This document shows, in pieces, positions 1-64,000 of a stretch of 64,000 nucleotides of DNA (position 1 is its first letter; each line of letters starts with the position of its first letter). The notes under the pieces were generated by a model that saw nothing but the letters and a program-made list of their open reading frames with translations, was not told where the DNA came from and made no database searches. The DNA comes from Sphingomonas sp. LM7 (GTDB taxonomy: Bacteria; Pseudomonadota; Alphaproteobacteria; Sphingomonadales; Sphingomonadaceae). The translations under genes were made by a program, and so were the position numbers. The DNA is taken from assembly GCF_002002925.1 (NCBI RefSeq), contig NZ_CP019511.1, forward strand, positions 2,728,001 to 2,792,000, read 5' to 3'.

Positions 1-2051
1 CCTTCGTCTATGCGCTCGCCGAGACGCAGCGCCGGCTCGACACGCCCGACGCGATCATGGCCGCCACGTCGGAAGCACTGGTCGACCAACTGCACGCCAG
101 CCGCGTCGGCTTCTATCGCGTGGTCGGCGGCGAGACGATCGCGTTCGGCGCTTCGGCGACTCGCGGTGCGCTGCCCCGGCTTGAAGGTATCGCCACGGTG
201 CAGGGTGTCGGCGCCACCGCAGTCGAGGCTTATCGCTCGGGCAGTACGGTCGTGCTGCACGACACCGGGCGCGAATTCTCGCCGGGCGAAAGCGACATTC
301 CCCAGCGCGCGGCGGCGGCGATCGGCGTGCCGCTGCTGCGCGGCGGCGAGTGGGTCGCCACGATGTACGTCAACCAGGCCGAACCGCGCCGCTGGCACCC
401 CGATGAAGTCGCGTTCATCGAGGCGATCGCCGAGATGTCATGGGACGCCGTCGAGCGTGCCGGGGCGTTGGTGGCGTTGCGCGGCAGCGAGGAGAAGTTC
501 CGCGCGATCGCCAATTCGATCGACCCGATGGTCTGGTCGACGCTGCCCGACGGCTATCACGATTATTACAATGATCGCTGGTACGAATTCACCGGCGCGC
601 CCTACGGCTCTACCGATGGCGAGGGCTGGGCCGACATGTTCCACCCCGACGATCAGGAGCGGACCTGGGCGCTGTGGCGGCACTGCCTCGACACGGGGGA
701 GCCCTATCACATCGAGTATCGGCTACGGCACCATTCGGGCCAGTATCGCTGGGTGCTCGGCCGCGCGCAGCCGGTACGCGACGATGCCGGGCGGATCATC
801 CGCTGGTTCGGGACGTGCACCGACATTCAGGAGATCGTCGACGCACGCGAAGTGCTCGCTCGCTCTCGCGAAGAGCTCGAAGCGGCGATCCACGAGCGCA
901 CCGAACAGCTGATGCAGGCCGAGCAGCAGCTCCGCCAGGCGCAGAAGATGGAGGCGGTCGGCCAGCTCACCGGCGGCATCGCGCACGACTTCAACAACAT
1001 GCTCGCGGTGGTGATCGGCGCGCTCGACCTGCTTGAACGCCGCGTTGCGCAGGGCCGCACCGATATCGACCGCTATCTCGTCGCCGCGCGCGACGGCGCC
1101 ACCCGCGCCGCCGCGCTCACCCAGCGGCTGCTCGCCTTTTCGCGCCAGCAACCGCTCGCCCCCACTCCGGTCGACGCCAATGCGATGGTCGAGGGGATGA
1201 TCGAGCTGCTGGTCCGCACGCTGGGCGAGGCGATCAGCGTCGAGACATTGCTGCCCGGCGGGCCGCGACCGGCGCTGGCGGATCCGAACCAGCTCGAAAA
1301 CGCCATCCTCAATCTGTGCGTCAATGGCCGCGACGCGATGGCGGGCGGCGGCAGGCTGAGCATCGAGACCGCCAATATCGCGGCAGGGCCGGCGGAGGCG
1401 CAGGCCCTCGGGCTCGAGCCTGGAAGCTATGTCGAGATCACCGTTGCCGATACCGGATCGGGGATGCTGCCCGAAGTCGCCGCGCGCGCCTTCGATCCGT
1501 TCTTCACCACCAAGGGCGTTGGCAAGGGCACCGGGCTCGGGCTGAGCCAGGTATTCGGCTTTGCGCGCCAGTCGGGCGGCACCGTGCGGATCGACACCGA
1601 ACTGGGCAAGGGCACGCGAGTCAGCCTGTATCTCCCGGCCTATGCCGGCGAGATCGACCCGGCGGTACACGCGGCCGAAATCGCTGAGGCGGAACGCGGC
1701 CGGCCGGGCGAAGTGGTGATGGTCGTCGAGGACGAGGAGCGCGTGCGCAGCTATTCGGTGGAGGCACTGCGCGAGCTCGGCTACGAAGTGGTGTCCGCGC
1801 CCGACGGGCTGGAGGCACTGCGGATGATCGAGAACGGCCAGAGCGTCTCGCTGCTGTTCACCGACGTGGTGATGCCCGAGATGAGCGGCCGCGAGCTCGC
1901 CCGGCGCGCGCACGACCGGCTGCCCGGTCTCAGGATATTGCTGACCAGCGGCTACACCCCGGACATCGCCGGCCTAGACGATTCGATCCTCACCAAGCCG
2001 TTCGACATCAACACGCTGGCCCGTCGCGTCCGCGCCGCACTGGACAACTGA
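1..2051 (+). CDS. GAF-PAS hybrid sensor histidine kinase (5' truncated by window edge)
   Basis: The reading frame is open to the window edge, so the N-terminus is missing; an internal ATG at 57 lies inside the GAF domain and is unlikely to be the start. Counting from that ATG, a GAF domain ends near residue 135, a PAS/PAC domain spans about 146-262, and a coiled linker leads to a HisKA domain with the H-box GGIAHDFNN (His310). The HATPase domain shows the N-box NLCVNGRDAM and G-boxes DTGSGM and GKGTGLGL. A receiver domain starts near residue 553 with phospho-acceptor Asp603 in LLFTDVVMP. It should autophosphorylate on His and pass phosphate to its own receiver. There are no membrane segments in the visible part, so it is probably cytoplasmic. 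The sensed signal is unknown. Confidence 0.9.
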   Translation, partial: FVYALAETQRRLDTPDAIMAATSEALVDQLHASRVGFYRVVGGETIAFGASATRGALPRLEGIATVQGVGATAVEAYRSGSTVVLHDTGREFSPGESDIPQRAAAAIGVPLLRGGEWVATMYVNQAEPRRWHPDEVAFIEAIAEMSWDAVERAGALVALRGSEEKFRAIANSIDPMVWSTLPDGYHDYYNDRWYEFTGAPYGSTDGEGWADMFHPDDQERTWALWRHCLDTGEPYHIEYRLRHHSGQYRWVLGRAQPVRDDAGRIIRWFGTCTDIQEIVDAREVLARSREELEAAIHERTEQLMQAEQQLRQAQKMEAVGQLTGGIAHDFNNMLAVVIGALDLLERRVAQGRTDIDRYLVAARDGATRAAALTQRLLAFSRQQPLAPTPVDANAMVEGMIELLVRTLGEAISVETLLPGGPRPALADPNQLENAILNLCVNGRDAMAGGGRLSIETANIAAGPAEAQALGLEPGSYVEITVADTGSGMLPEVAARAFDPFFTTKGVGKGTGLGLSQVFGFARQSGGTVRIDTELGKGTRVSLYLPAYAGEIDPAVHAAEIAEAERGRPGEVVMVVEDEERVRSYSVEALRELGYEVVSAPDGLEALRMIENGQSVSLLFTDVVMPEMSGRELARRAHDRLPGLRILLTSGYTPDIAGLDDSILTKPFDINTLARRVRAALDN

Positions 2052-2189
2052 TCCTACTTGACGCGGGCGGCCATGAAGGCCATTGGCCCCGCGGCTTCGG
2101 GGCCGTGCCCTCGACCTCAGCACAGCCCAGCCGCCGAGTCCTGTCGAAGGGCGGCTTTGGGTCCGCCCGGCAGGCGGAGACGTGTATTC

Positions 2190-3479
2190 ATGGCAAATGT
2201 CGCAGTGATTGGCGCCCAATGGGGCGATGAGGGCAAAGGCAAGATCGTCGACTGGCTCGCCGAGCGCGCCGATGTCGTCGTGCGCTTCCAGGGCGGGCAC
2301 AATGCCGGCCATACCCTCGTCGTCGGCGAGAAGGTCTACAAGCTCTCGCTGCTTCCCTCGGGCATCGTCCGCGGCACCCCTAGCGTGATCGGCAATGGCG
2401 TGGTGCTCGATCCGTGGCACCTCAAGTCCGAAGTCGAGAAGCTGCGCGGCCAGGGCGTCGACGTCACGCCCGATACGCTCAAGATCGCCGACACCTGCCC
2501 GCTGATCCTGCCCTTCCACCGCGACCTCGACGCGCTGCGCGAGGACGCAAGCGGCGCCGGCAAGATCGGCACCACCCGCCGCGGCATCGGTCCCGCGTAC
2601 GAAGACAAGGTCGGCCGCCGTGCGATTCGCGTCTGCGACCTCGCGCATCTCGACGAGCTGGGCCCGCAGCTCGATCGGCTGCTGGCACATCACGACGCGT
2701 TGCGCGCCGGTTTCAACGAGCCCGCGATCGACCGCGACGCGCTGATCGCCGAATTGCGCGAGATCGCCGGTTTCGTCCTGCCCTTCGCCGAGCCGGTGTG
2801 GCGGATGCTCAACGAAGCGCGCGGCCGCGGGCGCCGCATCCTGTTCGAAGGCGCACAGGGCGTCCTGCTCGACATCGACCACGGCACCTATCCGTTCGTG
2901 ACCTCGTCCAACACCGTCGCCGGCACCGCCGCGGCGGGATCGGGGCTTGGACCGAACGCAGTCGGCTTCGTGCTCGGGATCGCCAAGGCCTATACCACGC
3001 GCGTCGGATCGGGACCGTTTCCGAGCGAGCAGGATAACGAAGTCGGCGAGCGGCTCGGCACGCGCGGGCATGAATTCGGCACGGTGACGGGGCGCAAGCG
3101 CCGTTGCGGCTGGCTCGACGCGGTGCTGCTGCGCCAGTCGGCAGCGGTGTCGGGGATTACCGGCATCGCGCTGACCAAGATCGACGTGCTCGACGGATTC
3201 GAAGAGATCTCGATCTGCACCGGCTACAGGCTTCGCGGCGAGGCCCTCGATTATTACCCCGCAAACGCCCAGGACCAGGCTGCGATCGAGCCGGTCTACG
3301 AGACGATGCCCGGCTGGTCGGAATCAACTGCAGGCGCGCGCAGCTGGGCAGAGCTGCCCGCCGCGGCAATCAAATATATCCGGCGGATCGAAGAACTGAT
3401 CCAGTGCCCCGTCGCCCTGGTCTCGACGAGCCCCGAGCGTGAAGACACGATCCTCGTCCGCGATCCCTTCGCGGACTGA
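2190..3479 (+). CDS. purA: Adenylosuccinate synthetase
   Basis: PurA catalyses the GTP-dependent condensation of IMP with aspartate, the first committed step to AMP, in the cytoplasm. The 429-aa product is close to the E. coli length of 432. It begins [18 protein letters not shown], giving the catalytic Asp13 and P-loop, with GGHNAGHT placing His41, and the C-terminal TSPERED segment is typical of the family. I chose the ATG at 2190 because it starts exactly at the family N-terminus and follows AGGCGGAGA at 2172-2180; the frame stays open upstream to 2058, but that stretch is not family-like. A GC-rich hairpin follows the stop. Confidence 0.98.
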
Positions 3480-3490
3480 AACGGACCTGG

Positions 3491-3515
3491 GCCCCGGCGG
3501 CAGATCCGCCGGGGC
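3491..3515. terminator. Perfect 10-bp hairpin between purA and a convergent gene
   Basis: A 10-bp perfect inverted repeat (arms 3491-3500 and 3506-3515, loop CAGAT) lies between the convergent ends of purA and the Thr/Pro-rich protein. The stem is almost all G/C, and only short T-poor tracts follow on either side. It probably ends transcription from both directions, but it is not a textbook U-tract terminator. Confidence 0.6.
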
Positions 3516-3528
3516 TTGGCCTCACGCG

Positions 3529-3828
3529 TTAGCGCTGGGGCGTCGGAGCCGCAGCGTCCGGCGTCGTGGCGCTCGGATCGGTCGAAGGCTCGGCGGTCGT
3601 CGTGCTCGGATCCGTCGTCGTGGTCGGACCGGTCGAAGGCTCGGCGGTCGTGCCGCTGCCCGTGGTGCCGTCGGCCGGCGCGGTCGTGTCCCTGGTCGTA
3701 TCGGCTTCCTTGTCTTTCTTCTTCTGGTCCTGGCTGGTTGCCGAAGGATCCTGCTGCGGCACGTCCTGCGCGATCGCAGCAGCCGGAATCAGCATGGCAC
3801 CGGCAAGGAACAAGGTGAGCTTACGCAT
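3529..3828 (-). CDS. Thr/Pro-rich secreted protein with internal repeats
   Basis: This 99-aa protein has a clear Sec signal peptide (MRKLTLFLAGAMLIPAAAIA, cleavage near residue 20). A short Lys/Asp patch (QKKKDKEAD) follows, and then about 50 residues made almost only of Thr, Ser, Pro, Ala, Asp and Glu. The unit TAEPST occurs twice, separated by a Thr/Asp tract. An AGGAG at 3836-3840 precedes the ATG with good spacing. The mature chain looks disordered and periplasmic or surface-exposed; I know no family for it. Over 130 bp separate it from aroC upstream, so it may have its own promoter. Confidence 0.75.
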   Translation of the reverse strand: MRKLTLFLAGAMLIPAAAIAQDVPQQDPSATSQDQKKKDKEADTTRDTTAPADGTTGSGTTAEPSTGPTTTTDPSTTTAEPSTDPSATTPDAAAPTPQR

Positions 3829-3958
3829 GTTTATACTCCTGACAATTGACCTAAATGGCAGGAAATGAACGGCTCGATCGCGCGCATGGTTGCGTGTGTC
3901 CGGGACGCTTCGCCGCTGCGACAAAACCGACCGACCCCGAAACGAGCCCAATGCGGGA

Positions 3959-5026
3959 TCAGCCGCACTGCGCCCGGTGCAAAAGTTTCTGATCGGCCAG
4001 CACCAACGCAACCATCGCCTCGACAACCGGCGCCCCGCGGATGCCGACGCATGGATCGTGGCGGCCCTTGGTGCGGATTTCCGTCGCCTCGCCCTCGCGA
4101 TTGATCGTCTCGACGGGAGTCAGGATCGAACTGGTCGGCTTGAACGCCACCCGGACCAGCACGGGCTGGCCAGTCGAGATGCCGCCCGCAATCCCGCCGG
4201 CATGGTTGGCGAGGAAATGCACGCCATCGCCGGCAGGCCGCATCGCATCGGCGTTCTGCTCGCCGGTCAGCGTGGCCGCGGCGAAACCGTCGCCGATCTC
4301 GACACCCTTCACCGCATTGATCGACATGCATGCTGCGGCGAGTTCACTGTCGAGCTTGGCATAAAGCGGCGCGCCCCAGCCTGCCGGAACGCCGGTTGCT
4401 TCGCACGCGATCACTGCCCCGAGCGACGACCCCGCCTTGCGCGCATCATCAACCAGTTTTTCCCAGCGTGCGGCGGCCGCGGCATCCGGGCAGAAGAAGG
4501 GATTATTGTCGATCTCGGCTGCGTCGAAATTGGCGGGATCGATCGCGTCGCCGCCGATCGCCTCAACCCAGGCGCGGATCTTCACTTCTGGGATGGCAAG
4601 GCGTGCGACGGCGCCGGCGGCAACGCGGGCCGCGGTCTCGCGCGCCGAGGAACGTCCGCCCCCGCGATAGTCACGAAAGCCGTATTTCTGGTCATAGGCG
4701 TAATCGGCATGACCCGGGCGATACGCGACTGCGACTTCGGAATAATCCTTCGAGCGCTGATCGACATTCTCGATCTGGAGGCTGATCGGAGTGCCGGTGG
4801 TACGGCCCTCGAACACGCCCGAGAGGATGCGGACCTGATCGGGCTCCTGCCGCTGGGTGGTGAAGCGCGACTGGCCCGGGCGGCGTTTGTCGAGGAACGG
4901 CTGGATATCGGCTTCGGACAGTTCGAGCCCCGGCGGGCAACCATCGACCACCGCGCCGAGCGCGGGCCCATGGCTCTCGCCCCAGGTGGTGAAGCGGAAG
5001 ACGCGTCCGAAGGTGTTGAAGCTCAA
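3959..5026 (-). CDS. aroC: Chorismate synthase, TTG start overlapping upstream stop
   Basis: AroC converts 5-enolpyruvylshikimate 3-phosphate to chorismate using reduced FMN, the last step of the shikimate pathway. The N-terminus [19 protein letters not shown] and the internal [19 protein letters not shown] and [10 protein letters not shown] blocks are signature regions. The only start that matches the family N-terminus is TTG at 5026, giving 355 aa, and its second and third bases are the first two of the TGA ending the GNAT gene. Translation is therefore probably coupled to the upstream gene. The frame extends further upstream, but that extension reads GNAT sequence in another frame and is not AroC-like. 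Confidence 0.95.
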
Positions 5027-5550
5027 TGGTTCCCGCCCAATTGTGCGAACGCCTTTGCGTGCGTCGCCGCGCCGCGCTCGCCGCACGGCATGCCGCCACC
5101 CTGGAGCGGCAGCGCCATCAGATAGTCGCCTGCATAAGGCGAGGCAAATCCGCGCGCCCAATCGGTCGAAAAGCCGAAACGCGCGTAATAATCGGGATCG
5201 CCGAGCACGAAGACCAGCATCGCGCCGGCATCGCCAAGCTGGGTCAGGCTGGCCCGTACCAGCGCCTCGGCAACGCCTTGCCCGCGCTGCCCGGCATCGA
5301 CCGCAAGCGGCGCCAGCGCCACCGCAGCGATGTGCTTGCCGGCGATCTCCACTGCCATCCGGCTATAGGCGATCACGCCGGCGAGGCTGCCGGTCTCCTC
5401 GTCATCGGCGACGAGGGTCAGCACCATGTCGCCATCGACGCACAGCCGCTGGACGAGCATCGCCTCCCCGGCATCGGGAAAGGCCTTCCGCAGCAATGCG
5501 TCGATCGCCGCGACGTCCCCGCCGGTCGCGGGGCGGATCGCGGTGCTCAC
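5023..5550 (-). CDS. GNAT-family N-acetyltransferase
   Basis: This 175-aa single-domain acetyltransferase carries the acetyl-CoA pyrophosphate-binding loop [10 protein letters not shown], followed by a [15 protein letters not shown] segment typical of the YhbS-like branch. It probably acetylates a small molecule or protein amine in the cytoplasm; the substrate is unknown. The GTG start at 5550 overlaps the TGA of fabI as GTGA, and its own TGA overlaps the TTG of aroC, so it sits inside a translationally coupled chain. RBS choice is limited by the overlap. Confidence 0.85.
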
Positions 5551-6350
5551 ACCAATGCGATGTCGGGCGCGTCCTCGGCCTTCATGCCGATGACGTTGTA
5601 GCCGGCGTCGACATGGTGGGTCTCGCCGGTCACACCCGAGGCCAGGTCGGACAGCAGGTATAGCCCGGCGCCTCCGACATCCTCGATCGTCACGTTGCGC
5701 TTGAGCGGCGAATTGAGTTCGTTCCACTTGAGGATCAGGCGGAAGTCGCCGATCCCGCTTGCCGCCAGCGTCTTGATCGGCCCGGCCGAGATCGCGTTGA
5801 CGCGGATATTGTCGCGGCCCAGATCGACGGCGAGATACTGGACGCTGGTTTCCAGCGCAGCCTTGGCGACGCCCATCACGTTATAATGCGGGATCACCTT
5901 CTCGGCGCCGTAATAGCTGAGCGTCAGCAGACTGCCGCCGTTCGGCATCATCTTCGACGCGCGCTGCGCCACCGCGACGAACGAATAGACGCTGATGTTC
6001 ATCGTCATCAGGAAATTGTCGAGGCTGGTGTCGACATAGCCGCCGCGCAGCTCGTTCTTGTCCGAGAAGCCGATCGCGTGGACGACGAAGTCGATCGTCG
6101 GCCAGCGCTCGGCGAGCGTCGCGAAGGCCCTGTCGAGATCGGCCATGTCCGAGACGTCGCATTCGATCAGGAAGTCCTGGCCGAGATGCTCGGCGAGCGG
6201 CCGCACGCGCTTTTCCAGCGCCTCGCCCTGATAGCTGAACGCCAGTTCGGCGCCATGCTCGCGCAGCTTCTGGGCAATGCCCCATGCCAGCGAACGATCG
6301 TTCGCCAGGCCCATGATCAGCCCGCGCTTGCCCTGCATCAATCCCGTCAC
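5547..6350 (-). CDS. fabI: Enoyl-[acyl-carrier-protein] reductase (NADH)
   Basis: FabI reduces trans-2-enoyl-ACP in the last step of each fatty-acid elongation cycle and is the target of triclosan-type inhibitors. The 267-aa product has the NADH-binding GLANDRSLAWGIA motif at the N-terminus and the catalytic set Tyr146, Tyr156 and Lys163 (Y-x6-K), at the same numbers as in E. coli. The GTG at 6350 has AGGAGG ten bases upstream and overlaps the yihY stop as GTGA. An ATG four codons later is too far from that RBS. It belongs to the dnaJ-yihY-fabI-GNAT-aroC run. Confidence 0.96.
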   Translation of the reverse strand: MTGLMQGKRGLIMGLANDRSLAWGIAQKLREHGAELAFSYQGEALEKRVRPLAEHLGQDFLIECDVSDMADLDRAFATLAERWPTIDFVVHAIGFSDKNELRGGYVDTSLDNFLMTMNISVYSFVAVAQRASKMMPNGGSLLTLSYYGAEKVIPHYNVMGVAKAALETSVQYLAVDLGRDNIRVNAISAGPIKTLAASGIGDFRLILKWNELNSPLKRNVTIEDVGGAGLYLLSDLASGVTGETHHVDAGYNVIGMKAEDAPDIALV

Positions 6351-7330
6351 GACGTCCCGTCCTCCTTTTGACGGCCCTGCTCTAGCCGCTCATGGGGCAC
6401 TTCGGCCAGAGCTGCGTTGAGTTCCGCACCAACCACCAGCCCCAGGCCGATGATGTAAAAGAACACCAGGGCGATCATCACGCCGGCAAGGCTGCCATAG
6501 GTCAGGTCATATCCGCCCAGCGACGACAGGACGAGCGGCAGCAGCGCCGTGGTTGCCATCCACCAGATGGTGACGAATGCCGGCCCCGGCCATTTGTGAC
6601 ATTCGGTGCCGCGATATTTCCGCGGGGTCAGCGAATAGAACAGCATGTACAGCGCGCCGAACAGCGCGAGCGCGGGGGCAAACCGGGTTACCGACAGCAG
6701 CGTCTGCACCTCGGTGGACAGCGGCAGCAGCCGATAGACGAACTGTTCGACGGCGGTGAGCACGATCTGGAAGCTGAACGCAGCCATTGCGAGAACCACC
6801 GCCGCCACGATCATGCCGATCGATCCGAGACGATACCGCCAGAACGGCGTGCTCGTCTGCACGCCATAGGCCGCGCGCAGGATGCCGCGCAGCGTCTCGA
6901 TGAAACCCGCCGTGGTCCACAGACCCACCAGTGCGCCGAGCCACAGCAGACTGCCCGTCCGCGCCTGCAGAACGTCGGCCACGGGCTTGCGCAGCACATT
7001 GGCAACGTCGGGGGGCACGGTCTGCAGAAAGGCCTCGAGCGTGCGGATACCCTCGGCGCTGCGCCCGAACAGCTGGGCGACGGCCGCGGCGACGATGAAG
7101 AACGGGAACAGCGTTACCAGCGACAGATAGGCAAGGTTGCCGGCATAAGTGAAGCCATCGGTATAGGTGCCCACCGCGACGCGCTTGAGAACTACCCAGA
7201 AGCGTTTGGAAATGCCCAGGTTCGAAAGGCGGCCATGCGCGGTCGTGCCCACGCCGCGTGCCCGCGCCTCCGGAGACTCGGGGGAAATCCCCTTGTGGAC
7301 AATATCTTGGGCTGGCGGGCTATCGGTCAC
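6347..7330 (-). CDS. YihY/UPF0761 family inner-membrane protein
   Basis: This 327-aa integral membrane protein belongs to the YihY (virulence factor BrkB) family. Hydrophobic helices begin with LAYLSLVTLFPFFIVAAAVA near residue 70 and continue to the C-terminal GVMIALVFFYIIGLGLVVGAELNA, the conserved family ending with its acidic residue. The family was once thought to be RNase BN; its true function is not settled. The start is GTG at 7330, six bases after the dnaJ stop. It is co-transcribed with fabI, which may point to a link with envelope biogenesis, though that is inference. Confidence 0.9.
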   Translation of the reverse strand: MTDSPPAQDIVHKGISPESPEARARGVGTTAHGRLSNLGISKRFWVVLKRVAVGTYTDGFTYAGNLAYLSLVTLFPFFIVAAAVAQLFGRSAEGIRTLEAFLQTVPPDVANVLRKPVADVLQARTGSLLWLGALVGLWTTAGFIETLRGILRAAYGVQTSTPFWRYRLGSIGMIVAAVVLAMAAFSFQIVLTAVEQFVYRLLPLSTEVQTLLSVTRFAPALALFGALYMLFYSLTPRKYRGTECHKWPGPAFVTIWWMATTALLPLVLSSLGGYDLTYGSLAGVMIALVFFYIIGLGLVVGAELNAALAEVPHERLEQGRQKEDGTS

Positions 7331-7336
7331 AGAGGC

Positions 7337-8275
7337 TCAGACGCCCATGCGGCCACGCGGGTTCCCCTTGTCCTGCCAACCCTGCACGAACTCGACCAGC
7401 GCATCGTCGTCGACCGGCAGGTCGACCATCGTCGTGACGAGCAGATCGCCGCGACCGCCGGCCTTTTTGTGGAAGCCACGCCCCTTGAGGCGCAGCACCT
7501 TGCCCGAGGTCGAACCCTTGGGCACCTTCAGCATCACTGCGCCGTCGGGCGTGGGCACGCGGACATCCGCTCCGAGCACCGCTTCGGACAGGCTGACCGG
7601 AAGATCCAGCCGGATGTCGTCGCCTTCGCGCACGAAGAAGCGGTGCGGCTGGACGTCGATCGTCACGATCGCGTCGCCGAAGCCGCCCGGGCCCTCCTCA
7701 CCCTTGCCCGCGAGGCGCATCTGGGTGCCGCTCTCGACGCCGGCGGGCAGCTTGAGATCGATCGACTTGCCGTCGCGCAGCGTGATCCGCTGCGGCGCGA
7801 GCTTGGCCGCGTCCTCGAACGCCACCGCAAGGCGATAGGCGACATTCGCGCCCTTGGCCGCCGGCTTGCGGCCGAATCCGCCAAAGCCGCCGCTGAAGCC
7901 ACCGCCGCCGCGACGGCCCGCACCGCCGCCGAACAGCCCCTCGAATATGTCGCCGATATCGCCCGATTCGCCGCCGAAATCGAAGCCGCTGCCGCCGGGA
8001 CGGAAGCCGGCCTGCTGCCCGCCGCCGCCGCCGAAGCCGAACGGCGCAGTCGGATTGCCGTCGCCGTCGATCTCGCCGCGATCGAAGCGCGCGCGCTTGT
8101 CCTTGTCGCTCAGCAGGTCATAGGCGGAGGTGACTAGGCTGAATTTCTCGGACGCCTTGGGATTGTCCTTGTTGCGGTCGGGATGCAGCTCCTTGGCGAG
8201 CTTGCGATAGGCTTTCTTGATGTCAGCCTCGCTCGCGCCCCGCGCGACGCCCAGAGTTGCATACGGATCCGCCAC
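7337..8275 (-). CDS. DnaJ-class co-chaperone (CbpA-like)
   Basis: This is a type II (class B) J-domain protein of 312 aa. An N-terminal J domain with the HPD motif near residue 32 stimulates DnaK ATPase, a Gly/Phe-rich linker runs over about residues 78-135, and two C-terminal beta-sandwich peptide-binding domains follow. No zinc-finger CxxCxGxG repeats are present, which separates it from DnaJ proper. Start: GTG at 8275 lies five bases from a GGGGA, while the adjacent TTG at 8278 is only two bases away, so GTG is preferred. It is the first gene of the run leading to aroC. Confidence 0.93.
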
Positions 8276-8372
8276 CAAATTCCCCGTTCGAAAATCATCA
8301 ATGTCGCGCGCCCCTTACAGAAGCCGCGCGCCCGCGAACATCGTTGCCGCACACCTTTTGTGCAAGTCCGGC

Positions 8373-9254
8373 TCAGCCGGACAGCGGCTCGACATCCACC
8401 GAGACATGCATCTCCTGGGCGCCCGAGCCCAGCACGATGCCGTCGATCGGCGCGACATCGGCATAGTCGCGGCCGATCGCGACGACGATATGATCGCCTG
8501 CCATCCAGATGCCGTTGGTCGGATCGACGCCCACCCAGCCGAGCTGCGGCCCGGCCCAGACGAGCACCCAGGCATGCGTCGCGTCGGCACCGACGAGGCG
8601 CGGCTGCCCCGCCGGCGGGATCGTGCGGATATAGCCCGAGGCATAGGCCGCCGGCAGCCCCGCCGCGCGCAGGCCCGAGATCATTATCTGGGCGAAATCC
8701 TGGCACACGCCGCCGCGCTGGAGGAACGCCTCGCGCGGCGGCGTATCGACCAGGGTCGCAGCGGGATCGAAGGCGAATTCGCGCTGGATACGCAACGCGA
8801 GCGCGATCGACGCCTCGAGGATGCCGCGGCCCTGCGCCAGCTCCTCGGCACACCAGGCCGCGATGTCGCGATCGAGCTGGATCAGCGGCGACGGAAAGAG
8901 ATAGGCGGCCGGGCTGGCGGGCGAAGGATCACGGCTCGCGCGCGCCCATTCCGCGACTTGCGCCAGGCTGGGATCCGATGCTTCCGGCATCGGCACCGGG
9001 CGCTCGACACGAACCCGGGCGCGGCTCTCGATCGTCAGCGTCCGCGCGGGCCGGTCGACCACCAGCCGGACGACATTGGCGAGACCGGCCTCGGCACGCG
9101 CGGGGAATACCCGGCCCTGCGGCTCGATGACCAGCTCATAGTCCTCGACGGTCTGCCCCGACCAGAGGATCGGCTTGAGGCGGAGATTGTTGCGCGCAAA
9201 GGCGACGGGCGCCGCATAGGCGAACCGCGTGATGTGGCGAATCTGGTACAGCAT
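8373..9254 (-). CDS. Transglutaminase-like cysteine peptidase family protein
   Basis: This 293-aa protein has an N-terminal bacterial transglutaminase-associated beta domain (MLYQIRHITRFAYAAPV) and a transglutaminase core. The catalytic triad is visible as Cys in GGVCQDFA, His in THAWV and Asp in GVDPTNG. The start is ATG at 9254, four bases after the stop of the ATP-grasp/alpha-E gene, so the two form an operon. Families in this association are thought to build or cleave peptide or isopeptide bonds; the natural substrate is unknown. There is no signal peptide, so it is cytoplasmic. Confidence 0.93.
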   Translation of the reverse strand: MLYQIRHITRFAYAAPVAFARNNLRLKPILWSGQTVEDYELVIEPQGRVFPARAEAGLANVVRLVVDRPARTLTIESRARVRVERPVPMPEASDPSLAQVAEWARASRDPSPASPAAYLFPSPLIQLDRDIAAWCAEELAQGRGILEASIALALRIQREFAFDPAATLVDTPPREAFLQRGGVCQDFAQIMISGLRAAGLPAAYASGYIRTIPPAGQPRLVGADATHAWVLVWAGPQLGWVGVDPTNGIWMAGDHIVVAIGRDYADVAPIDGIVLGSGAQEMHVSVDVEPLSG

Positions 9255-9258
9255 TCGC

Positions 9259-11742
9259 TCAGGCCAGGACCAGGCCCGCGGCCCGAAGCGGCTCGGCACC
9301 GTGGAGGAAATATCGCCTTGCTACCGCCGCCGAAAGATTGGCGAGACGGGTCTCCAGATCGGCGAGCAGCGCGTCGTCGATACGCGTCGCATTCGCCGTC
9401 ACCAGCAGCGCCGCAATGCCCCGCGCCTGCTCCTGCTGCGGCTCGGCCAGCCCGTCGTCCGACAGCACCGGCAGCTTGTTGAGGTGCGCCGAAATCGCCG
9501 CGACCTGAAACGCGAGCGCGCGGGGATTGTTGGGATCGAGCGTAACCAGATCGAGCACCGGTATCCGCGCCATTCCAGTCAAATAGCGTTGGCGATAGCT
9601 GATCTGGCTGTCCATCAGATCGAGCAACGTCGACAGATCGTCGCTCGTGGCATCGGGACCACCGAAGCTGCGAATGAAGCGGATCGCCGACAATGCGCGC
9701 TCGATACGCCGGCCGATGTCGTGGAAGCGCCACGCGTCGGTGCGCGTCATATGCTCGCTCGCGAGACCATTGAGCGCCGAATAGCGGCGCTGGAGCGAGC
9801 CGGCCTTGTCGAGCAGCCCGCCGCGCTGCGGGAAGGGCGCATCGAGCAGGCGGACCATGTCGGCCGAGAGCCGCTCGCGCGAAACCGCGCCGATCAGCCG
9901 CGCCTGGCGGTTGATCTCACGAACACTGTGCCATTCGCCCTCCCCTTCGAGCGCTGTACGCGCGAGCTGGGTAAGGTCGGCGCGCTTGACGCCCTTGGCT
10001 TCGGGCGCAGCGCCCGAGAAGACCACCAGGCGAGTTAGCCGGCCGACGGTATCCACGGCCAGCGCCGCACCGGTATCGGCACTGATCGAATGGCCGAGAA
10101 GCACGCGAAGCAGCCCGAGCAATGCCTCGCCGCGCTCGAGATAGCGGCCGAGCCAGAACAGATTGTCGGCAACGCGGCTAGGCAAGGTGCCCGGGTTGCG
10201 GCGGAGCTGGGTGGTGTCGCCCGAGGGCAGCAGCGAAACGGGCGCGACCGCCTCGGCACCGTGGACGCAGACATCGGCGGACCACATCCCCTCGCCCATC
10301 ACGGCCGCGCGCGGGTCGGGATGCTCGCCGATGCGTGCGAAGCCGCCCGGGAGCACAGTCCAGCGCCCCTCGCCGTCGCGCGCGGCAAAGACTCGCAGCG
10401 TGAACGGGCGCGGCGCCAGCACGTCCTCGGTCACCACCGGCATGGTCGAAAGGCGGACGACTTCCTGCCCGACATAATCCTGCGGCCGGCGAGTCATGTC
10501 ATCGAGCAGGGCTGCGCGTTCGTCGGGGCTGAGTGCCGAGCCGAGCATGGCCTTGCCGCCGGGAAGTCCGAGCGGTGCGGCGCCGAAGGCAGGCGCGACC
10601 ACCAGAGAATCGAGATTGGCGGCGACGTGATCGCGCGGGGCGTCCTGCCCGCACCACCAGGTGGCGATGTTGGGAAGCTTGAGCGGCGCACCCGTCAGCA
10701 CTTCGGCCAGCCGCGGCAGGAAGGCGGCGAAGGCGGGCGCTTCGAGCAGCCCGGCGCCGGGCGCGTTGGCAATCACGACATTGCCTGCGGCGATCGCGTC
10801 GATCACGCCGGGAACGCCGATCGTCGAATGCGAATCGAGCGCGAGCGGATCGAGCAGCCGTGGATCGAGCCGGTGCCACAAGGCATCGACGCGCTTCATC
10901 CCCGCGATCGTGCGGACGTAGAGCTTGTCGTCCAGCACCGCGAGGTCGGCCCCCTCGACCAGCAGGAAGCCGAGATAGCGTGCGAGATGCGCCTGTTCTG
11001 GATAGCTCGGGTTGAGCCGCCCCGGGGTCAGCAAGGCGATACGCGGCTCGGCGCGGCGGCAGGCAGCGGCGACGCCTTCGCGGAAGGCGGCAAAGAACGG
11101 CGCGTGGCGCTCGATATTGAGCCGTGACTGGAGCTCATCGAGCGTCCGCGCGATCGCCAGCCGATTCTCCAGGGCATAGCCCGCACCCGCCGGCGCCCGG
11201 AGGTGATCGGCAAGCACACGCCATTCGCCCGAAGGCCCGCGGCAGAGGTCGGCCGCGACGAACTGGAGGTGGTGGCCGCCCGGCGGGGTCAGGCGCGCGA
11301 GCGGGCGGAGGAAATAGGGGCTACCGGAGACGAGCGCGGCGGGGACATGGCCGTCGGCGACGAGGTTCGCCTCGCCGTACAGGTCCTGGAGGATCGTCTC
11401 GAGCAATTCGGCGCGCTGGGCGATGCCGTCGGCGATGCCGTCCCATTCGGTCTTTTCGATGAGCAGCGGGACCGGCGACAGCGGCCAGGGGCGCTCCTCA
11501 CCTTCATCGACGATGCGGAAGCCGGTGCCGATATCCTCGGCATGCCGTTGCGCGCGTTCGCGGGCGAGCTCCAGGCCGTCACCGGACAGTGTCGCGAGCT
11601 CCTCGAACAATCCCGCCCAGGCGGGATCGCGATCGCTTGCGCAAAGCACGTCCCCGCCGGGAACATGCCCGCAATAATCGGCGATCCAACGATCGGCGAT
11701 CGTCGCGGCGTCGAACAAAGATGTCGCGGCGCGGCTGGCCAA
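9259..11742 (-). CDS. Fused circularly permuted ATP-grasp and alpha-E protein
   Basis: This 827-aa protein joins two modules that are often separate genes. Residues about 1-480 form a circularly permuted ATP-grasp domain (DUF404/DUF407 type), with DDKLYVRTIAGMKRVDALWHRLD and the late GGFARIG segment. Residues about 510-827 form an all-helical alpha-E domain starting RVADNLFWLGRYLERGE. ATP-grasp enzymes ligate carboxylates to amines, and the downstream transglutaminase gene is the usual partner in a predicted peptide-modification system (known from comparative genomics). The TTG start at 11742 has GGAGG nine bases upstream. Product and target are unknown. Confidence 0.9.
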   Translation of the reverse strand: MASRAATSLFDAATIADRWIADYCGHVPGGDVLCASDRDPAWAGLFEELATLSGDGLELARERAQRHAEDIGTGFRIVDEGEERPWPLSPVPLLIEKTEWDGIADGIAQRAELLETILQDLYGEANLVADGHVPAALVSGSPYFLRPLARLTPPGGHHLQFVAADLCRGPSGEWRVLADHLRAPAGAGYALENRLAIARTLDELQSRLNIERHAPFFAAFREGVAAACRRAEPRIALLTPGRLNPSYPEQAHLARYLGFLLVEGADLAVLDDKLYVRTIAGMKRVDALWHRLDPRLLDPLALDSHSTIGVPGVIDAIAAGNVVIANAPGAGLLEAPAFAAFLPRLAEVLTGAPLKLPNIATWWCGQDAPRDHVAANLDSLVVAPAFGAAPLGLPGGKAMLGSALSPDERAALLDDMTRRPQDYVGQEVVRLSTMPVVTEDVLAPRPFTLRVFAARDGEGRWTVLPGGFARIGEHPDPRAAVMGEGMWSADVCVHGAEAVAPVSLLPSGDTTQLRRNPGTLPSRVADNLFWLGRYLERGEALLGLLRVLLGHSISADTGAALAVDTVGRLTRLVVFSGAAPEAKGVKRADLTQLARTALEGEGEWHSVREINRQARLIGAVSRERLSADMVRLLDAPFPQRGGLLDKAGSLQRRYSALNGLASEHMTRTDAWRFHDIGRRIERALSAIRFIRSFGGPDATSDDLSTLLDLMDSQISYRQRYLTGMARIPVLDLVTLDPNNPRALAFQVAAISAHLNKLPVLSDDGLAEPQQEQARGIAALLVTANATRIDDALLADLETRLANLSAAVARRYFLHGAEPLRAAGLVLA

Positions 11743-11781
11743 GATGCGCTTCCTCCGGAGGCGCGGTGATGGGGGAAAGCA

Positions 11782-11796
11782 TGTTGCATGGCAACA
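11782..11796. promoter_or_regulatory. Perfect palindrome TGTTGC-ATG-GCAACA, possible operator
   Basis: A 15-base palindrome with 6-base arms lies 40-54 bases upstream of the ATP-grasp/alpha-E start, in the 273-base gap before the divergent M28 peptidase. The position suits a dimeric repressor or activator site for the minus-strand operon. No regulator is assigned, and chance occurrence cannot be excluded. Confidence 0.35.
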
Positions 11797-12015
11797 AGCG
11801 ATACGCGGAGTGTACCCTCTTCTTCTCCGTCACCCCGCGCCGCGATGGCAGGACTGGAGGATCAAGGGTCTCACTCGGCCGCCAGGGTCACGCGATCGAA
11901 GAGGAACCCGCAATTCGCCCCTTTACCCGGTTAGCCGCTTTCCGATCGCCGCCGACTGCCGCATGAAGGCAGCGGCCCGGCGTCCTTCGAACGCCGGCGG
12001 CATCGGGGGATCGCC

Positions 12016-14205
12016 ATGACGGGTATGCGCACAGGCTGGTGGACGGTGGCGATCTGCGTCGTCCTGCTGGCGCTCTGGGCGATCCGCCCGATCGGCGTGA
12101 ACCCGCCGCGCACCCTCCAGACCGAATTCAATACCGAGCGCGCGGTCGCGCGGCTTTCCGATATTCTCGGCGATCAGCGCGCGCACCCGACCGACAGCGA
12201 CGCCAATGACGCCGTGGAAGCGCGGCTGCTCGCACAGATCAAGCAGGCGGGCTTCACGCCCGAAATCCGCCAGACCTTCCATTGCAACGACATCCGCCAG
12301 GGCGCGGCGATCTGCGCGCGGCCGCGCAACATCGTCTTCTGGATCACCCCGCCCGGCGACGACGCGGTGATGCTCACCGCGCATCATGATTCGGTCCCCG
12401 CCGGCCCCGGCGCGGCGGACGACGGGATTGGCGTCGCAGTCGCGCTCGAAGTCGCGCATCTGCTCAAGGGCAAGCCGCTCGGCCGGCCGGTGCTGGTGCT
12501 GCTCACCGATGCCGAGGAGGCCGGGCTGGTCGGCGCGGCGGCGTTCGCGGCGCGCGATCCGCTGGCCAAGCGGATCGGCGCGGTGGTCAATCTCGAGGCG
12601 CGCGGCACTACCGGCACCGCCAACATGTTCCAGACCAGCCGCCCCAATGGCCGCGACATCGCCGCGCTCCAGGCCGGCGGGCTGGTCCCCGCGGCGAATT
12701 CGCTGGCCTCGGACCTGTACAGCATCCTTCCCAACGACACCGACGTGACGATGCTGTTGCCGCTCAACGTCGACGTGGCCAATTTCGCGATCATCGGCGC
12801 GGGCAAGCGCTATCATACCCCGCTGGACAACCTCTCGTTTCTCGACCGCAATTCTGTACGCCATATGGGAGCCGAGGCGCTGGCTGCGGTGAACGGATTC
12901 ACTTCCGCGCAGGCGAAAGGAGAAGAGGGCAGCCGCATCTTCGTCAACATCGATCGGATAATGTTCCTCGTTGTACCCGCGAATGTCGCATTGGCGCTTT
13001 TGGTCCTCGGCCTGGGTTCCGCGGTATTTTTGTACGCCCGGTCCGGCGGCGGCAACGCCGTGAAAGCCTTGCTGGCGCCGCCGCTGGCGGTGCTGTTCGG
13101 CGCCGCTCTGGCGGTCGTTCTGGGGATGCTGGTCGGGGCGCTGCGGCCCGATTCGGCCTATGGCACCGCCTGGCCGGTCGCCTTGCGGCTGATGTACGGC
13201 GCCGCAGCCCTCACCGGCGCGAGCCTGGTGCTCCACTGGATGCGCGTGGCCAGCCCGGTCCGGCTGGCGGCCTCGGCATGGATTTGGCTGACGATCCTGG
13301 TCCTCGCCGCCTTCGCCTTCGTGCCCGGCCTGTCGGTCATCGCGGTATGGTCGTCGATATTCCTGCTGGCCGCGGCGATCACCGCCTGCTTCGCTCCCGC
13401 ACGCCGCGCCGTGCCCTGGCTGCTGGGTGCTGCGGCGCTGGTGTTCGCACTGATCATGCTGCCGATCGCAGGCGGTTTCGAGGACGGGCTGTTCGTCGAG
13501 AGCGCCGCGCCGATCGCCGCGCTGCTCGTCTTCCTGTTCCTCTTCGCGATGCCGGGGCTCTCTACCCGCCGCACCCCGCTGGCCTGCGGCGCGGTGCTGG
13601 CAGCGGCGATCGTCGCGGCGTTGCTGGTGCCCGCTTATACGAGCGAAGCGCCGCGACACCTGAACTTGGTGCACGAGGACCGCGCCGAGGGCGCCAGCTT
13701 CCGGGTGTGGGACAATGGGCCGCTGCCCGCCGCAATGAAGGCCGCCGCCGCCTTTGCCGATGCGCCCGACGCCGAAGGCGAATGGCACGCGCCCGCGCCG
13801 CGCTTGGCCGACGACGGTCGGATATCGATCGTCTCGGACACCGTCGCCGGCGAGCTCCGCACGATCGTTCTGCGCGCCGAGGCGCCCAGCGCCGACCGCC
13901 AGGAATTCTATGTCGACAAGGGCGAGGGCTTCCGCAGCCTGGTGGTCAACGGCGCGCGGCCGCAGGTGAAGGGACCGCTGGCTTATTTCGGCTGCACCGG
14001 ACGCGCGTGCAGGCTGCTCGACGTGACGCTGACGCTCACCGCCAAGGGGCCGCTGCCCGACATCCGCTGGCACCGGATCCGCTACGGCGCAGGCGAGGCG
14101 GCCCGCGCGCTGATTGCGGCGCGGCCCGATACCGCGATGCCCGTCCATGTCGGCGACCGGCAGGTGCTGATCCGCCCGGTCAGCCTGGCGTCACAAATCC
14201 GGTAG
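12016..14205 (+). CDS. M28-family metallopeptidase with C-terminal multi-TM domain
   Basis: This 729-aa protein starts with a signal anchor (residues 8-24) followed by an M28 aminopeptidase domain. The two-zinc ligand set is visible: HHD at 123-125, DDG near 135-137, the catalytic EE at 167-168, Glu194 in NLEARG and His267 in YHTPLDN. From about residue 325 to 545 there are some eight hydrophobic helices, and the rest is a soluble C-terminal domain. This layout resembles the Fxna/Pff1-type membrane M28 peptidases, so the peptidase domain likely faces the periplasm. GGGGGA precedes the ATG. The last 15 bases overlap the convergent ligD. Confidence 0.9.
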   Translation: MTGMRTGWWTVAICVVLLALWAIRPIGVNPPRTLQTEFNTERAVARLSDILGDQRAHPTDSDANDAVEARLLAQIKQAGFTPEIRQTFHCNDIRQGAAICARPRNIVFWITPPGDDAVMLTAHHDSVPAGPGAADDGIGVAVALEVAHLLKGKPLGRPVLVLLTDAEEAGLVGAAAFAARDPLAKRIGAVVNLEARGTTGTANMFQTSRPNGRDIAALQAGGLVPAANSLASDLYSILPNDTDVTMLLPLNVDVANFAIIGAGKRYHTPLDNLSFLDRNSVRHMGAEALAAVNGFTSAQAKGEEGSRIFVNIDRIMFLVVPANVALALLVLGLGSAVFLYARSGGGNAVKALLAPPLAVLFGAALAVVLGMLVGALRPDSAYGTAWPVALRLMYGAAALTGASLVLHWMRVASPVRLAASAWIWLTILVLAAFAFVPGLSVIAVWSSIFLLAAAITACFAPARRAVPWLLGAAALVFALIMLPIAGGFEDGLFVESAAPIAALLVFLFLFAMPGLSTRRTPLACGAVLAAAIVAALLVPAYTSEAPRHLNLVHEDRAEGASFRVWDNGPLPAAMKAAAAFADAPDAEGEWHAPAPRLADDGRISIVSDTVAGELRTIVLRAEAPSADRQEFYVDKGEGFRSLVVNGARPQVKGPLAYFGCTGRACRLLDVTLTLTAKGPLPDIRWHRIRYGAGEAARALIAARPDTAMPVHVGDRQVLIRPVSLASQIR

Positions 14206-16650
14206 CGCCTGCTCGGCCTCGCCCCAGCCCTGCAGCGCGCGGCTGGTGGCGCGCTCGAGCAGCGCCGTGGCGTCGCGGATCGTGTAGAGCTTGGCCGAGT
14301 CGAGGTCGCGCAGCTCGCTCCAGGTGACCGGCGCGGCGACCGGCGCGTTTTCGCGGGCCCTCGCGACATAGGGCAGTACCGCAGTCGCGCCACGCTGGTT
14401 GCGCAGATAGTCGATGAAGATCTTGCCCTTGCGCGTCACCTTTTTGAGGTTGGCGGTGAAGCGGTCGGGCTCGGCCTGCGCCAGCGCGCGGGCGAAGCGT
14501 TCGGCAAAGCTGCGCACCGCCGGCCACTCCGCCTGCGGGATCAGCGGCACGACGACGTGCACGCCCTTGCCGCCCGATAGCAGCGGCCAGCTGGTCAGCC
14601 CGATATCGGCGAGATGCTCCTTGAGGTCCTCCGCCGCCTTCTTGACCATCGCGAAATCGAGCCCCTCGTCAGGGTCGAGATCGAAGACCAGACGATCGGG
14701 TTTCTCGATATCGGCGACGAGGCTGCCCCAACCGTGGAACTCGATCGTACCCATCTGGACGCACGCCATGATCCCATCGAGATCGTCGATATAGAGATAG
14801 GGCTCGACGCTGCCGTCCTTCTCGCGGACATCGACATGGTGGACCTGCTCGCCGAAGCTGCCGGCATCGTGCTTCTGGAAGAAACAGTGTTTCGCGCGGC
14901 CTTGCGGGCAGCGGACCAGGCTGATCGGGCGATTGGCCAGCCAGCGCAGCGCCACCGGCGCGATCGCGGCGTAATAATCGGCGAGTTGCCCCTTGGTCAG
15001 CCCCGCCTCGGGATAGATCACTCGATCGCGGCTGCTGATCTTGATGCTGGTTTCGGGAACGTCGGGGAGCGGCGCGGGCGTTTCGACGACGACGTCCTTG
15101 GCCTTCTTGTCCTCGCGCAAGCCGAGGAAGCTGCCATGACGCACGACATTCTCGGCGGTGAACTCGCTGAACGCGACCTCGGCGACGAGGCTCGGCTTGA
15201 GCCACTGCGCGCCGCGCGCCTCGGCGCGGGGCACCTTCACCGGCGCTTCCTTCGCCGCGACCTTGTCGAAGCGCTCGCGCAGATCGTGGAGCGTCGCCTG
15301 GTTGAATCCCGTTCCCACCTTGCCGGCATAAACCAGCCCGTCGGCACCGTTGACCGCCAGCAGCAGCGAGCGAAGGCCGCGGCCCTTGGCGGTGCTGGGG
15401 AGCCAGCCGATGATCACGAATTCCTGGCGTCTTATGCATTTGACCTTGAGCCAGGCCTTGGTGCGCGCGCCACGATACGGCGCATCGGCGCGCTTCGAGA
15501 CGATCCCCTCGAACCCCTCGCGGCACATCTCCTCGAACAGCGTCTCGCCGGCACCGGCGATATGCTCGGAGAACTGGATGCGTTCGTCGGCGCCTTCGAG
15601 TAGCGCGCGGAGCCGCTCCTTGCGAGTAAGCTGGGGGAGCTTGGCGGTGTCTTCGCCCCGGTCGCGCAGCAAGTCGAACGCGAAGAAACTCAGTCCCTCG
15701 CCGCCCGCGGAAATGGCTTCCTGCAGAGTCGAGAAATCGGGTTTGCCCGCCTTGAACGCGACGATCTCGCCGTCGATCAGCGCGGGGGCGGGGAGGCTCT
15801 TCGCCGCCGCGGCGATGCCGGGGAATTTGTCGGTCCAGTCGAGCCCGGTGCGGGTGTAGATCTTGGGCCCCTTGGCGCCGGTGGCGATCAGCGCGCGATA
15901 GCCGTCATATTTGACTTCGTGGAGCCACTGGCTGCCGGTCGGGACGCTATCGACCAGCGTAGCGAGCTGCGGCTTCTCGAATTCCGGCAGCTTGGCGTTC
16001 CTGGGCGGCGCGGCATGCTTTGCCACTCGCGCCGTGGCTTGCGGCGAAGCCTTGGCGGGGCGCTTGCCCGCTTTCTTGCCCTCGGCGATCTCCTGCATCG
16101 TGCGGCCGGTCTTGATGCTGGTGAGCCCGGTCTCGACCAGATAGTCGGTGGCGCCGGCATAGGCATCGTCGATCTTCCGGAGCAGCCAATTCTCGCCCCG
16201 CTCCTTGCCCCGCGGCTTCAGGCGGATGAGCAACCACTCGCCGTTCATCCGCTCGCCTTGGAGGCGGAAGTGGAGATGGCCCTTCTCCAGATCCTTGGCG
16301 CTCTTGCCTTCGATCGGCTCCCAGACGCCATCGTCCCACAGCATCACCGTGCCGCCGCCATATTGGCCCTTGGGGATCGTGCCCTCGAAATCGGCATAGG
16401 ACAGCGGATGATCCTCCGTGCGCACCGCGAGGCGCTTCTCGCCCGGGTCGATGCTCGGGCCGCGGGTGACTGCCCAGCTCTTGAGCACGCCGTCCACTTC
16501 GATGCGGAAGTCCCAGTGGAGCCGGGTGGCGTCGTGCTTCTGGACCATGAAGCGGTTGCCGCCGGTGCGTGCGATCTCGCCCGCGGGCTCGGCAGTCTGC
16601 GCGAAGTCGCGCTTGGCATTGTATTTTTCGAGCGGGTCGGGCTTGGCCAC
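14191..16650 (-). CDS. ligD: Multifunctional non-homologous end-joining DNA ligase LigD
   Basis: LigD repairs double-strand breaks with Ku. The 819-aa product has the order phosphoesterase-ligase-polymerase, as in Pseudomonas. The phosphoesterase has His39, His45 and Asp47 (QKHDATRLHWD). The ATP-dependent ligase has the adenylated Lys247 in KYDGYR. The primase-like polymerase has the metal-binding pair Asp657/Asp659 in VFDLDPDEG. A Lys/Ala/Pro linker at about 190-225 separates the first two modules. The GTG start at 16650 is three bases after the ku stop, so the genes are co-transcribed. Confidence 0.97.
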   Translation of the reverse strand: MAKPDPLEKYNAKRDFAQTAEPAGEIARTGGNRFMVQKHDATRLHWDFRIEVDGVLKSWAVTRGPSIDPGEKRLAVRTEDHPLSYADFEGTIPKGQYGGGTVMLWDDGVWEPIEGKSAKDLEKGHLHFRLQGERMNGEWLLIRLKPRGKERGENWLLRKIDDAYAGATDYLVETGLTSIKTGRTMQEIAEGKKAGKRPAKASPQATARVAKHAAPPRNAKLPEFEKPQLATLVDSVPTGSQWLHEVKYDGYRALIATGAKGPKIYTRTGLDWTDKFPGIAAAAKSLPAPALIDGEIVAFKAGKPDFSTLQEAISAGGEGLSFFAFDLLRDRGEDTAKLPQLTRKERLRALLEGADERIQFSEHIAGAGETLFEEMCREGFEGIVSKRADAPYRGARTKAWLKVKCIRRQEFVIIGWLPSTAKGRGLRSLLLAVNGADGLVYAGKVGTGFNQATLHDLRERFDKVAAKEAPVKVPRAEARGAQWLKPSLVAEVAFSEFTAENVVRHGSFLGLREDKKAKDVVVETPAPLPDVPETSIKISSRDRVIYPEAGLTKGQLADYYAAIAPVALRWLANRPISLVRCPQGRAKHCFFQKHDAGSFGEQVHHVDVREKDGSVEPYLYIDDLDGIMACVQMGTIEFHGWGSLVADIEKPDRLVFDLDPDEGLDFAMVKKAAEDLKEHLADIGLTSWPLLSGGKGVHVVVPLIPQAEWPAVRSFAERFARALAQAEPDRFTANLKKVTRKGKIFIDYLRNQRGATAVLPYVARARENAPVAAPVTWSELRDLDSAKLYTIRDATALLERATSRALQGWGEAEQALPDL

Positions 16651-16653
16651 GGA

Positions 16654-17541
16654 TCAGGCCCGCTTGCGCGCCGGCGCCTTCTTGGCGGGCGCCTCCTTCT
16701 TCGCTGGCGCTTTGGCCGGCTTGGTCTTCACCGCCGCACTCGACTTCGCCTCGGGCTTTTCCAGCGACTTCTTGAGCGCCGCCATCAGATCGACGACGTT
16801 CGATCCGCGGCTGGGGGCGCCGGCGTCCTTGTCCTCGATGATCTTCTTGCCCTTGGCCTTTTTCTTGCGCTCGATCAGGTCCTTGAGCGCGTCGACATAG
16901 CGATCGTGGAACCCGGCCGGATTGAACTTGGCGACCTTCTTATCGATCAGCGTTTCCGCGAGACCGAGAAGTTCTGGATCGGGTTCGCTGTCGGGAATGT
17001 CGCGGAAATAGCCCTGCGCCTTGTTGACTTCGTCGGCATAACGCAATGTTTCCAATACCATACCGCGACCGCACGGCTTGAGGCTGACGACATATTCGCG
17101 ACCGCGCATCGCAAGCTGGCCCAAGCCCACCTTGCGGCTGCGTCGCAGCGCCTCGCGCAGCACGATGAATGCTTCTTCGGCGAGGTCGTCGGCGGGGACG
17201 ACGAAGTACGGCTTCTCGTAATAGAGCACGTCGATCTCGTCGGCATCGACGAACTGGGTGAGCTCGAGCGTCTTTTTCGATTCGAGCTTCACTGCGTCGA
17301 TCTCGTCCTGTTCGAGCAGGACATATTCGCCCTTCTCGATCTCGAAGCCCTTGACGATCTCGTCGACATCCACCGCGCCGACGCCCGGCGCGGTTTTCTC
17401 ATATTTGATCCGCTGGCCCGAGGGCTCGTGGATCTGGTGGAAGCTGATCTGCGCGCCCGATTTGGTCGCGGAGTATATTTCGACCGGGATCGAAACCAGC
17501 GCGAGCCGTATCTGTCCCTGCCAATAGGCGCGCGCGGCCAT
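16654..17541 (-). CDS. ku: Non-homologous end-joining protein Ku
   Basis: Bacterial Ku forms a homodimeric ring on DNA ends and recruits LigD. The 295-aa protein starts MAARAYWQGQIRLALVSIPVE, which fixes the ATG at 17541, with an AGACGGA motif upstream. After the beta-barrel core it ends in a long Lys/Ala/Pro-rich tail (from about residue 255) of the kind that binds DNA and LigD. The 92-base gap to the divergent pdxH should hold promoters for both. Confidence 0.96.
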   Translation of the reverse strand: MAARAYWQGQIRLALVSIPVEIYSATKSGAQISFHQIHEPSGQRIKYEKTAPGVGAVDVDEIVKGFEIEKGEYVLLEQDEIDAVKLESKKTLELTQFVDADEIDVLYYEKPYFVVPADDLAEEAFIVLREALRRSRKVGLGQLAMRGREYVVSLKPCGRGMVLETLRYADEVNKAQGYFRDIPDSEPDPELLGLAETLIDKKVAKFNPAGFHDRYVDALKDLIERKKKAKGKKIIEDKDAGAPSRGSNVVDLMAALKKSLEKPEAKSSAAVKTKPAKAPAKKEAPAKKAPARKRA

Positions 17542-17633
17542 GATCCGTCTCCGTCGTTGCGAAGCCGATTCAATTCCCCAGAAGTGAGTCCGTTCCTCGA
17601 CACCAAAATGGCGGCGGCGTAGAGGGCAGGGCG

Positions 17634-18212
17634 ATGAGTACCGACCCCTTCCAGTTGTTCGACGCATGGTTCGTCGAGGCACGGGCGAGCGAGCCCAACG
17701 ATTCCAACGCGATGGCGCTGGCCACGGCCGACGCGCAGGGGCAACCCTCGGTACGGATGGTGCTGCTCAAGGGGCATGGCCCCGACGGCTTCGTGTTCTA
17801 TACCAACCGCCAGGGGCGCAAGGCCGGCGAACTGGCCGCGGTGCCCAAGGCCGCTTTGCTGTTCCACTGGAAATCGCTTCGCCGGCAGATTCGGATCGAA
17901 GGCGCGGTCGGCCATGTCAGCGATGCCGAAAGCGACGCCTATTTCGCCAGCCGCGGCCGCGATTCGCAGCTGGGCGCCTGGGCCTCCGAACAGTCGCGCC
18001 CACTCGATACGCGCGAGACTTTCGAGGCGCGCTATGCGGAGGTGCAGGCGCGGTTCGAGGGCGGCGACGTGCCGCGGCCGCCGCATTGGGGCGGCTATCG
18101 CGTGACCCCGGCGCGGATCGAGTTCTGGCAGGACCGCGCGCACCGGCTCCACGAGCGGCGGCTGTTCGTCCGCGACGGAGAGGGCTGGAGCGAGGGACTG
18201 CTGTACCCGTGA
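17634..18212 (+). CDS. pdxH: Pyridoxamine 5'-phosphate oxidase
   Basis: PdxH oxidises PNP and PMP to pyridoxal 5'-phosphate with FMN. The 192-aa protein has the N-terminal substrate and FMN segment ([23 protein letters not shown]), the dimer motif [20 protein letters not shown], and the C-terminal [13 protein letters not shown] signature with its conserved RLH. The stop overlaps the GTG of the next gene (GTGA), and that gene in turn overlaps the third, so this is the first gene of a coupled three-gene operon. Confidence 0.95.
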
Positions 18213-19123
18213 GCAATCTCGCGCGCCGGGCCGCGCTGGCGAGCGTCGCATGCGCGGTACTGCTCGGCAGCCTCAAGGCATGGGCGGCGTGGCGGACCGG
18301 ATCGGTGGCGGTGATGGCCAGCCTGGCCGACAGCCTGCTCGACCTGGTCGCCTCGCTGGTGACGCTGGGCGGAGTGCATGTCGCGGCGCTGCCCGCCGAT
18401 GACGACCACCGCTTCGGCCACGGCAAGGCCGAAGCGCTGGCCGCTTTGTTCCAGGTCGTGGTGATTGCGGTCTCCGCGATCCTGATCCTTTGGCGTGCCG
18501 GCGAGCGGCTGGTCTCGTCGCAGACCAGCACGGACGCCGAATATGGCATCGGCGTATCGGTGGTCGCGATCCTGGTGACGCTGGCGCTGACCAGCTACCA
18601 GCAATCGGTGGTCCGCCGCACGCGATCGGTCGCGATCGGCGCGGACCGGGTGCATTATCAGTCGGACCTGTTCCTCAACGGCGCAGTGATCGCGGCACTG
18701 GCGCTGGAAAGCTATGCCGGGCTTGCGGGCGCCGACGCAGTGTTCGGCATCGTGATCGGGCTGTGGCTGCTCTATGGCGCGTGGCGTGCCTCGGTCGATG
18801 CGATCGACCAGCTGATGGACAAGGAATGGCCCGAAGAGAAGCGCCGCAGCTTCGTCGAGGTCGCGGCGCGGCATCCCGAGTTGATCGGCCTCCACGACCT
18901 GCGCACGCGGACCAGCGGATCGAAGGATTTCGTCCAGTTTCACATCTGGATGGACCCGCACATGACCCTCCTCGAAATGCACGACGTGGTCGAGCGGCTC
19001 GAAAAGGAGCTGGCCGAGGAGTTTCCGGGCACCGAAGTGCTGATCCATGTCGATCCCGAGGGTCAGGTCGACGAACCCGACAATCCGCTCGCCGAAGCCG
19101 ACTTGCTCAAGGACACGCGATGA
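18209..19123 (+). CDS. Cation diffusion facilitator family transporter (FieF-like)
   Basis: This 304-aa inner-membrane metal/proton antiporter has six predicted helices. The transport-site residues match FieF: Asp41 and Asp45 in helix 2 (ADSLLDL) and His149 and Asp153 in helix 5 (HYQSDLFLN). The HRFGHGKAE loop and the C-terminal cytoplasmic metal-sensing domain with HIWMDPH are also present. Zinc or iron export is the likely role, but specificity cannot be read from the sequence. It starts at GTG 18209, overlapping the pdxH stop, and ends overlapping the ATG of the PhzF gene. Confidence 0.92.
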
Positions 19124-19911
19124 AATTGCCCTTCGCCCAGATCGACGCTTTCGCCGACCGGCCGTTCACCGGCAACCCGGCGGCGGTGATACCGCTCGAC
19201 GCCTGGCTCGACGATGCCGTGCTTCAGGCCATCGCCGAGGAGAACAATGTGTCGGAGACGGCATTCATCGTGCCTGACGACAGCGGCGAAGCCGATTTCG
19301 AGCTTCGCTGGTTCACGCCGGCGGTGGAGGTGGCGCTGTGCGGCCATGCAACGCTGGCGAGTGGGCATTATGTGCTGGGTCGCGAGCAGGATCGCGATCT
19401 GGTCCGCTTTCGTACGCGCAAGTCTCGCGTGCTCGAAGTGGCGCGGCACGGCGAGGGCTATCTGATGGCGCTGCCGGGTTATGCGCCCGAGCCGCAGCCG
19501 CTGCCTGGACTGCTCGACGCGCTTGGCGTGGCGCAGGGCGAGACGCTGCGACATCCGCGCGGCTATGACCTGACAGTGCTGGACAGCGCCGAGGCGGTGC
19601 TGGCGCTGGCGCCCGATTTTCGCGCGCTGGCCGCATTGGGCGACACGCTCAACATCGTCACCGCGCCGGGCATCGACACCGATGTGATCAGCCGGGTGTT
19701 CGCGCCGGCCGCGGGGATTGACGAGGACCCGGTGACGGGGTCGGCGCATGCGGTGCTGGTGCCTTATTGGGCGGCGCGGCTTGGGCGGAAGCATTTCACC
19801 GCTTTCCAGGCGAGCCGGCGCGGCGGGCATGTCGGCTGCGAGCTCGACGGCGACCGGGTGATCCTCGGCGGAAAGTGCGTGACGGTGATCGAGGGCGAGT
19901 TCTCCCTCTAA
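19120..19911 (+). CDS. PhzF-family isomerase/epimerase
   Basis: This 263-aa protein has the PhzF fold: an N-terminal FADRPFTGNPAAV motif, the catalytic Glu46 in NNVSETAF, WFTPAVEVALCGHATLA, and the late DEDPVTGSAH block. Members shift double bonds or isomerise diverse metabolites, and the substrate here is unknown. No phenazine genes are nearby, so phenazine synthesis should not be inferred. The ATG overlaps the transporter stop as ATGA. Confidence 0.9.
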   Translation: MKLPFAQIDAFADRPFTGNPAAVIPLDAWLDDAVLQAIAEENNVSETAFIVPDDSGEADFELRWFTPAVEVALCGHATLASGHYVLGREQDRDLVRFRTRKSRVLEVARHGEGYLMALPGYAPEPQPLPGLLDALGVAQGETLRHPRGYDLTVLDSAEAVLALAPDFRALAALGDTLNIVTAPGIDTDVISRVFAPAAGIDEDPVTGSAHAVLVPYWAARLGRKHFTAFQASRRGGHVGCELDGDRVILGGKCVTVIEGEFSL

Positions 19912-19915
19912 TTCC

Positions 19916-20026
19916 TTCTCCCCTTGTGGGAGAGGGAAGGATGAGGGGGCGTAGACTGCGGCGACTCCCCCTAACCCTTCCGCCGATTTCATCGGCTCCC
20001 TCCCTCTCCCACAAGGGGAGAGGGAA
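19916..20026. repeat. Inverted repeat element between phzF-like gene and mnmA
   Basis: Two arms of about 25 bases (near 19912-19936 and 20000-20026) are reverse complements with one mismatch, built around CTCCCCTTGTGGGAGAGGG. They enclose about 63 bases that contain further short complementary blocks (CCGATTTCATCGG). It fills the gap between two convergent genes. It looks like a dispersed intergenic palindromic element of the REP type and could also act as a bidirectional terminator. Copy number elsewhere cannot be judged here. Confidence 0.7.
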
Positions 20027-20033
20027 ATAGAGT

Positions 20034-21143
20034 TCAAGCCGCCGCCATCTCCGCCCGCTCGGTTTCCTTGATCCAGCCGCCGCCCAGCACGCGATCACCG
20101 GCGTAAAGCACGGCCGCCTGGCCGGGGGCGACGCCATATTCGGGAGTCTCGAAAACGAGGCGATCCTCGGCCATCCGAACCGGCACGGGCTTCGCCATGC
20201 TACGGACCTTGACGGTCATCTCGCCGACCTGGTCATCCCCAAGCCAATTGACGTTCTCGATCCGCGCGGCACGAACCGCGAGCGCGCGCTTGGGGCCGAC
20301 AACGACGTCGCGAGTCACCGGATCGAGCCGGAGGACGTAATAGGGCTCGGGCGCGCCACCGATCTCGAGGCCGCGGCGCTGGCCGACGGTGAAGTGGATC
20401 AGCCCCTTGTGCGCGCCGAGTTTCCGCCCGCTCTCATCGACGATGTCGCCGCTGGTTTCGGCCTCGGGGCGCAGTTTCTTGACCAGCGAGGCATAGTCGC
20501 CGTCGGGGACGAAGCAGATATCCTGGCTGTCGGGCTTGCCCGCGACGCCGAGGCCGAGTTCGGCGGCTAGTTTACGGACCTGCGGCTTGGGCAGGCCGCC
20601 CAGCGGAAAGCGCAGGAAATCGAGCTGCGCCTGGGTCGTGGCGAACAGGAAATAGCTCTGGTCGCGCGCCGGATCGGCGGCGCGGTGGAGCTCGGCGCCC
20701 TGTGGCCCTTCGACGCGGCGGACATAATGACCGGTGGCAAGGCAATCCGCGCCGAGATCGCGTGCGAGCGCGAAGAGATCGGTGAATTTGGGCCCCATGT
20801 TGCACTTCACGCACGGGATCGGGGTGCGCCCGGCGAGATATTCGTCGGCGAAATCGTCGATCACCGTCTCGCGAAAGCTCGATGCGTGATCGAAGACATA
20901 GTGCGCGATGCCGAGCTTGTCGCACACCGCGCGCGCATCGCGGATGTCGCGGCCGGCGCAGCAGCTGCCGGCGCGCCCCACCGCTTCGCCATGATCGTAG
21001 AGCTGCAAGGTGACCCCGATCGTCTCGGCGCCGGTGCGCGCCGCGAGCGCGGCGACGACCGAAGAATCGACTCCGCCCGACATGGCGACGACGATTCGCC
21101 GCTTCGAAAGCGGCCCGGCGAGCTGGAAATCCACGGGAATCAC
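20034..21143 (-). CDS. mnmA: tRNA-uridine 2-sulfurtransferase MnmA
   Basis: MnmA makes the 2-thio group of U34 in tRNA-Lys, -Glu and -Gln. It has the PP-loop SGGVDS (residues 22-27), the catalytic Cys114 in PCVKCN, the second Cys210 in DSQDICF, and the C-terminal [10 protein letters not shown] and PGQAAVLY blocks. The start is uncertain: the frame is open to a TTG at 21197, with GTG codons at 21152, 21143 and 21134. GTG at 21143 (369 aa) fits related N-termini best, but no good RBS is visible for any of them. The 159 bases upstream, to 21302, show no gene. Confidence 0.93.
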
Positions 21144-21302
21144 GCGCCGCACATAGGCGCATGTGCCGTTACGATCCAGCCCGGGGGCGAAACGCAACGG
21201 GTTGGAAACTCAAGTTAAGCGTCCGTTCCCATGAGCTTTACGGCCCTTTCATCCCGATTGGCTAAAGCTGGCCGACCAAGAGAGTGAACTGGATTCGAAT
21301 CT

Positions 21303-21530
21303 GTGGACTTGAGCTTTGCCAGACTGGATCGCGACGTGGCGGTTACCGCCATGCCGACCGAACTGGCGGTGCTGCTGGTGGGCGTCGCTGCCCGCCAGGC
21401 GGCGAGTCCCACGGCATGCGTACAGACCAGGCTCGCGCTCTCGGCACCGGTCGATGCGCTTCTCGCGCCCGCCCATGGCGCTTTTCACCGTGCAGCCGCG
21501 GTGTCGCTCCTGCGGTGGCAAGAGGAATGA
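21303..21530 (+). CDS. Possible small hypothetical protein, 75 aa
   Basis: A 75-codon frame starts at GTG (21303) and ends at TGA in the otherwise empty stretch between mnmA and sciP. The codon third positions are mostly G or C, as in real genes here, and the product is Ala/Leu/Val-rich with one possible hydrophobic helix (LAVLLVGVAA). No clear RBS precedes it and other frames are also open, so it may be noise. I recognise no family. Confidence 0.25.
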   Translation: MDLSFARLDRDVAVTAMPTELAVLLVGVAARQAASPTACVQTRLALSAPVDALLAPAHGAFHRAAAVSLLRWQEE

Positions 21531-21600
21531 AGCCGGCGTTTACCTAGGCGTTTTAGCCGATGTTCAAACGCTGCCGATATTGGTCGTTGAAGTTGAGTAA

Positions 21601-21612
21601 CGGGGGCCCCCG
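21601..21612. promoter_or_regulatory. 12-base GC palindrome upstream of sciP
   Basis: CGGGGGCCCCCG is a perfect 12-base palindrome ending 18 bases before the sciP ATG, just upstream of the GAGG that is probably its RBS. It could fold into a small hairpin in the 5' leader or bind a dimeric protein. There is no direct evidence of function. Confidence 0.25.
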
Positions 21613-21630
21613 CCCCGATGAGGCAAGTAG

Positions 21631-21930
21631 ATGATTGAGAACCAGAAGATCCGTCCTGCGAAAGTGATCGGGCCGCTCGGCGAGCCGCTTACGCTAGACA
21701 CGCTGCCCCCACCCCAGACGACCCGCTGGGTCGTGCGCCGCAAGGCCGAGGTGGTTGCCGCGGTCAATGGCGGGCTGCTGAGCGTCGACGAAGTCTGCGA
21801 GCGCTACAGCCTCACCGTAGAAGAATTCGCCGGTTGGCAGCGGGCAATCGATCGATCGGGCATGCCCGGGCTGCGCGTGACGCGCATCCAGCATTACCGT
21901 TCGCTGTACGAGCGCCAGCAAAAATATTGA
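21631..21930 (+). CDS. sciP: DUF1153 protein, SciP-type CtrA inhibitor
   Basis: This 99-aa helix-turn-helix protein matches the DUF1153 family throughout: VIGPLGEPLTL, LPPPQTTRWVVRRKAEVVAAV, and EEFAGWQRAIDRSGMPGLRVTR. In Caulobacter the family member SciP binds the master regulator CtrA and blocks activation of its promoters in swarmer cells. The same role here is inferred from the strong conservation. The ATG at 21631 has GAGG nearby. It stands alone, followed by a strong terminator. I saw no complete CtrA box (TTAA-N7-TTAA) upstream. Confidence 0.9.
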   Translation: MIENQKIRPAKVIGPLGEPLTLDTLPPPQTTRWVVRRKAEVVAAVNGGLLSVDEVCERYSLTVEEFAGWQRAIDRSGMPGLRVTRIQHYRSLYERQQKY

Positions 21931-21954
21931 GACAGCCCTCCCATCGGGCCTGAG

Positions 21955-21990
21955 CGGCGCGTTCCAGTACCCCTGGAGCGCGCCGTTTTC
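21955..21990 (+). terminator. Rho-independent terminator after sciP
   Basis: A 13-bp stem with a single G.T pair (arms 21955-21967 and 21973-21985, loop TACCC) is followed directly by TTTTC. It begins 25 bases after the sciP stop and should make sciP a single-gene transcript. Confidence 0.85.
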
Positions 21991-22122
21991 GTCTGCGGCA
22001 CGGCTAAATAGCTGGAAGGTTCCGCCACCGCATCGAAATATCGATACGGAACCAACATGAGTGTTTGCGGATTTCCCCTCCGTCGCCCGGCCCAACCGGG
22101 TTAATTAGGGAAGGGACTTGTC

Positions 22123-22377
22123 ATGGGTCTTATTGTTTGGCTCGTCATTGGCGGCGTCGTCGGCTGGTTGGCGAGCATTGTCATGCGTACCGATGCCCAG
22201 CAGGGCATCTTTCTCAACATAGTGGTCGGCATTGTCGGCGCCTTTATCGGCGGCCTGTTGTTCGGCGGCTCGATCAACAACGGCGCGATCACGCCGATGA
22301 CGTTCCTGGTATCGCTGCTGGGTGCGATCATCCTTCTGGCGATCGTCAATCTCGTTCGTCGCGGCGCCGTCCGCTAA
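22123..22377 (+). CDS. GlsB/YeaQ/YmgE family small membrane protein
   Basis: This 84-aa, very hydrophobic protein has three predicted helices and the GlsB/YeaQ pattern: GLIVWLVIGGVVGWLAS, then a glycine-rich NIVVGIVGAFIGG helix, then ALLGAIILLAIV-like ending. It was once called transglycosylase-associated; relatives are stress-induced inner-membrane proteins of unknown mechanism. GGGAAGGGA at 22108-22116 is a strong RBS. A strong terminator follows. Confidence 0.9.
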   Translation: MGLIVWLVIGGVVGWLASIVMRTDAQQGIFLNIVVGIVGAFIGGLLFGGSINNGAITPMTFLVSLLGAIILLAIVNLVRRGAVR

Positions 22378-22394
22378 ACGCACGAGGCCAATGC

Positions 22395-22430
22395 AAAAAA
22401 AGGGGCTGCCCGAAAGGGCGGCCCCTTTTT
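22395..22430. terminator. Strong bidirectional Rho-independent terminator
   Basis: A-rich tract, then a GGGGC-x-GCCC / GGGC-x-GCCCC stem with a GAAA tetraloop, then a T tract. It sits between the YeaQ-type gene and the convergent SIMPL gene and is built to stop transcription from both sides. Confidence 0.9.
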
Positions 22431-22440
22431 CATGTCAGGC

Positions 22441-23166
22441 TTATTTGAGCAGGAAGCGCACCGAGAGCGCGACACGCAGTTCCTGTTCGCCCGGGGCGAT
22501 CTGGGTATCCGCCTGCGGTGCGGCGCTGAAACGCTCGGCGCGTACCATGATCGGCATCGGCGGCTGGGCGGCGCCGCTTTCCGAAATCGACAGGATGCGA
22601 TCGACGCGCAGTCCGGCAGCCTTGGCATAGAGTTCGGCGCGCGCACGGGCAGTGGCCACCGCCGACGTGCGGGCTTCGTCGAGCGCGGCCTCGGGCTTTT
22701 CGATCGTCAGGTTCGGGCCCGAGATGTTGTTGGCGCCCTCGCGCACCAGCGTGTCGAGGATCGTGCCGCTCTTCGCAATGTCGCGGAAGCGCACCGTCAC
22801 CTGGTTCGACGCCTGATAACCGGTGATCACCGGCGGCTGGTTCTCCGCATAGCGATATTGCGGGCTGAGCTGGATGCTCGAGGTCTGGACATCGCGCTCC
22901 GCGACGCCTGCGCGGCGAAGCGCCGCAAGCACCGTCGCCATACGCGTGCTGTTCTGGCGCATCGCATCGCCGGCGGTGGCATTCTGCGTGACCACACCTG
23001 CCTGGATCACCGCGAGATCGGGCGTGCGCGTGCTGACTCCCTCCGCCGACACGTCGAGCAGGGTGCCGTCGATCGGCATCACCACCGGGCGGGCTTCCTG
23101 CGCGGATGCCGACATGGTGGCGAGCGTCATCCCAGCAGCAGTGGCGAACAAGGCCAGGCGAATCAT
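22441..23166 (-). CDS. SIMPL-domain (DUF541) periplasmic protein
   Basis: This 241-aa protein has a signal peptide (MIRLALFATAAGMTLATMSASA, cut after ASA). Its SIMPL domain is similar to E. coli YggE and Brucella BP26: VSAEGVSTRTPDLAVI, VQTSSIQLSPQY, and ARARAELYAKAAGLRVDRILSI. YggE-type proteins form periplasmic ring assemblies and reduce oxidative stress; the biochemical role is unclear. The ATG at 23166 has GGGAGA upstream. It lies between two YeaQ-type genes. Confidence 0.92.
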   Translation of the reverse strand: MIRLALFATAAGMTLATMSASAQEARPVVMPIDGTLLDVSAEGVSTRTPDLAVIQAGVVTQNATAGDAMRQNSTRMATVLAALRRAGVAERDVQTSSIQLSPQYRYAENQPPVITGYQASNQVTVRFRDIAKSGTILDTLVREGANNISGPNLTIEKPEAALDEARTSAVATARARAELYAKAAGLRVDRILSISESGAAQPPMPIMVRAERFSAAPQADTQIAPGEQELRVALSVRFLLK

Positions 23167-23252
23167 CGATAGTCTCCCGTATTCAGGTGTTGCTTGCGCG
23201 GCACTGCCCCAGGCCGACCGCACGCAAGCTGAACGAGCCGGACTGGCGCCGT

Positions 23253-23513
23253 TCAGATCCGGCGAACCATCACCATCCGGTAGAACAGCAGCAGGACGAC
23301 GGCGCCCGCGGTCGCCGCGGCATAGGCCTGCCAGCTGCTGTCATGGATGTTCAGGCCGAGCAACGGCGTGAGATAGAAAGCGAGCAGGGCGCCCATGATG
23401 CCGAACAGGATCGTCACGATGATCCCCCCGGGATCGCGCCCCGGCATGATGAGCTTGCCGAGCGCGCCGGCAACGAGGCCGATCAAAAGCCAGCCGAGGA
23501 TACCGTTGGGCAT
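23253..23513 (-). CDS. Second GlsB/YeaQ family small membrane protein
   Basis: This 86-aa protein has three hydrophobic helices: ILGWLLIGLVAGALGKLIM, the PGRDPGGIIVTILFGIMGALLA signature with the conserved PG-D-PGG turn, and AAATAGAVVLLLFYR. It starts at ATG 23513 after GGGAGGGGG. It is a paralogue of the gene at 22123, with the more canonical YeaQ sequence. Role as for that family: probably an envelope stress protein. It could be co-transcribed with the SIMPL gene downstream (86-base gap). Confidence 0.92.
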   Translation of the reverse strand: MPNGILGWLLIGLVAGALGKLIMPGRDPGGIIVTILFGIMGALLAFYLTPLLGLNIHDSSWQAYAAATAGAVVLLLFYRMVMVRRI

Positions 23514-23747
23514 GCTGTCCCCCTCCCGTTTTTCGGCCAGATACGCGGCCGGACACAAGCGTCGCGCCACGTGGCCTTCATTGCAACCGTTTCTTGGACC
23601 GAACGACCCTGCGCTTGCGAAAAAGGTCCAGAACGGGCATTGCGCAGCAACAAAGGCGAAACGGCTCTTGTAGCCGGTGCTTTATTCATCTAATACAGTG
23701 CGATCAAGGGGGCATCGGCCGTTTCGGCCGAATTCGAAAGCTCGCAC

Positions 23748-24947
23748 ATGAACTATGAGGCAGGGATGTTCGGACGGCAGGAGCGGCTGGAGTTCACCGG
23801 CGAGGAAACGCGCAAGAGCCGGAAGTGGCTCTGGATCGCGGCGGCCGCGATCGTGGTGGTGGGCGTGCTCGCCTTCTTCCTGATGAGCGGCTCCAAGCCC
23901 GCGGATCCCAAGGGCGCCGCCGCCAAGGGCGCTCCCGGCGGTGCGGGCCAGTCGCAGATCCCGACGGTCACCGTCGCAACGCCCGGCCGCAAGACGGTCG
24001 CGACGATCGTCACCGGCACCGGCAGCCTCGCAGCGCGCCGCGAGATGCCGGTGGGCGTCGCCGGCGAAGGCGGCGTGGTCACCCGCGTCCTCGTCGAGCC
24101 GGGCAGCTGGGTCGGCAAGGGCCAAGTGCTCGCTACCGTCGACCGCAGCGTCCAGGTGCAGACCGCGGACTCGCTCGCAGCGTCGGTGCGCGTAGCGCAG
24201 GCCGATGCGCGCCTTGCCCAGGCCGAGCTCGATCGCGCCCAGCGCCTCGTCGCGAACGGCTTCATTTCCAAGGCCGATATCGACCGCAAGACCGCGGCGC
24301 GCGATCAGGCGCAGGCGCGGGTCCGCGTCGCCCAGGCGCAATATTCCGAGACTCAGGCGCGCAACCGCCGCCTCGACATCCGTGCGCCCGAAGCGGGCTT
24401 GGTGCTGACGCGCCAGGTCGAGCCGGGCCAGATCGTCAGCGCCGGCTCGGGCGTGCTCTTCCGTATGGCGCAGGGCGGGCAAATGGAGCTGCGCACCCAG
24501 CTTTCCGAAGTCGATCTGCAACGGCTGCGCCCCGGTTCGATGGCCGAAGTAACGCCGACCGGCACGACCCAGGTTTTCAAGGGCGAAGTGTGGCAGGTCT
24601 CGCCGGTGATCGATCCGCAGACTCGCCAGGGCATCGCGCGCGTCTCGCTGAAATATGATCCGGCGCTGCGTCCTGGCGGCTTTGCCAGCGCGCGCATCAT
24701 CGCCGGCGGAGTGACTGCAGTGATGCTGCCGCAATCGGCGGTGCAGAGCGACGCCGACGGCAATTTCGTGTATATCATCGACGACAAGAACCAGGCAGTC
24801 CGCCGCGGGGTAACCACCGGCGACGTCACCGAAGCGGGGGTAGCGATTCCCAGCGGTCTGAATGGCACCGAAAGAGTCGTGCTGACCGCGGGCGCGTTCC
24901 TCAATCCCGGCCAGAAGGTCATTCCGACCGTCCAGAAGTCGAAGTAA
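23748..24947 (+). CDS. RND efflux periplasmic adaptor subunit
   Basis: This 399-aa protein has an N-terminal inner-membrane anchor (about residues 27-46), a Lys/Ala/Gly linker and the membrane-fusion fold. Its parts are a barrel-sandwich hybrid (VTRVLVEPGSWVGKGQVLATVD), a coiled-coil hairpin of Ala/Gln/Arg-rich helices (about 145-205), and beta-barrel and membrane-proximal domains (VVLTAGAFLNPGQKV). It bridges the pump downstream to an outer-membrane channel not found in this window. The start may be ATG 23748 or ATG 23766; the latter has the better-spaced GAGG. Confidence 0.93.
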   Translation: MNYEAGMFGRQERLEFTGEETRKSRKWLWIAAAAIVVVGVLAFFLMSGSKPADPKGAAAKGAPGGAGQSQIPTVTVATPGRKTVATIVTGTGSLAARREMPVGVAGEGGVVTRVLVEPGSWVGKGQVLATVDRSVQVQTADSLAASVRVAQADARLAQAELDRAQRLVANGFISKADIDRKTAARDQAQARVRVAQAQYSETQARNRRLDIRAPEAGLVLTRQVEPGQIVSAGSGVLFRMAQGGQMELRTQLSEVDLQRLRPGSMAEVTPTGTTQVFKGEVWQVSPVIDPQTRQGIARVSLKYDPALRPGGFASARIIAGGVTAVMLPQSAVQSDADGNFVYIIDDKNQAVRRGVTTGDVTEAGVAIPSGLNGTERVVLTAGAFLNPGQKVIPTVQKSK

Positions 24948-24959
24948 AGGCGCACAGCG

Positions 24960-27900
24960 ATGGGCTTCCGCAACATCTCGGCTTGGGCGATCCGCAATCC
25001 GGTTCCGCCGATCGTCCTCTTCATCGCGCTGACGATCGCCGGGTTCGTCAGCTTCGGCCGAATGGACGTCAACAACGATCCGGACATCGACTTCCCGATC
25101 GTGTGGATTGCGATCAGCCAGCCCGGCGCCGCGCCGAGCGAGCTCGAGAACCAGATCACTCAGAAGGTCGAGTCGGCGGTACGCAGCCTGCAGGGCATCG
25201 ACGAGATCAATTCCACCGTCCAGGAAGGCAGCAGCCAGACTGTCGTCCAGCTCGACATCGGCATGCCGATCGACCGCGCGGTCGAGGACGTGCGCAGCGC
25301 GATCCAGCAGATCCGCGGCGACTTGCCCGACGGCATCCTCGAGCCGCAGATCGGCCGCGTCGATACGTCGAGCGACAATGAAATCGCTAGCTTCACCGCA
25401 GTCGCGACCGACATGACGGTGGCCGACCTGAGCTGGTACATCGACAACAGCGTCGCCAAGGAATTGCTGGCGATCTCCGGCATGTCAGCCGTGGAACGCA
25501 ACGGCGGTGTCGATCGCGAGATTCGCGTGATCCTCGATCCCGCCAAGCTCCAGTCGGTCGGGATCACCGCCAGCCAAGTCAATCAGCAGCTGCGGCAGGT
25601 CAACCTGAACGCGGCGGGCGGGCGCGCCGAGATTTCGGGTTTCGAGCAATCGGTGCGCGTGATCGGCAATGCTGACAGCGCCTATCGCCTCGGCCAGACC
25701 CAGATCTCGACCGGCGGCGGACGGACGGTGCGGCTTGCCGACATCGCCAACGTCAAGGACGCCTATGCCGAGCAGCGCAGCATTGCGAAGTATAATGGCC
25801 ACCAGGTGATCTCGTTCGACATCAAGCGGGCCAAGGGCGCGTCGGACGTGGAAGTGTTCCACGATGCCGAAAAGGCGCTCAAGACGCTCGAGCAGCGCAA
25901 CCCCAAGGTCAAGTTCGCGCTGCTAAACAACAATTCGAAATATGCCGAGCAGCAATATCATACCGCGATGGAAGCGATGATCGAAGGCGCGATCCTCGCC
26001 GTCATCGTCGTGTTCATCTTCCTGCGCGACTGGCGCGCGACGGCGATCTCGGCGCTGGCGATCCCGCTCTCGGCGATCCCCAGCTTCTGGTTCATGGACA
26101 TGCTGGGCTTCACGCTCAACCAGATGACGCTGCTGGCGCTAAGCCTGGTTGCGGGCGTGTTGGTCGACGATGCGATCGTTGAAATCGAGAACATCGTCCG
26201 GCACATGCGCATGGGCAAATCGGCGTATCAGGCGTCGATCGACGCCGCTGACGAGATCGGTGTCGCGGTGCTCGCCACGACGATGTCGATCGTTGCCGTG
26301 TTCCTTCCCGTCGGCCTGATGCCGGGCATTTCGGGGCAGTTCTTCAAGAATTTCGGCCTGACGGTGGTTGCCGCGGTGCTGATGAGCCTCGCCGTGGCGC
26401 GACTGCTCACGCCGATGATCGCCGCCTATTTCCTCAAGGCCAAGGGTCATGCCAACCACGGCGAAGGCCGGATCATGGACGGCTATGTCGCTCTGCTGCG
26501 CTGGACGCTGCGCCATCGCTGGTCGGCAGTGCTCGCGTTCATGCTCTCGTTCGGCCTCACCATCCTGTGTTTCGTGATGCTGCCGATGACTTTCCAGCCG
26601 GCGCAGGACCAGGACAGCGTGACGGCCACTGTCGAGATGGTCCCAGGCACACCGCTTGTGGATACCGAGCGCGTCGTGGCGCAGGTAGCGGGCATCCTGC
26701 GCAAGGAAAGCGGCGTCACCGACATCTACAGCCGCAGTTTCGTGGGCAATGGCCGCGTCACCGCGCAGCTGAAGGAAGATCGCAAGGAGACCAGCACTGC
26801 GTTCGAAAAGCGCGTTGCGCCGCAGCTGCTCGCGATCCCCGATGCGCGCGTGAACTTCCGCTCGCAGTTCGGCTGGGGCTCCAGTGGCCGCGACCTGACC
26901 GTAACGCTGGGTGGCGAGGATCCGGTGCTGCTGAACCAGACGGCAAATACGCTGGTGAAGCAGATGGAGGGTTTGAAGGAAGTCGTGGCACCGCGCGTCG
27001 CGGGCGATCTTAATCGTCCCGAGATCGTCATCAAGCCCAGGCTCGACCTCGCAGCCAATCTGGGCGTTACCACCGCTGCGCTCTCCAGCGCGATCCGTAT
27101 CGCAACGCTGGGCGACATCGACCAGAACAGCGCGCGCTTCTCGCTCTCCGACCGTCAGATCCCTATCCGCGTGGCGATCGAGGAAGATGCGCGCACCAAG
27201 CTGTCTACGATCCAGAACATGCCGGTGCAGACGCAGAGTGGCGGATCGGTGCCGCTGTCGGTGGTCGCCGATATCAGCTTCGGTGCTGGCCCGACCCGCA
27301 TCCAGCGGCTCAACCTGCAGCGTCGCCTCGTCGTGGGTGCCGATCTCGCGATGAATCCGGCCACCGGCAAGCCGTTCGTCAACAACGAAGTGATGAAGAG
27401 GATCAACGAGCTTCCCGTCATGAAGAACCTGCCCCAGGGGGTCGGCCAGATGACCGTCGGTCAGGCCAAGTGGCAGGCGGAGATGCTCAACAACTTCTTC
27501 ATCGCACTGGCTTCGGGCATCTTCCTGGTCTTCGCCGTGTTGGTGCTGCTGTATCGCCGCTTCATGTCGCCGCTGGTGAACATGGGATCGCTGCTGCTGG
27601 CGCCTCTGGGCGGCCTGCTGGCGCTGATGGCGACCGGCAACCCTCTGTCGCTGCCGGTGTTCATCGGCATCCTGATGCTGTTCGGCATCGTCGCGAAGAA
27701 CTCGATCCTGCTGATCGACTTCGCACTTGAGGAAATGGAAAAGGGTGTCGACAAGTTCACTGCGATCGTCGACGCTGGGCACAAACGCGCCCAGCCGATC
27801 GTGATGACTACGGTAGCGATGGTCGCCGGCATGGTGCCGACCGCGCTCTCCCTCTCCGGCGACTCCTCATGGCGTTCGCCGATGGGCATCGTCGTGATCG

Positions 27901-28115
27901 GCGGCCTTGTCGTTTCGACGATCCTGACGCTGGTGATCGTGCCGGCGATATTCAGCCTCGCGGTCGGCCTCGAAGCGTGGCTCGGGCCGCGGCTGTCGCG
28001 CCGGCTGCTCACGTACAAGGCGGGCGACGACGGCAGCCGGGTGATCGGCCAGGCGCATGGCGGCGGCGCGATCGACCACAAGCCCGGGGACGACACGCCG
28101 CAACCGGCAGAGTGA
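24960..28115 (+). CDS. RND-family multidrug/cation efflux permease
   Basis: This 1051-aa inner-membrane proton-driven pump is of the AcrB/MdtB type. It has twelve helices and two large periplasmic loops, with the helix-4 proton-relay Asp pair in AGVLVDDAIVEIENI. The first loop starts RMDVNNDPDIDFPIVWI, and ARLLTPMIAAYFL and GIVAKNSILLIDF are conserved helices. It starts 12 bases after the adaptor gene. Sequence alone does not define the substrate. Confidence 0.95.
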   Translation: MGFRNISAWAIRNPVPPIVLFIALTIAGFVSFGRMDVNNDPDIDFPIVWIAISQPGAAPSELENQITQKVESAVRSLQGIDEINSTVQEGSSQTVVQLDIGMPIDRAVEDVRSAIQQIRGDLPDGILEPQIGRVDTSSDNEIASFTAVATDMTVADLSWYIDNSVAKELLAISGMSAVERNGGVDREIRVILDPAKLQSVGITASQVNQQLRQVNLNAAGGRAEISGFEQSVRVIGNADSAYRLGQTQISTGGGRTVRLADIANVKDAYAEQRSIAKYNGHQVISFDIKRAKGASDVEVFHDAEKALKTLEQRNPKVKFALLNNNSKYAEQQYHTAMEAMIEGAILAVIVVFIFLRDWRATAISALAIPLSAIPSFWFMDMLGFTLNQMTLLALSLVAGVLVDDAIVEIENIVRHMRMGKSAYQASIDAADEIGVAVLATTMSIVAVFLPVGLMPGISGQFFKNFGLTVVAAVLMSLAVARLLTPMIAAYFLKAKGHANHGEGRIMDGYVALLRWTLRHRWSAVLAFMLSFGLTILCFVMLPMTFQPAQDQDSVTATVEMVPGTPLVDTERVVAQVAGILRKESGVTDIYSRSFVGNGRVTAQLKEDRKETSTAFEKRVAPQLLAIPDARVNFRSQFGWGSSGRDLTVTLGGEDPVLLNQTANTLVKQMEGLKEVVAPRVAGDLNRPEIVIKPRLDLAANLGVTTAALSSAIRIATLGDIDQNSARFSLSDRQIPIRVAIEEDARTKLSTIQNMPVQTQSGGSVPLSVVADISFGAGPTRIQRLNLQRRLVVGADLAMNPATGKPFVNNEVMKRINELPVMKNLPQGVGQMTVGQAKWQAEMLNNFFIALASGIFLVFAVLVLLYRRFMSPLVNMGSLLLAPLGGLLALMATGNPLSLPVFIGILMLFGIVAKNSILLIDFALEEMEKGVDKFTAIVDAGHKRAQPIVMTTVAMVAGMVPTALSLSGDSSWRSPMGIVVIGGLVVSTILTLVIVPAIFSLAVGLEAWLGPRLSRRLLTYKAGDDGSRVIGQAHGGGAIDHKPGDDTPQPAE

Positions 28116-28146
28116 ACTTCGGCGCGGTTCGAGTATTGGGGAGCGT

Positions 28147-29409
28147 GTGACCAGGTCGCCCGCTCCCCTTGCTTTAGAGGCCGTCCCCGCCGGCCTGCGG
28201 CGCATGCGGCTGGTCGCCACCGGGCTGCTTGTGCTGATGGCGGCGATATTCCTCGCGGCGCGCCAATATCAGCATCTCCATCCCGCGATCGGCTATCTCC
28301 GCGCCTTTTCCGAAGCGGCGATGGTCGGCGGACTGGCGGACTGGTTCGCCGTGACTGCGCTGTTCCGGCATCCGCTCCACCTGCCGATCCCGCACACCGC
28401 GATCATTCCGCGCAACAAGGACCGCATTGCCGGCACGCTCGCCGCGTTCCTGCGCGATAATTTCCTCATTCCTTCGGTGGTCGCGCGGCGGATGCAGCGA
28501 GTCGATGTCGCGCGCGCGGCCGGACGCTGGCTCGCCGATCCGGGCGCGGGCCGCGGACGATTGCGCGCCGGCATCGGGCGCCTCGCCGCCGATATGCTCG
28601 AAGCGCTCGACCAGGAACGCCTGGGCGGCATGGCCAAGCGCGCGCTGGCCGAGCGGCTGCGCGGCCTCGAGATCGCGCCGCTGCTCGGGCGCGCGCTCGC
28701 CACGGCGATGAAGGAGGACCGGCACCGGCCGTTGCTCGATGGCATCGTCCATTGGGCGGCTAAGGTGCTGGAAGCGAACGAGCACATGATCCGCCAGATG
28801 GTTCATGAGCGCTCGGGATCGGTGATGCGGTGGACCGGACTCGACGAGACGCTGGCCAACAAGATCATCGCCGGGCTCGCCAAGCTGATCGGCGACATGG
28901 CCGAGGATCCCAGCCACCCGCTGCGCGCCAAGGCAGAGGAAGGTCTGGCGAAACTCGCGCACGACCTCCAGCACGATGCCGAGAAGCGCGCGCAAATCGA
29001 GGCGTTCAAGAACGAGCTGCTCGACAATCCGGCGCTGGGCGATTGGTGGCTGGGCGTGTGGGAATCGGGCCGTGCGGCATTGCTGCGGCTCGCGCGCGAT
29101 CCCGACAGAGTGCTGTCGGGAGAGCTTGGCGGTGCGCTGCGCCAGCTCGGCGAGACTTTGCAGGGCGATGCGCGGCTGGCCGAGACGATCAATCGCTTCG
29201 TGCGCCGCGCCGCAGTGGGCGCGGCATCGGATTATGGCGACGGGATCGTCCGGCTGGTGTCGGACACGATCCGCGGCTGGGATGCACAGACGATCACCGG
29301 GCGGCTGGAAAATGCCGTCGGGCGCGACTTGCAATATATCCGGATTAACGGGACGCTGGTCGGCGGGCTCGTCGGGGTGACGATCCACGCGGTGGATGCG
29401 CTGCTCTAA
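28147..29409 (+). CDS. DUF445 family protein
   Basis: This 420-aa protein has two short N-terminal hydrophobic stretches (LVATGLLVLMAAIFLAA and the AAMVGGLADWFAVTALFR motif) and one at the C-terminus (INGTLVGGLVGVTIHAV), with a long helical middle between. The motifs WFAVTALF, IPRNKDRI and GRDLQYIRINGTLVGG are diagnostic of DUF445 (YjiN type). Function is unknown; an inner-membrane location is likely. GTG 28147 follows GGGGAG closely; ATG 28204 would remove only the poorly conserved start. Confidence 0.88.
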   Translation: MTRSPAPLALEAVPAGLRRMRLVATGLLVLMAAIFLAARQYQHLHPAIGYLRAFSEAAMVGGLADWFAVTALFRHPLHLPIPHTAIIPRNKDRIAGTLAAFLRDNFLIPSVVARRMQRVDVARAAGRWLADPGAGRGRLRAGIGRLAADMLEALDQERLGGMAKRALAERLRGLEIAPLLGRALATAMKEDRHRPLLDGIVHWAAKVLEANEHMIRQMVHERSGSVMRWTGLDETLANKIIAGLAKLIGDMAEDPSHPLRAKAEEGLAKLAHDLQHDAEKRAQIEAFKNELLDNPALGDWWLGVWESGRAALLRLARDPDRVLSGELGGALRQLGETLQGDARLAETINRFVRRAAVGAASDYGDGIVRLVSDTIRGWDAQTITGRLENAVGRDLQYIRINGTLVGGLVGVTIHAVDALL

Positions 29410-29473
29410 TGCCCCTTCCTACGGAGGAGGGATGAAGTACGCGAAGTGAACCCTCCGACGCCCATGCTGAAAG

Positions 29474-29507
29474 AGGAAAAGGCCGGGCATCGAGCCCGAC
29501 CTTTTCC
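29474..29507. terminator. Hairpin with A and T arms between convergent genes
   Basis: GGAAAAGG-CCGGGC pairs with GCCCGA-CCTTTTCC with one mismatch and a five-base loop. It sits between the DUF445 gene and the convergent FMN-barrel gene and probably terminates both. A further perfect short palindrome (CCTCCCT-GCC-AGGGAGG, 29523-29539) lies next to it. Confidence 0.65.
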
Positions 29508-29549
29508 AACCCACACCTGACCCCTCCCTGCCAGGGAGGCGAATAGCGT

Positions 29550-30020
29550 TCAGCCCGTCGCGGTCGCCCGCGTTTCAGGCGTTGCGTTTTCCAGCAGGAA
29601 CTCCCCCTGATCCTCGCCATCCCAATAATGCGCGCGGACGCCATGGACCTTGATCAGCGTGAGGCCGGGGGTGTCGACGCCGTCCTTGAACCACAGGGCC
29701 AGATCCTTGGTCCAATGCGCTTCGAACTGCGCCTTGTCCTTGATCAGCTCGGCCTTGCCTTCGACATGAACGAACACCGGCTTCATGCCGAGCAGGCCGC
29801 CCTTGCCGTGGAAGCTGAGCGCGCAGTTCGGGTTGGTGCGCAGATCCTCGACGGTACGCGTGCCTTCGCAGGCGAAATACCAGCTGTCGCCGTCATATTC
29901 GACGTCACGGTTGTTGCTCATCGGCCGGCCGGCGATGGTGCCGCCGTCCGAATGGGTGGAGAGCGTCGCGAAATCGATGTCTTTCATGATCTTGGCGAGA
30001 TCGGCCAGCGTCTTGGTCAT
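29550..30020 (-). CDS. Pyridoxamine 5'-phosphate oxidase-like FMN-binding split-barrel protein
   Basis: This 156-aa protein of the general stress protein 26 type (pfam PNPOx_2-like) has an FMN-binding split barrel with ATLSTHSDGGTIAGRPM, SWYFACEGTRTVEDLRTNPNCALSF and a C-terminal LTLIKVHGVRAHYWD. The family binds FMN or FAD and is linked to stress, but the reaction is unknown. The ATG at 30020 has GGAGCAGG upstream; an upstream in-frame TTG would put that RBS inside the gene. It is not a second PdxH: the RLHERR signature is absent. Confidence 0.9.
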   Translation of the reverse strand: MTKTLADLAKIMKDIDFATLSTHSDGGTIAGRPMSNNRDVEYDGDSWYFACEGTRTVEDLRTNPNCALSFHGKGGLLGMKPVFVHVEGKAELIKDKAQFEAHWTKDLALWFKDGVDTPGLTLIKVHGVRAHYWDGEDQGEFLLENATPETRATATG

Positions 30021-30070
30021 GAATCCTGCTCCCAATTGGTTATGCGGGGGCAGAACGCAGGCCGGCGGCT

Positions 30071-30742
30071 TTATCTCCAGTCGAGTTCGGTCCAGCCGCG
30101 CACCCGCGCCAGCGATCGCAGCGGGCCATGCGCGTTCACCGCAAAGGCTTCATCGGCCCAGTCGAGCAACGGCGCGTCCGAGACATGATCCGAATAGGCG
30201 CGGACATGCACGTCGCCCCGGGCGATCCCTGCCCCTTCCATCCAGTTTTCGATCATGCGGAGCTTTACGGGCCCGTAACAGTTATTCCCTTCGATCAGGG
30301 AGAGAACACGGCCTTGCCTATCGCGCCTCGCCTGTGTGGCGACCACATCGTCAAAATCGAGCAGCCGGGCGATCGCGGCGGCGTAATAGCCATGCGACGC
30401 CGTCGCCATCACCAGCCGATAGCCCGCGGCGCGGTCTGCCTCGATGCGTTCGCGCGCATCGTGAAGCACGCCCGTCTCAAACTCGGCATCGGCGAAGCGG
30501 GCGGCGACGGCATCCATGTCCGCCACCGTGAGCGCACGCCCCAGCAACAGGCGCTGCGAGAGCTGCTTCAATCGGCTGCGGTCGATCAGCTTGAGCAGAT
30601 ATCCAAGCCCGGCAACGCCAACCAGCGGCATCAGCGCCAGGCGCCACGGCGCCCGCGCGCGCGCCGCATGGACCAGGAACCGCGTCCAGGTCGGCGTCGC
30701 GGTGATCGTCTTGTCCATGTCGTAGATGGCCAGGTGCTGCAT
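30071..30742 (-). CDS. HAD-superfamily phosphatase, SerB-like (HAD-IB)
   Basis: This 223-aa hydrolase has motif I DMDKT (nucleophile Asp8, acid/base Asp10), motif II MATAS, and motif IV YSDHVSDAPLLDWADEA, ending in the typical AVNAHGPLRSLARVRGW. A hydrophobic cap helix (LALMPLVGVAGLGYLLK) is present as in related phospholipid or phosphoserine phosphatases. The substrate is unknown. It is divergent from mlaE, 76 bases apart, and a lipid-phosphate role is possible but unsupported beyond position. Confidence 0.88.
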   Translation of the reverse strand: MQHLAIYDMDKTITATPTWTRFLVHAARARAPWRLALMPLVGVAGLGYLLKLIDRSRLKQLSQRLLLGRALTVADMDAVAARFADAEFETGVLHDARERIEADRAAGYRLVMATASHGYYAAAIARLLDFDDVVATQARRDRQGRVLSLIEGNNCYGPVKLRMIENWMEGAGIARGDVHVRAYSDHVSDAPLLDWADEAFAVNAHGPLRSLARVRGWTELDWR

Positions 30743-30818
30743 TGGCGCATCTAGGCATTCTCAGCATGCCAGAGCAAATCCTTGCCGTTCCAGCGCGAAT
30801 CGCCGAAAGGAGACGGCG

Positions 30819-31928
30819 ATGAGGGGAAGCGCAGATTTCGAGCGAATCGACGCAGGCGAAGGCACGACGCTGCGCTTCACCGGCAACCTGTCGCTTGCGT
30901 GTCTGCGTGACCTGCCCGATCGCCTCAATGCGATCGACGGTCCGGTGGCGAAGCTCGACCTGAGCGAAGTCGAGCGGATCGATACGGTCGGCGCGTGGCT
31001 GGTCCATCGCTTCGCGCGCGACCACGGCTCGACCGTGGAGGGGCTGGAGGAAGACGAGCAGCATCTGCTCGATCAGGTCGCCGCCGCCGAGCACCCGATC
31101 GAATTGCCGCGCAAGCCCGCCGATCCGTTCACCCGGATGCTGGGCGAAGTCGGCGATGCGATCTTCGTTGCCGGCCACACGCTATATGGCCTGCTCGGCT
31201 TCATGGGCGCGACGACGATCGCGTTCTGGAACGTCTTTACCCATCCCAAGCGCTTCCGCTTCAACGCGACCGTGCACCGCTTCGAAGTCGTCGGCGTCTC
31301 CGCGCTCGGCATCATCGGGCTGATGAGCTTCCTGATCGGCATCGTCATCGCACAGCAGGGCGCAGTGCAGCTCCGCCAGTTCGGCGCCGAAGTCTATACG
31401 ATCAACCTGGTCGGCCGCATTACGCTGCGCGAACTCGGCGTGCTGATGACGGCGATCATGGTCGCCGGTCGCTCGGGCTCTGCATTCGCCGCGCAGATCG
31501 GCACGATGAAGCTCACCGAAGAAATCGATGCGATGCGCACGATCGGCGTCTCGCCGATGGAGGCCTTGGTGGTCCCGCGCACGCTGGCGGTGGTGCTGAT
31601 GATGCCGCTGCTCGGCTTCTACGCGTCACTGGTCGCGATCATGGGCGGCGGGCTGCTTTGCTGGATCAGCCTCGACATCCCGCCGATCACCTTCATCCAG
31701 CGCATCCGCGAAGTCGTGCCGCTCACCGATCTGTGGGTCGGCATGGTCAAGGCGCCGGTGTTCGGCGCGATCATCGCCATTTCGGGCTGTTTCCAAGGCA
31801 TGCAGGTTGAGGCAGACGCCGAGCAGGTCGGCAATCGCACGACGATCGCCGTCGTCCAGGCGATCTTCCTCGTCATCGTGCTCGACGCGTTCTTCGCGGT
31901 GTTCTTCAGCGAAGTGGGCTGGATCTGA
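30819..31928 (+). CDS. mlaE: MlaE-type ABC permease with N-terminal STAS domain
   Basis: This is the permease of the Mla lipid-trafficking ABC system in the inner membrane, 369 aa. Residues about 1-85 form a STAS domain (LRFTGNLSLACLRDLP, KLDLSEVERIDTVGAW), equivalent to MlaB but fused. The rest is the MlaE fold, with the RFGVEVYTINLVGR-like loop, GRSGSAFAAQIGTMK and MEALVVPRTLA. AAAGGAG precedes the ATG by six bases. The stop overlaps the mlaF ATG (TGATG). The complex moves phospholipids between outer and inner membrane. Confidence 0.95.
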   Translation: MRGSADFERIDAGEGTTLRFTGNLSLACLRDLPDRLNAIDGPVAKLDLSEVERIDTVGAWLVHRFARDHGSTVEGLEEDEQHLLDQVAAAEHPIELPRKPADPFTRMLGEVGDAIFVAGHTLYGLLGFMGATTIAFWNVFTHPKRFRFNATVHRFEVVGVSALGIIGLMSFLIGIVIAQQGAVQLRQFGAEVYTINLVGRITLRELGVLMTAIMVAGRSGSAFAAQIGTMKLTEEIDAMRTIGVSPMEALVVPRTLAVVLMMPLLGFYASLVAIMGGGLLCWISLDIPPITFIQRIREVVPLTDLWVGMVKAPVFGAIIAISGCFQGMQVEADAEQVGNRTTIAVVQAIFLVIVLDAFFAVFFSEVGWI

Positions 31929-32746
31929 TGGCGCGGCGCGAACGGGACGACGTGATCATCCGCGTCCAGGGCCTCAAGAACGGCTTTGGCGAGCAGATCG
32001 TCCACGAGAATCTCGATCTAGAGGTGCGCCGCGGCGAGATCCTCGGCGTGGTCGGCGGATCGGGCACGGGCAAGTCAGTGCTGATGCGTTCGATCGTCGG
32101 GCTGCAGACTCCGATCGAAGGCAGCATCGAAGTGTTCGGCGAGAGCACGATAGGCCGCGAGGAGACCGAGGCCACCAATATCCGCAAGCGCTGGGGTGTG
32201 CTGTTCCAGGGCGGCGCGCTGTTCTCGACGCTGACCGTGTCCGAGAACGTCCAGGTCCCGATCAAGGAATTCTACCCCGGGCTCGACCAGGCGCTGCTTG
32301 AGGAGATCGCGGCGTACAAAGTGGTGATGACCGGCCTTCCGCCCGATGCCGGCCCCAAATTCCCCGCCGAACTTTCGGGCGGCATGAAGAAACGCGCCGG
32401 CCTCGCCCGCGCGCTGGCGCTCGATCCCGAACTGCTGTTCCTCGACGAGCCGACTGCGGGTCTCGATCCGATCGGCGCGGCCGCGTTCGACGAGTTGACC
32501 GCGTCGCTCCAGAAGACGCTGGGGCTGACGGTGTTCCTGATCACCCACGATCTGGATACGTTGTACGCCATCTGCGACCGGGTCGCGGTGCTCGCCGACA
32601 AGCGCGTGATCGCCGTCGGCACGATCGACGAACTGCTCGCTCTGGACCACCCGTGGATCCAGGAATATTTCAAGGGACCGCGCGGCCGCGCCGCGGTCGC
32701 CAGTGCCGAACGGGCCAGCGCCGAGCGGGCTGAAGCGAGGACATGA
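31928..32746 (+). CDS. mlaF: MlaF-type ABC ATPase
   Basis: This 272-aa nucleotide-binding subunit has Walker A GGSGTGKS, the Q-loop LFQGGALFSTLTV typical of MlaF, the signature ELSGGMKKRAGLARAL, Walker B LLFLDEPTAGLDP and the H-loop LITHDLDT. It powers the permease encoded just upstream. A short Ala/Glu/Arg-rich tail (RAAVASAERASAERAEA) extends beyond the usual end. Confidence 0.96.
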   Translation: MARRERDDVIIRVQGLKNGFGEQIVHENLDLEVRRGEILGVVGGSGTGKSVLMRSIVGLQTPIEGSIEVFGESTIGREETEATNIRKRWGVLFQGGALFSTLTVSENVQVPIKEFYPGLDQALLEEIAAYKVVMTGLPPDAGPKFPAELSGGMKKRAGLARALALDPELLFLDEPTAGLDPIGAAAFDELTASLQKTLGLTVFLITHDLDTLYAICDRVAVLADKRVIAVGTIDELLALDHPWIQEYFKGPRGRAAVASAERASAERAEART

Positions 32747-32753
32747 GGCTCTA

Positions 32754-33716
32754 ATGGAAACCCGATCCAACCATGTACTCGTCGGCGCGGTGGTGCTGAT
32801 CCTGCTTGCGGTGCTGGCACTGTTCATCGTCTGGCTCGCCCGGATTGGCGGCGGCAGCGAGCGCCAGTACGACATCTTCTTCAAGCAATCGGTCGACGGG
32901 CTCAATCCGGGCTCGGCGGTGAGCTTTTCGGGCGTGCCTTCGGGGCAGGTGAAGGAAATCTCGTTCTGGAAGCCCGATCCGAGTCTGGTCCGCGTCCGCG
33001 TCAGCGTGAACGACGACGTGCCGATCCTCGAAGGCACCACGGCGTCGATCCAGGGCAGCTTTACGGGGCCGAGCACCGTCCAGCTCGACGGCGCCGTCAA
33101 GGGTGCGCCGCCGATCGTCTGCCCCGAGCACAATCCGCGTGCGGCTTGCCCGCTGGGCGTTCCGGTGATCCCGACCAAGCAGGGCGGGCTTGGCGCGCTG
33201 CTCAGTTCGGCGCCGCAACTGCTCGAGCGCATTTCGACGCTGACCGAGCGTCTCTCCGACCTGCTGGGGGACAAGAACCAGAATTCGATTGCCGGCATCC
33301 TCGCCAACACCAATCGCCTGACCGACGCACTCGCCGACCGCGGGCCCGAGATCGCCGCGACGCTGGCCGAGACGCGGATCGCGATCCAGAAGTTCGGGCT
33401 GGCGACCGAGGAACTGGGCAAGCTCGCCACCACGACCAACGGCGTGCTCGCCGACGATGTCCGGCCGACGATCGCCAACCTCAACCGCACGATCGGATCG
33501 GCGCGCAAGAGCATGGAGACGCTCGACGCGACGATCGGCGATGCGCGGCCGGGGCTGCAGGCGCTGTCGAAGAAGACGATCCCAGAGATCGGCCAGCTCG
33601 TCCAGGATCTGCGCGTGATGTCGACCAGCTTGGCGTCGGTGGCCGAGAAGCTCGATCAGGGCGGTGCCTCGAGCCTGGTCGGCTCGCCCAAGCTGCCTGA
33701 CTACAAGCCCAAGTGA
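32754..33716 (+). CDS. mlaD: MlaD-type MCE-domain lipid-binding protein
   Basis: This 320-aa protein is anchored by one N-terminal helix (about residues 8-28: HVLVGAVVLILLAVLALFIVW). It carries a single MCE domain (YDIFFKQSVDGLNPGSAVSFSGVPSGQVKEI) and a long C-terminal helical region. It forms the periplasmic hexameric ring of the Mla complex. The helical tail is longer than in E. coli MlaD (183 aa), suggesting a needle-like extension. ATG at 32754 with GAGG nearby, seven bases after mlaF. Confidence 0.95.
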   Translation: METRSNHVLVGAVVLILLAVLALFIVWLARIGGGSERQYDIFFKQSVDGLNPGSAVSFSGVPSGQVKEISFWKPDPSLVRVRVSVNDDVPILEGTTASIQGSFTGPSTVQLDGAVKGAPPIVCPEHNPRAACPLGVPVIPTKQGGLGALLSSAPQLLERISTLTERLSDLLGDKNQNSIAGILANTNRLTDALADRGPEIAATLAETRIAIQKFGLATEELGKLATTTNGVLADDVRPTIANLNRTIGSARKSMETLDATIGDARPGLQALSKKTIPEIGQLVQDLRVMSTSLASVAEKLDQGGASSLVGSPKLPDYKPK

Positions 33717-33724
33717 GGACCAAG

Positions 33725-34315
33725 ATGAACAAGCGCGCTTTGCTCCTTGCCCTGCCGCTGCTGGCTTCCGTGAGCGGCTGCATCTCGTTCGGCGGCAAGC
33801 CGCCCAAGTCGCTGCTGACGCTGACCCCGGCCGCGACGCTGCCGGTCGGCGAATCGCAGCGCTCGAACGTCGCGGCGACGATCACCGTCGCCGTGCCGTC
33901 GCTGCCGCAGGAGCTCGCCTCGTCGCGCGTGCCGGTGCATTCGGGCGGGACGGCGATCGCCTTCGTCAAGGACGCGCAATGGGTCGAGCGCCCGTCGCAG
34001 CTACTCCAGCGGCTGCTTGGCGACACGATTACCGCCAGGACCGGACGGCTGGTGCTCAGCTCGCGCCAGTCGCTCACCGATCCGGGCGCCTATCTGATGG
34101 GCGAGCTGCGCCGCTTCGGAATCGAGGAAGAGACCAGCGAAGCAGTCGTCACCTATGACGCCGCGCTGATCCGCGGGCCCGAGACCGTCGTCGAGAAGCG
34201 CCGCTTTGAAGCACGCGTGCCGGTGGCCAAGATCGAAGCAGCATTGGTCGGAGCCGCGCTCAACCAGGCCGCCAACCAGGTCGCCGGCGAAGTCGCCGAC
34301 TGGGTCGGCAAGTAA
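33725..34315 (+). CDS. ABC-type transport auxiliary lipoprotein
   Basis: This 196-aa lipoprotein has the signal MNKRALLLALPLLASVSGC, with the lipobox Cys at residue 19. The rest matches the ABC transport auxiliary (PqiC-like) family: TITVAVPSLPQELASSRVPVHSGG, WVERPSQLLQRLLGD, GRLVLSSRQSLTDPGAYLMGELRRFGI. It probably works in the outer membrane or periplasm with the MCE protein upstream. ATG 33725 has GAGGA six bases away. Last gene of the mla operon. Confidence 0.92.
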   Translation: MNKRALLLALPLLASVSGCISFGGKPPKSLLTLTPAATLPVGESQRSNVAATITVAVPSLPQELASSRVPVHSGGTAIAFVKDAQWVERPSQLLQRLLGDTITARTGRLVLSSRQSLTDPGAYLMGELRRFGIEEETSEAVVTYDAALIRGPETVVEKRRFEARVPVAKIEAALVGAALNQAANQVAGEVADWVGK

Positions 34316-34342
34316 CGCCAACGGATTCGCGAGCGAAACGCC

Positions 34343-35221
34343 CTACGGCGCGCGGCGCACCGGCGCCTGCGCGTTGCAGATGTCGGCGCCGCCCGCGGGC
34401 ACGGTGAAGAAGGGCGGCTTGCGGTTCTCGCGCTCGCTCAGCCAGGCGGCGAAGCGCACATTGTCGGTCGCGCGATACTGAAAGCGCGGACGCTCGTCCT
34501 CAGGAAGCTGGCTGGCAAGCCGCACCGACAGGATAGGGACATGATCGGCGTCGTTCTCGTAGATGCCCAGGCTACCGCCGCCGCGCGGCAGCGCCGACAG
34601 CCATTGCATGCCTTCGACGACGCGCCCGATGACGGCGATATTGCGGTCGAGATGCCGCGGTGCATGGCCGATTACTGCATAGAGCGCGGCGCCGCTGCCG
34701 GTGCTCGGTGCCATGTCGCGCGCGACGCCAACCATGCCGTAGCAATGCGCCAGCCAGCTCGCCTTGCCATCGGTCGCGACCGGCCAGCCATCGGCGCTGT
34801 GGCCGGTCTTCGCAGCATAGGGATCGGGGCGCGCGAAACTGGTGACGCCATCGTAGCGCGCCCATTCATATTCCGCGGGCGGGTTCTCGATCACGGTCGG
34901 CGGCAGCGGCTTCTTCTCGGTTGGATCGCCCCATTGGGTAACGTAATTGTCCTGGACGCGATAAATGGCAGTGCCGTCCCACCAATGCGCCTCGGCCAGC
35001 TTGCGGATGTTGGTGACGTGCGCCGGGGTATAGCGCGGGGCGAGGCGGATATAGACCTGATGCCCGCCGCGCAGCGTCATCACCAGCAATTCGCTGTCGG
35101 GAATCGGTTGCCAATCGGCTGCCGCGGCGTCGGCCGGCGAAGGCGCGGCGGGTGGCGCGGTCTGGGCAACGGCGGGAACGGCGGCGGCGAGCGCGGAAAG
35201 CGCGAGCAAGGGCTTGAGCAT
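34343..35221 (-). CDS. Periplasmic cyclophilin-type peptidyl-prolyl isomerase
   Basis: This 292-aa protein has a signal peptide (MLKPLLALSALAAAVPAVAQ), an Ala/Pro spacer and a cyclophilin domain (VMTLRGGHQVYIRLAPRYTPAHVTNIRKLA, HWWDGTAIYRVQDNYVTQWGDP, AVIGHAPRHLDRNIAVIGRVVEGM). The long insert and the C-terminal extension after the barrel distinguish it from short PpiA. It catalyses proline cis-trans isomerisation during envelope protein folding. The frame is open upstream across the region of tRNA-Ser, so the ATG at 35221 with its signal peptide is preferred. Confidence 0.9.
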   Translation of the reverse strand: MLKPLLALSALAAAVPAVAQTAPPAAPSPADAAAADWQPIPDSELLVMTLRGGHQVYIRLAPRYTPAHVTNIRKLAEAHWWDGTAIYRVQDNYVTQWGDPTEKKPLPPTVIENPPAEYEWARYDGVTSFARPDPYAAKTGHSADGWPVATDGKASWLAHCYGMVGVARDMAPSTGSGAALYAVIGHAPRHLDRNIAVIGRVVEGMQWLSALPRGGGSLGIYENDADHVPILSVRLASQLPEDERPRFQYRATDNVRFAAWLSERENRKPPFFTVPAGGADICNAQAPVRRAP

Positions 35222-35297
35222 TGCCCGAGACTGGCACGCGCGCCCGCGCTTGCCTAGCCCGCCCGCACGGGCTAGTGCCCTCGCCTTCCGGGTATGC

Positions 35298-35388
35298 GGA
35301 GCGGTGGCCGAGTGGTCGAAGGCGCTCGCCTGGAAAGTGAGTATACGCCAAAAGCGTATCGTGGGTTCGAATCCCACCCGCTCCGCCA
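35298..35388 (+). tRNA. tRNA-Ser (anticodon GGA), CCA encoded
   Basis: The acceptor stem GGAGCGG pairs with CCGCTCC and is followed by discriminator G and an encoded CCA (35386-35388). The anticodon arm CTCGC-CTGGAAA-GTGAG gives anticodon GGA. A long variable arm (TATACGCCAAAAGCGTA) is typical of class II serine tRNAs, and the T arm GTGGG-TTCGAAT-CCCAC is intact. It reads UCC and UCU. Confidence 0.97.
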
Positions 35389-35536
35389 TCGCCCCGAGAT
35401 CCGCAAGCAATGACAGCCTCCCCGCACGGGGTCGAAGCGTAGGTATGACGGCGCCGGCTAGCCGCCAGCGCCGTTTAATTCCGCGTTTCGTATCAGTACG
35501 ATCCGACGGGCGCCCAAGCTGTGGCGCTCGGAGCTC

Positions 35537-36352
35537 CTAGAACCTGAAGATAAGCGCCGCCCGGGCGGCGTGGGATTCGAAGCGCGGATCGCTGCGGCGG
35601 AATTCGGTGCCGGGCGCGCCGAACAGAATGAAGGGATTGATCGGCGAGGCGATCCCCTGGACCGCGCGGACGCGGTAATCGTCGTCATTGTAGCGCGTGT
35701 AGAGATATTCGAGCCCGATCGAGACGTTCGGCGCGATCTTGTGTTCGATGCCGCCGCCGCCGGCGACGCCCCAGCTGTAGGAATCGCCGTTGTCGAGAAA
35801 GGCGTTGGCGGCGTTGTTGGTGCGGAAACTGTTCTTGATCCGCGCATAGGCCGGGCCGCCGCTCACATAGGCCAGCGTCTTGCCGCCGAACGCGTAGCCG
35901 GCGCGCAGGCGCAGATTGGCTTCCCAGTCGATCGAGCGCGTCATTGTGTAATAGGCCGGGGTGGTGCTGAACGCGCTGACGCTGTCGCGCGCCTCGCTCC
36001 GGCCGAACTCGCCGACCGCGCCGACCACGACATTGCCGAACTGGAGGTCCCAGCCCGCGCGAACATGATATTGGATCCCGTCGCGATCGTCTTCGCAGCC
36101 CGCGCTCGGAAGCGCCACGCCGCGGCCGCCGCAGAATCCCGGCGAAAACGCGTCGGTGCCCGCCGTCGTCGTCACGACATCGTCGGTGCCGTCGAAGCCG
36201 CGATCGAACAGGATCGTCTCGCTGTCATCCGCGCCCTGAAAGCCATAGCCATAGGACAGCCCGACATACGGGCCGTTGAATTCCTGCGCCGACGCGGCCG
36301 GGATCGCGAGGACGGTGAGGATGCCGGATGCGGCCAGTATCGCGCTGCGCAT
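35537..36352 (-). CDS. Outer-membrane beta-barrel protein
   Basis: This 271-aa protein has a signal peptide (MRSAILAASGILTVLAIPAASA) and an eight-stranded-type barrel: FNGPYVGLSYGYGF at the start, repeated aromatic beta strands, and a C-terminal ALIFRF ending in Phe as BAM substrates do. Two Cys (FCGGRG and AGCEDD) may form a loop disulfide. GGGAGA precedes the ATG. It starts only 18 bases after the mntH stop on the same strand, so it is probably the last gene of the ferritin-mntH operon. Confidence 0.88.
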   Translation of the reverse strand: MRSAILAASGILTVLAIPAASAQEFNGPYVGLSYGYGFQGADDSETILFDRGFDGTDDVVTTTAGTDAFSPGFCGGRGVALPSAGCEDDRDGIQYHVRAGWDLQFGNVVVGAVGEFGRSEARDSVSAFSTTPAYYTMTRSIDWEANLRLRAGYAFGGKTLAYVSGGPAYARIKNSFRTNNAANAFLDNGDSYSWGVAGGGGIEHKIAPNVSIGLEYLYTRYNDDDYRVRAVQGIASPINPFILFGAPGTEFRRSDPRFESHAARAALIFRF

Positions 36353-36370
36353 GATAGTCTCCCTTTGTCG

Positions 36371-37723
36371 TTAGAACAGGTAAGTCAGCAGAAGGCCGTT
36401 GAGGCCGATGATGATCGCGGTGACGCTCCACGCGGCGATGCGAATCCAGCCGCGACTGGCAAAGCGGCCCATGCGCGCAGGATCGCTGGTGAAGCGCACC
36501 AGCGGGACCACCGCGAAAGGCAATTGCAGGCTCAGCACCACCTGGCTCAGGATCAGCAGTCTCGCCGCTCCGCTATCGCCCCACCATGCGACAACGATCA
36601 CTGCGGGGACGATCGCGAGCGAGCGCGTGATCGTTCGCCGCAGCCACAAGGGCAACCGCAGGTTGAGAAAACCCTCCATCACCACTTGTCCGGCGAGCGT
36701 GCCCGTTATCGTCGAATTCTGCCCCGCGGCGAGCAGCGCCACACCGAACAACATGCTCGCCGCGCCGGCCCCCAGGATCGGCGTCAGCAGATGATAGGCG
36801 TCCTGGATCTCGGCAACGTCGGTGCGCCCGGTGCCGTGAAAGGCGGAGGCGGCGAGGATCAGGATCGCGGCGTTGACGAAGAAGGCGAGCGCGAGCGCGA
36901 TGGTGCTGTCGATCGTGGCAAGCGTGATCGCTTCGCGCTTGCCTTCGTCGCCGCGATCGAACCGGCGGGTCTGGACGATCGCCGAATGGAGATAGAGATT
37001 GTGCGGCATCACGGTCGCGCCGAGAATGCCGATCGCGATATAGAGCATCGCCGGATTGGTCACGATCTCGCTGCTCGGGATCAGCCCGGCGCCGATCGCG
37101 GCGATGCTCGGCTGCGCCATTGCCAGCTCGAAACCGAAGCAGAGCGCGATCACGATCAGTAGCGCGACGATGAACGCCTCAAGCTTGCGGAAGCCGTAGC
37201 GCTGGAGCGCGAGGATCAGCAGCACGTCGATCGCGGTGAGCGTGACGCCCATTACCAGCGGGATGCCGAACAGCAGCTTGAGCGCGATCGCAGTGCCGAG
37301 CACTTCGGCGAGATCGCAGGCGATGATGGCGAGTTCGCACAGGCTCCACAGGCCCAGCCGGACCTTGGGCCCATATGCGTCGCGGCACGATTGGGCGAGG
37401 TCTAGCCCGGTGACAATGCCGAGCCTTGCTGACAGCGACTGGAGCAGCATCGCCATCAGGTTCGACAGCAGCACGACCGAGAGCAGGGTGTAGCCGAATG
37501 CCGATCCGCCGGCGATGTCGGTGGCCCAGTTGCCCGGGTCCATATAGCCGACCGCGACGAGATAGCCCGGGCCGGCGAACGCGCCGAGCTTGCGCCAGAA
37601 CTTGCCCGGCCCCGCCGGCACCGCGACGCTGCGAAACACGCCGGCGAGGCTGGGCTGGCGCTCGTTTTCAATAGTGTCAGCGATCCCCGCCGGAAGGCCG
37701 GGATCGCTGGCATAAGGCGGCAT
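36371..37723 (-). CDS. mntH: Nramp-family divalent metal transporter
   Basis: This 450-aa inner-membrane symporter imports Mn2+ (and Fe2+) with protons. Metal-binding motifs are Asp62-Pro-Gly-Asn65 in YMDPGNW (helix 1) and Met239-Pro-His-Asn242 in helix 6. Eleven hydrophobic helices are visible. The ATG lies two bases after the TAG of the upstream ferritin-like gene, so translation is probably coupled. No Mn riboswitch or MntR box was recognised in the tiny gap. Confidence 0.94.
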
Positions 37724-37725
37724 TT

Positions 37726-38724
37726 CTAGTTGGCCGCGCTGAGGCGGATCGAACCGTTGACACCGGCCGGGAAGAAGCCGCCCCGATCGGTCGCCATCTT
37801 GTTGAGGAAGACGATGTTGAGCACCTGTCCGGCCGAGCGGCTATAGGCGACGCCGCTGCTGTCGGTCGGCACGATGTTGGTTGCGGTGCTCGCCCCGGTG
37901 CCGGTGGCGCGCACGCCCTGGTCGAGATCGCTGCTACCGTCGAGGCTGTCGCGCGCGTTCGAGATCGCCTCGGTCGCGTCAATGAGCGTCGGCGCGGCGA
38001 TGCCCTTGCGGTAGAGCACGGTGCGGACGAGCCCGGCGTGATAGGCTTCGGCAGCAAGGATGCCCGCTGCGGCCTCGAGAAAGGTCTTGTTGGTGATCAA
38101 CGGCGACGCGCCCTTGTATGCAGTCACCCCGACATCTTCGAAGATGTACGCGCCGAGCAGGAAGTTCTCGTCGTTCGCATAGGGGTCGAACGAAGCCCCT
38201 GCCCCGATCAGTCCGGCGGCGCGGGCAGCGCTCGAAAAGGCGCCGGTCGCGCTGGTGCCGATGTCGATCGCCGGCTGGGCAACGGCAGTCGCACCGATAG
38301 CGCCGCGCAGGAAGCGGACATGCGCCTGCTCGTCCGCGGCGATCTCGCGGGCATATTGCGCCACCAGCGGATCGACGAAGGCAACTTGCCGTCCGCCGGT
38401 CACCGTCCCCTGGGTTCCCGTGCCGCCGAGGATCGAGCTTGGTAGACCCGCGCCGGTTGCTGCGTAGGAGTAGAATTGCGCTTCGAGATATTCGAGGTTG
38501 AGCGCGAAGTTGAGAACATCGGCATCGGTGATGCCCGGCGCGGGCGTCGGCGTCGGCGTGATGATCGGCGTGAATTCGCCGGGTTCGTCGCTGCAGGCAG
38601 CGAGCAGCGCGCTGCCCGCGACCGCGGCAGAGGCGGCGCTCGCCACCTTGATGAAGCGGCGGCGGTCGGCCCGGCGCTGGTCGCATGCCTCGAGCACTTC
38701 GAGGATCTGGTCGTGCTGGTTCAT
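37726..38724 (-). CDS. Tat-exported ferritin-like lipoprotein
   Basis: This 332-aa protein has a twin-arginine signal (DRRRFIKVA, residues 20-28), a hydrophobic stretch and a lipobox ending LAAC (Cys44), followed by a Thr/Pro spacer. The mature part matches the ferritin-2 (DUF4439-like, PCC13-62 desiccation-protein) family, with the helix pair [11 protein letters not shown] and [13 protein letters not shown], and the later IFEDVG and EAYHAG supplying further carboxylate and His ligands. It was probably folded with metal before export. It is about 70 percent identical by eye to the next gene upstream. Function is not proven; metal handling or stress protection is likely. Confidence 0.88.
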
Positions 38725-38744
38725 GACGTAGCTCCCTGTAAGGC

Positions 38745-39707
38745 TTAGTTGGCGGCGCTCAGACGAAGGGCGCCGTTGACGCCGCTCGGGAAGAAGCCGC
38801 CGCCGGTGACGGCAGCACGATTGAGATAGACGATGTTGAGCACCTGGCCCGCCGACCGGCTGTAGGCGAGGCCGTTGGCGTCGAGCGGCGCGATGTTGCT
38901 GGCCAGAGTCGCGCCGGCCCCGGTGGCGCGCACGCCCTGGTCGAGGTCCGACGTGCCGTCGAGGCTGTCGCGCGCGTTCGAGATCGCCTCGGTCGCGTCG
39001 ATCAACGTCGGCGCGGCGAGGCCCTTGGCGTAGAGCGTCGTGCGGATCAGGCTGGCATGATAGGCCTCGACCGCGAGGATGCCTGCGGCGGCTTCGAGGA
39101 ACACCTTGCTCGAGATCAGCGGCGACGCGCCCTTGTATGCAGTCACCCCGACATCCTCGAAGATGAAGGCGGCAAGCAGGAAATTCTCGTCATTGGCATA
39201 GGGATCGAACGACGCGCCCGCGCCGATTAGCCCTGCCGCGCGCGCAGCGCTGGAGAACGCGCCGGTCGGGCTGGAGCCGATGTCGATGGCGGGCTGTGCC
39301 ACCGCCGTCGCGCCGATCGCGGTGCGCAGGAAGGTGACGTGCGCGATCTCGTCCGCCGCGATCTCACGGGCATATTGCGCGACGATCGGATCGGTGAAGG
39401 TCGCCTGGCGTCCGCCGGTCGCCGCGCCGGGGGTGCCGGTGCCGGTCAGCAGATTGGCGGCCAGGCCCGTACCGAACGCCGCATAGGAATAGAATTGCGC
39501 TTCGAGATATTCGAGGTTGAGCGCGAAGTTGAGGATGTCGGCATCGCTCGGCGCGGTCTGGGCGTGGAGCGGTTGGGGCTTGTTGACCAGCGCGAAGCCG
39601 CCGGCGATCGCCGACGCCGTTCCGAACGCCTTGAAGAAATCACGCCGCGCACTGCGGCGTTCCACGCGCGCGTCGAGCGCGCCGAGCAATTCGGTCTCGG
39701 TTGTCAT
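38745..39707 (-). CDS. Tat-exported ferritin-like protein
   Basis: This 320-aa paralogue of the downstream gene has its own Tat-like signal ([11 protein letters not shown], residues 19-29) and a signal-peptidase-I type end near PLHAQ, with no lipobox. It would therefore be soluble in the periplasm while its sister is lipidated. Candidate metal ligands are Glu66, Glu69, Glu115, Glu120, His123, Glu184, Glu214 and His217. The two share long identical blocks such as [15 protein letters not shown]. It is the first gene of the operon, and the 150-base gap to the divergent Crp/Fnr gene should carry the promoter. Confidence 0.88.
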
Positions 39708-39859
39708 TGGACCTGCCTCCCTGAGTTGCAGTAGGGAAGGGAACCCGGCGCTCGATATGCAAGTTCCGGCAAAGGCCCTGTTGGGTACGGTGGCGTACGG
39801 GCTGCATCTTTTTGGCTTCGACTGACGAATCTTCTCTGTAGTTCGTCAATGAGGTGAGG

Positions 39860-40600
39860 ATGCCAGCAGATCGCATGGCGCGTTCGGCGGCGCAGGAACC
39901 GTGCGCCAACTTGTTGATACGCCTTCTGGCTCCTGCAGACGCTCGCCTGCTTCAACCGCATCTGCAGCGTGTTCGATTTTCGCCCGGCGAGGTCGTCGTA
40001 TCGCCTGATGCGCCGCTCGCGCGCCTGATCTTCCCCGAAACGCTGATGGTCGGCTTTTGCGACGGCGGCAGAAGCTTCGCGCAGATCGGCGTCGTCGGCC
40101 GTGAGGGGATTGTCGGATGGCCGCTGCTGCTTGGCAGCATCAGCTCGCCGCTGCTCGGCATCGCCCAGATGGAGGGCGGATCCGGGCTTGCCATCGGTGC
40201 CGAGCGCCTGCGCGAGGCGTGCCATATCAGCGCCTCGCTCAGCAGTGCTCTATTGCGCTTCGTCCACAATTTCATGACGCAGATGGCGTGCACGATCGTG
40301 TCCAACGCGTCGGATCCGATCGAGCGGCGCGTGGCGCGCTGGCTGCTCATGCTCCACGACCGCGCCGGCGAGGACACGCTCGCCTTGACGCACAACCATG
40401 TCGGCAATGCGCTCAACGTGCGGCGCGCGAGCGTCACCGATTGCATGCATGTGCTGGAGGGCGAAGGCCTGGTGCGCTGCCAGCGCGGGCGGATCGTGAT
40501 CCGCGACCGCGCCCGTCTCGAGGAACTGGCCGGGGATGCCTATGGCGGGGTCGAGGCGCATTATCGCCGCGATATCGGTCCGTTCGGGCGGAATGCCTGA
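39860..40600 (+). CDS. Crp/Fnr-family transcription regulator
   Basis: This 246-aa protein has a cyclic-nucleotide-binding-like domain (FSPGEVVVSPDAPLARLIFPE, about residues 30-130) and a C-terminal winged helix with the HTH segment THNHVGNALNVRRASVTDCMHVLEGEGLV. No Fnr-type Cys cluster is present, so it is not an iron-sulfur oxygen sensor. ATG 39860 follows GAGGTGAGG. It is transcribed away from the ferritin-like operon and is a natural candidate regulator of it. The stop is eight bases from the convergent anti-sigma gene. Confidence 0.9.
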   Translation: MPADRMARSAAQEPCANLLIRLLAPADARLLQPHLQRVRFSPGEVVVSPDAPLARLIFPETLMVGFCDGGRSFAQIGVVGREGIVGWPLLLGSISSPLLGIAQMEGGSGLAIGAERLREACHISASLSSALLRFVHNFMTQMACTIVSNASDPIERRVARWLLMLHDRAGEDTLALTHNHVGNALNVRRASVTDCMHVLEGEGLVRCQRGRIVIRDRARLEELAGDAYGGVEAHYRRDIGPFGRNA

Positions 40601-40608
40601 GCGACTGC

Positions 40609-41304
40609 CTACAGCGTCGAAAGCGGCGCAGACCCCAATATCGCGCCGCTGGGCGCCTGGTGCGGCAGGCCATCGGCGGGCTCCAGCGTGACGGCGATCA
40701 CTGCGCCATCCTGCAGCAGCGCGCGCACCGCCGGTTCCGCGGCGACGTTGCTCACGCCGGTTCGGTTGATCAGGCCCAGCGATTGCGGGGCGCCGCCGGC
40801 GGGAACCACCCAAAGCTCGGGGACGCGCTGGCTTTCGGGCAGGCGCACGGCGCGGACGCGCAGCGTGCCGCTCGCCTGATCGTAGCGCGCGACGAGCAGC
40901 GCAGCGCCGCTCTGGTCCAGCAGCTGCGCCACCGCAGCTTCGGCCGGCCGAATAGGTTCGGGCGCTGGGCGAGTCAGCAGCAGCACCGCGAACAGCGCAG
41001 CCGCGGCGCTCGCCGCAACCGCGCCCGCACGCCAGGCGCGCAGCTTGCGGAGCACTCCGCCGGAAGCCACCGGCGCAAGCATCTGCTCTATCCGCGGCCA
41101 CACCCCTGTGCCGGGTGCGGCGCTCGGAATCTCCGCCAGCATCGGCGCCAGCCGCTCCTGCCAGGCGGCTACCGCGGTGCGGAAGCTGCGGTCGGCAAGC
41201 TGGAGCCGCAAGGCGCGGACCCGGTCCTCGCCTTCGATCACACCCAGCGCCAGCTCGGCGGCGAGCAAGTCGAATTCCTCGGGAGAGAGCACTGCGTCAG
41301 CCAT
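40609..41304 (-). CDS. Anti-sigma factor, RskA-like
   Basis: This 231-aa protein has an N-terminal cytoplasmic anti-sigma region (SPEEFDLLAAELALGVIEGEDR), one transmembrane helix (about 93-112, AGAVAASAAAALFAVLLL) and a periplasmic RskA-type domain (VPELWVVPAGGAPQSLGLI). It should hold the sigma factor encoded just upstream until a signal causes release. Its ATG at 41304 overlaps the end of the sigma gene by eight bases, so the two are made together. Confidence 0.92.
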   Translation of the reverse strand: MADAVLSPEEFDLLAAELALGVIEGEDRVRALRLQLADRSFRTAVAAWQERLAPMLAEIPSAAPGTGVWPRIEQMLAPVASGGVLRKLRAWRAGAVAASAAAALFAVLLLTRPAPEPIRPAEAAVAQLLDQSGAALLVARYDQASGTLRVRAVRLPESQRVPELWVVPAGGAPQSLGLINRTGVSNVAAEPAVRALLQDGAVIAVTLEPADGLPHQAPSGAILGSAPLSTL

Positions 41305-41854
41305 CTTCGATGCACTTTCTGACCTGTGCCAGGCCGCGGCGGATCCAGCTCTTCATCGTGCCCAGCGGCACGCGCGCGCGCTGGGCCAGTTCGGAATAGG
41401 TAAAGCCTTCGAGAAAAGCGGCGCGGATCGAGCTGCGCGGCGATTCTTCCAGCGCGTCGAGGCATTGATGGAGCAGGCCGCGCGTGTCTGCAGTGTCCTC
41501 GCCGACACTCTCCGTCGCTTCGGTCTCCGCCACATCGGCAGCGCCGGCCAACGCCGCGTCGTACCGCCCGGCAGCGCGCCGCCAGTCGATCGCACGGTTT
41601 CTGGCGATCATGCACAGCCAGGTGATCGGACTCGCACGCGCCGGATCGAATGCCGCGGCACCCTGCCAGACTTTGAGATATACTTCCTGCAACACGTCTT
41701 CGGCCAGCGCGCGTTCCCCGAGAACATGGAGGCATATGCCGAACAGTTTTGCCGATGTCAGCTCATAGACAGTGCGTAGCGCCGCCCGGTCTCCCAGCGC
41801 GACACGCTCCAGCTCGGTGACAAGACGCTTACGGGCAGGGTCGGCAACCGTCAT
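41297..41854 (-). CDS. ECF-type RNA polymerase sigma factor (SigK-like)
   Basis: This 185-aa protein has sigma region 2 (LFGICLHVLGERALAEDVLQEVYLKVW, then WLCMIARNRAIDWRR) and region 4 (YSELAQRARVPLGTMKSWIRRGLAQVRKC). It resembles the SigK group that pairs with RskA-like anti-sigmas. ATG 41854 has GAGG eight bases upstream; a TTG three codons earlier is too close to that RBS. The 133-base gap upstream holds the inverted repeat AAACGC...GCGTTT (41886-41903), and the promoter may be autoregulated. Confidence 0.93.
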   Translation of the reverse strand: MTVADPARKRLVTELERVALGDRAALRTVYELTSAKLFGICLHVLGERALAEDVLQEVYLKVWQGAAAFDPARASPITWLCMIARNRAIDWRRAAGRYDAALAGAADVAETEATESVGEDTADTRGLLHQCLDALEESPRSSIRAAFLEGFTYSELAQRARVPLGTMKSWIRRGLAQVRKCIEDG

Positions 41855-41987
41855 CCGCAACACCTCGCCTCAATTCAGAAAGCGTAAACGCCACCAGAGC
41901 GTTTCGGCTCCGTCCCGATTATCTGAATATCGAGTTATCTCGCTTGTCCGACGGTATTGGCCAGGCGCCGTGCGGCGTTTCACGCCC

Positions 41988-42989
41988 TCACAATACGCAT
42001 ACCGGATCGACCTGAATCCTTGCATCCGGTCCTGGTCCGGGCATCTCGCTCGAGAAATCCGCTGGCGCACTTTCCCCCGTCTGCTGACGGTACGCGCGCG
42101 GATCGCTGCCATATTCCTGGCGGAAGGTGCGGGAGAAATGACTGCGGCTCGAAAAGCCGCTGCTGGCAGCGATCGTCTTGATCGGCATCCGGCTGGATCG
42201 CAGCATCTTGGCGGCATAATGCAACCGGGTCATCGCGACGAACTCCATCGGCGCCGATCCCAGTATCTGGCTGAACTGGCGCGCGAAGGTCGAGCGGCTT
42301 AGGCCAGCGCACTCCGCCAGACGATCGACCGTATGCGGCGCGCCGGGCTCCTGCAGGATCGACGCGACGGCACTTGCCAGGCGCGGATCGGCCAACGCGC
42401 TGATGATGCGCGGGGTACTGCCGGGACGCTGGAAGAAGCGGCAGAGCACCGTGAGGATGCACGCCTTCATCAAGGTACTGACCAGCGCGACGGTCCCCAG
42501 CGCCTGGGGCATCTTGCCGGCCTCCCGCACCATGGTTTCCCAGGCGAGCTGGATCATCGGCGCATCGCTCACGTCTTCGATGAACAGAACCGTGGCATGA
42601 TCGAGCAGTCCGAAACTGCCCGACAGCCGGGCAAATACCAGAGCGGAAGCGACCCGGGCATCGCCCGTCGCGCGCAACAGGCTGATCTCCAATCCCGGCG
42701 GAGTCAGGATCATCGTGCCCGCCGCGCAATTGCGTGGCGGTTCGCCCGTGCCGACGAGCGTAACGGTTCCCGTCACTACATAATGGACGAGAATCGCATT
42801 GCATGGCGCAGCCTCGACGCGTTTGCCGTCCGCCACGTCCCAGGCAACGAAGCGCCGGACAGTGACGTCCATCGTCGCCAGCAGGCGATCCAGATTTTCC
42901 GATGACTGCCTGGCAGGTGCCAAGTCCGGCCTTTCGATCGATGAAGGGTTCTGAAGATACGCGCGCGAATACACCCCTGGATGCAGCAC
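41988..42989 (-). CDS. AraC-family transcription regulator
   Basis: This 333-aa protein has an N-terminal cupin-like AraC ligand-binding domain (NAILVHYVVTGTVTLVG, GTMILTPPGLEISLL) and a C-terminal double HTH domain, with helices around VDRLAECAGLSRSTFARQFSQ and IKTIAASSGFSSRSHFSRTFRQEYGSDPRAYR. The cupin ligand is unknown. The start is uncertain: GTG 42989 (used here), GTG 42974 and ATG 42872 are all possible and none has a strong RBS. It begins 16 bases after the last small acidic gene of the secretion cluster on the same strand, so it may be part of that operon or control it. Confidence 0.88.
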   Translation of the reverse strand: MLHPGVYSRAYLQNPSSIERPDLAPARQSSENLDRLLATMDVTVRRFVAWDVADGKRVEAAPCNAILVHYVVTGTVTLVGTGEPPRNCAAGTMILTPPGLEISLLRATGDARVASALVFARLSGSFGLLDHATVLFIEDVSDAPMIQLAWETMVREAGKMPQALGTVALVSTLMKACILTVLCRFFQRPGSTPRIISALADPRLASAVASILQEPGAPHTVDRLAECAGLSRSTFARQFSQILGSAPMEFVAMTRLHYAAKMLRSSRMPIKTIAASSGFSSRSHFSRTFRQEYGSDPRAYRQQTGESAPADFSSEMPGPGPDARIQVDPVCVL

Positions 42990-43005
42990 GCACTGCCAGG
43001 CGGGT

Positions 43006-43356
43006 TCAGTAGGTAGCGGAGTCCTCGCCGTAGGAGGCGTCGGCAGCGGCCCCTAGAATGGCGCTGGTGCTGACCGTCAGCGTCGCATCGGTGGTGTTGC
43101 TCCAGCCGCCCGATCCGTCCTCGGTCTGATATTCGACGCCGGTCTCGAGATGGAGCGGAATGGTGACGTCGATACCCACGCCGGTGTCGGCATCGGCGGA
43201 TGTCGATTGTTCGGAGCCATGGCTCGACGTGTCGGAATGGCCCTCGCTCCCGCTTTCCGAGTAATTGCCATCGCCCTCGTTATCGGCGGCGGCGTCCTGC
43301 CCAGCCGTGCCATCGTTCGCTTCGGGGTCGAAAACCCTGCTCATAAATCCCGACAT
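43006..43356 (-). CDS. Small acidic protein with DTGVGID motif, putative T1SS substrate
   Basis: This 116-aa protein has no Lys or Cys and is rich in Ser, Asp, Glu, Gly and Thr. It begins MSGFMSRVFDPE, has an acidic low-complexity stretch to about residue 56, then DTGVGID, then a more ordered segment with aromatic and beta-prone residues (VEYQTEDGSGGWSN). There is no signal peptide, as expected of type I substrates. Its RBS (AGGAG) overlaps the stop of the HlyD-like gene upstream. The N-terminus and the DTG[IV]G[LI]D motif are shared with the small protein at 47559-47828. Export by the neighbouring transporter is inferred. Confidence 0.8.
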   Translation of the reverse strand: MSGFMSRVFDPEANDGTAGQDAAADNEGDGNYSESGSEGHSDTSSHGSEQSTSADADTGVGIDVTIPLHLETGVEYQTEDGSGGWSNTTDATLTVSTSAILGAAADASYGEDSATY

Positions 43357-43366
43357 CTGCTCTCTC

Positions 43367-44707
43367 CTATTCTTCGCGGAAGCTCTTGCTCACCGCGTCG
43401 CCGAACGGCTGCATCAGATAATCGAACAGCGTTCGCGCCTGGGTGGTGATGTTGACGCTCGCCGGAATGCCCGGCTGGAGCATGACACCCGCGCGCTCGA
43501 CGGCCGCTGGGTCGTCCAGCACGATCTGGGCGTGATAGCGCGGTGCGGCATTGGCTTCCTCTCCCGCGACCGCCGCAGGTGACAGCGTGACGACTTTGCC
43601 CTTGAACGCAGTTTGGCCGTGCGGGTTCACCGAGGAAAAGCGCACGATCGCTTCAGAGCCGACGCGCACATCGTCGATATCCTTGGGATCGACGGTCGCC
43701 TCGATGATCAGCGCCCGTCCCGACGGCACCAGCTCCATCAGCGTACGTCCTGCATTGACGACCGTACCCGGACCGACCTGGGCAACCCCGGAAACCCGGC
43801 CGTCCGCCGGCGCGCGCAAAAGATCGCGGTCCGCCTCGTAGCGCGTAACGTCGAGCTGCGGATTGATCTCGGCCAACTGATCCTGCGTCTGCTTCAGCTC
43901 GGAGACGAGATCGACCGATTGCGAATCGCGCGTGCGGCGCATGGTGAGTTCGGCCTCTTCGATGGCTGCGAGGCCCGAGACGCGATCTGCCTCCAATTGC
44001 GCCGCGTTACGCTCGAGCGCCCGGATGGTGGTCTTGCGCGCAAAACCCTTGGCATAGAGCATGCGGTAATCCGCCAGCTCGTCGTTGATCAGGGCAAGCT
44101 GCTTTTCGGCGGCCGCCTGTCTGGCGCGCGCAGAATCGAGCTTGGTGCCCGAAATCCCCTGGTCGGCCGAGAGCACCGAACGGTGCCGCACGAACAGCGC
44201 ACGCTGTGCCTGCATCGCTGCGGCGGCAGTCGGATCCGTGCCGCGCTGGGCGAGATCGGCAGGGAAGGTCAACGTGTCGCGGCCTTCGATCTCGGCGACC
44301 AGTCGCGCCTCCGTGGCGCGCAGCGCGTCGCGCTTGGCCTGCGCCTGGCGCAATGCCGCTCCGGAGCGCACGCCGTTGAGCCGCACCAGCGGCTGGCCCG
44401 CCCGTACCTGCTGTCCCTCGCGCACCAGAATTTCCGCGACGAGGCCGGAGGCGATCGGCTGGATCACCAGCCGGCTGCCGCTGACCGAGACCTGGCCCGG
44501 TGCGATCGCGGCGCCGTTGATCGGCACGAACACGGCGAACATCCCGAACAGCCCGAAGAACAGCAAGGCACCGAGCACGCCGAAGCGGATCGTCCGGCGG
44601 GTGTCGTCGAGCGGCTGCACGTCGAACTGGCGCATCCGGCGTTCGATCAGGCGCCGTGGCAAGGGGAGCGCCGCGCCGCCACCGAAATGGGGAAATTCGA
44701 GCTTCAT
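43367..44707 (-). CDS. Type I secretion periplasmic adaptor (HlyD/PrtE family)
   Basis: This 446-aa membrane-fusion protein has an N-terminal cytoplasmic stub, one transmembrane helix (about residues 42-66, VLGALLFFGLFGMFAVFV), the lipoyl-like half-motifs GLVAEILVREGQQVRAGQPLVRLNG and RAPADGRVSG, a long coiled coil between them, and the C-terminal HlyD barrel (VMLQPGIPASVNI). It joins the ABC transporter to an outer-membrane TolC-type channel, which is not in this window. It starts three bases after the ABC gene with GAGG as RBS. Confidence 0.95.
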   Translation of the reverse strand: MKLEFPHFGGGAALPLPRRLIERRMRQFDVQPLDDTRRTIRFGVLGALLFFGLFGMFAVFVPINGAAIAPGQVSVSGSRLVIQPIASGLVAEILVREGQQVRAGQPLVRLNGVRSGAALRQAQAKRDALRATEARLVAEIEGRDTLTFPADLAQRGTDPTAAAAMQAQRALFVRHRSVLSADQGISGTKLDSARARQAAAEKQLALINDELADYRMLYAKGFARKTTIRALERNAAQLEADRVSGLAAIEEAELTMRRTRDSQSVDLVSELKQTQDQLAEINPQLDVTRYEADRDLLRAPADGRVSGVAQVGPGTVVNAGRTLMELVPSGRALIIEATVDPKDIDDVRVGSEAIVRFSSVNPHGQTAFKGKVVTLSPAAVAGEEANAAPRYHAQIVLDDPAAVERAGVMLQPGIPASVNITTQARTLFDYLMQPFGDAVSKSFREE

Positions 44708-44710
44708 CGA

Positions 44711-46525
44711 TCAGACCTCCACCGGTTCGCGGGCGATCGACCGCACCACGTCGGTGCGCACCTTTCGGAAGACGCGCGCGCGGGGTCCATCGAGCTGGAG
44801 CTGGCCGCCCGACAGCACGATCACCCGATCGACATGCGCGATCGGATTGAGCCGATGCGCGATCAGCACGATCGTCGAGCCTTCCGACTTGAGCGTGCAC
44901 AGCGCCGCGGCCAACGCTTCCTCGCCATCCGCGTCGAGATGCGCGTTGGGCTCGTCGAGCACGAGCAGGCGCGGCGACCCGAACATGGCGCGGGCCAGTC
45001 CGATGCGCTGGCGCTGCCCGCCGGAGAGGCTCGCGCCGCCGCTATCGACCTCGGTCTCATAGCCTTCGGGGAGCGAGAGGATCATGTCGTGGACATTGGC
45101 GCGCTGGGCGGCCTTGACGACTTCCTCGTCGGGCGCGTCGGAGAAGCGCGCGATATTGTCGCGGATCGTCCCGGGAAACAGGCCGACGGTCTGCGGCAGA
45201 TAGCCGACATACCGGGCGAGGTTCTCGGCGGTCCAGTGCCGCCCCTCGATGCCGCCGATCAGCACCTTGCCCTGGCTGGGATTGGTCACGGCTACCAGCA
45301 GGCGCGCGAGGCAGCTCTTGCCGGCGCCGCTCGGCCCGACAATGCCGACAGCCTCGCCCGCGGCGATGTCGAGATTGATGGCGTCCAGCGCGGGGCGGCG
45401 GCCGCCCGCCGGTGTGAAGCGCATGCCGCGGATCTCGATCTCGACGTCGCGGTCGGGCAGCTTGACCTTCGAACTGCGCGGCGGCGCTTCGCTCAGGCCT
45501 TTCTGCACGCGTCGGCCGGCCTGGATACCCTGTGCGATCGAACGCCAGCCCGATACCGCGACTTCCAGCGGCGCCAGCGCGCGGCCCAGAAGCAGATTGG
45601 CGGCGAAGATGCTGGCGGCGAGCATCTGACCCTCGATTACCAGATAGCCGCCGATCCCGATCATCGCGCTCTGCAAGGTGAGGCGCAGGAAGCGTATCGC
45701 GGAGGCGAAGCCTGCATTGCGGTCGCTGCCCTCGGCCTGGCGGCGCATCATCGTATCGCGATCGATGTGCCAGCGCACCGCAAGCCGGTCGTTCATTCCC
45801 ATCGCGCGAACCGGTCCGGCGAAGCGCGCGACGCTGTCGGTAAAGGCATAGCTCCGGTTCGCCGCTTCGGCCGCGATCTTGGCGCTCTCGCGCGTCGCTC
45901 GATCGTTCCAGAAGGCGAGCACCAGCAGCGAAACCGCGCCGGCCAGCCCGACGGCGCCAAGCAACGGATGGATCAGGAACAGCACCAGCAGGAAGAGCGG
46001 CATCCAGGGCACGTCGAAGAAGAACTGTGCCCCCTGCCCCGCCAGCACCGATCGGAACTGGTCGAGGTCGCGCAGCAACTGGGCATTGCGGGCCGTAGCG
46101 CCGCGCGCCGGCGCGAGATCGATCACTGCCTGGAACACGCGATGCGCCAGAATCCGGTCGAGCCGCGCCGCCGCACGGATCAGCAGCCGCGCGCGCACCG
46201 AATCGAACAGCGCCATCGTGCCGAGCGCAAGCAACAGCGCAAAGCTGAGCCCGATCAGCGTAGGGATACTGCCGCTCGGGATCACCCGGTTATAAACCTG
46301 GATGAGGTAAATCGGCGACGCGAGGAACAGCAGATTGACTCCGCCGCTGAACAGCGCCGCGATGATCAGTGGGCGCTTGCACTGCATCAGCGCCGAGGCG
46401 AACTCATCGCCCTGCTCGAGCTCGGCGGCGCGATAGGCGCTGTCCATCGCGATGACTTCGGCTGCCGCTTCGGCGGCCCTTGCCTGAAGTGCCTCGGCTT
46501 CGCTCGGGGTGGTGGGTTGCTTCAT
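44711..46525 (-). CDS. Type I secretion ABC permease/ATPase (PrtD family)
   Basis: This 604-aa fused exporter has about six helices (residues 50-310) and a nucleotide-binding domain with Walker A GPSGAGKS (397-404), signature LSGGQ (500-504) and Walker B ending in Asp524/Glu525 (LLVLDEP), plus an H-loop VLIAHR. The helix-1 region ALFSGGVNLLFLASPIYLIQVYNRV is typical of PrtD/RsaD transporters. There is no C39 peptidase domain at the N-terminus, so substrates are not processed at a double-Gly leader. Its substrates are likely encoded in the same operon. Confidence 0.95.
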   Translation of the reverse strand: MKQPTTPSEAEALQARAAEAAAEVIAMDSAYRAAELEQGDEFASALMQCKRPLIIAALFSGGVNLLFLASPIYLIQVYNRVIPSGSIPTLIGLSFALLLALGTMALFDSVRARLLIRAAARLDRILAHRVFQAVIDLAPARGATARNAQLLRDLDQFRSVLAGQGAQFFFDVPWMPLFLLVLFLIHPLLGAVGLAGAVSLLVLAFWNDRATRESAKIAAEAANRSYAFTDSVARFAGPVRAMGMNDRLAVRWHIDRDTMMRRQAEGSDRNAGFASAIRFLRLTLQSAMIGIGGYLVIEGQMLAASIFAANLLLGRALAPLEVAVSGWRSIAQGIQAGRRVQKGLSEAPPRSSKVKLPDRDVEIEIRGMRFTPAGGRRPALDAINLDIAAGEAVGIVGPSGAGKSCLARLLVAVTNPSQGKVLIGGIEGRHWTAENLARYVGYLPQTVGLFPGTIRDNIARFSDAPDEEVVKAAQRANVHDMILSLPEGYETEVDSGGASLSGGQRQRIGLARAMFGSPRLLVLDEPNAHLDADGEEALAAALCTLKSEGSTIVLIAHRLNPIAHVDRVIVLSGGQLQLDGPRARVFRKVRTDVVRSIAREPVEV

Positions 46526-46534
46526 CCTGGCTCC

Positions 46535-47494
46535 TCAGATCAGGCCGAGCGTATCGGCATGCGGCAAGTCGCCGAGCGGATTGTCGTCGTGATGGCCGGT
46601 GTCGCCCAGCAACGCGTCGCCAAGCGGAATATCGGTCGCCAGCGTGTCGAGCAGGTCGGGGACGAGAAGGGGTGCAGACGCTTCGGACATGCCGCTGTCG
46701 CTCACGTCGAACACGTCGCTGATCGAGACGAGGCTGACGAGCGTCGAAATACCTCCCACCGGATCGGCGCCGAGCAGGTCGCCGAGCTGGTCGTCGACAA
46801 GGGGGAACACCGCTTCCGCCAGCGGGCCCGACGTCGCTGCGTCGAGTGGAGCCGAAGCCAGCTCCGCGACGGCGTCGATCACAGGCGAGGTCACCGAATC
46901 GAGGATCGGCGTCACGGTCTGTGCGACCATATCGACCGTGGTCGTAAGGAAATCGATCGCGTCATGCACCGCGGCGCCGGCGTCGGTCACCAGCGGTGCC
47001 TTCGTCACGACATGGCCAGCCATCTCCGCGAGGGCCGACGGTGCACCCGACGCCACGGCTTCTGCCGCCCCTGTCGATGATGTCGGCGCTTCAGCGGGCG
47101 CGGCTGCGTGGACTGTGCCACCGGGATGGGCAGGCGCGAAAACGGACAAGGCAGCCGGCGCGGCTGCAGTGAGGAATGTCGGAGCCTGAAGTGCCGCGAG
47201 GTCCAGCGCGAAGCCCGGATAGGCTGTTGCGCCGGAAAGGTGCGTGGCCTCGGGTGGTTCCTGCGCCTCGGCGACCACAGCACCGGGTTCGACCGGGGTC
47301 GTAGCTAACGCTGCCGGCGCGGCCTGCGCGATACCCACAGCGGCTGTCTGTACGTCGGCCGGCGGTGCGCCTGGCGCTGGCTTGGCCTCTCCGATCTGGA
47401 GATCGATCGGAGTCTGCCCGCCATAGAGGCCGAAATCCTGCGTCGACCAGGCAAGCAGGCGGTTGTCCGGGTTGAGCAGGATAGGATCGAGCAT
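46535..47494 (-). CDS. Ala-rich protein of the type I secretion cluster, unknown function
   Basis: This 319-aa protein starts MLDPILLNPDNRLLAWSTQDFG, a compact N-terminal region, followed by a long low-complexity Ala/Pro/Val/Thr stretch and a C-terminal half with repeated Leu/Asp/Gly units (LGDLLGADP, LGDALLGDT, LGDLPHADTLGLI). There is no signal peptide or membrane helix. Position (10 bases before the ABC gene, RBS GGAG shared with its stop) and an acidic-hydrophobic C-terminus suggest a secreted substrate or a surface partner. I do not recognise the family. The ATG at 47494 has a weak RBS; a TTG at 47515 is the alternative. Confidence 0.75.
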   Translation of the reverse strand: MLDPILLNPDNRLLAWSTQDFGLYGGQTPIDLQIGEAKPAPGAPPADVQTAAVGIAQAAPAALATTPVEPGAVVAEAQEPPEATHLSGATAYPGFALDLAALQAPTFLTAAAPAALSVFAPAHPGGTVHAAAPAEAPTSSTGAAEAVASGAPSALAEMAGHVVTKAPLVTDAGAAVHDAIDFLTTTVDMVAQTVTPILDSVTSPVIDAVAELASAPLDAATSGPLAEAVFPLVDDQLGDLLGADPVGGISTLVSLVSISDVFDVSDSGMSEASAPLLVPDLLDTLATDIPLGDALLGDTGHHDDNPLGDLPHADTLGLI

Positions 47495-47518
47495 GGCGGA
47501 CAATCCCGGATGCAAGAG

Positions 47519-47549
47519 GAGGCTGGGTCCGCTGTCCGGACCCAGCCTC
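47519..47549 (-). promoter_or_regulatory. 13-bp perfect intercistronic hairpin
   Basis: GAGGCTGGGTCCG and its exact complement (arms 47519-47531 and 47537-47549, five-base loop) lie between the small Ser/Asp-rich gene and the Ala-rich gene. On the minus strand it follows the first gene by nine bases and is not followed by a clear T tract. It may protect the upstream mRNA or partly terminate transcription, giving more of the small protein than of the transporter. That effect is inference. Confidence 0.7.
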
Positions 47550-47558
47550 GTCTAGGGG

Positions 47559-47828
47559 TCAGTCCGAGCTCGACTGGTCCGACGAACCCATCGCGTCGGT
47601 CACCGAACCGAGCAGGCCGTCGGTGCTCGTATCGAGGCCGATGCCGGTGTCGCTCGAATCATAGCTCTGATTGCCATCTTCGTCCTGGCTCCAAGATTCC
47701 GAGCTGTTGTTGGCGTCGAGGCCGATCGTCGAACTCACGTCGCCGGTGACGTCGCTGACCAGATTGCCGTCGCTCGAGTTCGAGCTCGATTCGCTGTCAT
47801 CGCTGAAAATGCCGCTGAGGGGGCTCAT
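47559..47828 (-). CDS. Small Ser/Asp-rich acidic protein with DTGIGLD motif, putative T1SS substrate
   Basis: This 89-aa protein contains no Lys, Arg, His or Cys. It begins MSPLSGIFSDD, consists mainly of Ser, Asp, Gly and Asn, and contains IGLD twice (TIGLDANN and TGIGLDTST). The second copy lies in DTGIGLD, which parallels DTGVGID of the small protein at the other end of the cluster. These segments resemble one degenerate RTX nonapeptide, but no tandem RTX array exists. GGAG seven bases from the ATG is a strong RBS. It is the first gene of the secretion operon, is separated from the rest by a hairpin, and is probably the most expressed. Confidence 0.8.
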   Translation of the reverse strand: MSPLSGIFSDDSESSSNSSDGNLVSDVTGDVSSTIGLDANNSSESWSQDEDGNQSYDSSDTGIGLDTSTDGLLGSVTDAMGSSDQSSSD

Positions 47829-48277
47829 GGCTCTACTCCTAAGTTATTGATGTTATGTGCGTTCGTCGTGGAGCGCAGCAGTAGAACCCGGCACGATATG
47901 CGACGTTCCAGACTTGGTTCGAGGCTGAAATCGCGCCAAATCGTCTAAAATGGGCCCGGCCCGGCCGTTAGTCTGACCCGTAACGATGCTGACGGGATGC
48001 GGGTTTGCAGCCCGCAGAACACCGGCCCCGGATCACTTTGATACGATGTCGAAATGATCGAATTGGGCACGTAATTGAACCGGGAAGATACGAATTAAAG
48101 CTGGAAAAATGCGGTGGTGCCCGCTCACCGGCAATTTTCTTATTAATGCTCTAACTTCGATCAGCCTCAGAACGCCCTTGATACTTCCCACCCGGCAGCG
48201 AGCCGGATGCGCAACATCGCATAGATCCCGCAGGATCTCCGAAAAGCGGCACTATCAAGTGGATTTGGGCATAGCCC
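47829..48277. other. 449-base gap, likely promoter region of the secretion operon
   Basis: No convincing gene is present. The stretch from about 48055 to 48160 is richer in A/T than its surroundings, as promoters often are. A six-pair hairpin TGCGGG-TTTGCAG-CCCGCA lies at 47998-48016, and a GGCCCGGCCCGGCC tract near 47952. The promoter of the minus-strand secretion operon should lie here, but I cannot name specific -35 or -10 boxes with confidence. Confidence 0.5.
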
Positions 48278-48370
48278 TGGCGGAGACGGAGGGATTCGAA
48301 CCCTCGGTAGGAGTAATCCCCCTACGGCGGTTTAGCAAACCGCTGGTTTCAGCCACTCACCCACGTCTCC
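48278..48370 (-). tRNA. tRNA-Ser (anticodon GCT), CCA encoded
   Basis: On the minus strand the acceptor stem GGAGACG pairs with CGTCTCC, followed by discriminator G and encoded CCA (48278-48280). The anticodon arm GCGGT-TTGCTAA-ACCGC gives anticodon GCT, reading AGC and AGU. The long variable arm and the T arm with GGTTCGAATCC are present. It is the second serine tRNA in the window. Confidence 0.97.
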
Positions 48371-48522
48371 GGAAGGGGCCCGAGCGGAGCGCTATAGCGA
48401 CGGTCTTTTCGCGGATCAACGGCAGAACCGCCTTGACGCGAAATCGATTCCCGTCGTTGCCCGTTCATTGCAGCGTCAGGCGCATGCAAGTAGCGTAGGC
48501 TATCGGACTTTGGGGGTGAAGA

Positions 48523-49269
48523 ATGCGCGTGCGGACCTTGATGCTGTGGGCGGCGACTGCCGCACTCGGGCTCGGCGCAGTTCCCGCTGCCGCCCAGATC
48601 ACCACGATCGATCCCAACACGGCGATCGATTCGGACCTCGATGCGCCGCCGCCCGTGCGCAACGATCCGCAGCCGATCGACCAGGGCGCCTATCAGGAAG
48701 TTCCGCGCGACGACCCCATCCCCGCGCCGCAGCCCGTTCAGCCGCCCGTCGACGCCACCGCCGCCGGCGCGCGCGCGCAGGCGACCAACACCTATCAGCG
48801 CGACGACCTGATCGGCGCGGCGGAGGGCGTGTTCGGCAAGGGCGCCTCGGGCCTTGCCGGGATCATCGAGGACATCCTCAAGGATCAGGGCCAGCCCAAT
48901 GCCTATATCGCCGGGCGCGAGGCGGGTGGCGCGATCGGCGTCGGCCTGCGCTATGGCTCGGGCGAGATCTTCCACAAGGTCGAAGGCCAGCGCAAAGTCT
49001 ATTGGACCGGCCCGTCGATCGGCTTCGACATCGGCGGCGATGCCAACAAGGTCTTCGTCCTCGTCTACAATCTCTACGACAGCCAGGAACTCTACAAGCG
49101 GTTCCCCTCGGGCGAAGGCCGCGTCTATTTCGTCGGCGGCTTTTCGGCGGGCTATCTGCGCCGCGGCGATGTCGTGCTGATCCCGGTGCGCCTCGGCGTC
49201 GGCTGGCGGCTCGGCGTCAATGCCGGCTACATGAAATTCAGCGAGAAGCAGCGCTGGCTGCCATTCTGA
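48523..49269 (+). CDS. eipA: EipA-type periplasmic envelope protein (DUF1134)
   Basis: This 248-aa protein has a signal peptide (MRVRTLMLWAATAALGLGAVPAAAQ), a Pro/Asp-rich spacer to about residue 80, and a DUF1134 domain with IAGREAGGAIGVGLRYGSGE, VYWTGPSIGFDIGGDANKVFVLVYNL and the ending GVNAGYMKF. The Brucella family member EipA is a periplasmic protein needed for envelope integrity, and homologues are essential in some alphaproteobacteria. GGGGTGAAG precedes the ATG. It stands alone between tRNA-Ser and the PAS kinase. Confidence 0.92.
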   Translation: MRVRTLMLWAATAALGLGAVPAAAQITTIDPNTAIDSDLDAPPPVRNDPQPIDQGAYQEVPRDDPIPAPQPVQPPVDATAAGARAQATNTYQRDDLIGAAEGVFGKGASGLAGIIEDILKDQGQPNAYIAGREAGGAIGVGLRYGSGEIFHKVEGQRKVYWTGPSIGFDIGGDANKVFVLVYNLYDSQELYKRFPSGEGRVYFVGGFSAGYLRRGDVVLIPVRLGVGWRLGVNAGYMKFSEKQRWLPF

Positions 49270-49367
49270 TCGGGTCAGCCGCCTGATTTCAGCCATTTGG
49301 GAACAAGCTTCCTCGCTTCGCGTTTTGCGCGGTGAGCCGGGTCGTGTGCGGAACCCGCGGGGAACCC

Positions 49368-51326
49368 ATGACGCCTGCCGCTTCCATCGAATCCGGCGCA
49401 AATCGTTTCGAGCTGCTCGTCCAGAGCGTGGCCGATTATGCGATCTACATGCTCGATCCCACTGGCGTGGTGGTGAGCTGGAACACCGGCGCCCAGCGCT
49501 TCAAGGGCTATACGCAGGACGAGATCATCGGCCAGCATTTCTCGCGCTTCTACACGAGCGAGGATCGCGCGGCGGAAATCCCGGCCTATGCGCTGCGGAC
49601 CGCGCAGCACGAAGGCAGGTTCGAAGCTGAAGGCTGGCGCGTCCGCAAGGACGGCACGCGCTTCTGGGCCAATGTCGTCATCGATCCCATTCGCGAAGCC
49701 TCGGGCGAGTTGATCGGCTTCGCGAAAGTCACGCGCGACCTCACCGAACGCCGCGCCAACGAAGAAGCGCTACGCAGCAGCGAAGAGCGGTTCCGCCTGC
49801 TCGTCCAGAGTGTGACCGACTATGCGATCTACATGCTCGACATCGATGGCCATGTCGCGAGCTGGAACGCCGGCGCCGAACGCTTCAAGGGGTATCTGGC
49901 AGACGAGATCATCGGCCGGCATTTCTCCGATTTCTACGGCGAGGAAGATCGCGCGGCCGGCCTCCCGGCCAGGGCGCTGGAGCAGGCGCGCACGCAAGGC
50001 CGCTTCGAAGCCGAAGGCTGGCGCGTGCGCAAGGACGGCACCCGGTTCTGGGCCAGCGTCGTCATCGATCCGGTGCACGATCCGCTGGGCGAGTTGATTG
50101 GCTTCGCCAAGATCACCCGCGATCTCACCGAACGGCGCCAGTCGCAGATTGCGCTGGAGCAGGCGCAACAGGCGTTTTTCCAATCGCAGAAGATGGAATC
50201 GCTCGGCCAGCTGACCGGTGGCGTCGCGCACGACTTCAACAATCTGCTCGCCGCGATCGTCGGCAGCCTCGATCTTGCCCGCCGCAAGATGGCCGAGGGC
50301 GCCGACATCTCGCGCTTCATCGACAATGCGATGAAGGCGGCCGAGCGCGGCGCGACGCTGACTCAGCGCATGCTCGCCTTTGCGCGCAAACAGGAGCTCA
50401 AGCTCGAGACGGTCGATCCCGCCGCGCTGGTGCGCGGCATGGCCGAGCTGCTCCAGCGCACCATCGGCGGTGGCGTCCGCATCGACACCCAGTTCCCGCT
50501 GATGCTCAAGCGCGTGCATGCTGATCCCGCGCAGCTCGAGCTTGCGCTGCTCAACCTCGCAGTCAATGCGCGCGACGCGATGCCCGATGGCGGGCGGATC
50601 GTGATCGCCGCGCGCGAGGAGCATGTTCTCACCGGCGAAGGCCTCAAGCCGGGCGACTATGTCTGCCTGTCGGTCACCGACAGCGGCGGCGGCATGGACG
50701 CCGATACGCTGGCCCGCGCCACCGAGCCGTTCTACACTACCAAGGGCATCGGCAAGGGCACCGGGCTCGGCCTGTCGATGGTCCACGGCTTCGCTGAGCA
50801 ATGCGGCGGCAGGCTGGTGCTCGACAGCCGGCTGGACGAAGGCACCACCGCCGATATCTGGCTCCCGGTTTCTGACGACGCGATCAAGCTGTGCCCCGAC
50901 GAGGCCAGCGGCGACGCGCCGGGACCGGACCAGCTGGTGGTGCTGGCAGTGGACGACGACGCACTGGTGCTCATCAACACCGCCGCGATGCTCGAAGACG
51001 CCGGGCATCGCGTGCTCCAGGCCCAATCGGGCCAGGCAGCACTCCAGCTGCTCGGCGAACACCGCGTCGATTTGCTCGTCACCGACTATGCGATGCCCGA
51101 GATGACCGGCGCCCAGCTCGCCCAGGCCGCGCAGGCAGGATGGCCGGCGCTGCCGGTCTTGCTCGTCTCGGGCTATGCCGAGCTGCCCGAGGGTATAGCC
51201 GCGGATTTCACTCGGCTCGCCAAGCCGTTCCGCCAGGATCAGCTGCTGCCCGCCGTCGAACAGGCAGTCGCCGCCCGGCGCCCGAGCGCGGCAGTGCTCG
51301 AATTCTCGCGACGCAAGCGCCGCTAG
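49368..51326 (+). CDS. Hybrid sensor histidine kinase with two near-duplicate PAS domains
   Basis: From ATG 49368 the protein is 652 aa. Two PAS/PAC units (about residues 12-130 and 137-255) are roughly three-quarters identical and share the block RFEAEGWRVRKDGTRFWA. A HisKA domain (H-box TGGVAHDFNNLL), a HATPase domain (NLAVNARDAM, DSGGGMD, GKGTGLGLSM) and a receiver with Asp in LLVTDYAMPEM follow. No membrane segment is present. The start at 49368 is preferred because GGGGAA lies just upstream; an in-frame GTG at 49332 is the alternative. The domain plan from HisKA on matches the kinase at the left edge of the window. Confidence 0.93.
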   Translation: MTPAASIESGANRFELLVQSVADYAIYMLDPTGVVVSWNTGAQRFKGYTQDEIIGQHFSRFYTSEDRAAEIPAYALRTAQHEGRFEAEGWRVRKDGTRFWANVVIDPIREASGELIGFAKVTRDLTERRANEEALRSSEERFRLLVQSVTDYAIYMLDIDGHVASWNAGAERFKGYLADEIIGRHFSDFYGEEDRAAGLPARALEQARTQGRFEAEGWRVRKDGTRFWASVVIDPVHDPLGELIGFAKITRDLTERRQSQIALEQAQQAFFQSQKMESLGQLTGGVAHDFNNLLAAIVGSLDLARRKMAEGADISRFIDNAMKAAERGATLTQRMLAFARKQELKLETVDPAALVRGMAELLQRTIGGGVRIDTQFPLMLKRVHADPAQLELALLNLAVNARDAMPDGGRIVIAAREEHVLTGEGLKPGDYVCLSVTDSGGGMDADTLARATEPFYTTKGIGKGTGLGLSMVHGFAEQCGGRLVLDSRLDEGTTADIWLPVSDDAIKLCPDEASGDAPGPDQLVVLAVDDDALVLINTAAMLEDAGHRVLQAQSGQAALQLLGEHRVDLLVTDYAMPEMTGAQLAQAAQAGWPALPVLLVSGYAELPEGIAADFTRLAKPFRQDQLLPAVEQAVAARRPSAAVLEFSRRKRR

Positions 51327-51422
51327 AGCATCTCGGGTAGGTGGCGCGTATAGCAGGTGCCCCTTCTATCAAGCTGCGCTCTGAGAAAGACCTCGAAACC
51401 CGAATGTGAATATGCGCTAGCC

Positions 51423-52208
51423 TCACCAGGGCCAGCGCGCCCGGCGCCTGGGCGGCGGCGGCGGCGCTTCGGCAGGCTCGCGACGGATCATCCAGCTATG
51501 GTTCTCGACGATCACTGCAGGCACCGATCGGCCCTGCGTGTCGCGGGACGGGCGAAAGCGGAACCGCGCTTCGATCAGCCGGCATGTCGTCGCGTCCAGC
51601 TCCGCGCTGCCGCTCGACCGGGTTATCTCGCAATCCCGGACGCGTCCGTCGGTCCAGACGAGGTAGCGCACGCCCACCGTGCCGCCGGTCCCGGACTCCG
51701 CCGCGCCATCGGGATAGTCCGAATCCCTCAGCTGCCCGCGGACCCAGCGCGGCGGAGTCTCCGCGCCGCCATCGCCGCTGCCGTCGCCCGCGCCGCCGCT
51801 GCCACGCCCGTCGCCCTCCCCGCCGCTGCCGGTGCCGGGCCCGACCACATCGGCGCTACCCGCCGAGGGGGCCGCGCCTGTCCCCGCAATCGGCGCCGCG
51901 ACCACCGGCGGCGGCGGCGATGGCACGACCGGAGCCGGCGCGACGACCTCGGTCGGTTCGGATCGCAAATTGGGGGGCGAGGCCGCGCCCTCGCGGCGAC
52001 GGCTCTGCACCTGGTGGGGGCGTAGCGTCTCGCGCGGCGGTGGAGGCGGATCGGGTCCGACCTCGAACAGCTGGAGCGCTTCTTCGGGCACGGCGCTGCC
52101 GCCCAATGCAAGCCCGGCAATCAGCGCATAGCCGAGCGCCGCGGTCAGCGCCGCGGCACCCAGCGCCGCCCTGCCGCGCTCCGCTCGAGTCGATCGCACA
52201 AAACCCAT
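51423..52208 (-). CDS. TonB-family C-terminal domain protein
   Basis: This 261-aa protein has one N-terminal membrane helix (about 15-36, ALGAAALTAALGYALIAGLALGG) and a Pro/Gly/Ala-rich periplasmic spanner. Within it is an almost pure Gly/Ser/Asp tract, and a TonB-like C-terminal domain follows (VGVRYLVWTDGRVRDCEITRSSGSAELDATTCRLIEARFRFRPSRD). Two Cys in that domain (about 185 and 199) may form a disulfide. It likely transduces energy or contacts an outer-membrane partner. There are no ExbB/ExbD genes nearby, and the RBS is weak. Confidence 0.87.
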   Translation of the reverse strand: MGFVRSTRAERGRAALGAAALTAALGYALIAGLALGGSAVPEEALQLFEVGPDPPPPPRETLRPHQVQSRRREGAASPPNLRSEPTEVVAPAPVVPSPPPPVVAAPIAGTGAAPSAGSADVVGPGTGSGGEGDGRGSGGAGDGSGDGGAETPPRWVRGQLRDSDYPDGAAESGTGGTVGVRYLVWTDGRVRDCEITRSSGSAELDATTCRLIEARFRFRPSRDTQGRSVPAVIVENHSWMIRREPAEAPPPPPRRRARWPW

Positions 52209-52312
52209 GACACTAGTCGCTCTGGCCCGGGAGGAACGTCCTCCGCAGGATCAGCGATAGAAACGTGCGGTGAGGCCGCGGGATGCATCGTCCCGCTACG
52301 CCGACGTCGGGC

Positions 52313-53638
52313 TCAGCCGAACTCGACCGACTCGAACCGCACCGGCGCGCCGATCGCGGCATTGGCGAGCTGCCCGTCCCACATCACCCGATTGCCGCGG
52401 ACGATCGTGCCGAGCGGCTTGCCGGTCAGCGTCATGCCGGTGAAGGGCGACCAGCCGCACTTGGAGGCAAGCCATTCCTCTTCGATCGTCCACCGCGCCT
52501 TGAGGTCGACGACCGTGAAATCGGCGTCATAGCCGACGGCGATGCGCCCCTTGCCGACGATGCCGAACACGCGCTGCGGCCCGGCGCTGGTCAAGTCGAT
52601 CAGCCGCTGGAGCGTCAGCCGCCCCTCGGCAACATGGTTGAGCAGCAACGGCAGCAAGGTCTGCACCCCGGGCATGCCGCTTGGGCTGGCGGGATAGGGC
52701 TGGGCCTTTTCCTCCAGCGTGTGCGGGGCATGGTCGGATCCGATCACATCGGGAACGCCCTGGTTGAGCCAGCGCCACAGTCCGTCGCGATGCGCGCCCG
52801 AACGGATCGGCGGGTTCATCTGCGCCCAGGTCCCCAGCCGCGGATAGGCTTCCTCGCCCGCCAGCGTCAGGTGCTGCGGGGTGACCTCGCACGTCGCGAT
52901 GTCCTTGTGCTTGCCCAGCAGCTCCAGCTCGGCCGGCGTGGTGATGTGCAGCACATGGATCCGCCGCCCGGCCTCGCGCGCGAGCCGCAGGATGCGCTGC
53001 GTCGCCAGCAGCGCGCTCTCGTCGTCGCGCCACACCGGATGCGACGCCGGGTCGCCCGCGATGCGCTCGTCCAGCCGCGCATTCATCCGCGCTTCGTCCT
53101 CGGCATGGATCGCCACGCGCCGCTTGCCCGATGCGAGCACGCGCGCCAGCTCCGAATCCTCGGCGACCAGCAGATCGCCCGTCGACGCGCCCATGAAGAT
53201 CTTCACGCCCGCCGTGCCCGGCAACCGCTCGAGCTCCTTGAGCTGCGGCGCATTGGCGGCGGTGGCGCCGACATAGAACGCATGATCGCACCACATGCGG
53301 TCCCTGGCGCGCGCCAGCTTGTCGTTCACTGCCTCGGCGCTGTCGGTGTTGGGCTTCGTATTCGGCATCTCGAACACCGCGGTCACCCCGCCGAGCACCG
53401 CCGCGCGGCTGCCGCTCTCCAGGTCTTCCTTGCGCTCGAGCCCCGGCTCGCGAAAATGAACCTGGCTGTCGATCACGCCGGGCAGCACGTCGAGCCCGGT
53501 GCAGTCCACTGTCTCGCCTGCATCGCCCACATTGCCGATCGCGACGATGCGGCCACCGGTTACGCCGATATCGGCTTCGGCCGGGCCGCCGGGCAAATGC
53601 ACACGGCCATTGATGAGTTTGAGATCGACGCTCGTCAT
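52313..53638 (-). CDS. pyrC: Dihydroorotase-family amidohydrolase with atypical metal site
   Basis: This 441-aa TIM-barrel amidohydrolase lies close to class I dihydroorotases (GVIDSQVHFREPG, FEMPNTKPNT, GSDHAPH). The canonical DxHxH metal motif reads Asp57-Ser-Gln59-Val-His61, so the first metal His is Gln. The bridging position appears to be Lys146 in GVKIFMGA rather than the Asp usual in class I; the other ligands His178, His231 and Asp302 are present. It may be active pyrimidine-pathway dihydroorotase of an alphaproteobacterial subtype, a hydantoinase-like enzyme, or a non-catalytic partner. ATG 53638 has GAGGG upstream. Confidence 0.85.
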   Translation of the reverse strand: MTSVDLKLINGRVHLPGGPAEADIGVTGGRIVAIGNVGDAGETVDCTGLDVLPGVIDSQVHFREPGLERKEDLESGSRAAVLGGVTAVFEMPNTKPNTDSAEAVNDKLARARDRMWCDHAFYVGATAANAPQLKELERLPGTAGVKIFMGASTGDLLVAEDSELARVLASGKRRVAIHAEDEARMNARLDERIAGDPASHPVWRDDESALLATQRILRLAREAGRRIHVLHITTPAELELLGKHKDIATCEVTPQHLTLAGEEAYPRLGTWAQMNPPIRSGAHRDGLWRWLNQGVPDVIGSDHAPHTLEEKAQPYPASPSGMPGVQTLLPLLLNHVAEGRLTLQRLIDLTSAGPQRVFGIVGKGRIAVGYDADFTVVDLKARWTIEEEWLASKCGWSPFTGMTLTGKPLGTIVRGNRVMWDGQLANAAIGAPVRFESVEFG

Positions 53639-53682
53639 ATCGCCCTCTTCCGTCACGGGGGCCCTGCCCCTACCTGTTCCTC

Positions 53683-54423
53683 ATGAACGAGACCAGTCCC
53701 GGAACATGGCTGCCCGATCGCGCACTGCTGCGCGTGAGCGGCGAGGACGTACGCGGCTTCCTGCAAGGGCTGGTGACTCAGGACCTGGCGCAGGTGGCGC
53801 CCGGCGCGCCGCAATGGGCCGGACTGCTGACGCCGCAGGGCAAGGCGCTGTTCGATTTCATCCTGTGGGCGAACGGGGACGCGATCCTGATCGATTGTGA
53901 GGCTACCGCTCGCGAAGCGCTCGCCCGCCGCCTGACATTATATCGCCTGCGCCGGCCGATCGTGATCGAACCCGTCGATGGTGGTGTCCATTGGCGTCGC
54001 GAAGGCGAGGAAGGCGTCGCAGATCCGCGCCTGGCCGCGCTTGGCCGCCGCTGGCTCGGCGCGTCGGGCGAGCTCCCCGCGACCGGCTGGCACGAACACC
54101 GCCTCCGCCTCGGCGTAACCGAGGGCGCCGCCGAGCTTGGCCAGGACAAGACCTTGTGGCTCGAATGCAATGCTTCGGAGCTGGCCGGAGTCAGCTTCAC
54201 CAAGGGATGCTATGTCGGCCAGGAAAATACGGCGCGAATGCACTACCGCGCCAAGGTCAATCGCCGCCTCGTCGTCGCGCCGATCGGCGAGGCGGGGGAC
54301 AAGACGCGGGCGCTTTATCCCGATTTCGGCCTGATGGTCGAGCTTCGGCGCGTGGAAGCGCTCGGCGACGCGATCGTCCCGGACTGGCTGGCCGCCGCCC
54401 TCGTCGCCGCGCCCGCCGCCTGA
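53683..54423 (+). CDS. ygfZ: Folate-binding YgfZ/GcvT-like protein
   Basis: This 246-aa protein has the YgfZ signature KGCYVGQE with its conserved Cys, followed by NTARMHYRAKVNRRL, and an N-terminal GcvT-like domain (LLRVSGEDVRGFLQGLVTQDL, GLLTPQGKALFDFIL). YgfZ uses a folate to support iron-sulfur cluster enzyme assembly or repair. It is divergent from the dihydroorotase-family gene, 44 bases apart. Its 3' end overlaps a convergent hydrolase gene by 109 bases. Confidence 0.93.
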   Translation: MNETSPGTWLPDRALLRVSGEDVRGFLQGLVTQDLAQVAPGAPQWAGLLTPQGKALFDFILWANGDAILIDCEATAREALARRLTLYRLRRPIVIEPVDGGVHWRREGEEGVADPRLAALGRRWLGASGELPATGWHEHRLRLGVTEGAAELGQDKTLWLECNASELAGVSFTKGCYVGQENTARMHYRAKVNRRLVVAPIGEAGDKTRALYPDFGLMVELRRVEALGDAIVPDWLAAALVAAPAA

Positions 54424-55238
54424 CCCTGCACCGGGCACGCGCGCCCGGTCTGCTTCAGCCAGTTCAGGATCATCGTCTGGGATCGCGCCGTATAGGCCAG
54501 ATCATGTCCCGCCCCCGGCACAAGCGCTAGCCTCGCTTTCCGCGCGGCGCCGGCGAGCGCGATGCTGTGACGTGCCGGGATGAGGCGATCGGCGGTGCCG
54601 TGAAGCAGGAGCATCGGCGCCTCCACGCGCGCGATCTTCGCCCGATTGTCGAAACGGTCGCGCAGCAGCATCCGCACCGGCAGCCAGGGATAAAGCGGCG
54701 CGACGACATCGGGCAGGCTGGTGAAGCCCGAGACCAGCACCAGCCCGGCCACCGGCGCGCCGCCGGCATTTTCGGTCGCGACGCCCGATCCCATCGAGTT
54801 GCCGATCACGACGACACAGCGCGGCGCGATCCCGCGCTGCTCCAGCCACGCCAGTGCAGCGCGTCCGTCACGATACAGCCCCTGCTCGCCGGGACTGCCG
54901 GGATTTCCCGCATAGCCGCGATATTCGACTAGCAGCACGCCATAGCCCGCCGCTGCGATCCCACGCGCCGCGGCGGCCGCGCCGGTCAGGCGGTCGCCAT
55001 TGCCGTGGAAGAACAACAGGGTGGGAAGCGTGGCGGACCCGCGCCGATAGGCGGCCGCAAGGCGAAGGCCATCCTCGGTCTCCAGCACCACGCCCGAAAA
55101 GCCCGGCGGCGGCGCAGTGGTCGCGTCGCGAGGCGCGGGAAATATCAGCGCGCGCTGCCCGGCGAACAGTGCCCCGAGCATCGTGAAATACAGCGCTCCC
55201 ACGATCGCGACGATGCGCAGGGCCATCCTATTGCTCAT
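54315..55238 (-). CDS. Alpha/beta hydrolase, membrane-anchored
   Basis: This 307-aa protein has an N-terminal signal anchor (MALRIVAIVGALYFTMLGALFAG) and an alpha/beta-hydrolase fold. The oxyanion region is FFHGNGDR, the nucleophile Ser lies in GNSMGSG, Asp in GTADRLIP and His in GAGHDL. It resembles BEM46/YfhR-type hydrolases (ABHD13-like), and its substrate is unknown. After the natural end near LNWLKQTG the frame continues for about 40 Ala/Ser/Thr-rich residues antisense to ygfZ. This looks like loss of an earlier stop. Confidence 0.87.
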   Translation of the reverse strand: MSNRMALRIVAIVGALYFTMLGALFAGQRALIFPAPRDATTAPPPGFSGVVLETEDGLRLAAAYRRGSATLPTLLFFHGNGDRLTGAAAAARGIAAAGYGVLLVEYRGYAGNPGSPGEQGLYRDGRAALAWLEQRGIAPRCVVVIGNSMGSGVATENAGGAPVAGLVLVSGFTSLPDVVAPLYPWLPVRMLLRDRFDNRAKIARVEAPMLLLHGTADRLIPARHSIALAGAARKARLALVPGAGHDLAYTARSQTMILNWLKQTGRACPVQGQAAGAATRAAASQSGTIASPSASTRRSSTIRPKSG

Positions 55239-55276
55239 GGGGCCGGGCTTCCTGCAACTTCGCCGGAAGCGTCACC

Positions 55277-55310
55277 AAAGAAAAAGGGAGGCCGGTTTCC
55301 CGACCTCCCC
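55277..55310 (-). terminator. Rho-independent terminator of ompA
   Basis: On the minus strand a 10-bp stem (GGGAGGTCGG with CCGGCCTCCC, one G.T pair) and GAAA tetraloop are followed by TTTTTCTTT. It lies 33 bases after the ompA stop, just before the hydrolase gene on the same strand. Confidence 0.9.
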
Positions 55311-55342
55311 AAATCCTTGCAGTTCCGAAGAACCCGCGTGGC

Positions 55343-56473
55343 TTACTGACCCGAACCCGGGCCGTACATGATTTCCACGCGACGGTTCTGCAGTTCGCGG
55401 ACGCCATCGGCGGTCTCGACGCGCGGGCGGCTTTCGCCGAACGCTTCGGTCGAGATGACACCGTCGGAGATGCCACGGCCCGACAGATAGGTCTTAACCG
55501 AGTCAGCGCGACGCTGCGACAGACCGACGTTGTAGCTCGCCGAACCCGAACGGTCAGCGTGGCCCGCCAGCATGACCTGTGCGTTACCGCAGGTCTGGTA
55601 GTTGCTGATGGCGTTGTCGAGAATGCTCGCGGCCTCCGGCGTGATGTCCGACTTATCCCAGTCGAAGAACACGATGTACGGTCCGGGGGTGCACTGCACG
55701 ACCGGTGCGACCGGCTCGGCAGCCGGCGGCGGCGTGTAGGCCGGTGCCGGGGTCGGTTCCGGAGTCGGGACCGGCTCGGGCTCAGGCGCGCCGAAGTTGA
55801 AGGTCAGGCCACCCATGATGCTGTGCGACCGGAAACGGCCGTACCACTGGCGACCCGCGATATCGACGAGCTCGACACCGGGTGCGTTGAAGAAGCGATA
55901 CTTCAGCGAAACGTCGATGTTGTCCGAGATCGGCGCGCGGACACCCGCGATTGCCTGCCAGGCAACGACCGTGTCCGAATCGTCCACTGCGTCGCCATTG
56001 GTGTTGAGACCCAGACGGCTCTTCACGCGAGCAACGCCGAGACCCGGGCCGACAAAGCCCTGGACGCCGTCGTCATCACCGAAGTCCCACAGCGCATTGA
56101 CCATGAAGCTGAGCGCCGAAGTACGGCCACCCGCATAGTCATAGCTGCCGGCTGCCGCGAAGGCGGTGCCGCCCGAACCGGTCACGAACGGAGTCGTGGT
56201 GGTCGAGCGAAGGCCGGTCACGTTGGCTGCACGATAGCCGACTTCGGCCTCGAGGCGGACAACGCCGAGATCGTAGCCGACAGTACCGCCGACGTCGAAG
56301 CCGGCGCGGTGATCGACGGTGGTGGCGTCGATTGCAGCATTCACGTCCCAATCGATGTCTTCGACCAGCATGGCGCCGCCCTCGACACCCACATACCACG
56401 CATCGTCGCGTGCAAGAGCGGGCGTGCTGAGCGCGGTCGTCGCAAGTGCCAGAGTTACGGCAAGCTTCCGCAT
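55343..56473 (-). CDS. ompA: OmpA-family outer-membrane protein
   Basis: This 376-aa protein has a signal peptide (MRKLAVTLALATTALSTPALA) and an eight-stranded barrel (about residues 25-230). A Pro/Glu/Thr hinge (EPEPVPTPEPTPAPAYTPPP) leads to a peptidoglycan-binding OmpA C-terminal domain, with VFFDWDKSDITPEA, LAGHADRSGSASYN and LSQRRADSVK. Cys near 261 and 297 fit the conserved pair in that domain. It anchors the outer membrane to the wall. AAAGGGG precedes the ATG and a strong terminator follows, so it is probably a single, highly expressed transcript. Confidence 0.95.
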   Translation of the reverse strand: MRKLAVTLALATTALSTPALARDDAWYVGVEGGAMLVEDIDWDVNAAIDATTVDHRAGFDVGGTVGYDLGVVRLEAEVGYRAANVTGLRSTTTTPFVTGSGGTAFAAAGSYDYAGGRTSALSFMVNALWDFGDDDGVQGFVGPGLGVARVKSRLGLNTNGDAVDDSDTVVAWQAIAGVRAPISDNIDVSLKYRFFNAPGVELVDIAGRQWYGRFRSHSIMGGLTFNFGAPEPEPVPTPEPTPAPAYTPPPAAEPVAPVVQCTPGPYIVFFDWDKSDITPEAASILDNAISNYQTCGNAQVMLAGHADRSGSASYNVGLSQRRADSVKTYLSGRGISDGVISTEAFGESRPRVETADGVRELQNRRVEIMYGPGSGQ

Positions 56474-56583
56474 ATTAATCCCCTTTCAAAGTTGTCACTA
56501 CGGACAGCGACAAACTCACTACCGAAACGAAAGTTTCTGCGCAAGCGCACAAAACCCGATACTGTTGCATGAACGTCACAGGT

Positions 56584-57087
56584 TCAATCGTTGTCGATCA
56601 AACCATGTGCACGCATTGCTTCCAGTATCGAAACGATCGTGGCTCGCGCTTCGGCATCAACAGTCACCCCACCCAGTGGTTCCGTGATCGAATCGAGTCT
56701 TGGGCCAACCACCTGATCTCCCTCGACAAAAACTTTTCCATGGACCTCTCCGAGCCTCCATTCGCCGCTGGAAAACACCGCCATGCCCCGGTTTGCGCCC
56801 AGCCAGAGCCGGGTTCCCTCCCGTGGCGGCATAAAAATCCAACCCGCGCCCGTCCAACCCGCGATCTCGTGCGCATGTCCCGTCCACGCGCCGCTCGGGG
56901 AAGCGCCCAGAATCCAGCTCGCCCCCAATTCGGGCGAAGCGGGCGGCACATCGAGTCCCGCCTCAACTGCCGCGCCCTGCACAACCATATCGAGCAGCGC
57001 GAGCGCCTCGTTATGGGCCATCTCCTTCTGCGCCTGTCCCGGCTGGAGCAGCGGCAGCGCAAGGCGGTGAGTCATGTAGTCGGTCAT
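56584..57087 (-). CDS. DUF2793 protein at the end of the GTA-type tail operon
   Basis: This 167-aa protein matches DUF2793 (RLALPLLQPGQAQKEMAHNEALALLDMVVQ, GAGWIFMPPREGTRLWLG, FVEGDQVVGPR). Members occur downstream of phage or GTA tail genes in alphaproteobacteria and may be tail fibre or tip components; the exact role is unknown. Its ATG overlaps the stop of the upstream tail protein as TGATG. It is the last gene of the operon here. Confidence 0.87.
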   Translation of the reverse strand: MTDYMTHRLALPLLQPGQAQKEMAHNEALALLDMVVQGAAVEAGLDVPPASPELGASWILGASPSGAWTGHAHEIAGWTGAGWIFMPPREGTRLWLGANRGMAVFSSGEWRLGEVHGKVFVEGDQVVGPRLDSITEPLGGVTVDAEARATIVSILEAMRAHGLIDND

Positions 57088-59258
57088 CAGGCTTCTCCGG
57101 GCAGCGGCAAATCCAGCGTCGCCGGCGGCGACAGGCCGTGCGCGCCGATCTGGCGCACGGCGACGGCAACGACACCCGCGCGCGCGTCTTCGCTCAGCAC
57201 GATCCGCGGCTCGCTCGCCTCGATGACGCGCACATCGCCGCCGCCGCCGGTGAGGCCGAGCCGGTAGCGCTCGCTTTCTTCTCCGAGCGGCGCATCGACG
57301 CCGTCGATCCAGTCCCAGCCGTTGCGGCTGCGGCGCACCCAGCGAATTTCGGTCGTCCCGTCAGGGAACAGGCGCGCACGCAGATGGACCGGCGCGGGCG
57401 GAACCAGCGAGACGCCGCGCATCTCGGCCTGCGCTTCCGCCGCGTCGCTGTCGCCCACGCCTTGCGCCAGCACGCGCGCCACCGAGCCGATCGTCTGCGC
57501 CGGGAGTTCCAGCGTCACCAGCGTTTCGGCCTCGATCAATACGAACCGGTCCCCCGTCGCCTGCCTGCCGATCGCCGGTTCGGTGCCGCGCCGGCCGCGC
57601 CACAGCCCGCTGAGCGCCCATCGCCGTGCGCCGAGCGGCACCGCCTGCGCGAACTGGAGCAGCTCGTCGCCGACCATCGCGAGGTTCGATCCGGCCGCCA
57701 ATGCAGCAGCATCGGCATCGCCCAGCAGCATCGCCCCGTTGGCGAGCTCGACCTCGACGACATTGACACGATCCACCAAATCGCTCCGCCCCGCGCCCGG
57801 CGGCGTCACCACCGTCCCCAGCACCGCCGGCATCGGCGTGACGCCCGCGGGCGTCCAGCTCGCGCCATCGTCCACGCTGACCAGCAGCCCCGCGCTTCGC
57901 CAGCCCGGCCCGGTTCCACCCGCAGCGATCGCCAGCCGCGGCGCCGTCGCGAGGCCGCCCAGCGGCGGCAGGTCGAAGGCATGGACCACCGTCTCGCCCA
58001 TTGCGAGGTCGGGCGCCGGCAGCACCCTGCCGCCGCTCGCCGTCTCGGCCAGCGCGCCGGGCGCGACCGCAACGCACTCGAGCACCACCACCATCGCCTC
58101 CAGCCGCCAGCGGTCGACTCGCCATATTCCCGGCGCACCCTCGATCGTAACCCGCTCGCCCGGACGGACCGCCAGAGCGCGCCAGGGCAATGCCAGCGTC
58201 CGCCGCTCGCGCTCGACGTCGAGCCGCATCAGCGCCGCCTCCGCCATCGTCCGTGCCGCACCCGCATCGATCGCCGCGGCCAGCTCGATCCGGGCGTCGC
58301 GCAGGCCCGCACCCGGACGCACCGCGCGCTGCACCCCGGCCTGATACTCACGCGCAGGCTCATAATGCGCGAGCGTCAGCGTACGCGGCGCGGTTTCCGC
58401 CGCAGCGATGTCGCGCCGCCTGCCGCCACGCTGCCCCTCGCCCGCGCCGACATCGGCCAGCGCAATCGCCGCCCCGCCGCCGCCGTGCAACAAGGTAAGC
58501 GCCTGCGCATCGGCCCGGAACCAGCCCCCCGCCGCGCCCGCCAGCGTCTCCACCACCGCGCGCACGCTCGCGCCCGCCGCGGCAAAGCCTGCAAGCGACA
58601 CCGTCGCCTCGGGGCTAGCAAGCAGCTCCGCACCCAGTTCCGCAGCGATCCCCCCCGCCGGCAGCGGCGCCGGATCGGCAATCACTTCGAAGCTGAGCGA
58701 GGGAATCCGATTGCCGAAATCGGCGAGCTCGAGATCCTCGAACACGACATAGGCAAGTCCCCGATGCGCCGGCGTTTGCCCCGCCCCCTCGATCGCTGCG
58801 ATCAGCGGATCGGGCTGCTGTGCCTCGCTGCCATGGTGGATCCGCAGTCCGCTGCGTGCCTTGAGGTCGCCCGCGGCACCGCGCAGCAGCTTGCCGTCCG
58901 CCCAGATCCGCCCGACGTCCAGGATCCGCCGCGACGACAGCGCCACGGCGAACGACGCGGTATAGCTGTAGCTCGTCGTGCTCGGACGCCCCTTGCCGCC
59001 GCTCTTGCTGCTGCGGTGCTCGATCAGGTCGGTCGACCAGATCACCGATCCCGCCACGCGCATCGTTCCGAATATCTTCGGAATCTGCGTTCCGTACGAC
59101 GATGTCTGGATGCGCAGCTCGTTCAGCCGCGGCCCCTCGCGCCCCTTGGGCTTGAACAGCACTTCGCGGTCGAACGCATTGCCCATCATTGCGCCGATCG
59201 CGCCGCCCACCGGACCGCCGACCATGGTGCCGGCGACCATCAATACCATCGTCGCCAT
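57087..59258 (-). CDS. GTA/phage tail-tip protein (gp15 equivalent)
   Basis: This 723-aa protein starts with a Gly/Ala/Met-rich hydrophobic segment (VAGTMVGGPVGGAIGAMMGNAF). The conserved tail-tip part follows: LNELRIQTSSYGTQIPKIFGTMRVAGSVIWSTDL, then YSYTASFAVALSSRRI. Fibronectin-like and jelly-roll-like regions follow. It corresponds to the C-terminal phage-tail_3 part of Rhodobacter GTA gp15, but the TIM-barrel part of that protein is absent here and a barrel-like region is instead fused to the gp12-type protein upstream. It starts one base after the peptidase gene. Confidence 0.88.
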   Translation of the reverse strand: MATMVLMVAGTMVGGPVGGAIGAMMGNAFDREVLFKPKGREGPRLNELRIQTSSYGTQIPKIFGTMRVAGSVIWSTDLIEHRSSKSGGKGRPSTTSYSYTASFAVALSSRRILDVGRIWADGKLLRGAAGDLKARSGLRIHHGSEAQQPDPLIAAIEGAGQTPAHRGLAYVVFEDLELADFGNRIPSLSFEVIADPAPLPAGGIAAELGAELLASPEATVSLAGFAAAGASVRAVVETLAGAAGGWFRADAQALTLLHGGGGAAIALADVGAGEGQRGGRRRDIAAAETAPRTLTLAHYEPAREYQAGVQRAVRPGAGLRDARIELAAAIDAGAARTMAEAALMRLDVERERRTLALPWRALAVRPGERVTIEGAPGIWRVDRWRLEAMVVVLECVAVAPGALAETASGGRVLPAPDLAMGETVVHAFDLPPLGGLATAPRLAIAAGGTGPGWRSAGLLVSVDDGASWTPAGVTPMPAVLGTVVTPPGAGRSDLVDRVNVVEVELANGAMLLGDADAAALAAGSNLAMVGDELLQFAQAVPLGARRWALSGLWRGRRGTEPAIGRQATGDRFVLIEAETLVTLELPAQTIGSVARVLAQGVGDSDAAEAQAEMRGVSLVPPAPVHLRARLFPDGTTEIRWVRRSRNGWDWIDGVDAPLGEESERYRLGLTGGGGDVRVIEASEPRIVLSEDARAGVVAVAVRQIGAHGLSPPATLDLPLPGEA

Positions 59259-59259
59259 G

Positions 59260-59658
59260 TCAGTCTCCCCCGGCGATCCGCCAGCGCCCGACCACCGGCC
59301 AGGGTAGCTCGTCGCGCTCCACCACGCGCCGCAGCATCGCGTCGGCGTGGATCATTCCCGTCTCAGTCCGGATCGCGAAGTGCAGCTGCCCGGGCCCCGG
59401 CCGCATCAGCAGCAGGTCGCCCGCCTGGTCATCGGCAACCGGCACCAGGCCGGTCGCCGCGATCGCCGCACAGATTCGCCCGGCGTCGCCGCTCCGCAGC
59501 CGATAGCCGCTCGGCACCGACCCCGCGAACCCCTCCGCGCGCAGCGCCAGCGCCACCAGCCCCACGCAATCGAGTCCGTCGGCGCCCCGCCCATGCAGCC
59601 GGAACCCCACGCCCAGCGCCGCCCGCGCCGCCGCGACGGCGCGTTCGCCAGGCGTCAT
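59260..59658 (-). CDS. NlpC/P60-type tail peptidase (gp14 equivalent)
   Basis: This 132-aa protein starts at ATG 59658, overlapping the previous stop as ATGA. It has the NlpC/P60 catalytic Cys31 in GLDCVGLV and His93 in QLHFAI. In the GTA and phage tail it probably cuts peptidoglycan to help DNA enter the recipient. A longer frame is open upstream but is the gp13-type gene in another frame. Confidence 0.9.
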   Translation of the reverse strand: MTPGERAVAAARAALGVGFRLHGRGADGLDCVGLVALALRAEGFAGSVPSGYRLRSGDAGRICAAIAATGLVPVADDQAGDLLLMRPGPGQLHFAIRTETGMIHADAMLRRVVERDELPWPVVGRWRIAGGD

Positions 59659-60461
59659 CCGCCGGGATAGCGCGTCAGCAGGTCGATCCCCGGCAGGAAC
59701 GGTTCGCCCCGAAAATTGACGGCATTTCCGAACCGCGCCGCACAGGTCGCCAGGCTCTTGTCGCACCCCTGCACCAGCTCCACGAGCGCCCCCACCGCCG
59801 CGAACCGCGTCGGCCGCCGCAGCGTCACCGTCACCCCGTCCGAGCGGGCAATGGCGTCTTCCAGCCCGGAATTCGCGCCGCCGAACCAGCGCAGCCGCCC
59901 GCCGCCATAAGCGTTGCCCACCGGCTCCGCCGCATCGAGCTGCAGCACCGCGCCGTCCGCTCCAATCACCCGCGCGAACCGCCGCCGCCCTGCCATCGGC
60001 ACCCGGCATCGCTGGTCGCCCAGCTCGGCGCGGCACCCGGGCGACGTCTCCTCGACCACCGCCCGCTCCAGCGCCGCCGAAACCCCGCACAGCTCGGCGG
60101 TCAGCACGTCGCCGCGCGTCTCGACTGCGCCGATCGTCCCCTCGCCGAGCGGAACCTGCTCCCCCGGCGCCGACCAGTCGGTCGCGAACAGCGCCACCCG
60201 CGCCCCGTCCCAGCGCCCGGCCAGCAAGTCCGCTTCACTGATCGCCGCGCTGGTCAGCGCGCCGGTCACGTCCATGCTGTCCGCGTCCAGGCTCGCGCTG
60301 CGGCTGATCGCGCTCGGCGTCATCCCCGGCGCCGCGCGATAGACCAGGCCGTCGATCTCCAGGTCGCGGTCATGCGCAGTGACTCCGATCGTCACTCCGT
60401 CGCGCCGCTCAATCCGCCAGCACAAGGCCAACGTCGTGACCTCGCCTTCCAGCCAGCTCAT
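59655..60461 (-). CDS. DUF2163 tail hub protein (gp13 equivalent)
   Basis: This 268-aa protein matches DUF2163, the baseplate hub of GTA and siphophage tails (ATDWSAPGEQVPLGEGTIG, the PGCRAEL block). Cys143, Cys152, Cys233 and Cys240 form two CxnC pairs (GCRAELGDQRC and GCDKSLATC), the arrangement expected for the iron-sulfur cluster described in related tail hub proteins. Cys14 and Cys125 are additional. Start and stop overlap the neighbours by ATGA. Confidence 0.9.
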   Translation of the reverse strand: MSWLEGEVTTLALCWRIERRDGVTIGVTAHDRDLEIDGLVYRAAPGMTPSAISRSASLDADSMDVTGALTSAAISEADLLAGRWDGARVALFATDWSAPGEQVPLGEGTIGAVETRGDVLTAELCGVSAALERAVVEETSPGCRAELGDQRCRVPMAGRRRFARVIGADGAVLQLDAAEPVGNAYGGGRLRWFGGANSGLEDAIARSDGVTVTLRRPTRFAAVGALVELVQGCDKSLATCAARFGNAVNFRGEPFLPGIDLLTRYPGG

Positions 60462-62710
60462 TCGCGCACCTCGACCAGCGGCACCGAAGCCGCCGCCCCC
60501 GCAAGATAGGTCGCCCGGCTCACCGTCAGCCGATCCTCGGCGAAGCGCACCGGCACGTCGAAGTCGAAGCTCGCGCTCACCACGGCGCCCACGTCCGGCG
60601 GCACGTCCAGGGTCACCACCCCGCCCGCACCCAGCGTGAACGCCGCCGTCGCCAGTCCGTCCACCGCCACGCGCAAACTGCCGCCCACGGGCCGGGTGAT
60701 CCGCCGCACCACGTCGCCATAGCGCCGCACCAGCTGGAACCGCGCTTGCGCGCCGTCGCCCGTCCCCAGCACTTCATCTACACCCTCGGCATCGAACGGA
60801 TCGCGCAGCCGGAACCCCCGCGCCGGCCCCATCCGCGCCCGGAAGAAACCGATCAGCGCGGCGATGTCCGCCTCCGATCGCACCCCGGGGCCGACATCGT
60901 AGCGCAGCCGCGCCTCGGCCCATTCGGCATTGCGGTTCTCGCGCCCGCCCGCACTGGTCACGATCGCCGTCGAGACCTCGGGCGCCACTTCGGCCTCGCG
61001 TCCCAGCGCGAGCGGAAACACCACGTCGTCGAACGCGTCCACATCACTCTCCTGATCAAAGTGTACGAAGCCGTCGCGCAGCACCTGCGGCAGCGCCCAG
61101 ACGAACGTCGCCGCGACACCGCGCCGCCTCCCGCGTTCGGCAGCCGCGGCGATCGGCCGCCACTGCGCCTTGTCCGCCGGGTTCAGTACGAACCCCGCCA
61201 GATAATGCTGGTCGCTCACCGGATAACCCAGCCGCGCCTGCGCCAATGCCAGCCCCTTGCCGCTCGCGGCCTCGTTCCCCGCCGCCGCCCAGTCATAATC
61301 CTCGAGCTGGAGTATATCGAACGCCGGCGCCGCCCAGCCCACCGGCAGGTTCGCGCGCTGCAATTCGGGCATCGCCCGGTCGAGCACCGTCGGCAGATAT
61401 GCCAGCAGCAGCACCTCCGCCCCCGGCGCCCAGCGCACCACGTCGCGCAGCGCCAGCGTAGACGCCGCCAGCAGCGCCCCCGCCGCATCGAGCACTTCGG
61501 TATCGACGCTCCCGCGCACATTCTGCTCGGCCGGATCGCCCAGGGCGACGCGCGCCGCATCGTCATGGATGCACAGCCGCCCGTCAGGCATCACCCACCA
61601 CCACGGCTCGCCGATCTGGAACTTCACCGCCAGCCCCGCCGCCTGCGCGATTCCGACGAACGCCAGCGCCACCACGCGCAGATAATACATCGCCCCGTCA
61701 TGCGCCGGTGACAGCAGCGCCGAGGGCGGGCTCCAGCCGGTAAGCCCCGGCGACCCGTCCGCCGCGCGCTGCTTCCAGTCGTTCCAGCAATGCTGGTCGA
61801 GCAATTCGTACGAAAGCGACCAGATCACTTCATAGCCGAGCGCCCCGGCCCGCCGCGCGAAATCGCCATGCCACGCCGCGCACGCCATATTGAGCGTGCC
61901 GCCGGCCAGGCTGGCATAATAGCCTCCCGAATTGGCCTCGAGCCGGAAATAATGGCTCATGCCCACATAATGCAGGATGCTTCCACGATAGCCGAGCTGG
62001 AGCGCGTTTCGCAGCACCCGCGCCGGGGTCAGATGGTAGCAATCGTCATAGCCATTGGCGATCTGCAGCCCGTGTTGGGGCACCACGACATCGCCGATCG
62101 CCAGCACGGAACCCGGCCCCTCGCAAACCATGTCACCAAGCTCGACCCAGCCCTCGACCGGCGTCGGCAGTGGAGCATCGCTTGCGCTGTACCCGGCAGG
62201 CACCAGCGACACGAACATCCGGTCGACATCGCCCGCAAACACCGCATCCGCCTCGTCCGGTAGCACGAACCCGCCCGCGACATCGGCGAAGTCGATCGTG
62301 ACCACCGCCTCCTCGGGCGTCCCGACGGCGTAGTTCCACAGCCGCACATACCAGGCGCGCGGATTGCCGCCCGCATCGCGCCCCTCGATCGTCAGCACCG
62401 GGCCGTGGATCGCATCGAGCGCCACCACCCCGGAAGACCGCCAGCGGAATCGCAACCGGCACCCGCGATAATCGCGGCCGGTCGCGTAGCGCAGCAGCAC
62501 ATGGTCGTGCCGGTCCTCGCTCTCCCAGATCAGCCCGGCAAGATCGTCCTGCCGATAGAACACCGCATCGACGCGCAGCGCATCGGGCGCCGTCGTCGTT
62601 ACGCTCGCCATCATCGGACGCGGAAAATTGACCGTCCAATAGGCAGGATCGAAGCGCGAAATCACGCCCTCCATCTGCCCGCGCCGCGTCTCGGCCAGCC
62701 AGTGTGCCAT
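60458..62710 (-). CDS. Fusion of TIM-barrel-like domain and DUF2460 (gp12 equivalent)
   Basis: This 750-aa protein carries, from about residue 555 to the end, the DUF2460/TIGR02217 distal-tail domain (FDDVVFPLALGREAEVAPEVSTAIVTSAGGRENRNAEW, GARARFQL-like). The first 550 residues are beta-rich and then barrel-like, with many Trp and acidic residues (IGEPWWWVMPDGRLC, ILQLEDYDWAAAGNEAAS), like the GTA TIM-barrel domain of glycoside-hydrolase type. The usual gp12 is only about 200 aa. ATG 62710 follows AGGGGGC; ATG 62728 is possible. The N-terminal half may bind or cut surface glycans. Confidence 0.85.
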   Translation of the reverse strand: MAHWLAETRRGQMEGVISRFDPAYWTVNFPRPMMASVTTTAPDALRVDAVFYRQDDLAGLIWESEDRHDHVLLRYATGRDYRGCRLRFRWRSSGVVALDAIHGPVLTIEGRDAGGNPRAWYVRLWNYAVGTPEEAVVTIDFADVAGGFVLPDEADAVFAGDVDRMFVSLVPAGYSASDAPLPTPVEGWVELGDMVCEGPGSVLAIGDVVVPQHGLQIANGYDDCYHLTPARVLRNALQLGYRGSILHYVGMSHYFRLEANSGGYYASLAGGTLNMACAAWHGDFARRAGALGYEVIWSLSYELLDQHCWNDWKQRAADGSPGLTGWSPPSALLSPAHDGAMYYLRVVALAFVGIAQAAGLAVKFQIGEPWWWVMPDGRLCIHDDAARVALGDPAEQNVRGSVDTEVLDAAGALLAASTLALRDVVRWAPGAEVLLLAYLPTVLDRAMPELQRANLPVGWAAPAFDILQLEDYDWAAAGNEAASGKGLALAQARLGYPVSDQHYLAGFVLNPADKAQWRPIAAAAERGRRRGVAATFVWALPQVLRDGFVHFDQESDVDAFDDVVFPLALGREAEVAPEVSTAIVTSAGGRENRNAEWAEARLRYDVGPGVRSEADIAALIGFFRARMGPARGFRLRDPFDAEGVDEVLGTGDGAQARFQLVRRYGDVVRRITRPVGGSLRVAVDGLATAAFTLGAGGVVTLDVPPDVGAVVSASFDFDVPVRFAEDRLTVSRATYLAGAAASVPLVEVRE

Positions 62711-62795
62711 TCCCTGCCCCCTTTGCATTGGCGCTCTTCACGATTCATCGTCGGCTGCTACGGTGAGGACATGTTCGCCCGTCACGCGCTGTCCC

Positions 62796-62903
62796 ATGGC
62801 TAGATGGCCGGTCCGCGAGGAAGGACGGGAAGAAGCCCTTCTCACCCGCGTCCGCGACATGCTTGCCGAGATCGCGGCGCGGCATTCGCTTCGCGTCGAA
62901 TGA
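62796..62903 (+). CDS. Small 35-aa protein in an inverted cassette
   Basis: A 36-codon frame from ATG 62796 to TGA 62903 encodes a charged, helix-prone peptide (EEGREEALLTRVRDMLAEIAA in its middle). Its stop overlaps the ATG of the next gene as ATGA, which is the best support that it is translated. It runs opposite to the surrounding tail operon. No family is recognised; a GTG at 62763 would extend it by 11 codons. Confidence 0.45.
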   Translation: MARWPVREEGREEALLTRVRDMLAEIAARHSLRVE

Positions 62904-63337
62904 GCGAAGACGTTCCGGTCGCCCTGTCCTGCACCTGGCCTCGCCAGCCGGGCCTGGATTTTGAACTCTGGTTTTCATTCAGTGATGACGAGCTGACCTT
63001 CGGTGGAGACCGGTGGTATGCGGACGTGTTTCCGCTCGACGATCCTGAAAATTGGGAGCGCGTCTGTGCCGCGGTCGATGGGTTGATAACCGGCGAAGCG
63101 CGTGCGCTGCTCTATTATGCGGTCGGCCGGAAACAGCCATATTGGACCGTCCTGCAACTGCGCGAAGCGGATCGCTGGACGAATGTGTCCACAGGGGCGG
63201 GCTGCGCGATCCCGCCACTGGTGAAACCACGCGTGCTCCGCAACGGCCACCCCGTCACAATGGGCCCTGCCCGCCTGGCATGGGGCAGCTTGCTGTGCCT
63301 GTTGCTCCTGCTCGCCGCGATCTGGTCGCTTCTCTGA
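62900..63337 (+). CDS. Tail-anchored protein of unknown function in an inverted cassette
   Basis: This 145-aa protein begins MSEDVPVALSCTWPRQPGLDFELWF and has a soluble domain rich in Trp, Asp and aromatic residues. It ends in a single hydrophobic helix (AWGSLLCLLLLLAAIWSLL), so it is probably anchored in the inner membrane by its C-terminus. The Cys in SCTWP and in TGAGCAIPP are unpaired candidates. It is on the plus strand between the gp11- and gp12-type genes and stops 13 bases before the tape-measure stop. No known family is recognised. Confidence 0.75.
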   Translation: MSEDVPVALSCTWPRQPGLDFELWFSFSDDELTFGGDRWYADVFPLDDPENWERVCAAVDGLITGEARALLYYAVGRKQPYWTVLQLREADRWTNVSTGAGCAIPPLVKPRVLRNGHPVTMGPARLAWGSLLCLLLLLAAIWSLL

Positions 63338-63350
63338 ATCCGCGACCCTG

Positions 63351-63905
63351 CTATTCCACCCCGGCCAGCGCCGCTTTCACTGCCCGCGCCACTTGCCGGC
63401 TCGACTGCGCCAGCGCCCGCGGCGCCTCGTTCGCCGCCGCATTCACCGTGATCGACACCCGCACCTCGCGCGGTCCGCTGCCCGAGGCCGGCGCCACTGC
63501 CCCCGCGCTCGACGGCACGAACAGCTCGGGCCCGCGCTCGCCGACCCAATAGGGCCGCCCGGGGCTCACTGGCCCGCCGGTCGCGCGCCCGGGCGCCCCG
63601 CCGAACATCCCGAGGATCGCCCCAAGCAAGCCCCCGCCGCCGCCGCCCAGCGCCTTCATCCCCTGGTGCAGCGCCGACGCCGCAATCTCGTCGAGCACCG
63701 ACAGCGCGATCTTCTTGAGATCCTCGAATCCGAATTTGCCGGTCCTTGCCGCGCGCAGCAGCGCGCCTTCGATCGCGCGACCGGCGCGGTCGGCCCCTGC
63801 CTCCAGCGGTCCCTCGATCTGCCCGCGCATCTCCGCCACGTCGCGGGCAAAGCCGCGCGTGTCGGCGCGAACGCTGACGATCAGCCGTTCGATTTCCTCA
63901 TCCAT
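63351..63905 (-). CDS. Small tail tape-measure protein (gp11 equivalent)
   Basis: This 184-aa protein has the GTA tape-measure pattern: an N-terminal helical segment (VSVRADTRGFARDVAEMRGQIEGPLEAGADRAGRAIEGALLRA), a Gly-rich stretch with a hydrophobic helix (GGGGGLLGAILGMFGGAPGRATGGPVSPGRPYWVGERGPELFVPS) and a C-terminal helix. It should set the length of the short tail. The start overlaps the upstream gene by eight bases. Confidence 0.88.
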   Translation of the reverse strand: MDEEIERLIVSVRADTRGFARDVAEMRGQIEGPLEAGADRAGRAIEGALLRAARTGKFGFEDLKKIALSVLDEIAASALHQGMKALGGGGGGLLGAILGMFGGAPGRATGGPVSPGRPYWVGERGPELFVPSSAGAVAPASGSGPREVRVSITVNAAANEAPRALAQSSRQVARAVKAALAGVE

Positions 63906-64000
63906 CGGGAAAAAGCTCCTTCAGCCGCGCAATTTCATCGCCACCCACGGGATCGGCATCCTCGCCGCGCAGCGCCCGTACCAGCGCCCCCAGTTCCGCC
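63898..64000 (-). CDS. Tail assembly chaperone, C-terminus only
   Basis: Thirty-three C-terminal codons are visible before a TGA at 63898-63900, encoding AELGALVRALRG followed by a Gly/Asp stretch and ARLKELFPDG. This fits the end of the Phage_TAC_6-type chaperone normally encoded just before the tape-measure gene in GTA operons. The 5' part lies outside the window. Confidence 0.65.
   Translation of the reverse strand, partial: AELGALVRALRGEDADPVGGDEIARLKELFPDG

Follow-up and report, generated by a model that had tools for sequence, protein, structure and literature searches.

A PrtD-type secretion operon of Sphingomonas linked to small acidic proteins and a predicted general stress promoter

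An operon predicted to export small acidic proteins

Our data point to a stress-controlled type I secretion operon in Sphingomonas sp. LM7 that makes a small acidic protein of 89 aa, s89, in bulk and is predicted to export it together with a second small protein, s116, and an acidic alanine-rich (Ala-rich) protein, a reading to which we assign a probability of about 60%. That the acidic proteins are secreted, that they are induced by stress and that they act outside the cell are predictions of this reading. In the window (the whole 64,000-nt stretch of DNA that was analysed), the genes follow one another on the minus strand in the order s89, Ala-rich, PrtD-type ABC exporter, HlyD-type adaptor, s116 and AraC-family regulator, with intergenic gaps of 64, 9, 3, 10 and 16 nt, respectively (Table 1). 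A filter for acidic, K/R-poor, Cys-free proteins was passed by only 2 of the window's 222 ORFs of 60-150 aa, namely s89 and s116. A preliminary description of this DNA had placed the exporter and adaptor between two small acidic proteins and had proposed a dedicated exporter for non-RTX acidic proteins. Its gene coordinates were all correct and the gene order was confirmed on the minus strand; the proposal itself is partly supported, with linkage to the exporter in relatives, selection on s89 and s89-s116 homology added to it, and it lacked the hairpin, the promoter motifs and a second subtype of the operon that has no s116. A tRNA-Ser (gct) gene on the same strand (48278-48370, minus) lies ~450 nt upstream of s89; an Rfam scan returned one tRNA and nothing else.

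Table 1. Positions of the operon genes and associated elements within the window
Feature	Position	Strand	Basis
EcfG-type promoter motif GGAAC-N17-GTT, 81 nt 5' of the s89 start codon	47885..47909	-	
s89, 89 aa, predicted main exported product	47559..47828	-	ORF, profile, acidic filter
Hairpin between cistrons, 13-bp stem, 5-nt loop, just 3' of the s89 stop	47519..47549	-	
Acidic Ala-rich protein, 319 aa from its ATG, candidate substrate	46535..47494	-	
PrtD-type ABC exporter, 604 aa	44711..46525	-	TIGR01842, Pfam, tree
HlyD-type periplasmic adaptor, 446 aa	43367..44707	-	TIGR01843, Pfam
s116, 116 aa, homologous to s89, candidate substrate	43006..43356	-	profile, acidic filter
AraC-family regulator, 16 nt past s116	41988..42989	-	Pfam

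The exporter belongs to a distinct clade

The exporter scored 583.1 bits against TIGR01842 (cut-off 510.15), identifying it as PrtD-type, and the adaptor scored 286.9 bits against TIGR01843 (cut-off 208.65). Pfam detected an ABC_membrane domain from residue 54 and an ABC_tran domain in the window's exporter, and no C39 peptidase, indicating that it is not an exporter of the double-glycine peptidase kind and agreeing with the earlier remark that such a leader peptidase is missing. Twenty matches to TolC-like (OEP) proteins were found in the LM7 genome and none in the operon, so a potential outer-membrane partner is available elsewhere in the genome.

In the exporter tree, 15 exporters form one clade with support of 100/100, which splits into type A (nine loci; 98/98) and type B (six loci; 98/96). 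These 15 loci are those of Croceibacterium and of 14 genus genomes among the 295 covered. The order Ala-rich, ABC, HlyD is kept in all 15. The preliminary proposal depended on the small genes standing beside the exporter in relatives, and s89 is found in front of the Ala-rich gene in 14 of the 15 loci. HlyD proteins of the clade type occur in 14/295 genus genomes, with scores of at least 396 bits and the next match at 189 bits. The s89 profile matched 13/295 genus genomes at 15 places, and all 13 are among the 14 HlyD genomes; 7 of these 13 are members of the profile and match by construction, and the six that are new to it are G515, G518, G537, G610, G652 and G660.

A family-wide sample of 397 genomes contained clade-type HlyD in LM7, G008 and G108 (at least 418 bits) and 24 further HlyD matches of at most 202 bits. 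An early s89 profile, which overlooked G108, gave matches in 2 of the 397. When one genome per species was scanned with a pattern, seven loci emerged, of which four belong to the clade (Sphingomonas xinjiangensis, Sphingomonas sp. IC-56, a Sphingomonadales MAG and Croceibacterium xixiisoli) and three have distant exporters (31-33% identity). The exporter gene gave a dN/dS of 0.03 in the one pair compared. Spread of the clade on plasmids was considered and rejected, since all 1556 plasmid HlyD matches fall below 60% identity (32-36% among the 15 matches listed).

Small acidic ORFs in place of RTX genes

The cargo of the best-known PrtD-type exporters consists of RTX proteins or a small number of large proteins of non-RTX type. 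We compared the 15 clade loci with 20 related PrtD/HlyD control loci (19 of the 24 lower HlyD matches of the family sample and the second such locus of the LM7 genome), reading 12-17 kb per locus and defining an RTX ORF as one with three or more GGxGxD motifs. RTX ORFs were present at 0/15 clade loci versus 14/20 controls, such that the operon does not class as an RTX exporter operon, and small acidic ORFs passing the filter described above were present at 13/15 clade loci versus 0/20 controls. The s89 profile found nothing at 19 of the control loci. No ORF with three or more GGxGxD motifs lies in the 18 kb around the operon, which bears out the earlier statement that there is no RTX array.

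An ordinary RTX exporter that acidic ORFs happen to adjoin would also have an exporter and adaptor that pass the general PrtD and HlyD models, as these do. Such a system is difficult to reconcile with the RTX counts and with an s89 ORF that is conserved in 14 loci and has a dN/dS below 1 in all seven pairs examined, and we regard this explanation as very improbable and largely disfavoured. The clade-specific linkage and the lack of RTX ORFs suggest, rather, that the pump serves these acidic proteins. In the LM7 genome, a second PrtD/HlyD pair (L029; G000:C1:3882000-3899000) adjoins a 1542-aa ORF with five GGxGxD motifs, and because of this RTX export looks separate there.

s89 and s116 are related

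Both small proteins are acidic and have neither Lys nor Cys, as noted previously: s89 carries a charge of -18 and has no K, R or C, and s116 carries a charge of -21 and has one R and no K or C. None of 24 s89 sequences contains Lys or Cys, and 6 of them contain Arg. Searches of Pfam and NCBIfam up to E 1 matched neither protein to a family; Pfam searches with 28 s89 members gave just two single weak matches, and a PDB sequence search with s89 gave none. A search of 5.8 billion proteins up to E 1 recovered 17 s89 proteins and 3 s116 proteins, each count including the window's own. AlphaFold produced no confident fold for s89 (pLDDT 55.9), and its low-confidence model suggests a weak beta hairpin around DEDGN. 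The preliminary description had also made its case depend on purifying selection, which is apparent for s89 (dN/dS of 0.28, 0.23, 0.25, 0.27, 0.27, 0.35 and 0.54 in seven pairs) and is weaker for s116, for which four pairs of s116-like genes gave 0.29, 0.55, 0.68 and 0.59 with synonymous sites near saturation.

The suggestion that the two small proteins are related was borne out by profile-profile comparison (E 8.1e-6, probability 84%, 55 columns). The s89 profile matched two of six s116-like proteins directly (G518 and G537, at 5.6e-7 and 6.3e-6) and the remaining four not at 1e-3, and the two families have in common an N-terminal pattern of the form M..(L/F)..(I/V/L/M)F. At the sequence level, s89 and s116 are homologous, a conclusion that rests on the whole profile and the common N-terminal pattern. 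The motif DTG[IV]G[LI]D, cited earlier as a shared feature, is present as DTGIGLD and DTGVGID, but the two are not in register: the profile alignment pairs DTGVGID of s116 with SSTIGLD of s89, and we rejected the motif as a basis for homology.

All nine type A loci have an acidic gene after HlyD, which is s116-like (89-124 aa) in six and larger in three (372, 388 and 387 aa in G678, G631 and G072, respectively). The idea that these larger genes are built of s89/s116 modules found no support: whole-protein scores vanish after composition correction for G631 and G678 (bias of 54-74 bits), and G072 reaches at best E 0.005, against the s116 profile. The 387-aa gene of G072 (L025:10843-12006) consists, by eye, of long near-identical repeats of ~70 aa. 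A third small acidic gene is present in G008, and its N-terminus matches the s116 profile (E 5.9e-5). Type B loci contain no s116-like gene.

A pair of small proteins beside a type I exporter recalls the Cdz system of Caulobacter, and the proteins could be a contact-dependent toxin pair, exported to the surface to kill neighbours. Their size class and the kind of exporter are the same (CdzC, 86 aa; CdzD, 84 aa; exporter CdzAB; as described in PMC5380434), and the patchy spread, 14/295 genomes, would suit a competition trait. The glycine-zipper pattern GxxxGxxxG, however, occurs in 0/10 s89 and 0/6 s116-like proteins tested; the gaps within the operon, 3-64 nt, are too short to hold an immunity gene; besides the regulators, no flanking gene is conserved subtype-wide among the ORFs of at least 100 aa that were compared; and type B has no second small protein. 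A toxin pair is thus distinctly improbable.

The Ala-rich protein and the role of s89

The Ala-rich protein has a charge of -37 and is, of the three acidic proteins, the only one present in all 15 clade loci; the preliminary description had left it out of the substrates, though it is equally acidic. A conserved N-terminus (~27 aa) and a conserved C-terminal region flank a variable middle. Pfam gave no match for the protein and NCBIfam a single model, far under its cut-off (12.7 versus 414 bits), AlphaFold gave no confident fold (54.9), and a PDB search with its profile returned ten weak matches (E 0.0015-0.074), several of them helical bundles. At least 11 relatives, including the window's own, were found among 5.8 billion proteins (E ≤ 0.01; best 7997 candidates scored); relatives P0027-P0031 keep both conserved ends, and one source names Allosphingosinicella. 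In a family sample of 283 genomes, the profile matched LM7 and G108 and, in part, G177 (E 2.7e-7); we took this last match for composition. dN/dS values for the Ala-rich gene were 0.22 and 0.41.

These properties raise the alternative that the Ala-rich protein is the sole real substrate and that s89 and s116 stay inside the cell as acidic helpers (secretion chaperones or exporter-docking proteins). The Ala-rich protein is present also where s89 is missing, its C-terminal region is conserved, and the window's copy ends in LI, which fits the ending [FLI][VAI] described for RTX substrates in PMC8861453, whereas neither small protein has at its C-terminus the hydrophobic pair typical of those substrates. 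According to the same paper, C-termini of RTX-type substrates are depleted of R, K, E and P and enriched in D, L, T, V, I and F, and the lack of K and R fits this bias. A helper would hardly need a promoter and hairpin of its own or a separate unit in two genomes. Second s89 copies lie away from any exporter in G631 and G678 (L124:8062-8325 and L128:8318-8584), indicating that s89 need not travel with the pump, and in both genomes the promoter-s89-hairpin cassette stands alone, suggesting that the cell makes s89 as a product in bulk rather than as part of the exporter. G072, a metagenome-assembled genome, has exporter and Ala-rich genes in a 4-kb exporter locus and has no s89 before the Ala-rich gene nor, by profile, elsewhere in its genome, so s89 is dispensable for the pump. 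On balance, we consider a helper role for s89 and s116 unlikely.

A hairpin follows s89

The G+C-rich hairpin of the window has a stem that starts at the 10th nt past the stop of s89 and leaves 24 nt between its end and the start codon of the Ala-rich gene. Having seen it first in the window, we then sought gapless stems of at least 11 bp within 90 nt of the stop codon elsewhere, and found them after s89 in 12 of 14 loci, compared with 2.4% of 6007 background windows. At other positions in the operon such stems are rare (after Ala-rich, 0/15; ABC, 0/15; HlyD, 1/15; last acidic gene, 1/9). G073 has a long but interrupted stem after s89 by folding, and Croceibacterium a weaker one, judged by eye; the unlinked copies have a 16-bp stem (L124) and an interrupted stem seen by eye (L128). 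Stem sequences vary between loci. At least four T residues stand at the stem end in 4 of 14 loci (G515, G537, G631 and G678). The window hairpin has no T-run and is absent from the list of a strict terminator scan, and termination there is uncertain because of the missing T-run. Scans for sigma-70 promoters and T-run terminators performed at chance level.

Two subtypes with different predicted control

The motif GGAAC-N17/18-GTT lies at -81 to -93 of s89 in all eight type A loci that have s89, a count that includes the loci in which it was first spotted by eye, and it also precedes both unlinked s89 copies (at -85 and -87), which are its one independent check. The background is 0.012 per 300 nt, and the spacers differ in sequence between loci. 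GGAAC/GTT is the consensus of EcfG targets in Sphingomonas melonis (PMC6599016), and the motif before s89 has the EcfG-regulon form GGAAC-N17-20-GTT near a start codon. NepR is encoded in the LM7 genome. The EcfG motif was found in none of the six type B loci within 300 nt before s89, and it is absent before the Ala-rich gene of G072. Five of the six type B loci (not G660) have instead a Crp-like palindrome 40-46 nt before s89, a pattern spotted by eye in the same loci, loosened to take in all five and supported by no independent copy.

The subtypes differ also in their regulator genes. A linked AraC gene is present in 8/9 type A loci, with the relative upstream of s89 in the seven other than the window's; the assignment comes from Pfam for the window's gene and from 32-40% identity for the others. 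Type B loci contain no AraC gene and have a homologous divergent gene in 6/6, which is of the Crp/Fnr type in the two that were scanned. Behind the window's AraC gene lie genes for an ECF-type sigma factor and an RskA-type anti-sigma factor (40609-41863, minus strand), and in G518 relatives of these genes flank the operon on the same side.

Proposed mechanism

At the s89 promoter of type A loci, transcription would be fired by the general-stress sigma factor EcfG with tuning by the AraC-family regulator, and at that of type B loci the divergent Crp/Fnr-type regulator would act. The hairpin may end or protect a short s89 message, which would leave s89 in excess, and read-through would supply the exporter genes. 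The unfolded acidic proteins could then leave the cell in one step through the exporter, the adaptor and a TolC-like channel whose gene lies elsewhere. Once outside, the proteins might make up a surface or matrix layer that is hydrated and binds cations; this is the weakest step of the scheme. A bolder version strikes us as doubtful. It sees the operon as a new class of type I secretion, in which a stress-fired pump sheds large quantities of a polyanionic, disordered miniprotein free of Lys and Cys, made from a promoter-gene-hairpin cassette, and an acidic protein coat is built with s89 as main subunit, s116 as a cap or minor component and the Ala-rich protein as an anchor of variable length.

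Comparison with known systems

A literature search, which covered few subscription papers, found no paper on this gene set. Like other PrtD/HlyD type I systems, the operon passes TIGR01842 and TIGR01843, encodes no peptidase domain and contains no TolC gene; unlike them, its clade has acidic proteins of its own and no RTX ORF. The whole exporter clade is tied to tiny acidic proteins, the first gene lying behind a predicted stress promoter, and the operon would, if our reading is true, offer a small, simple system in which to study how disordered proteins that have neither RTX repeats nor double-glycine leaders are exported by the type I route.

The layout resembles hlyCABD-like operons, in which a cargo gene precedes the exporter genes with an elongation barrier between them. 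The hlyA-hlyB terminator lies between toxin and exporter genes, and the cargo of the window differs in consisting of non-RTX small proteins, with stem sequences that vary between loci. RfaH aids elongation through hlyCABD (PMC12846084). The promoter motif resembles that of the sphingomonad EcfG regulon (PMC6599016, PMC7083833), in which GGAAC-N17-20-GTT is enriched within 100 bp of the start; neither paper, however, uses the word "secretion" in its main text. Our reading, if true, would connect a dedicated secretion system with the general stress response of Alphaproteobacteria.

Among described systems, Cdz of Caulobacter (CdzABCDI) comes closest; according to PMC5380434, it likewise combines a type I exporter with two proteins of ~85 aa and has no outer-membrane gene in its cluster. 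The window system differs from it in its Ser/Asp-rich acidic proteins without glycine zippers, in the additional Ala-rich protein, in having no immunity gene recognised inside the operon or among the flanking ORFs of at least 100 aa, and in cargo that lies on both sides of the exporter; its small proteins are set apart from CdzC and CdzD by the published description and by the motif. We therefore do not file the operon with Cdz and describe it as a PrtD-type system with unusual linked proteins.
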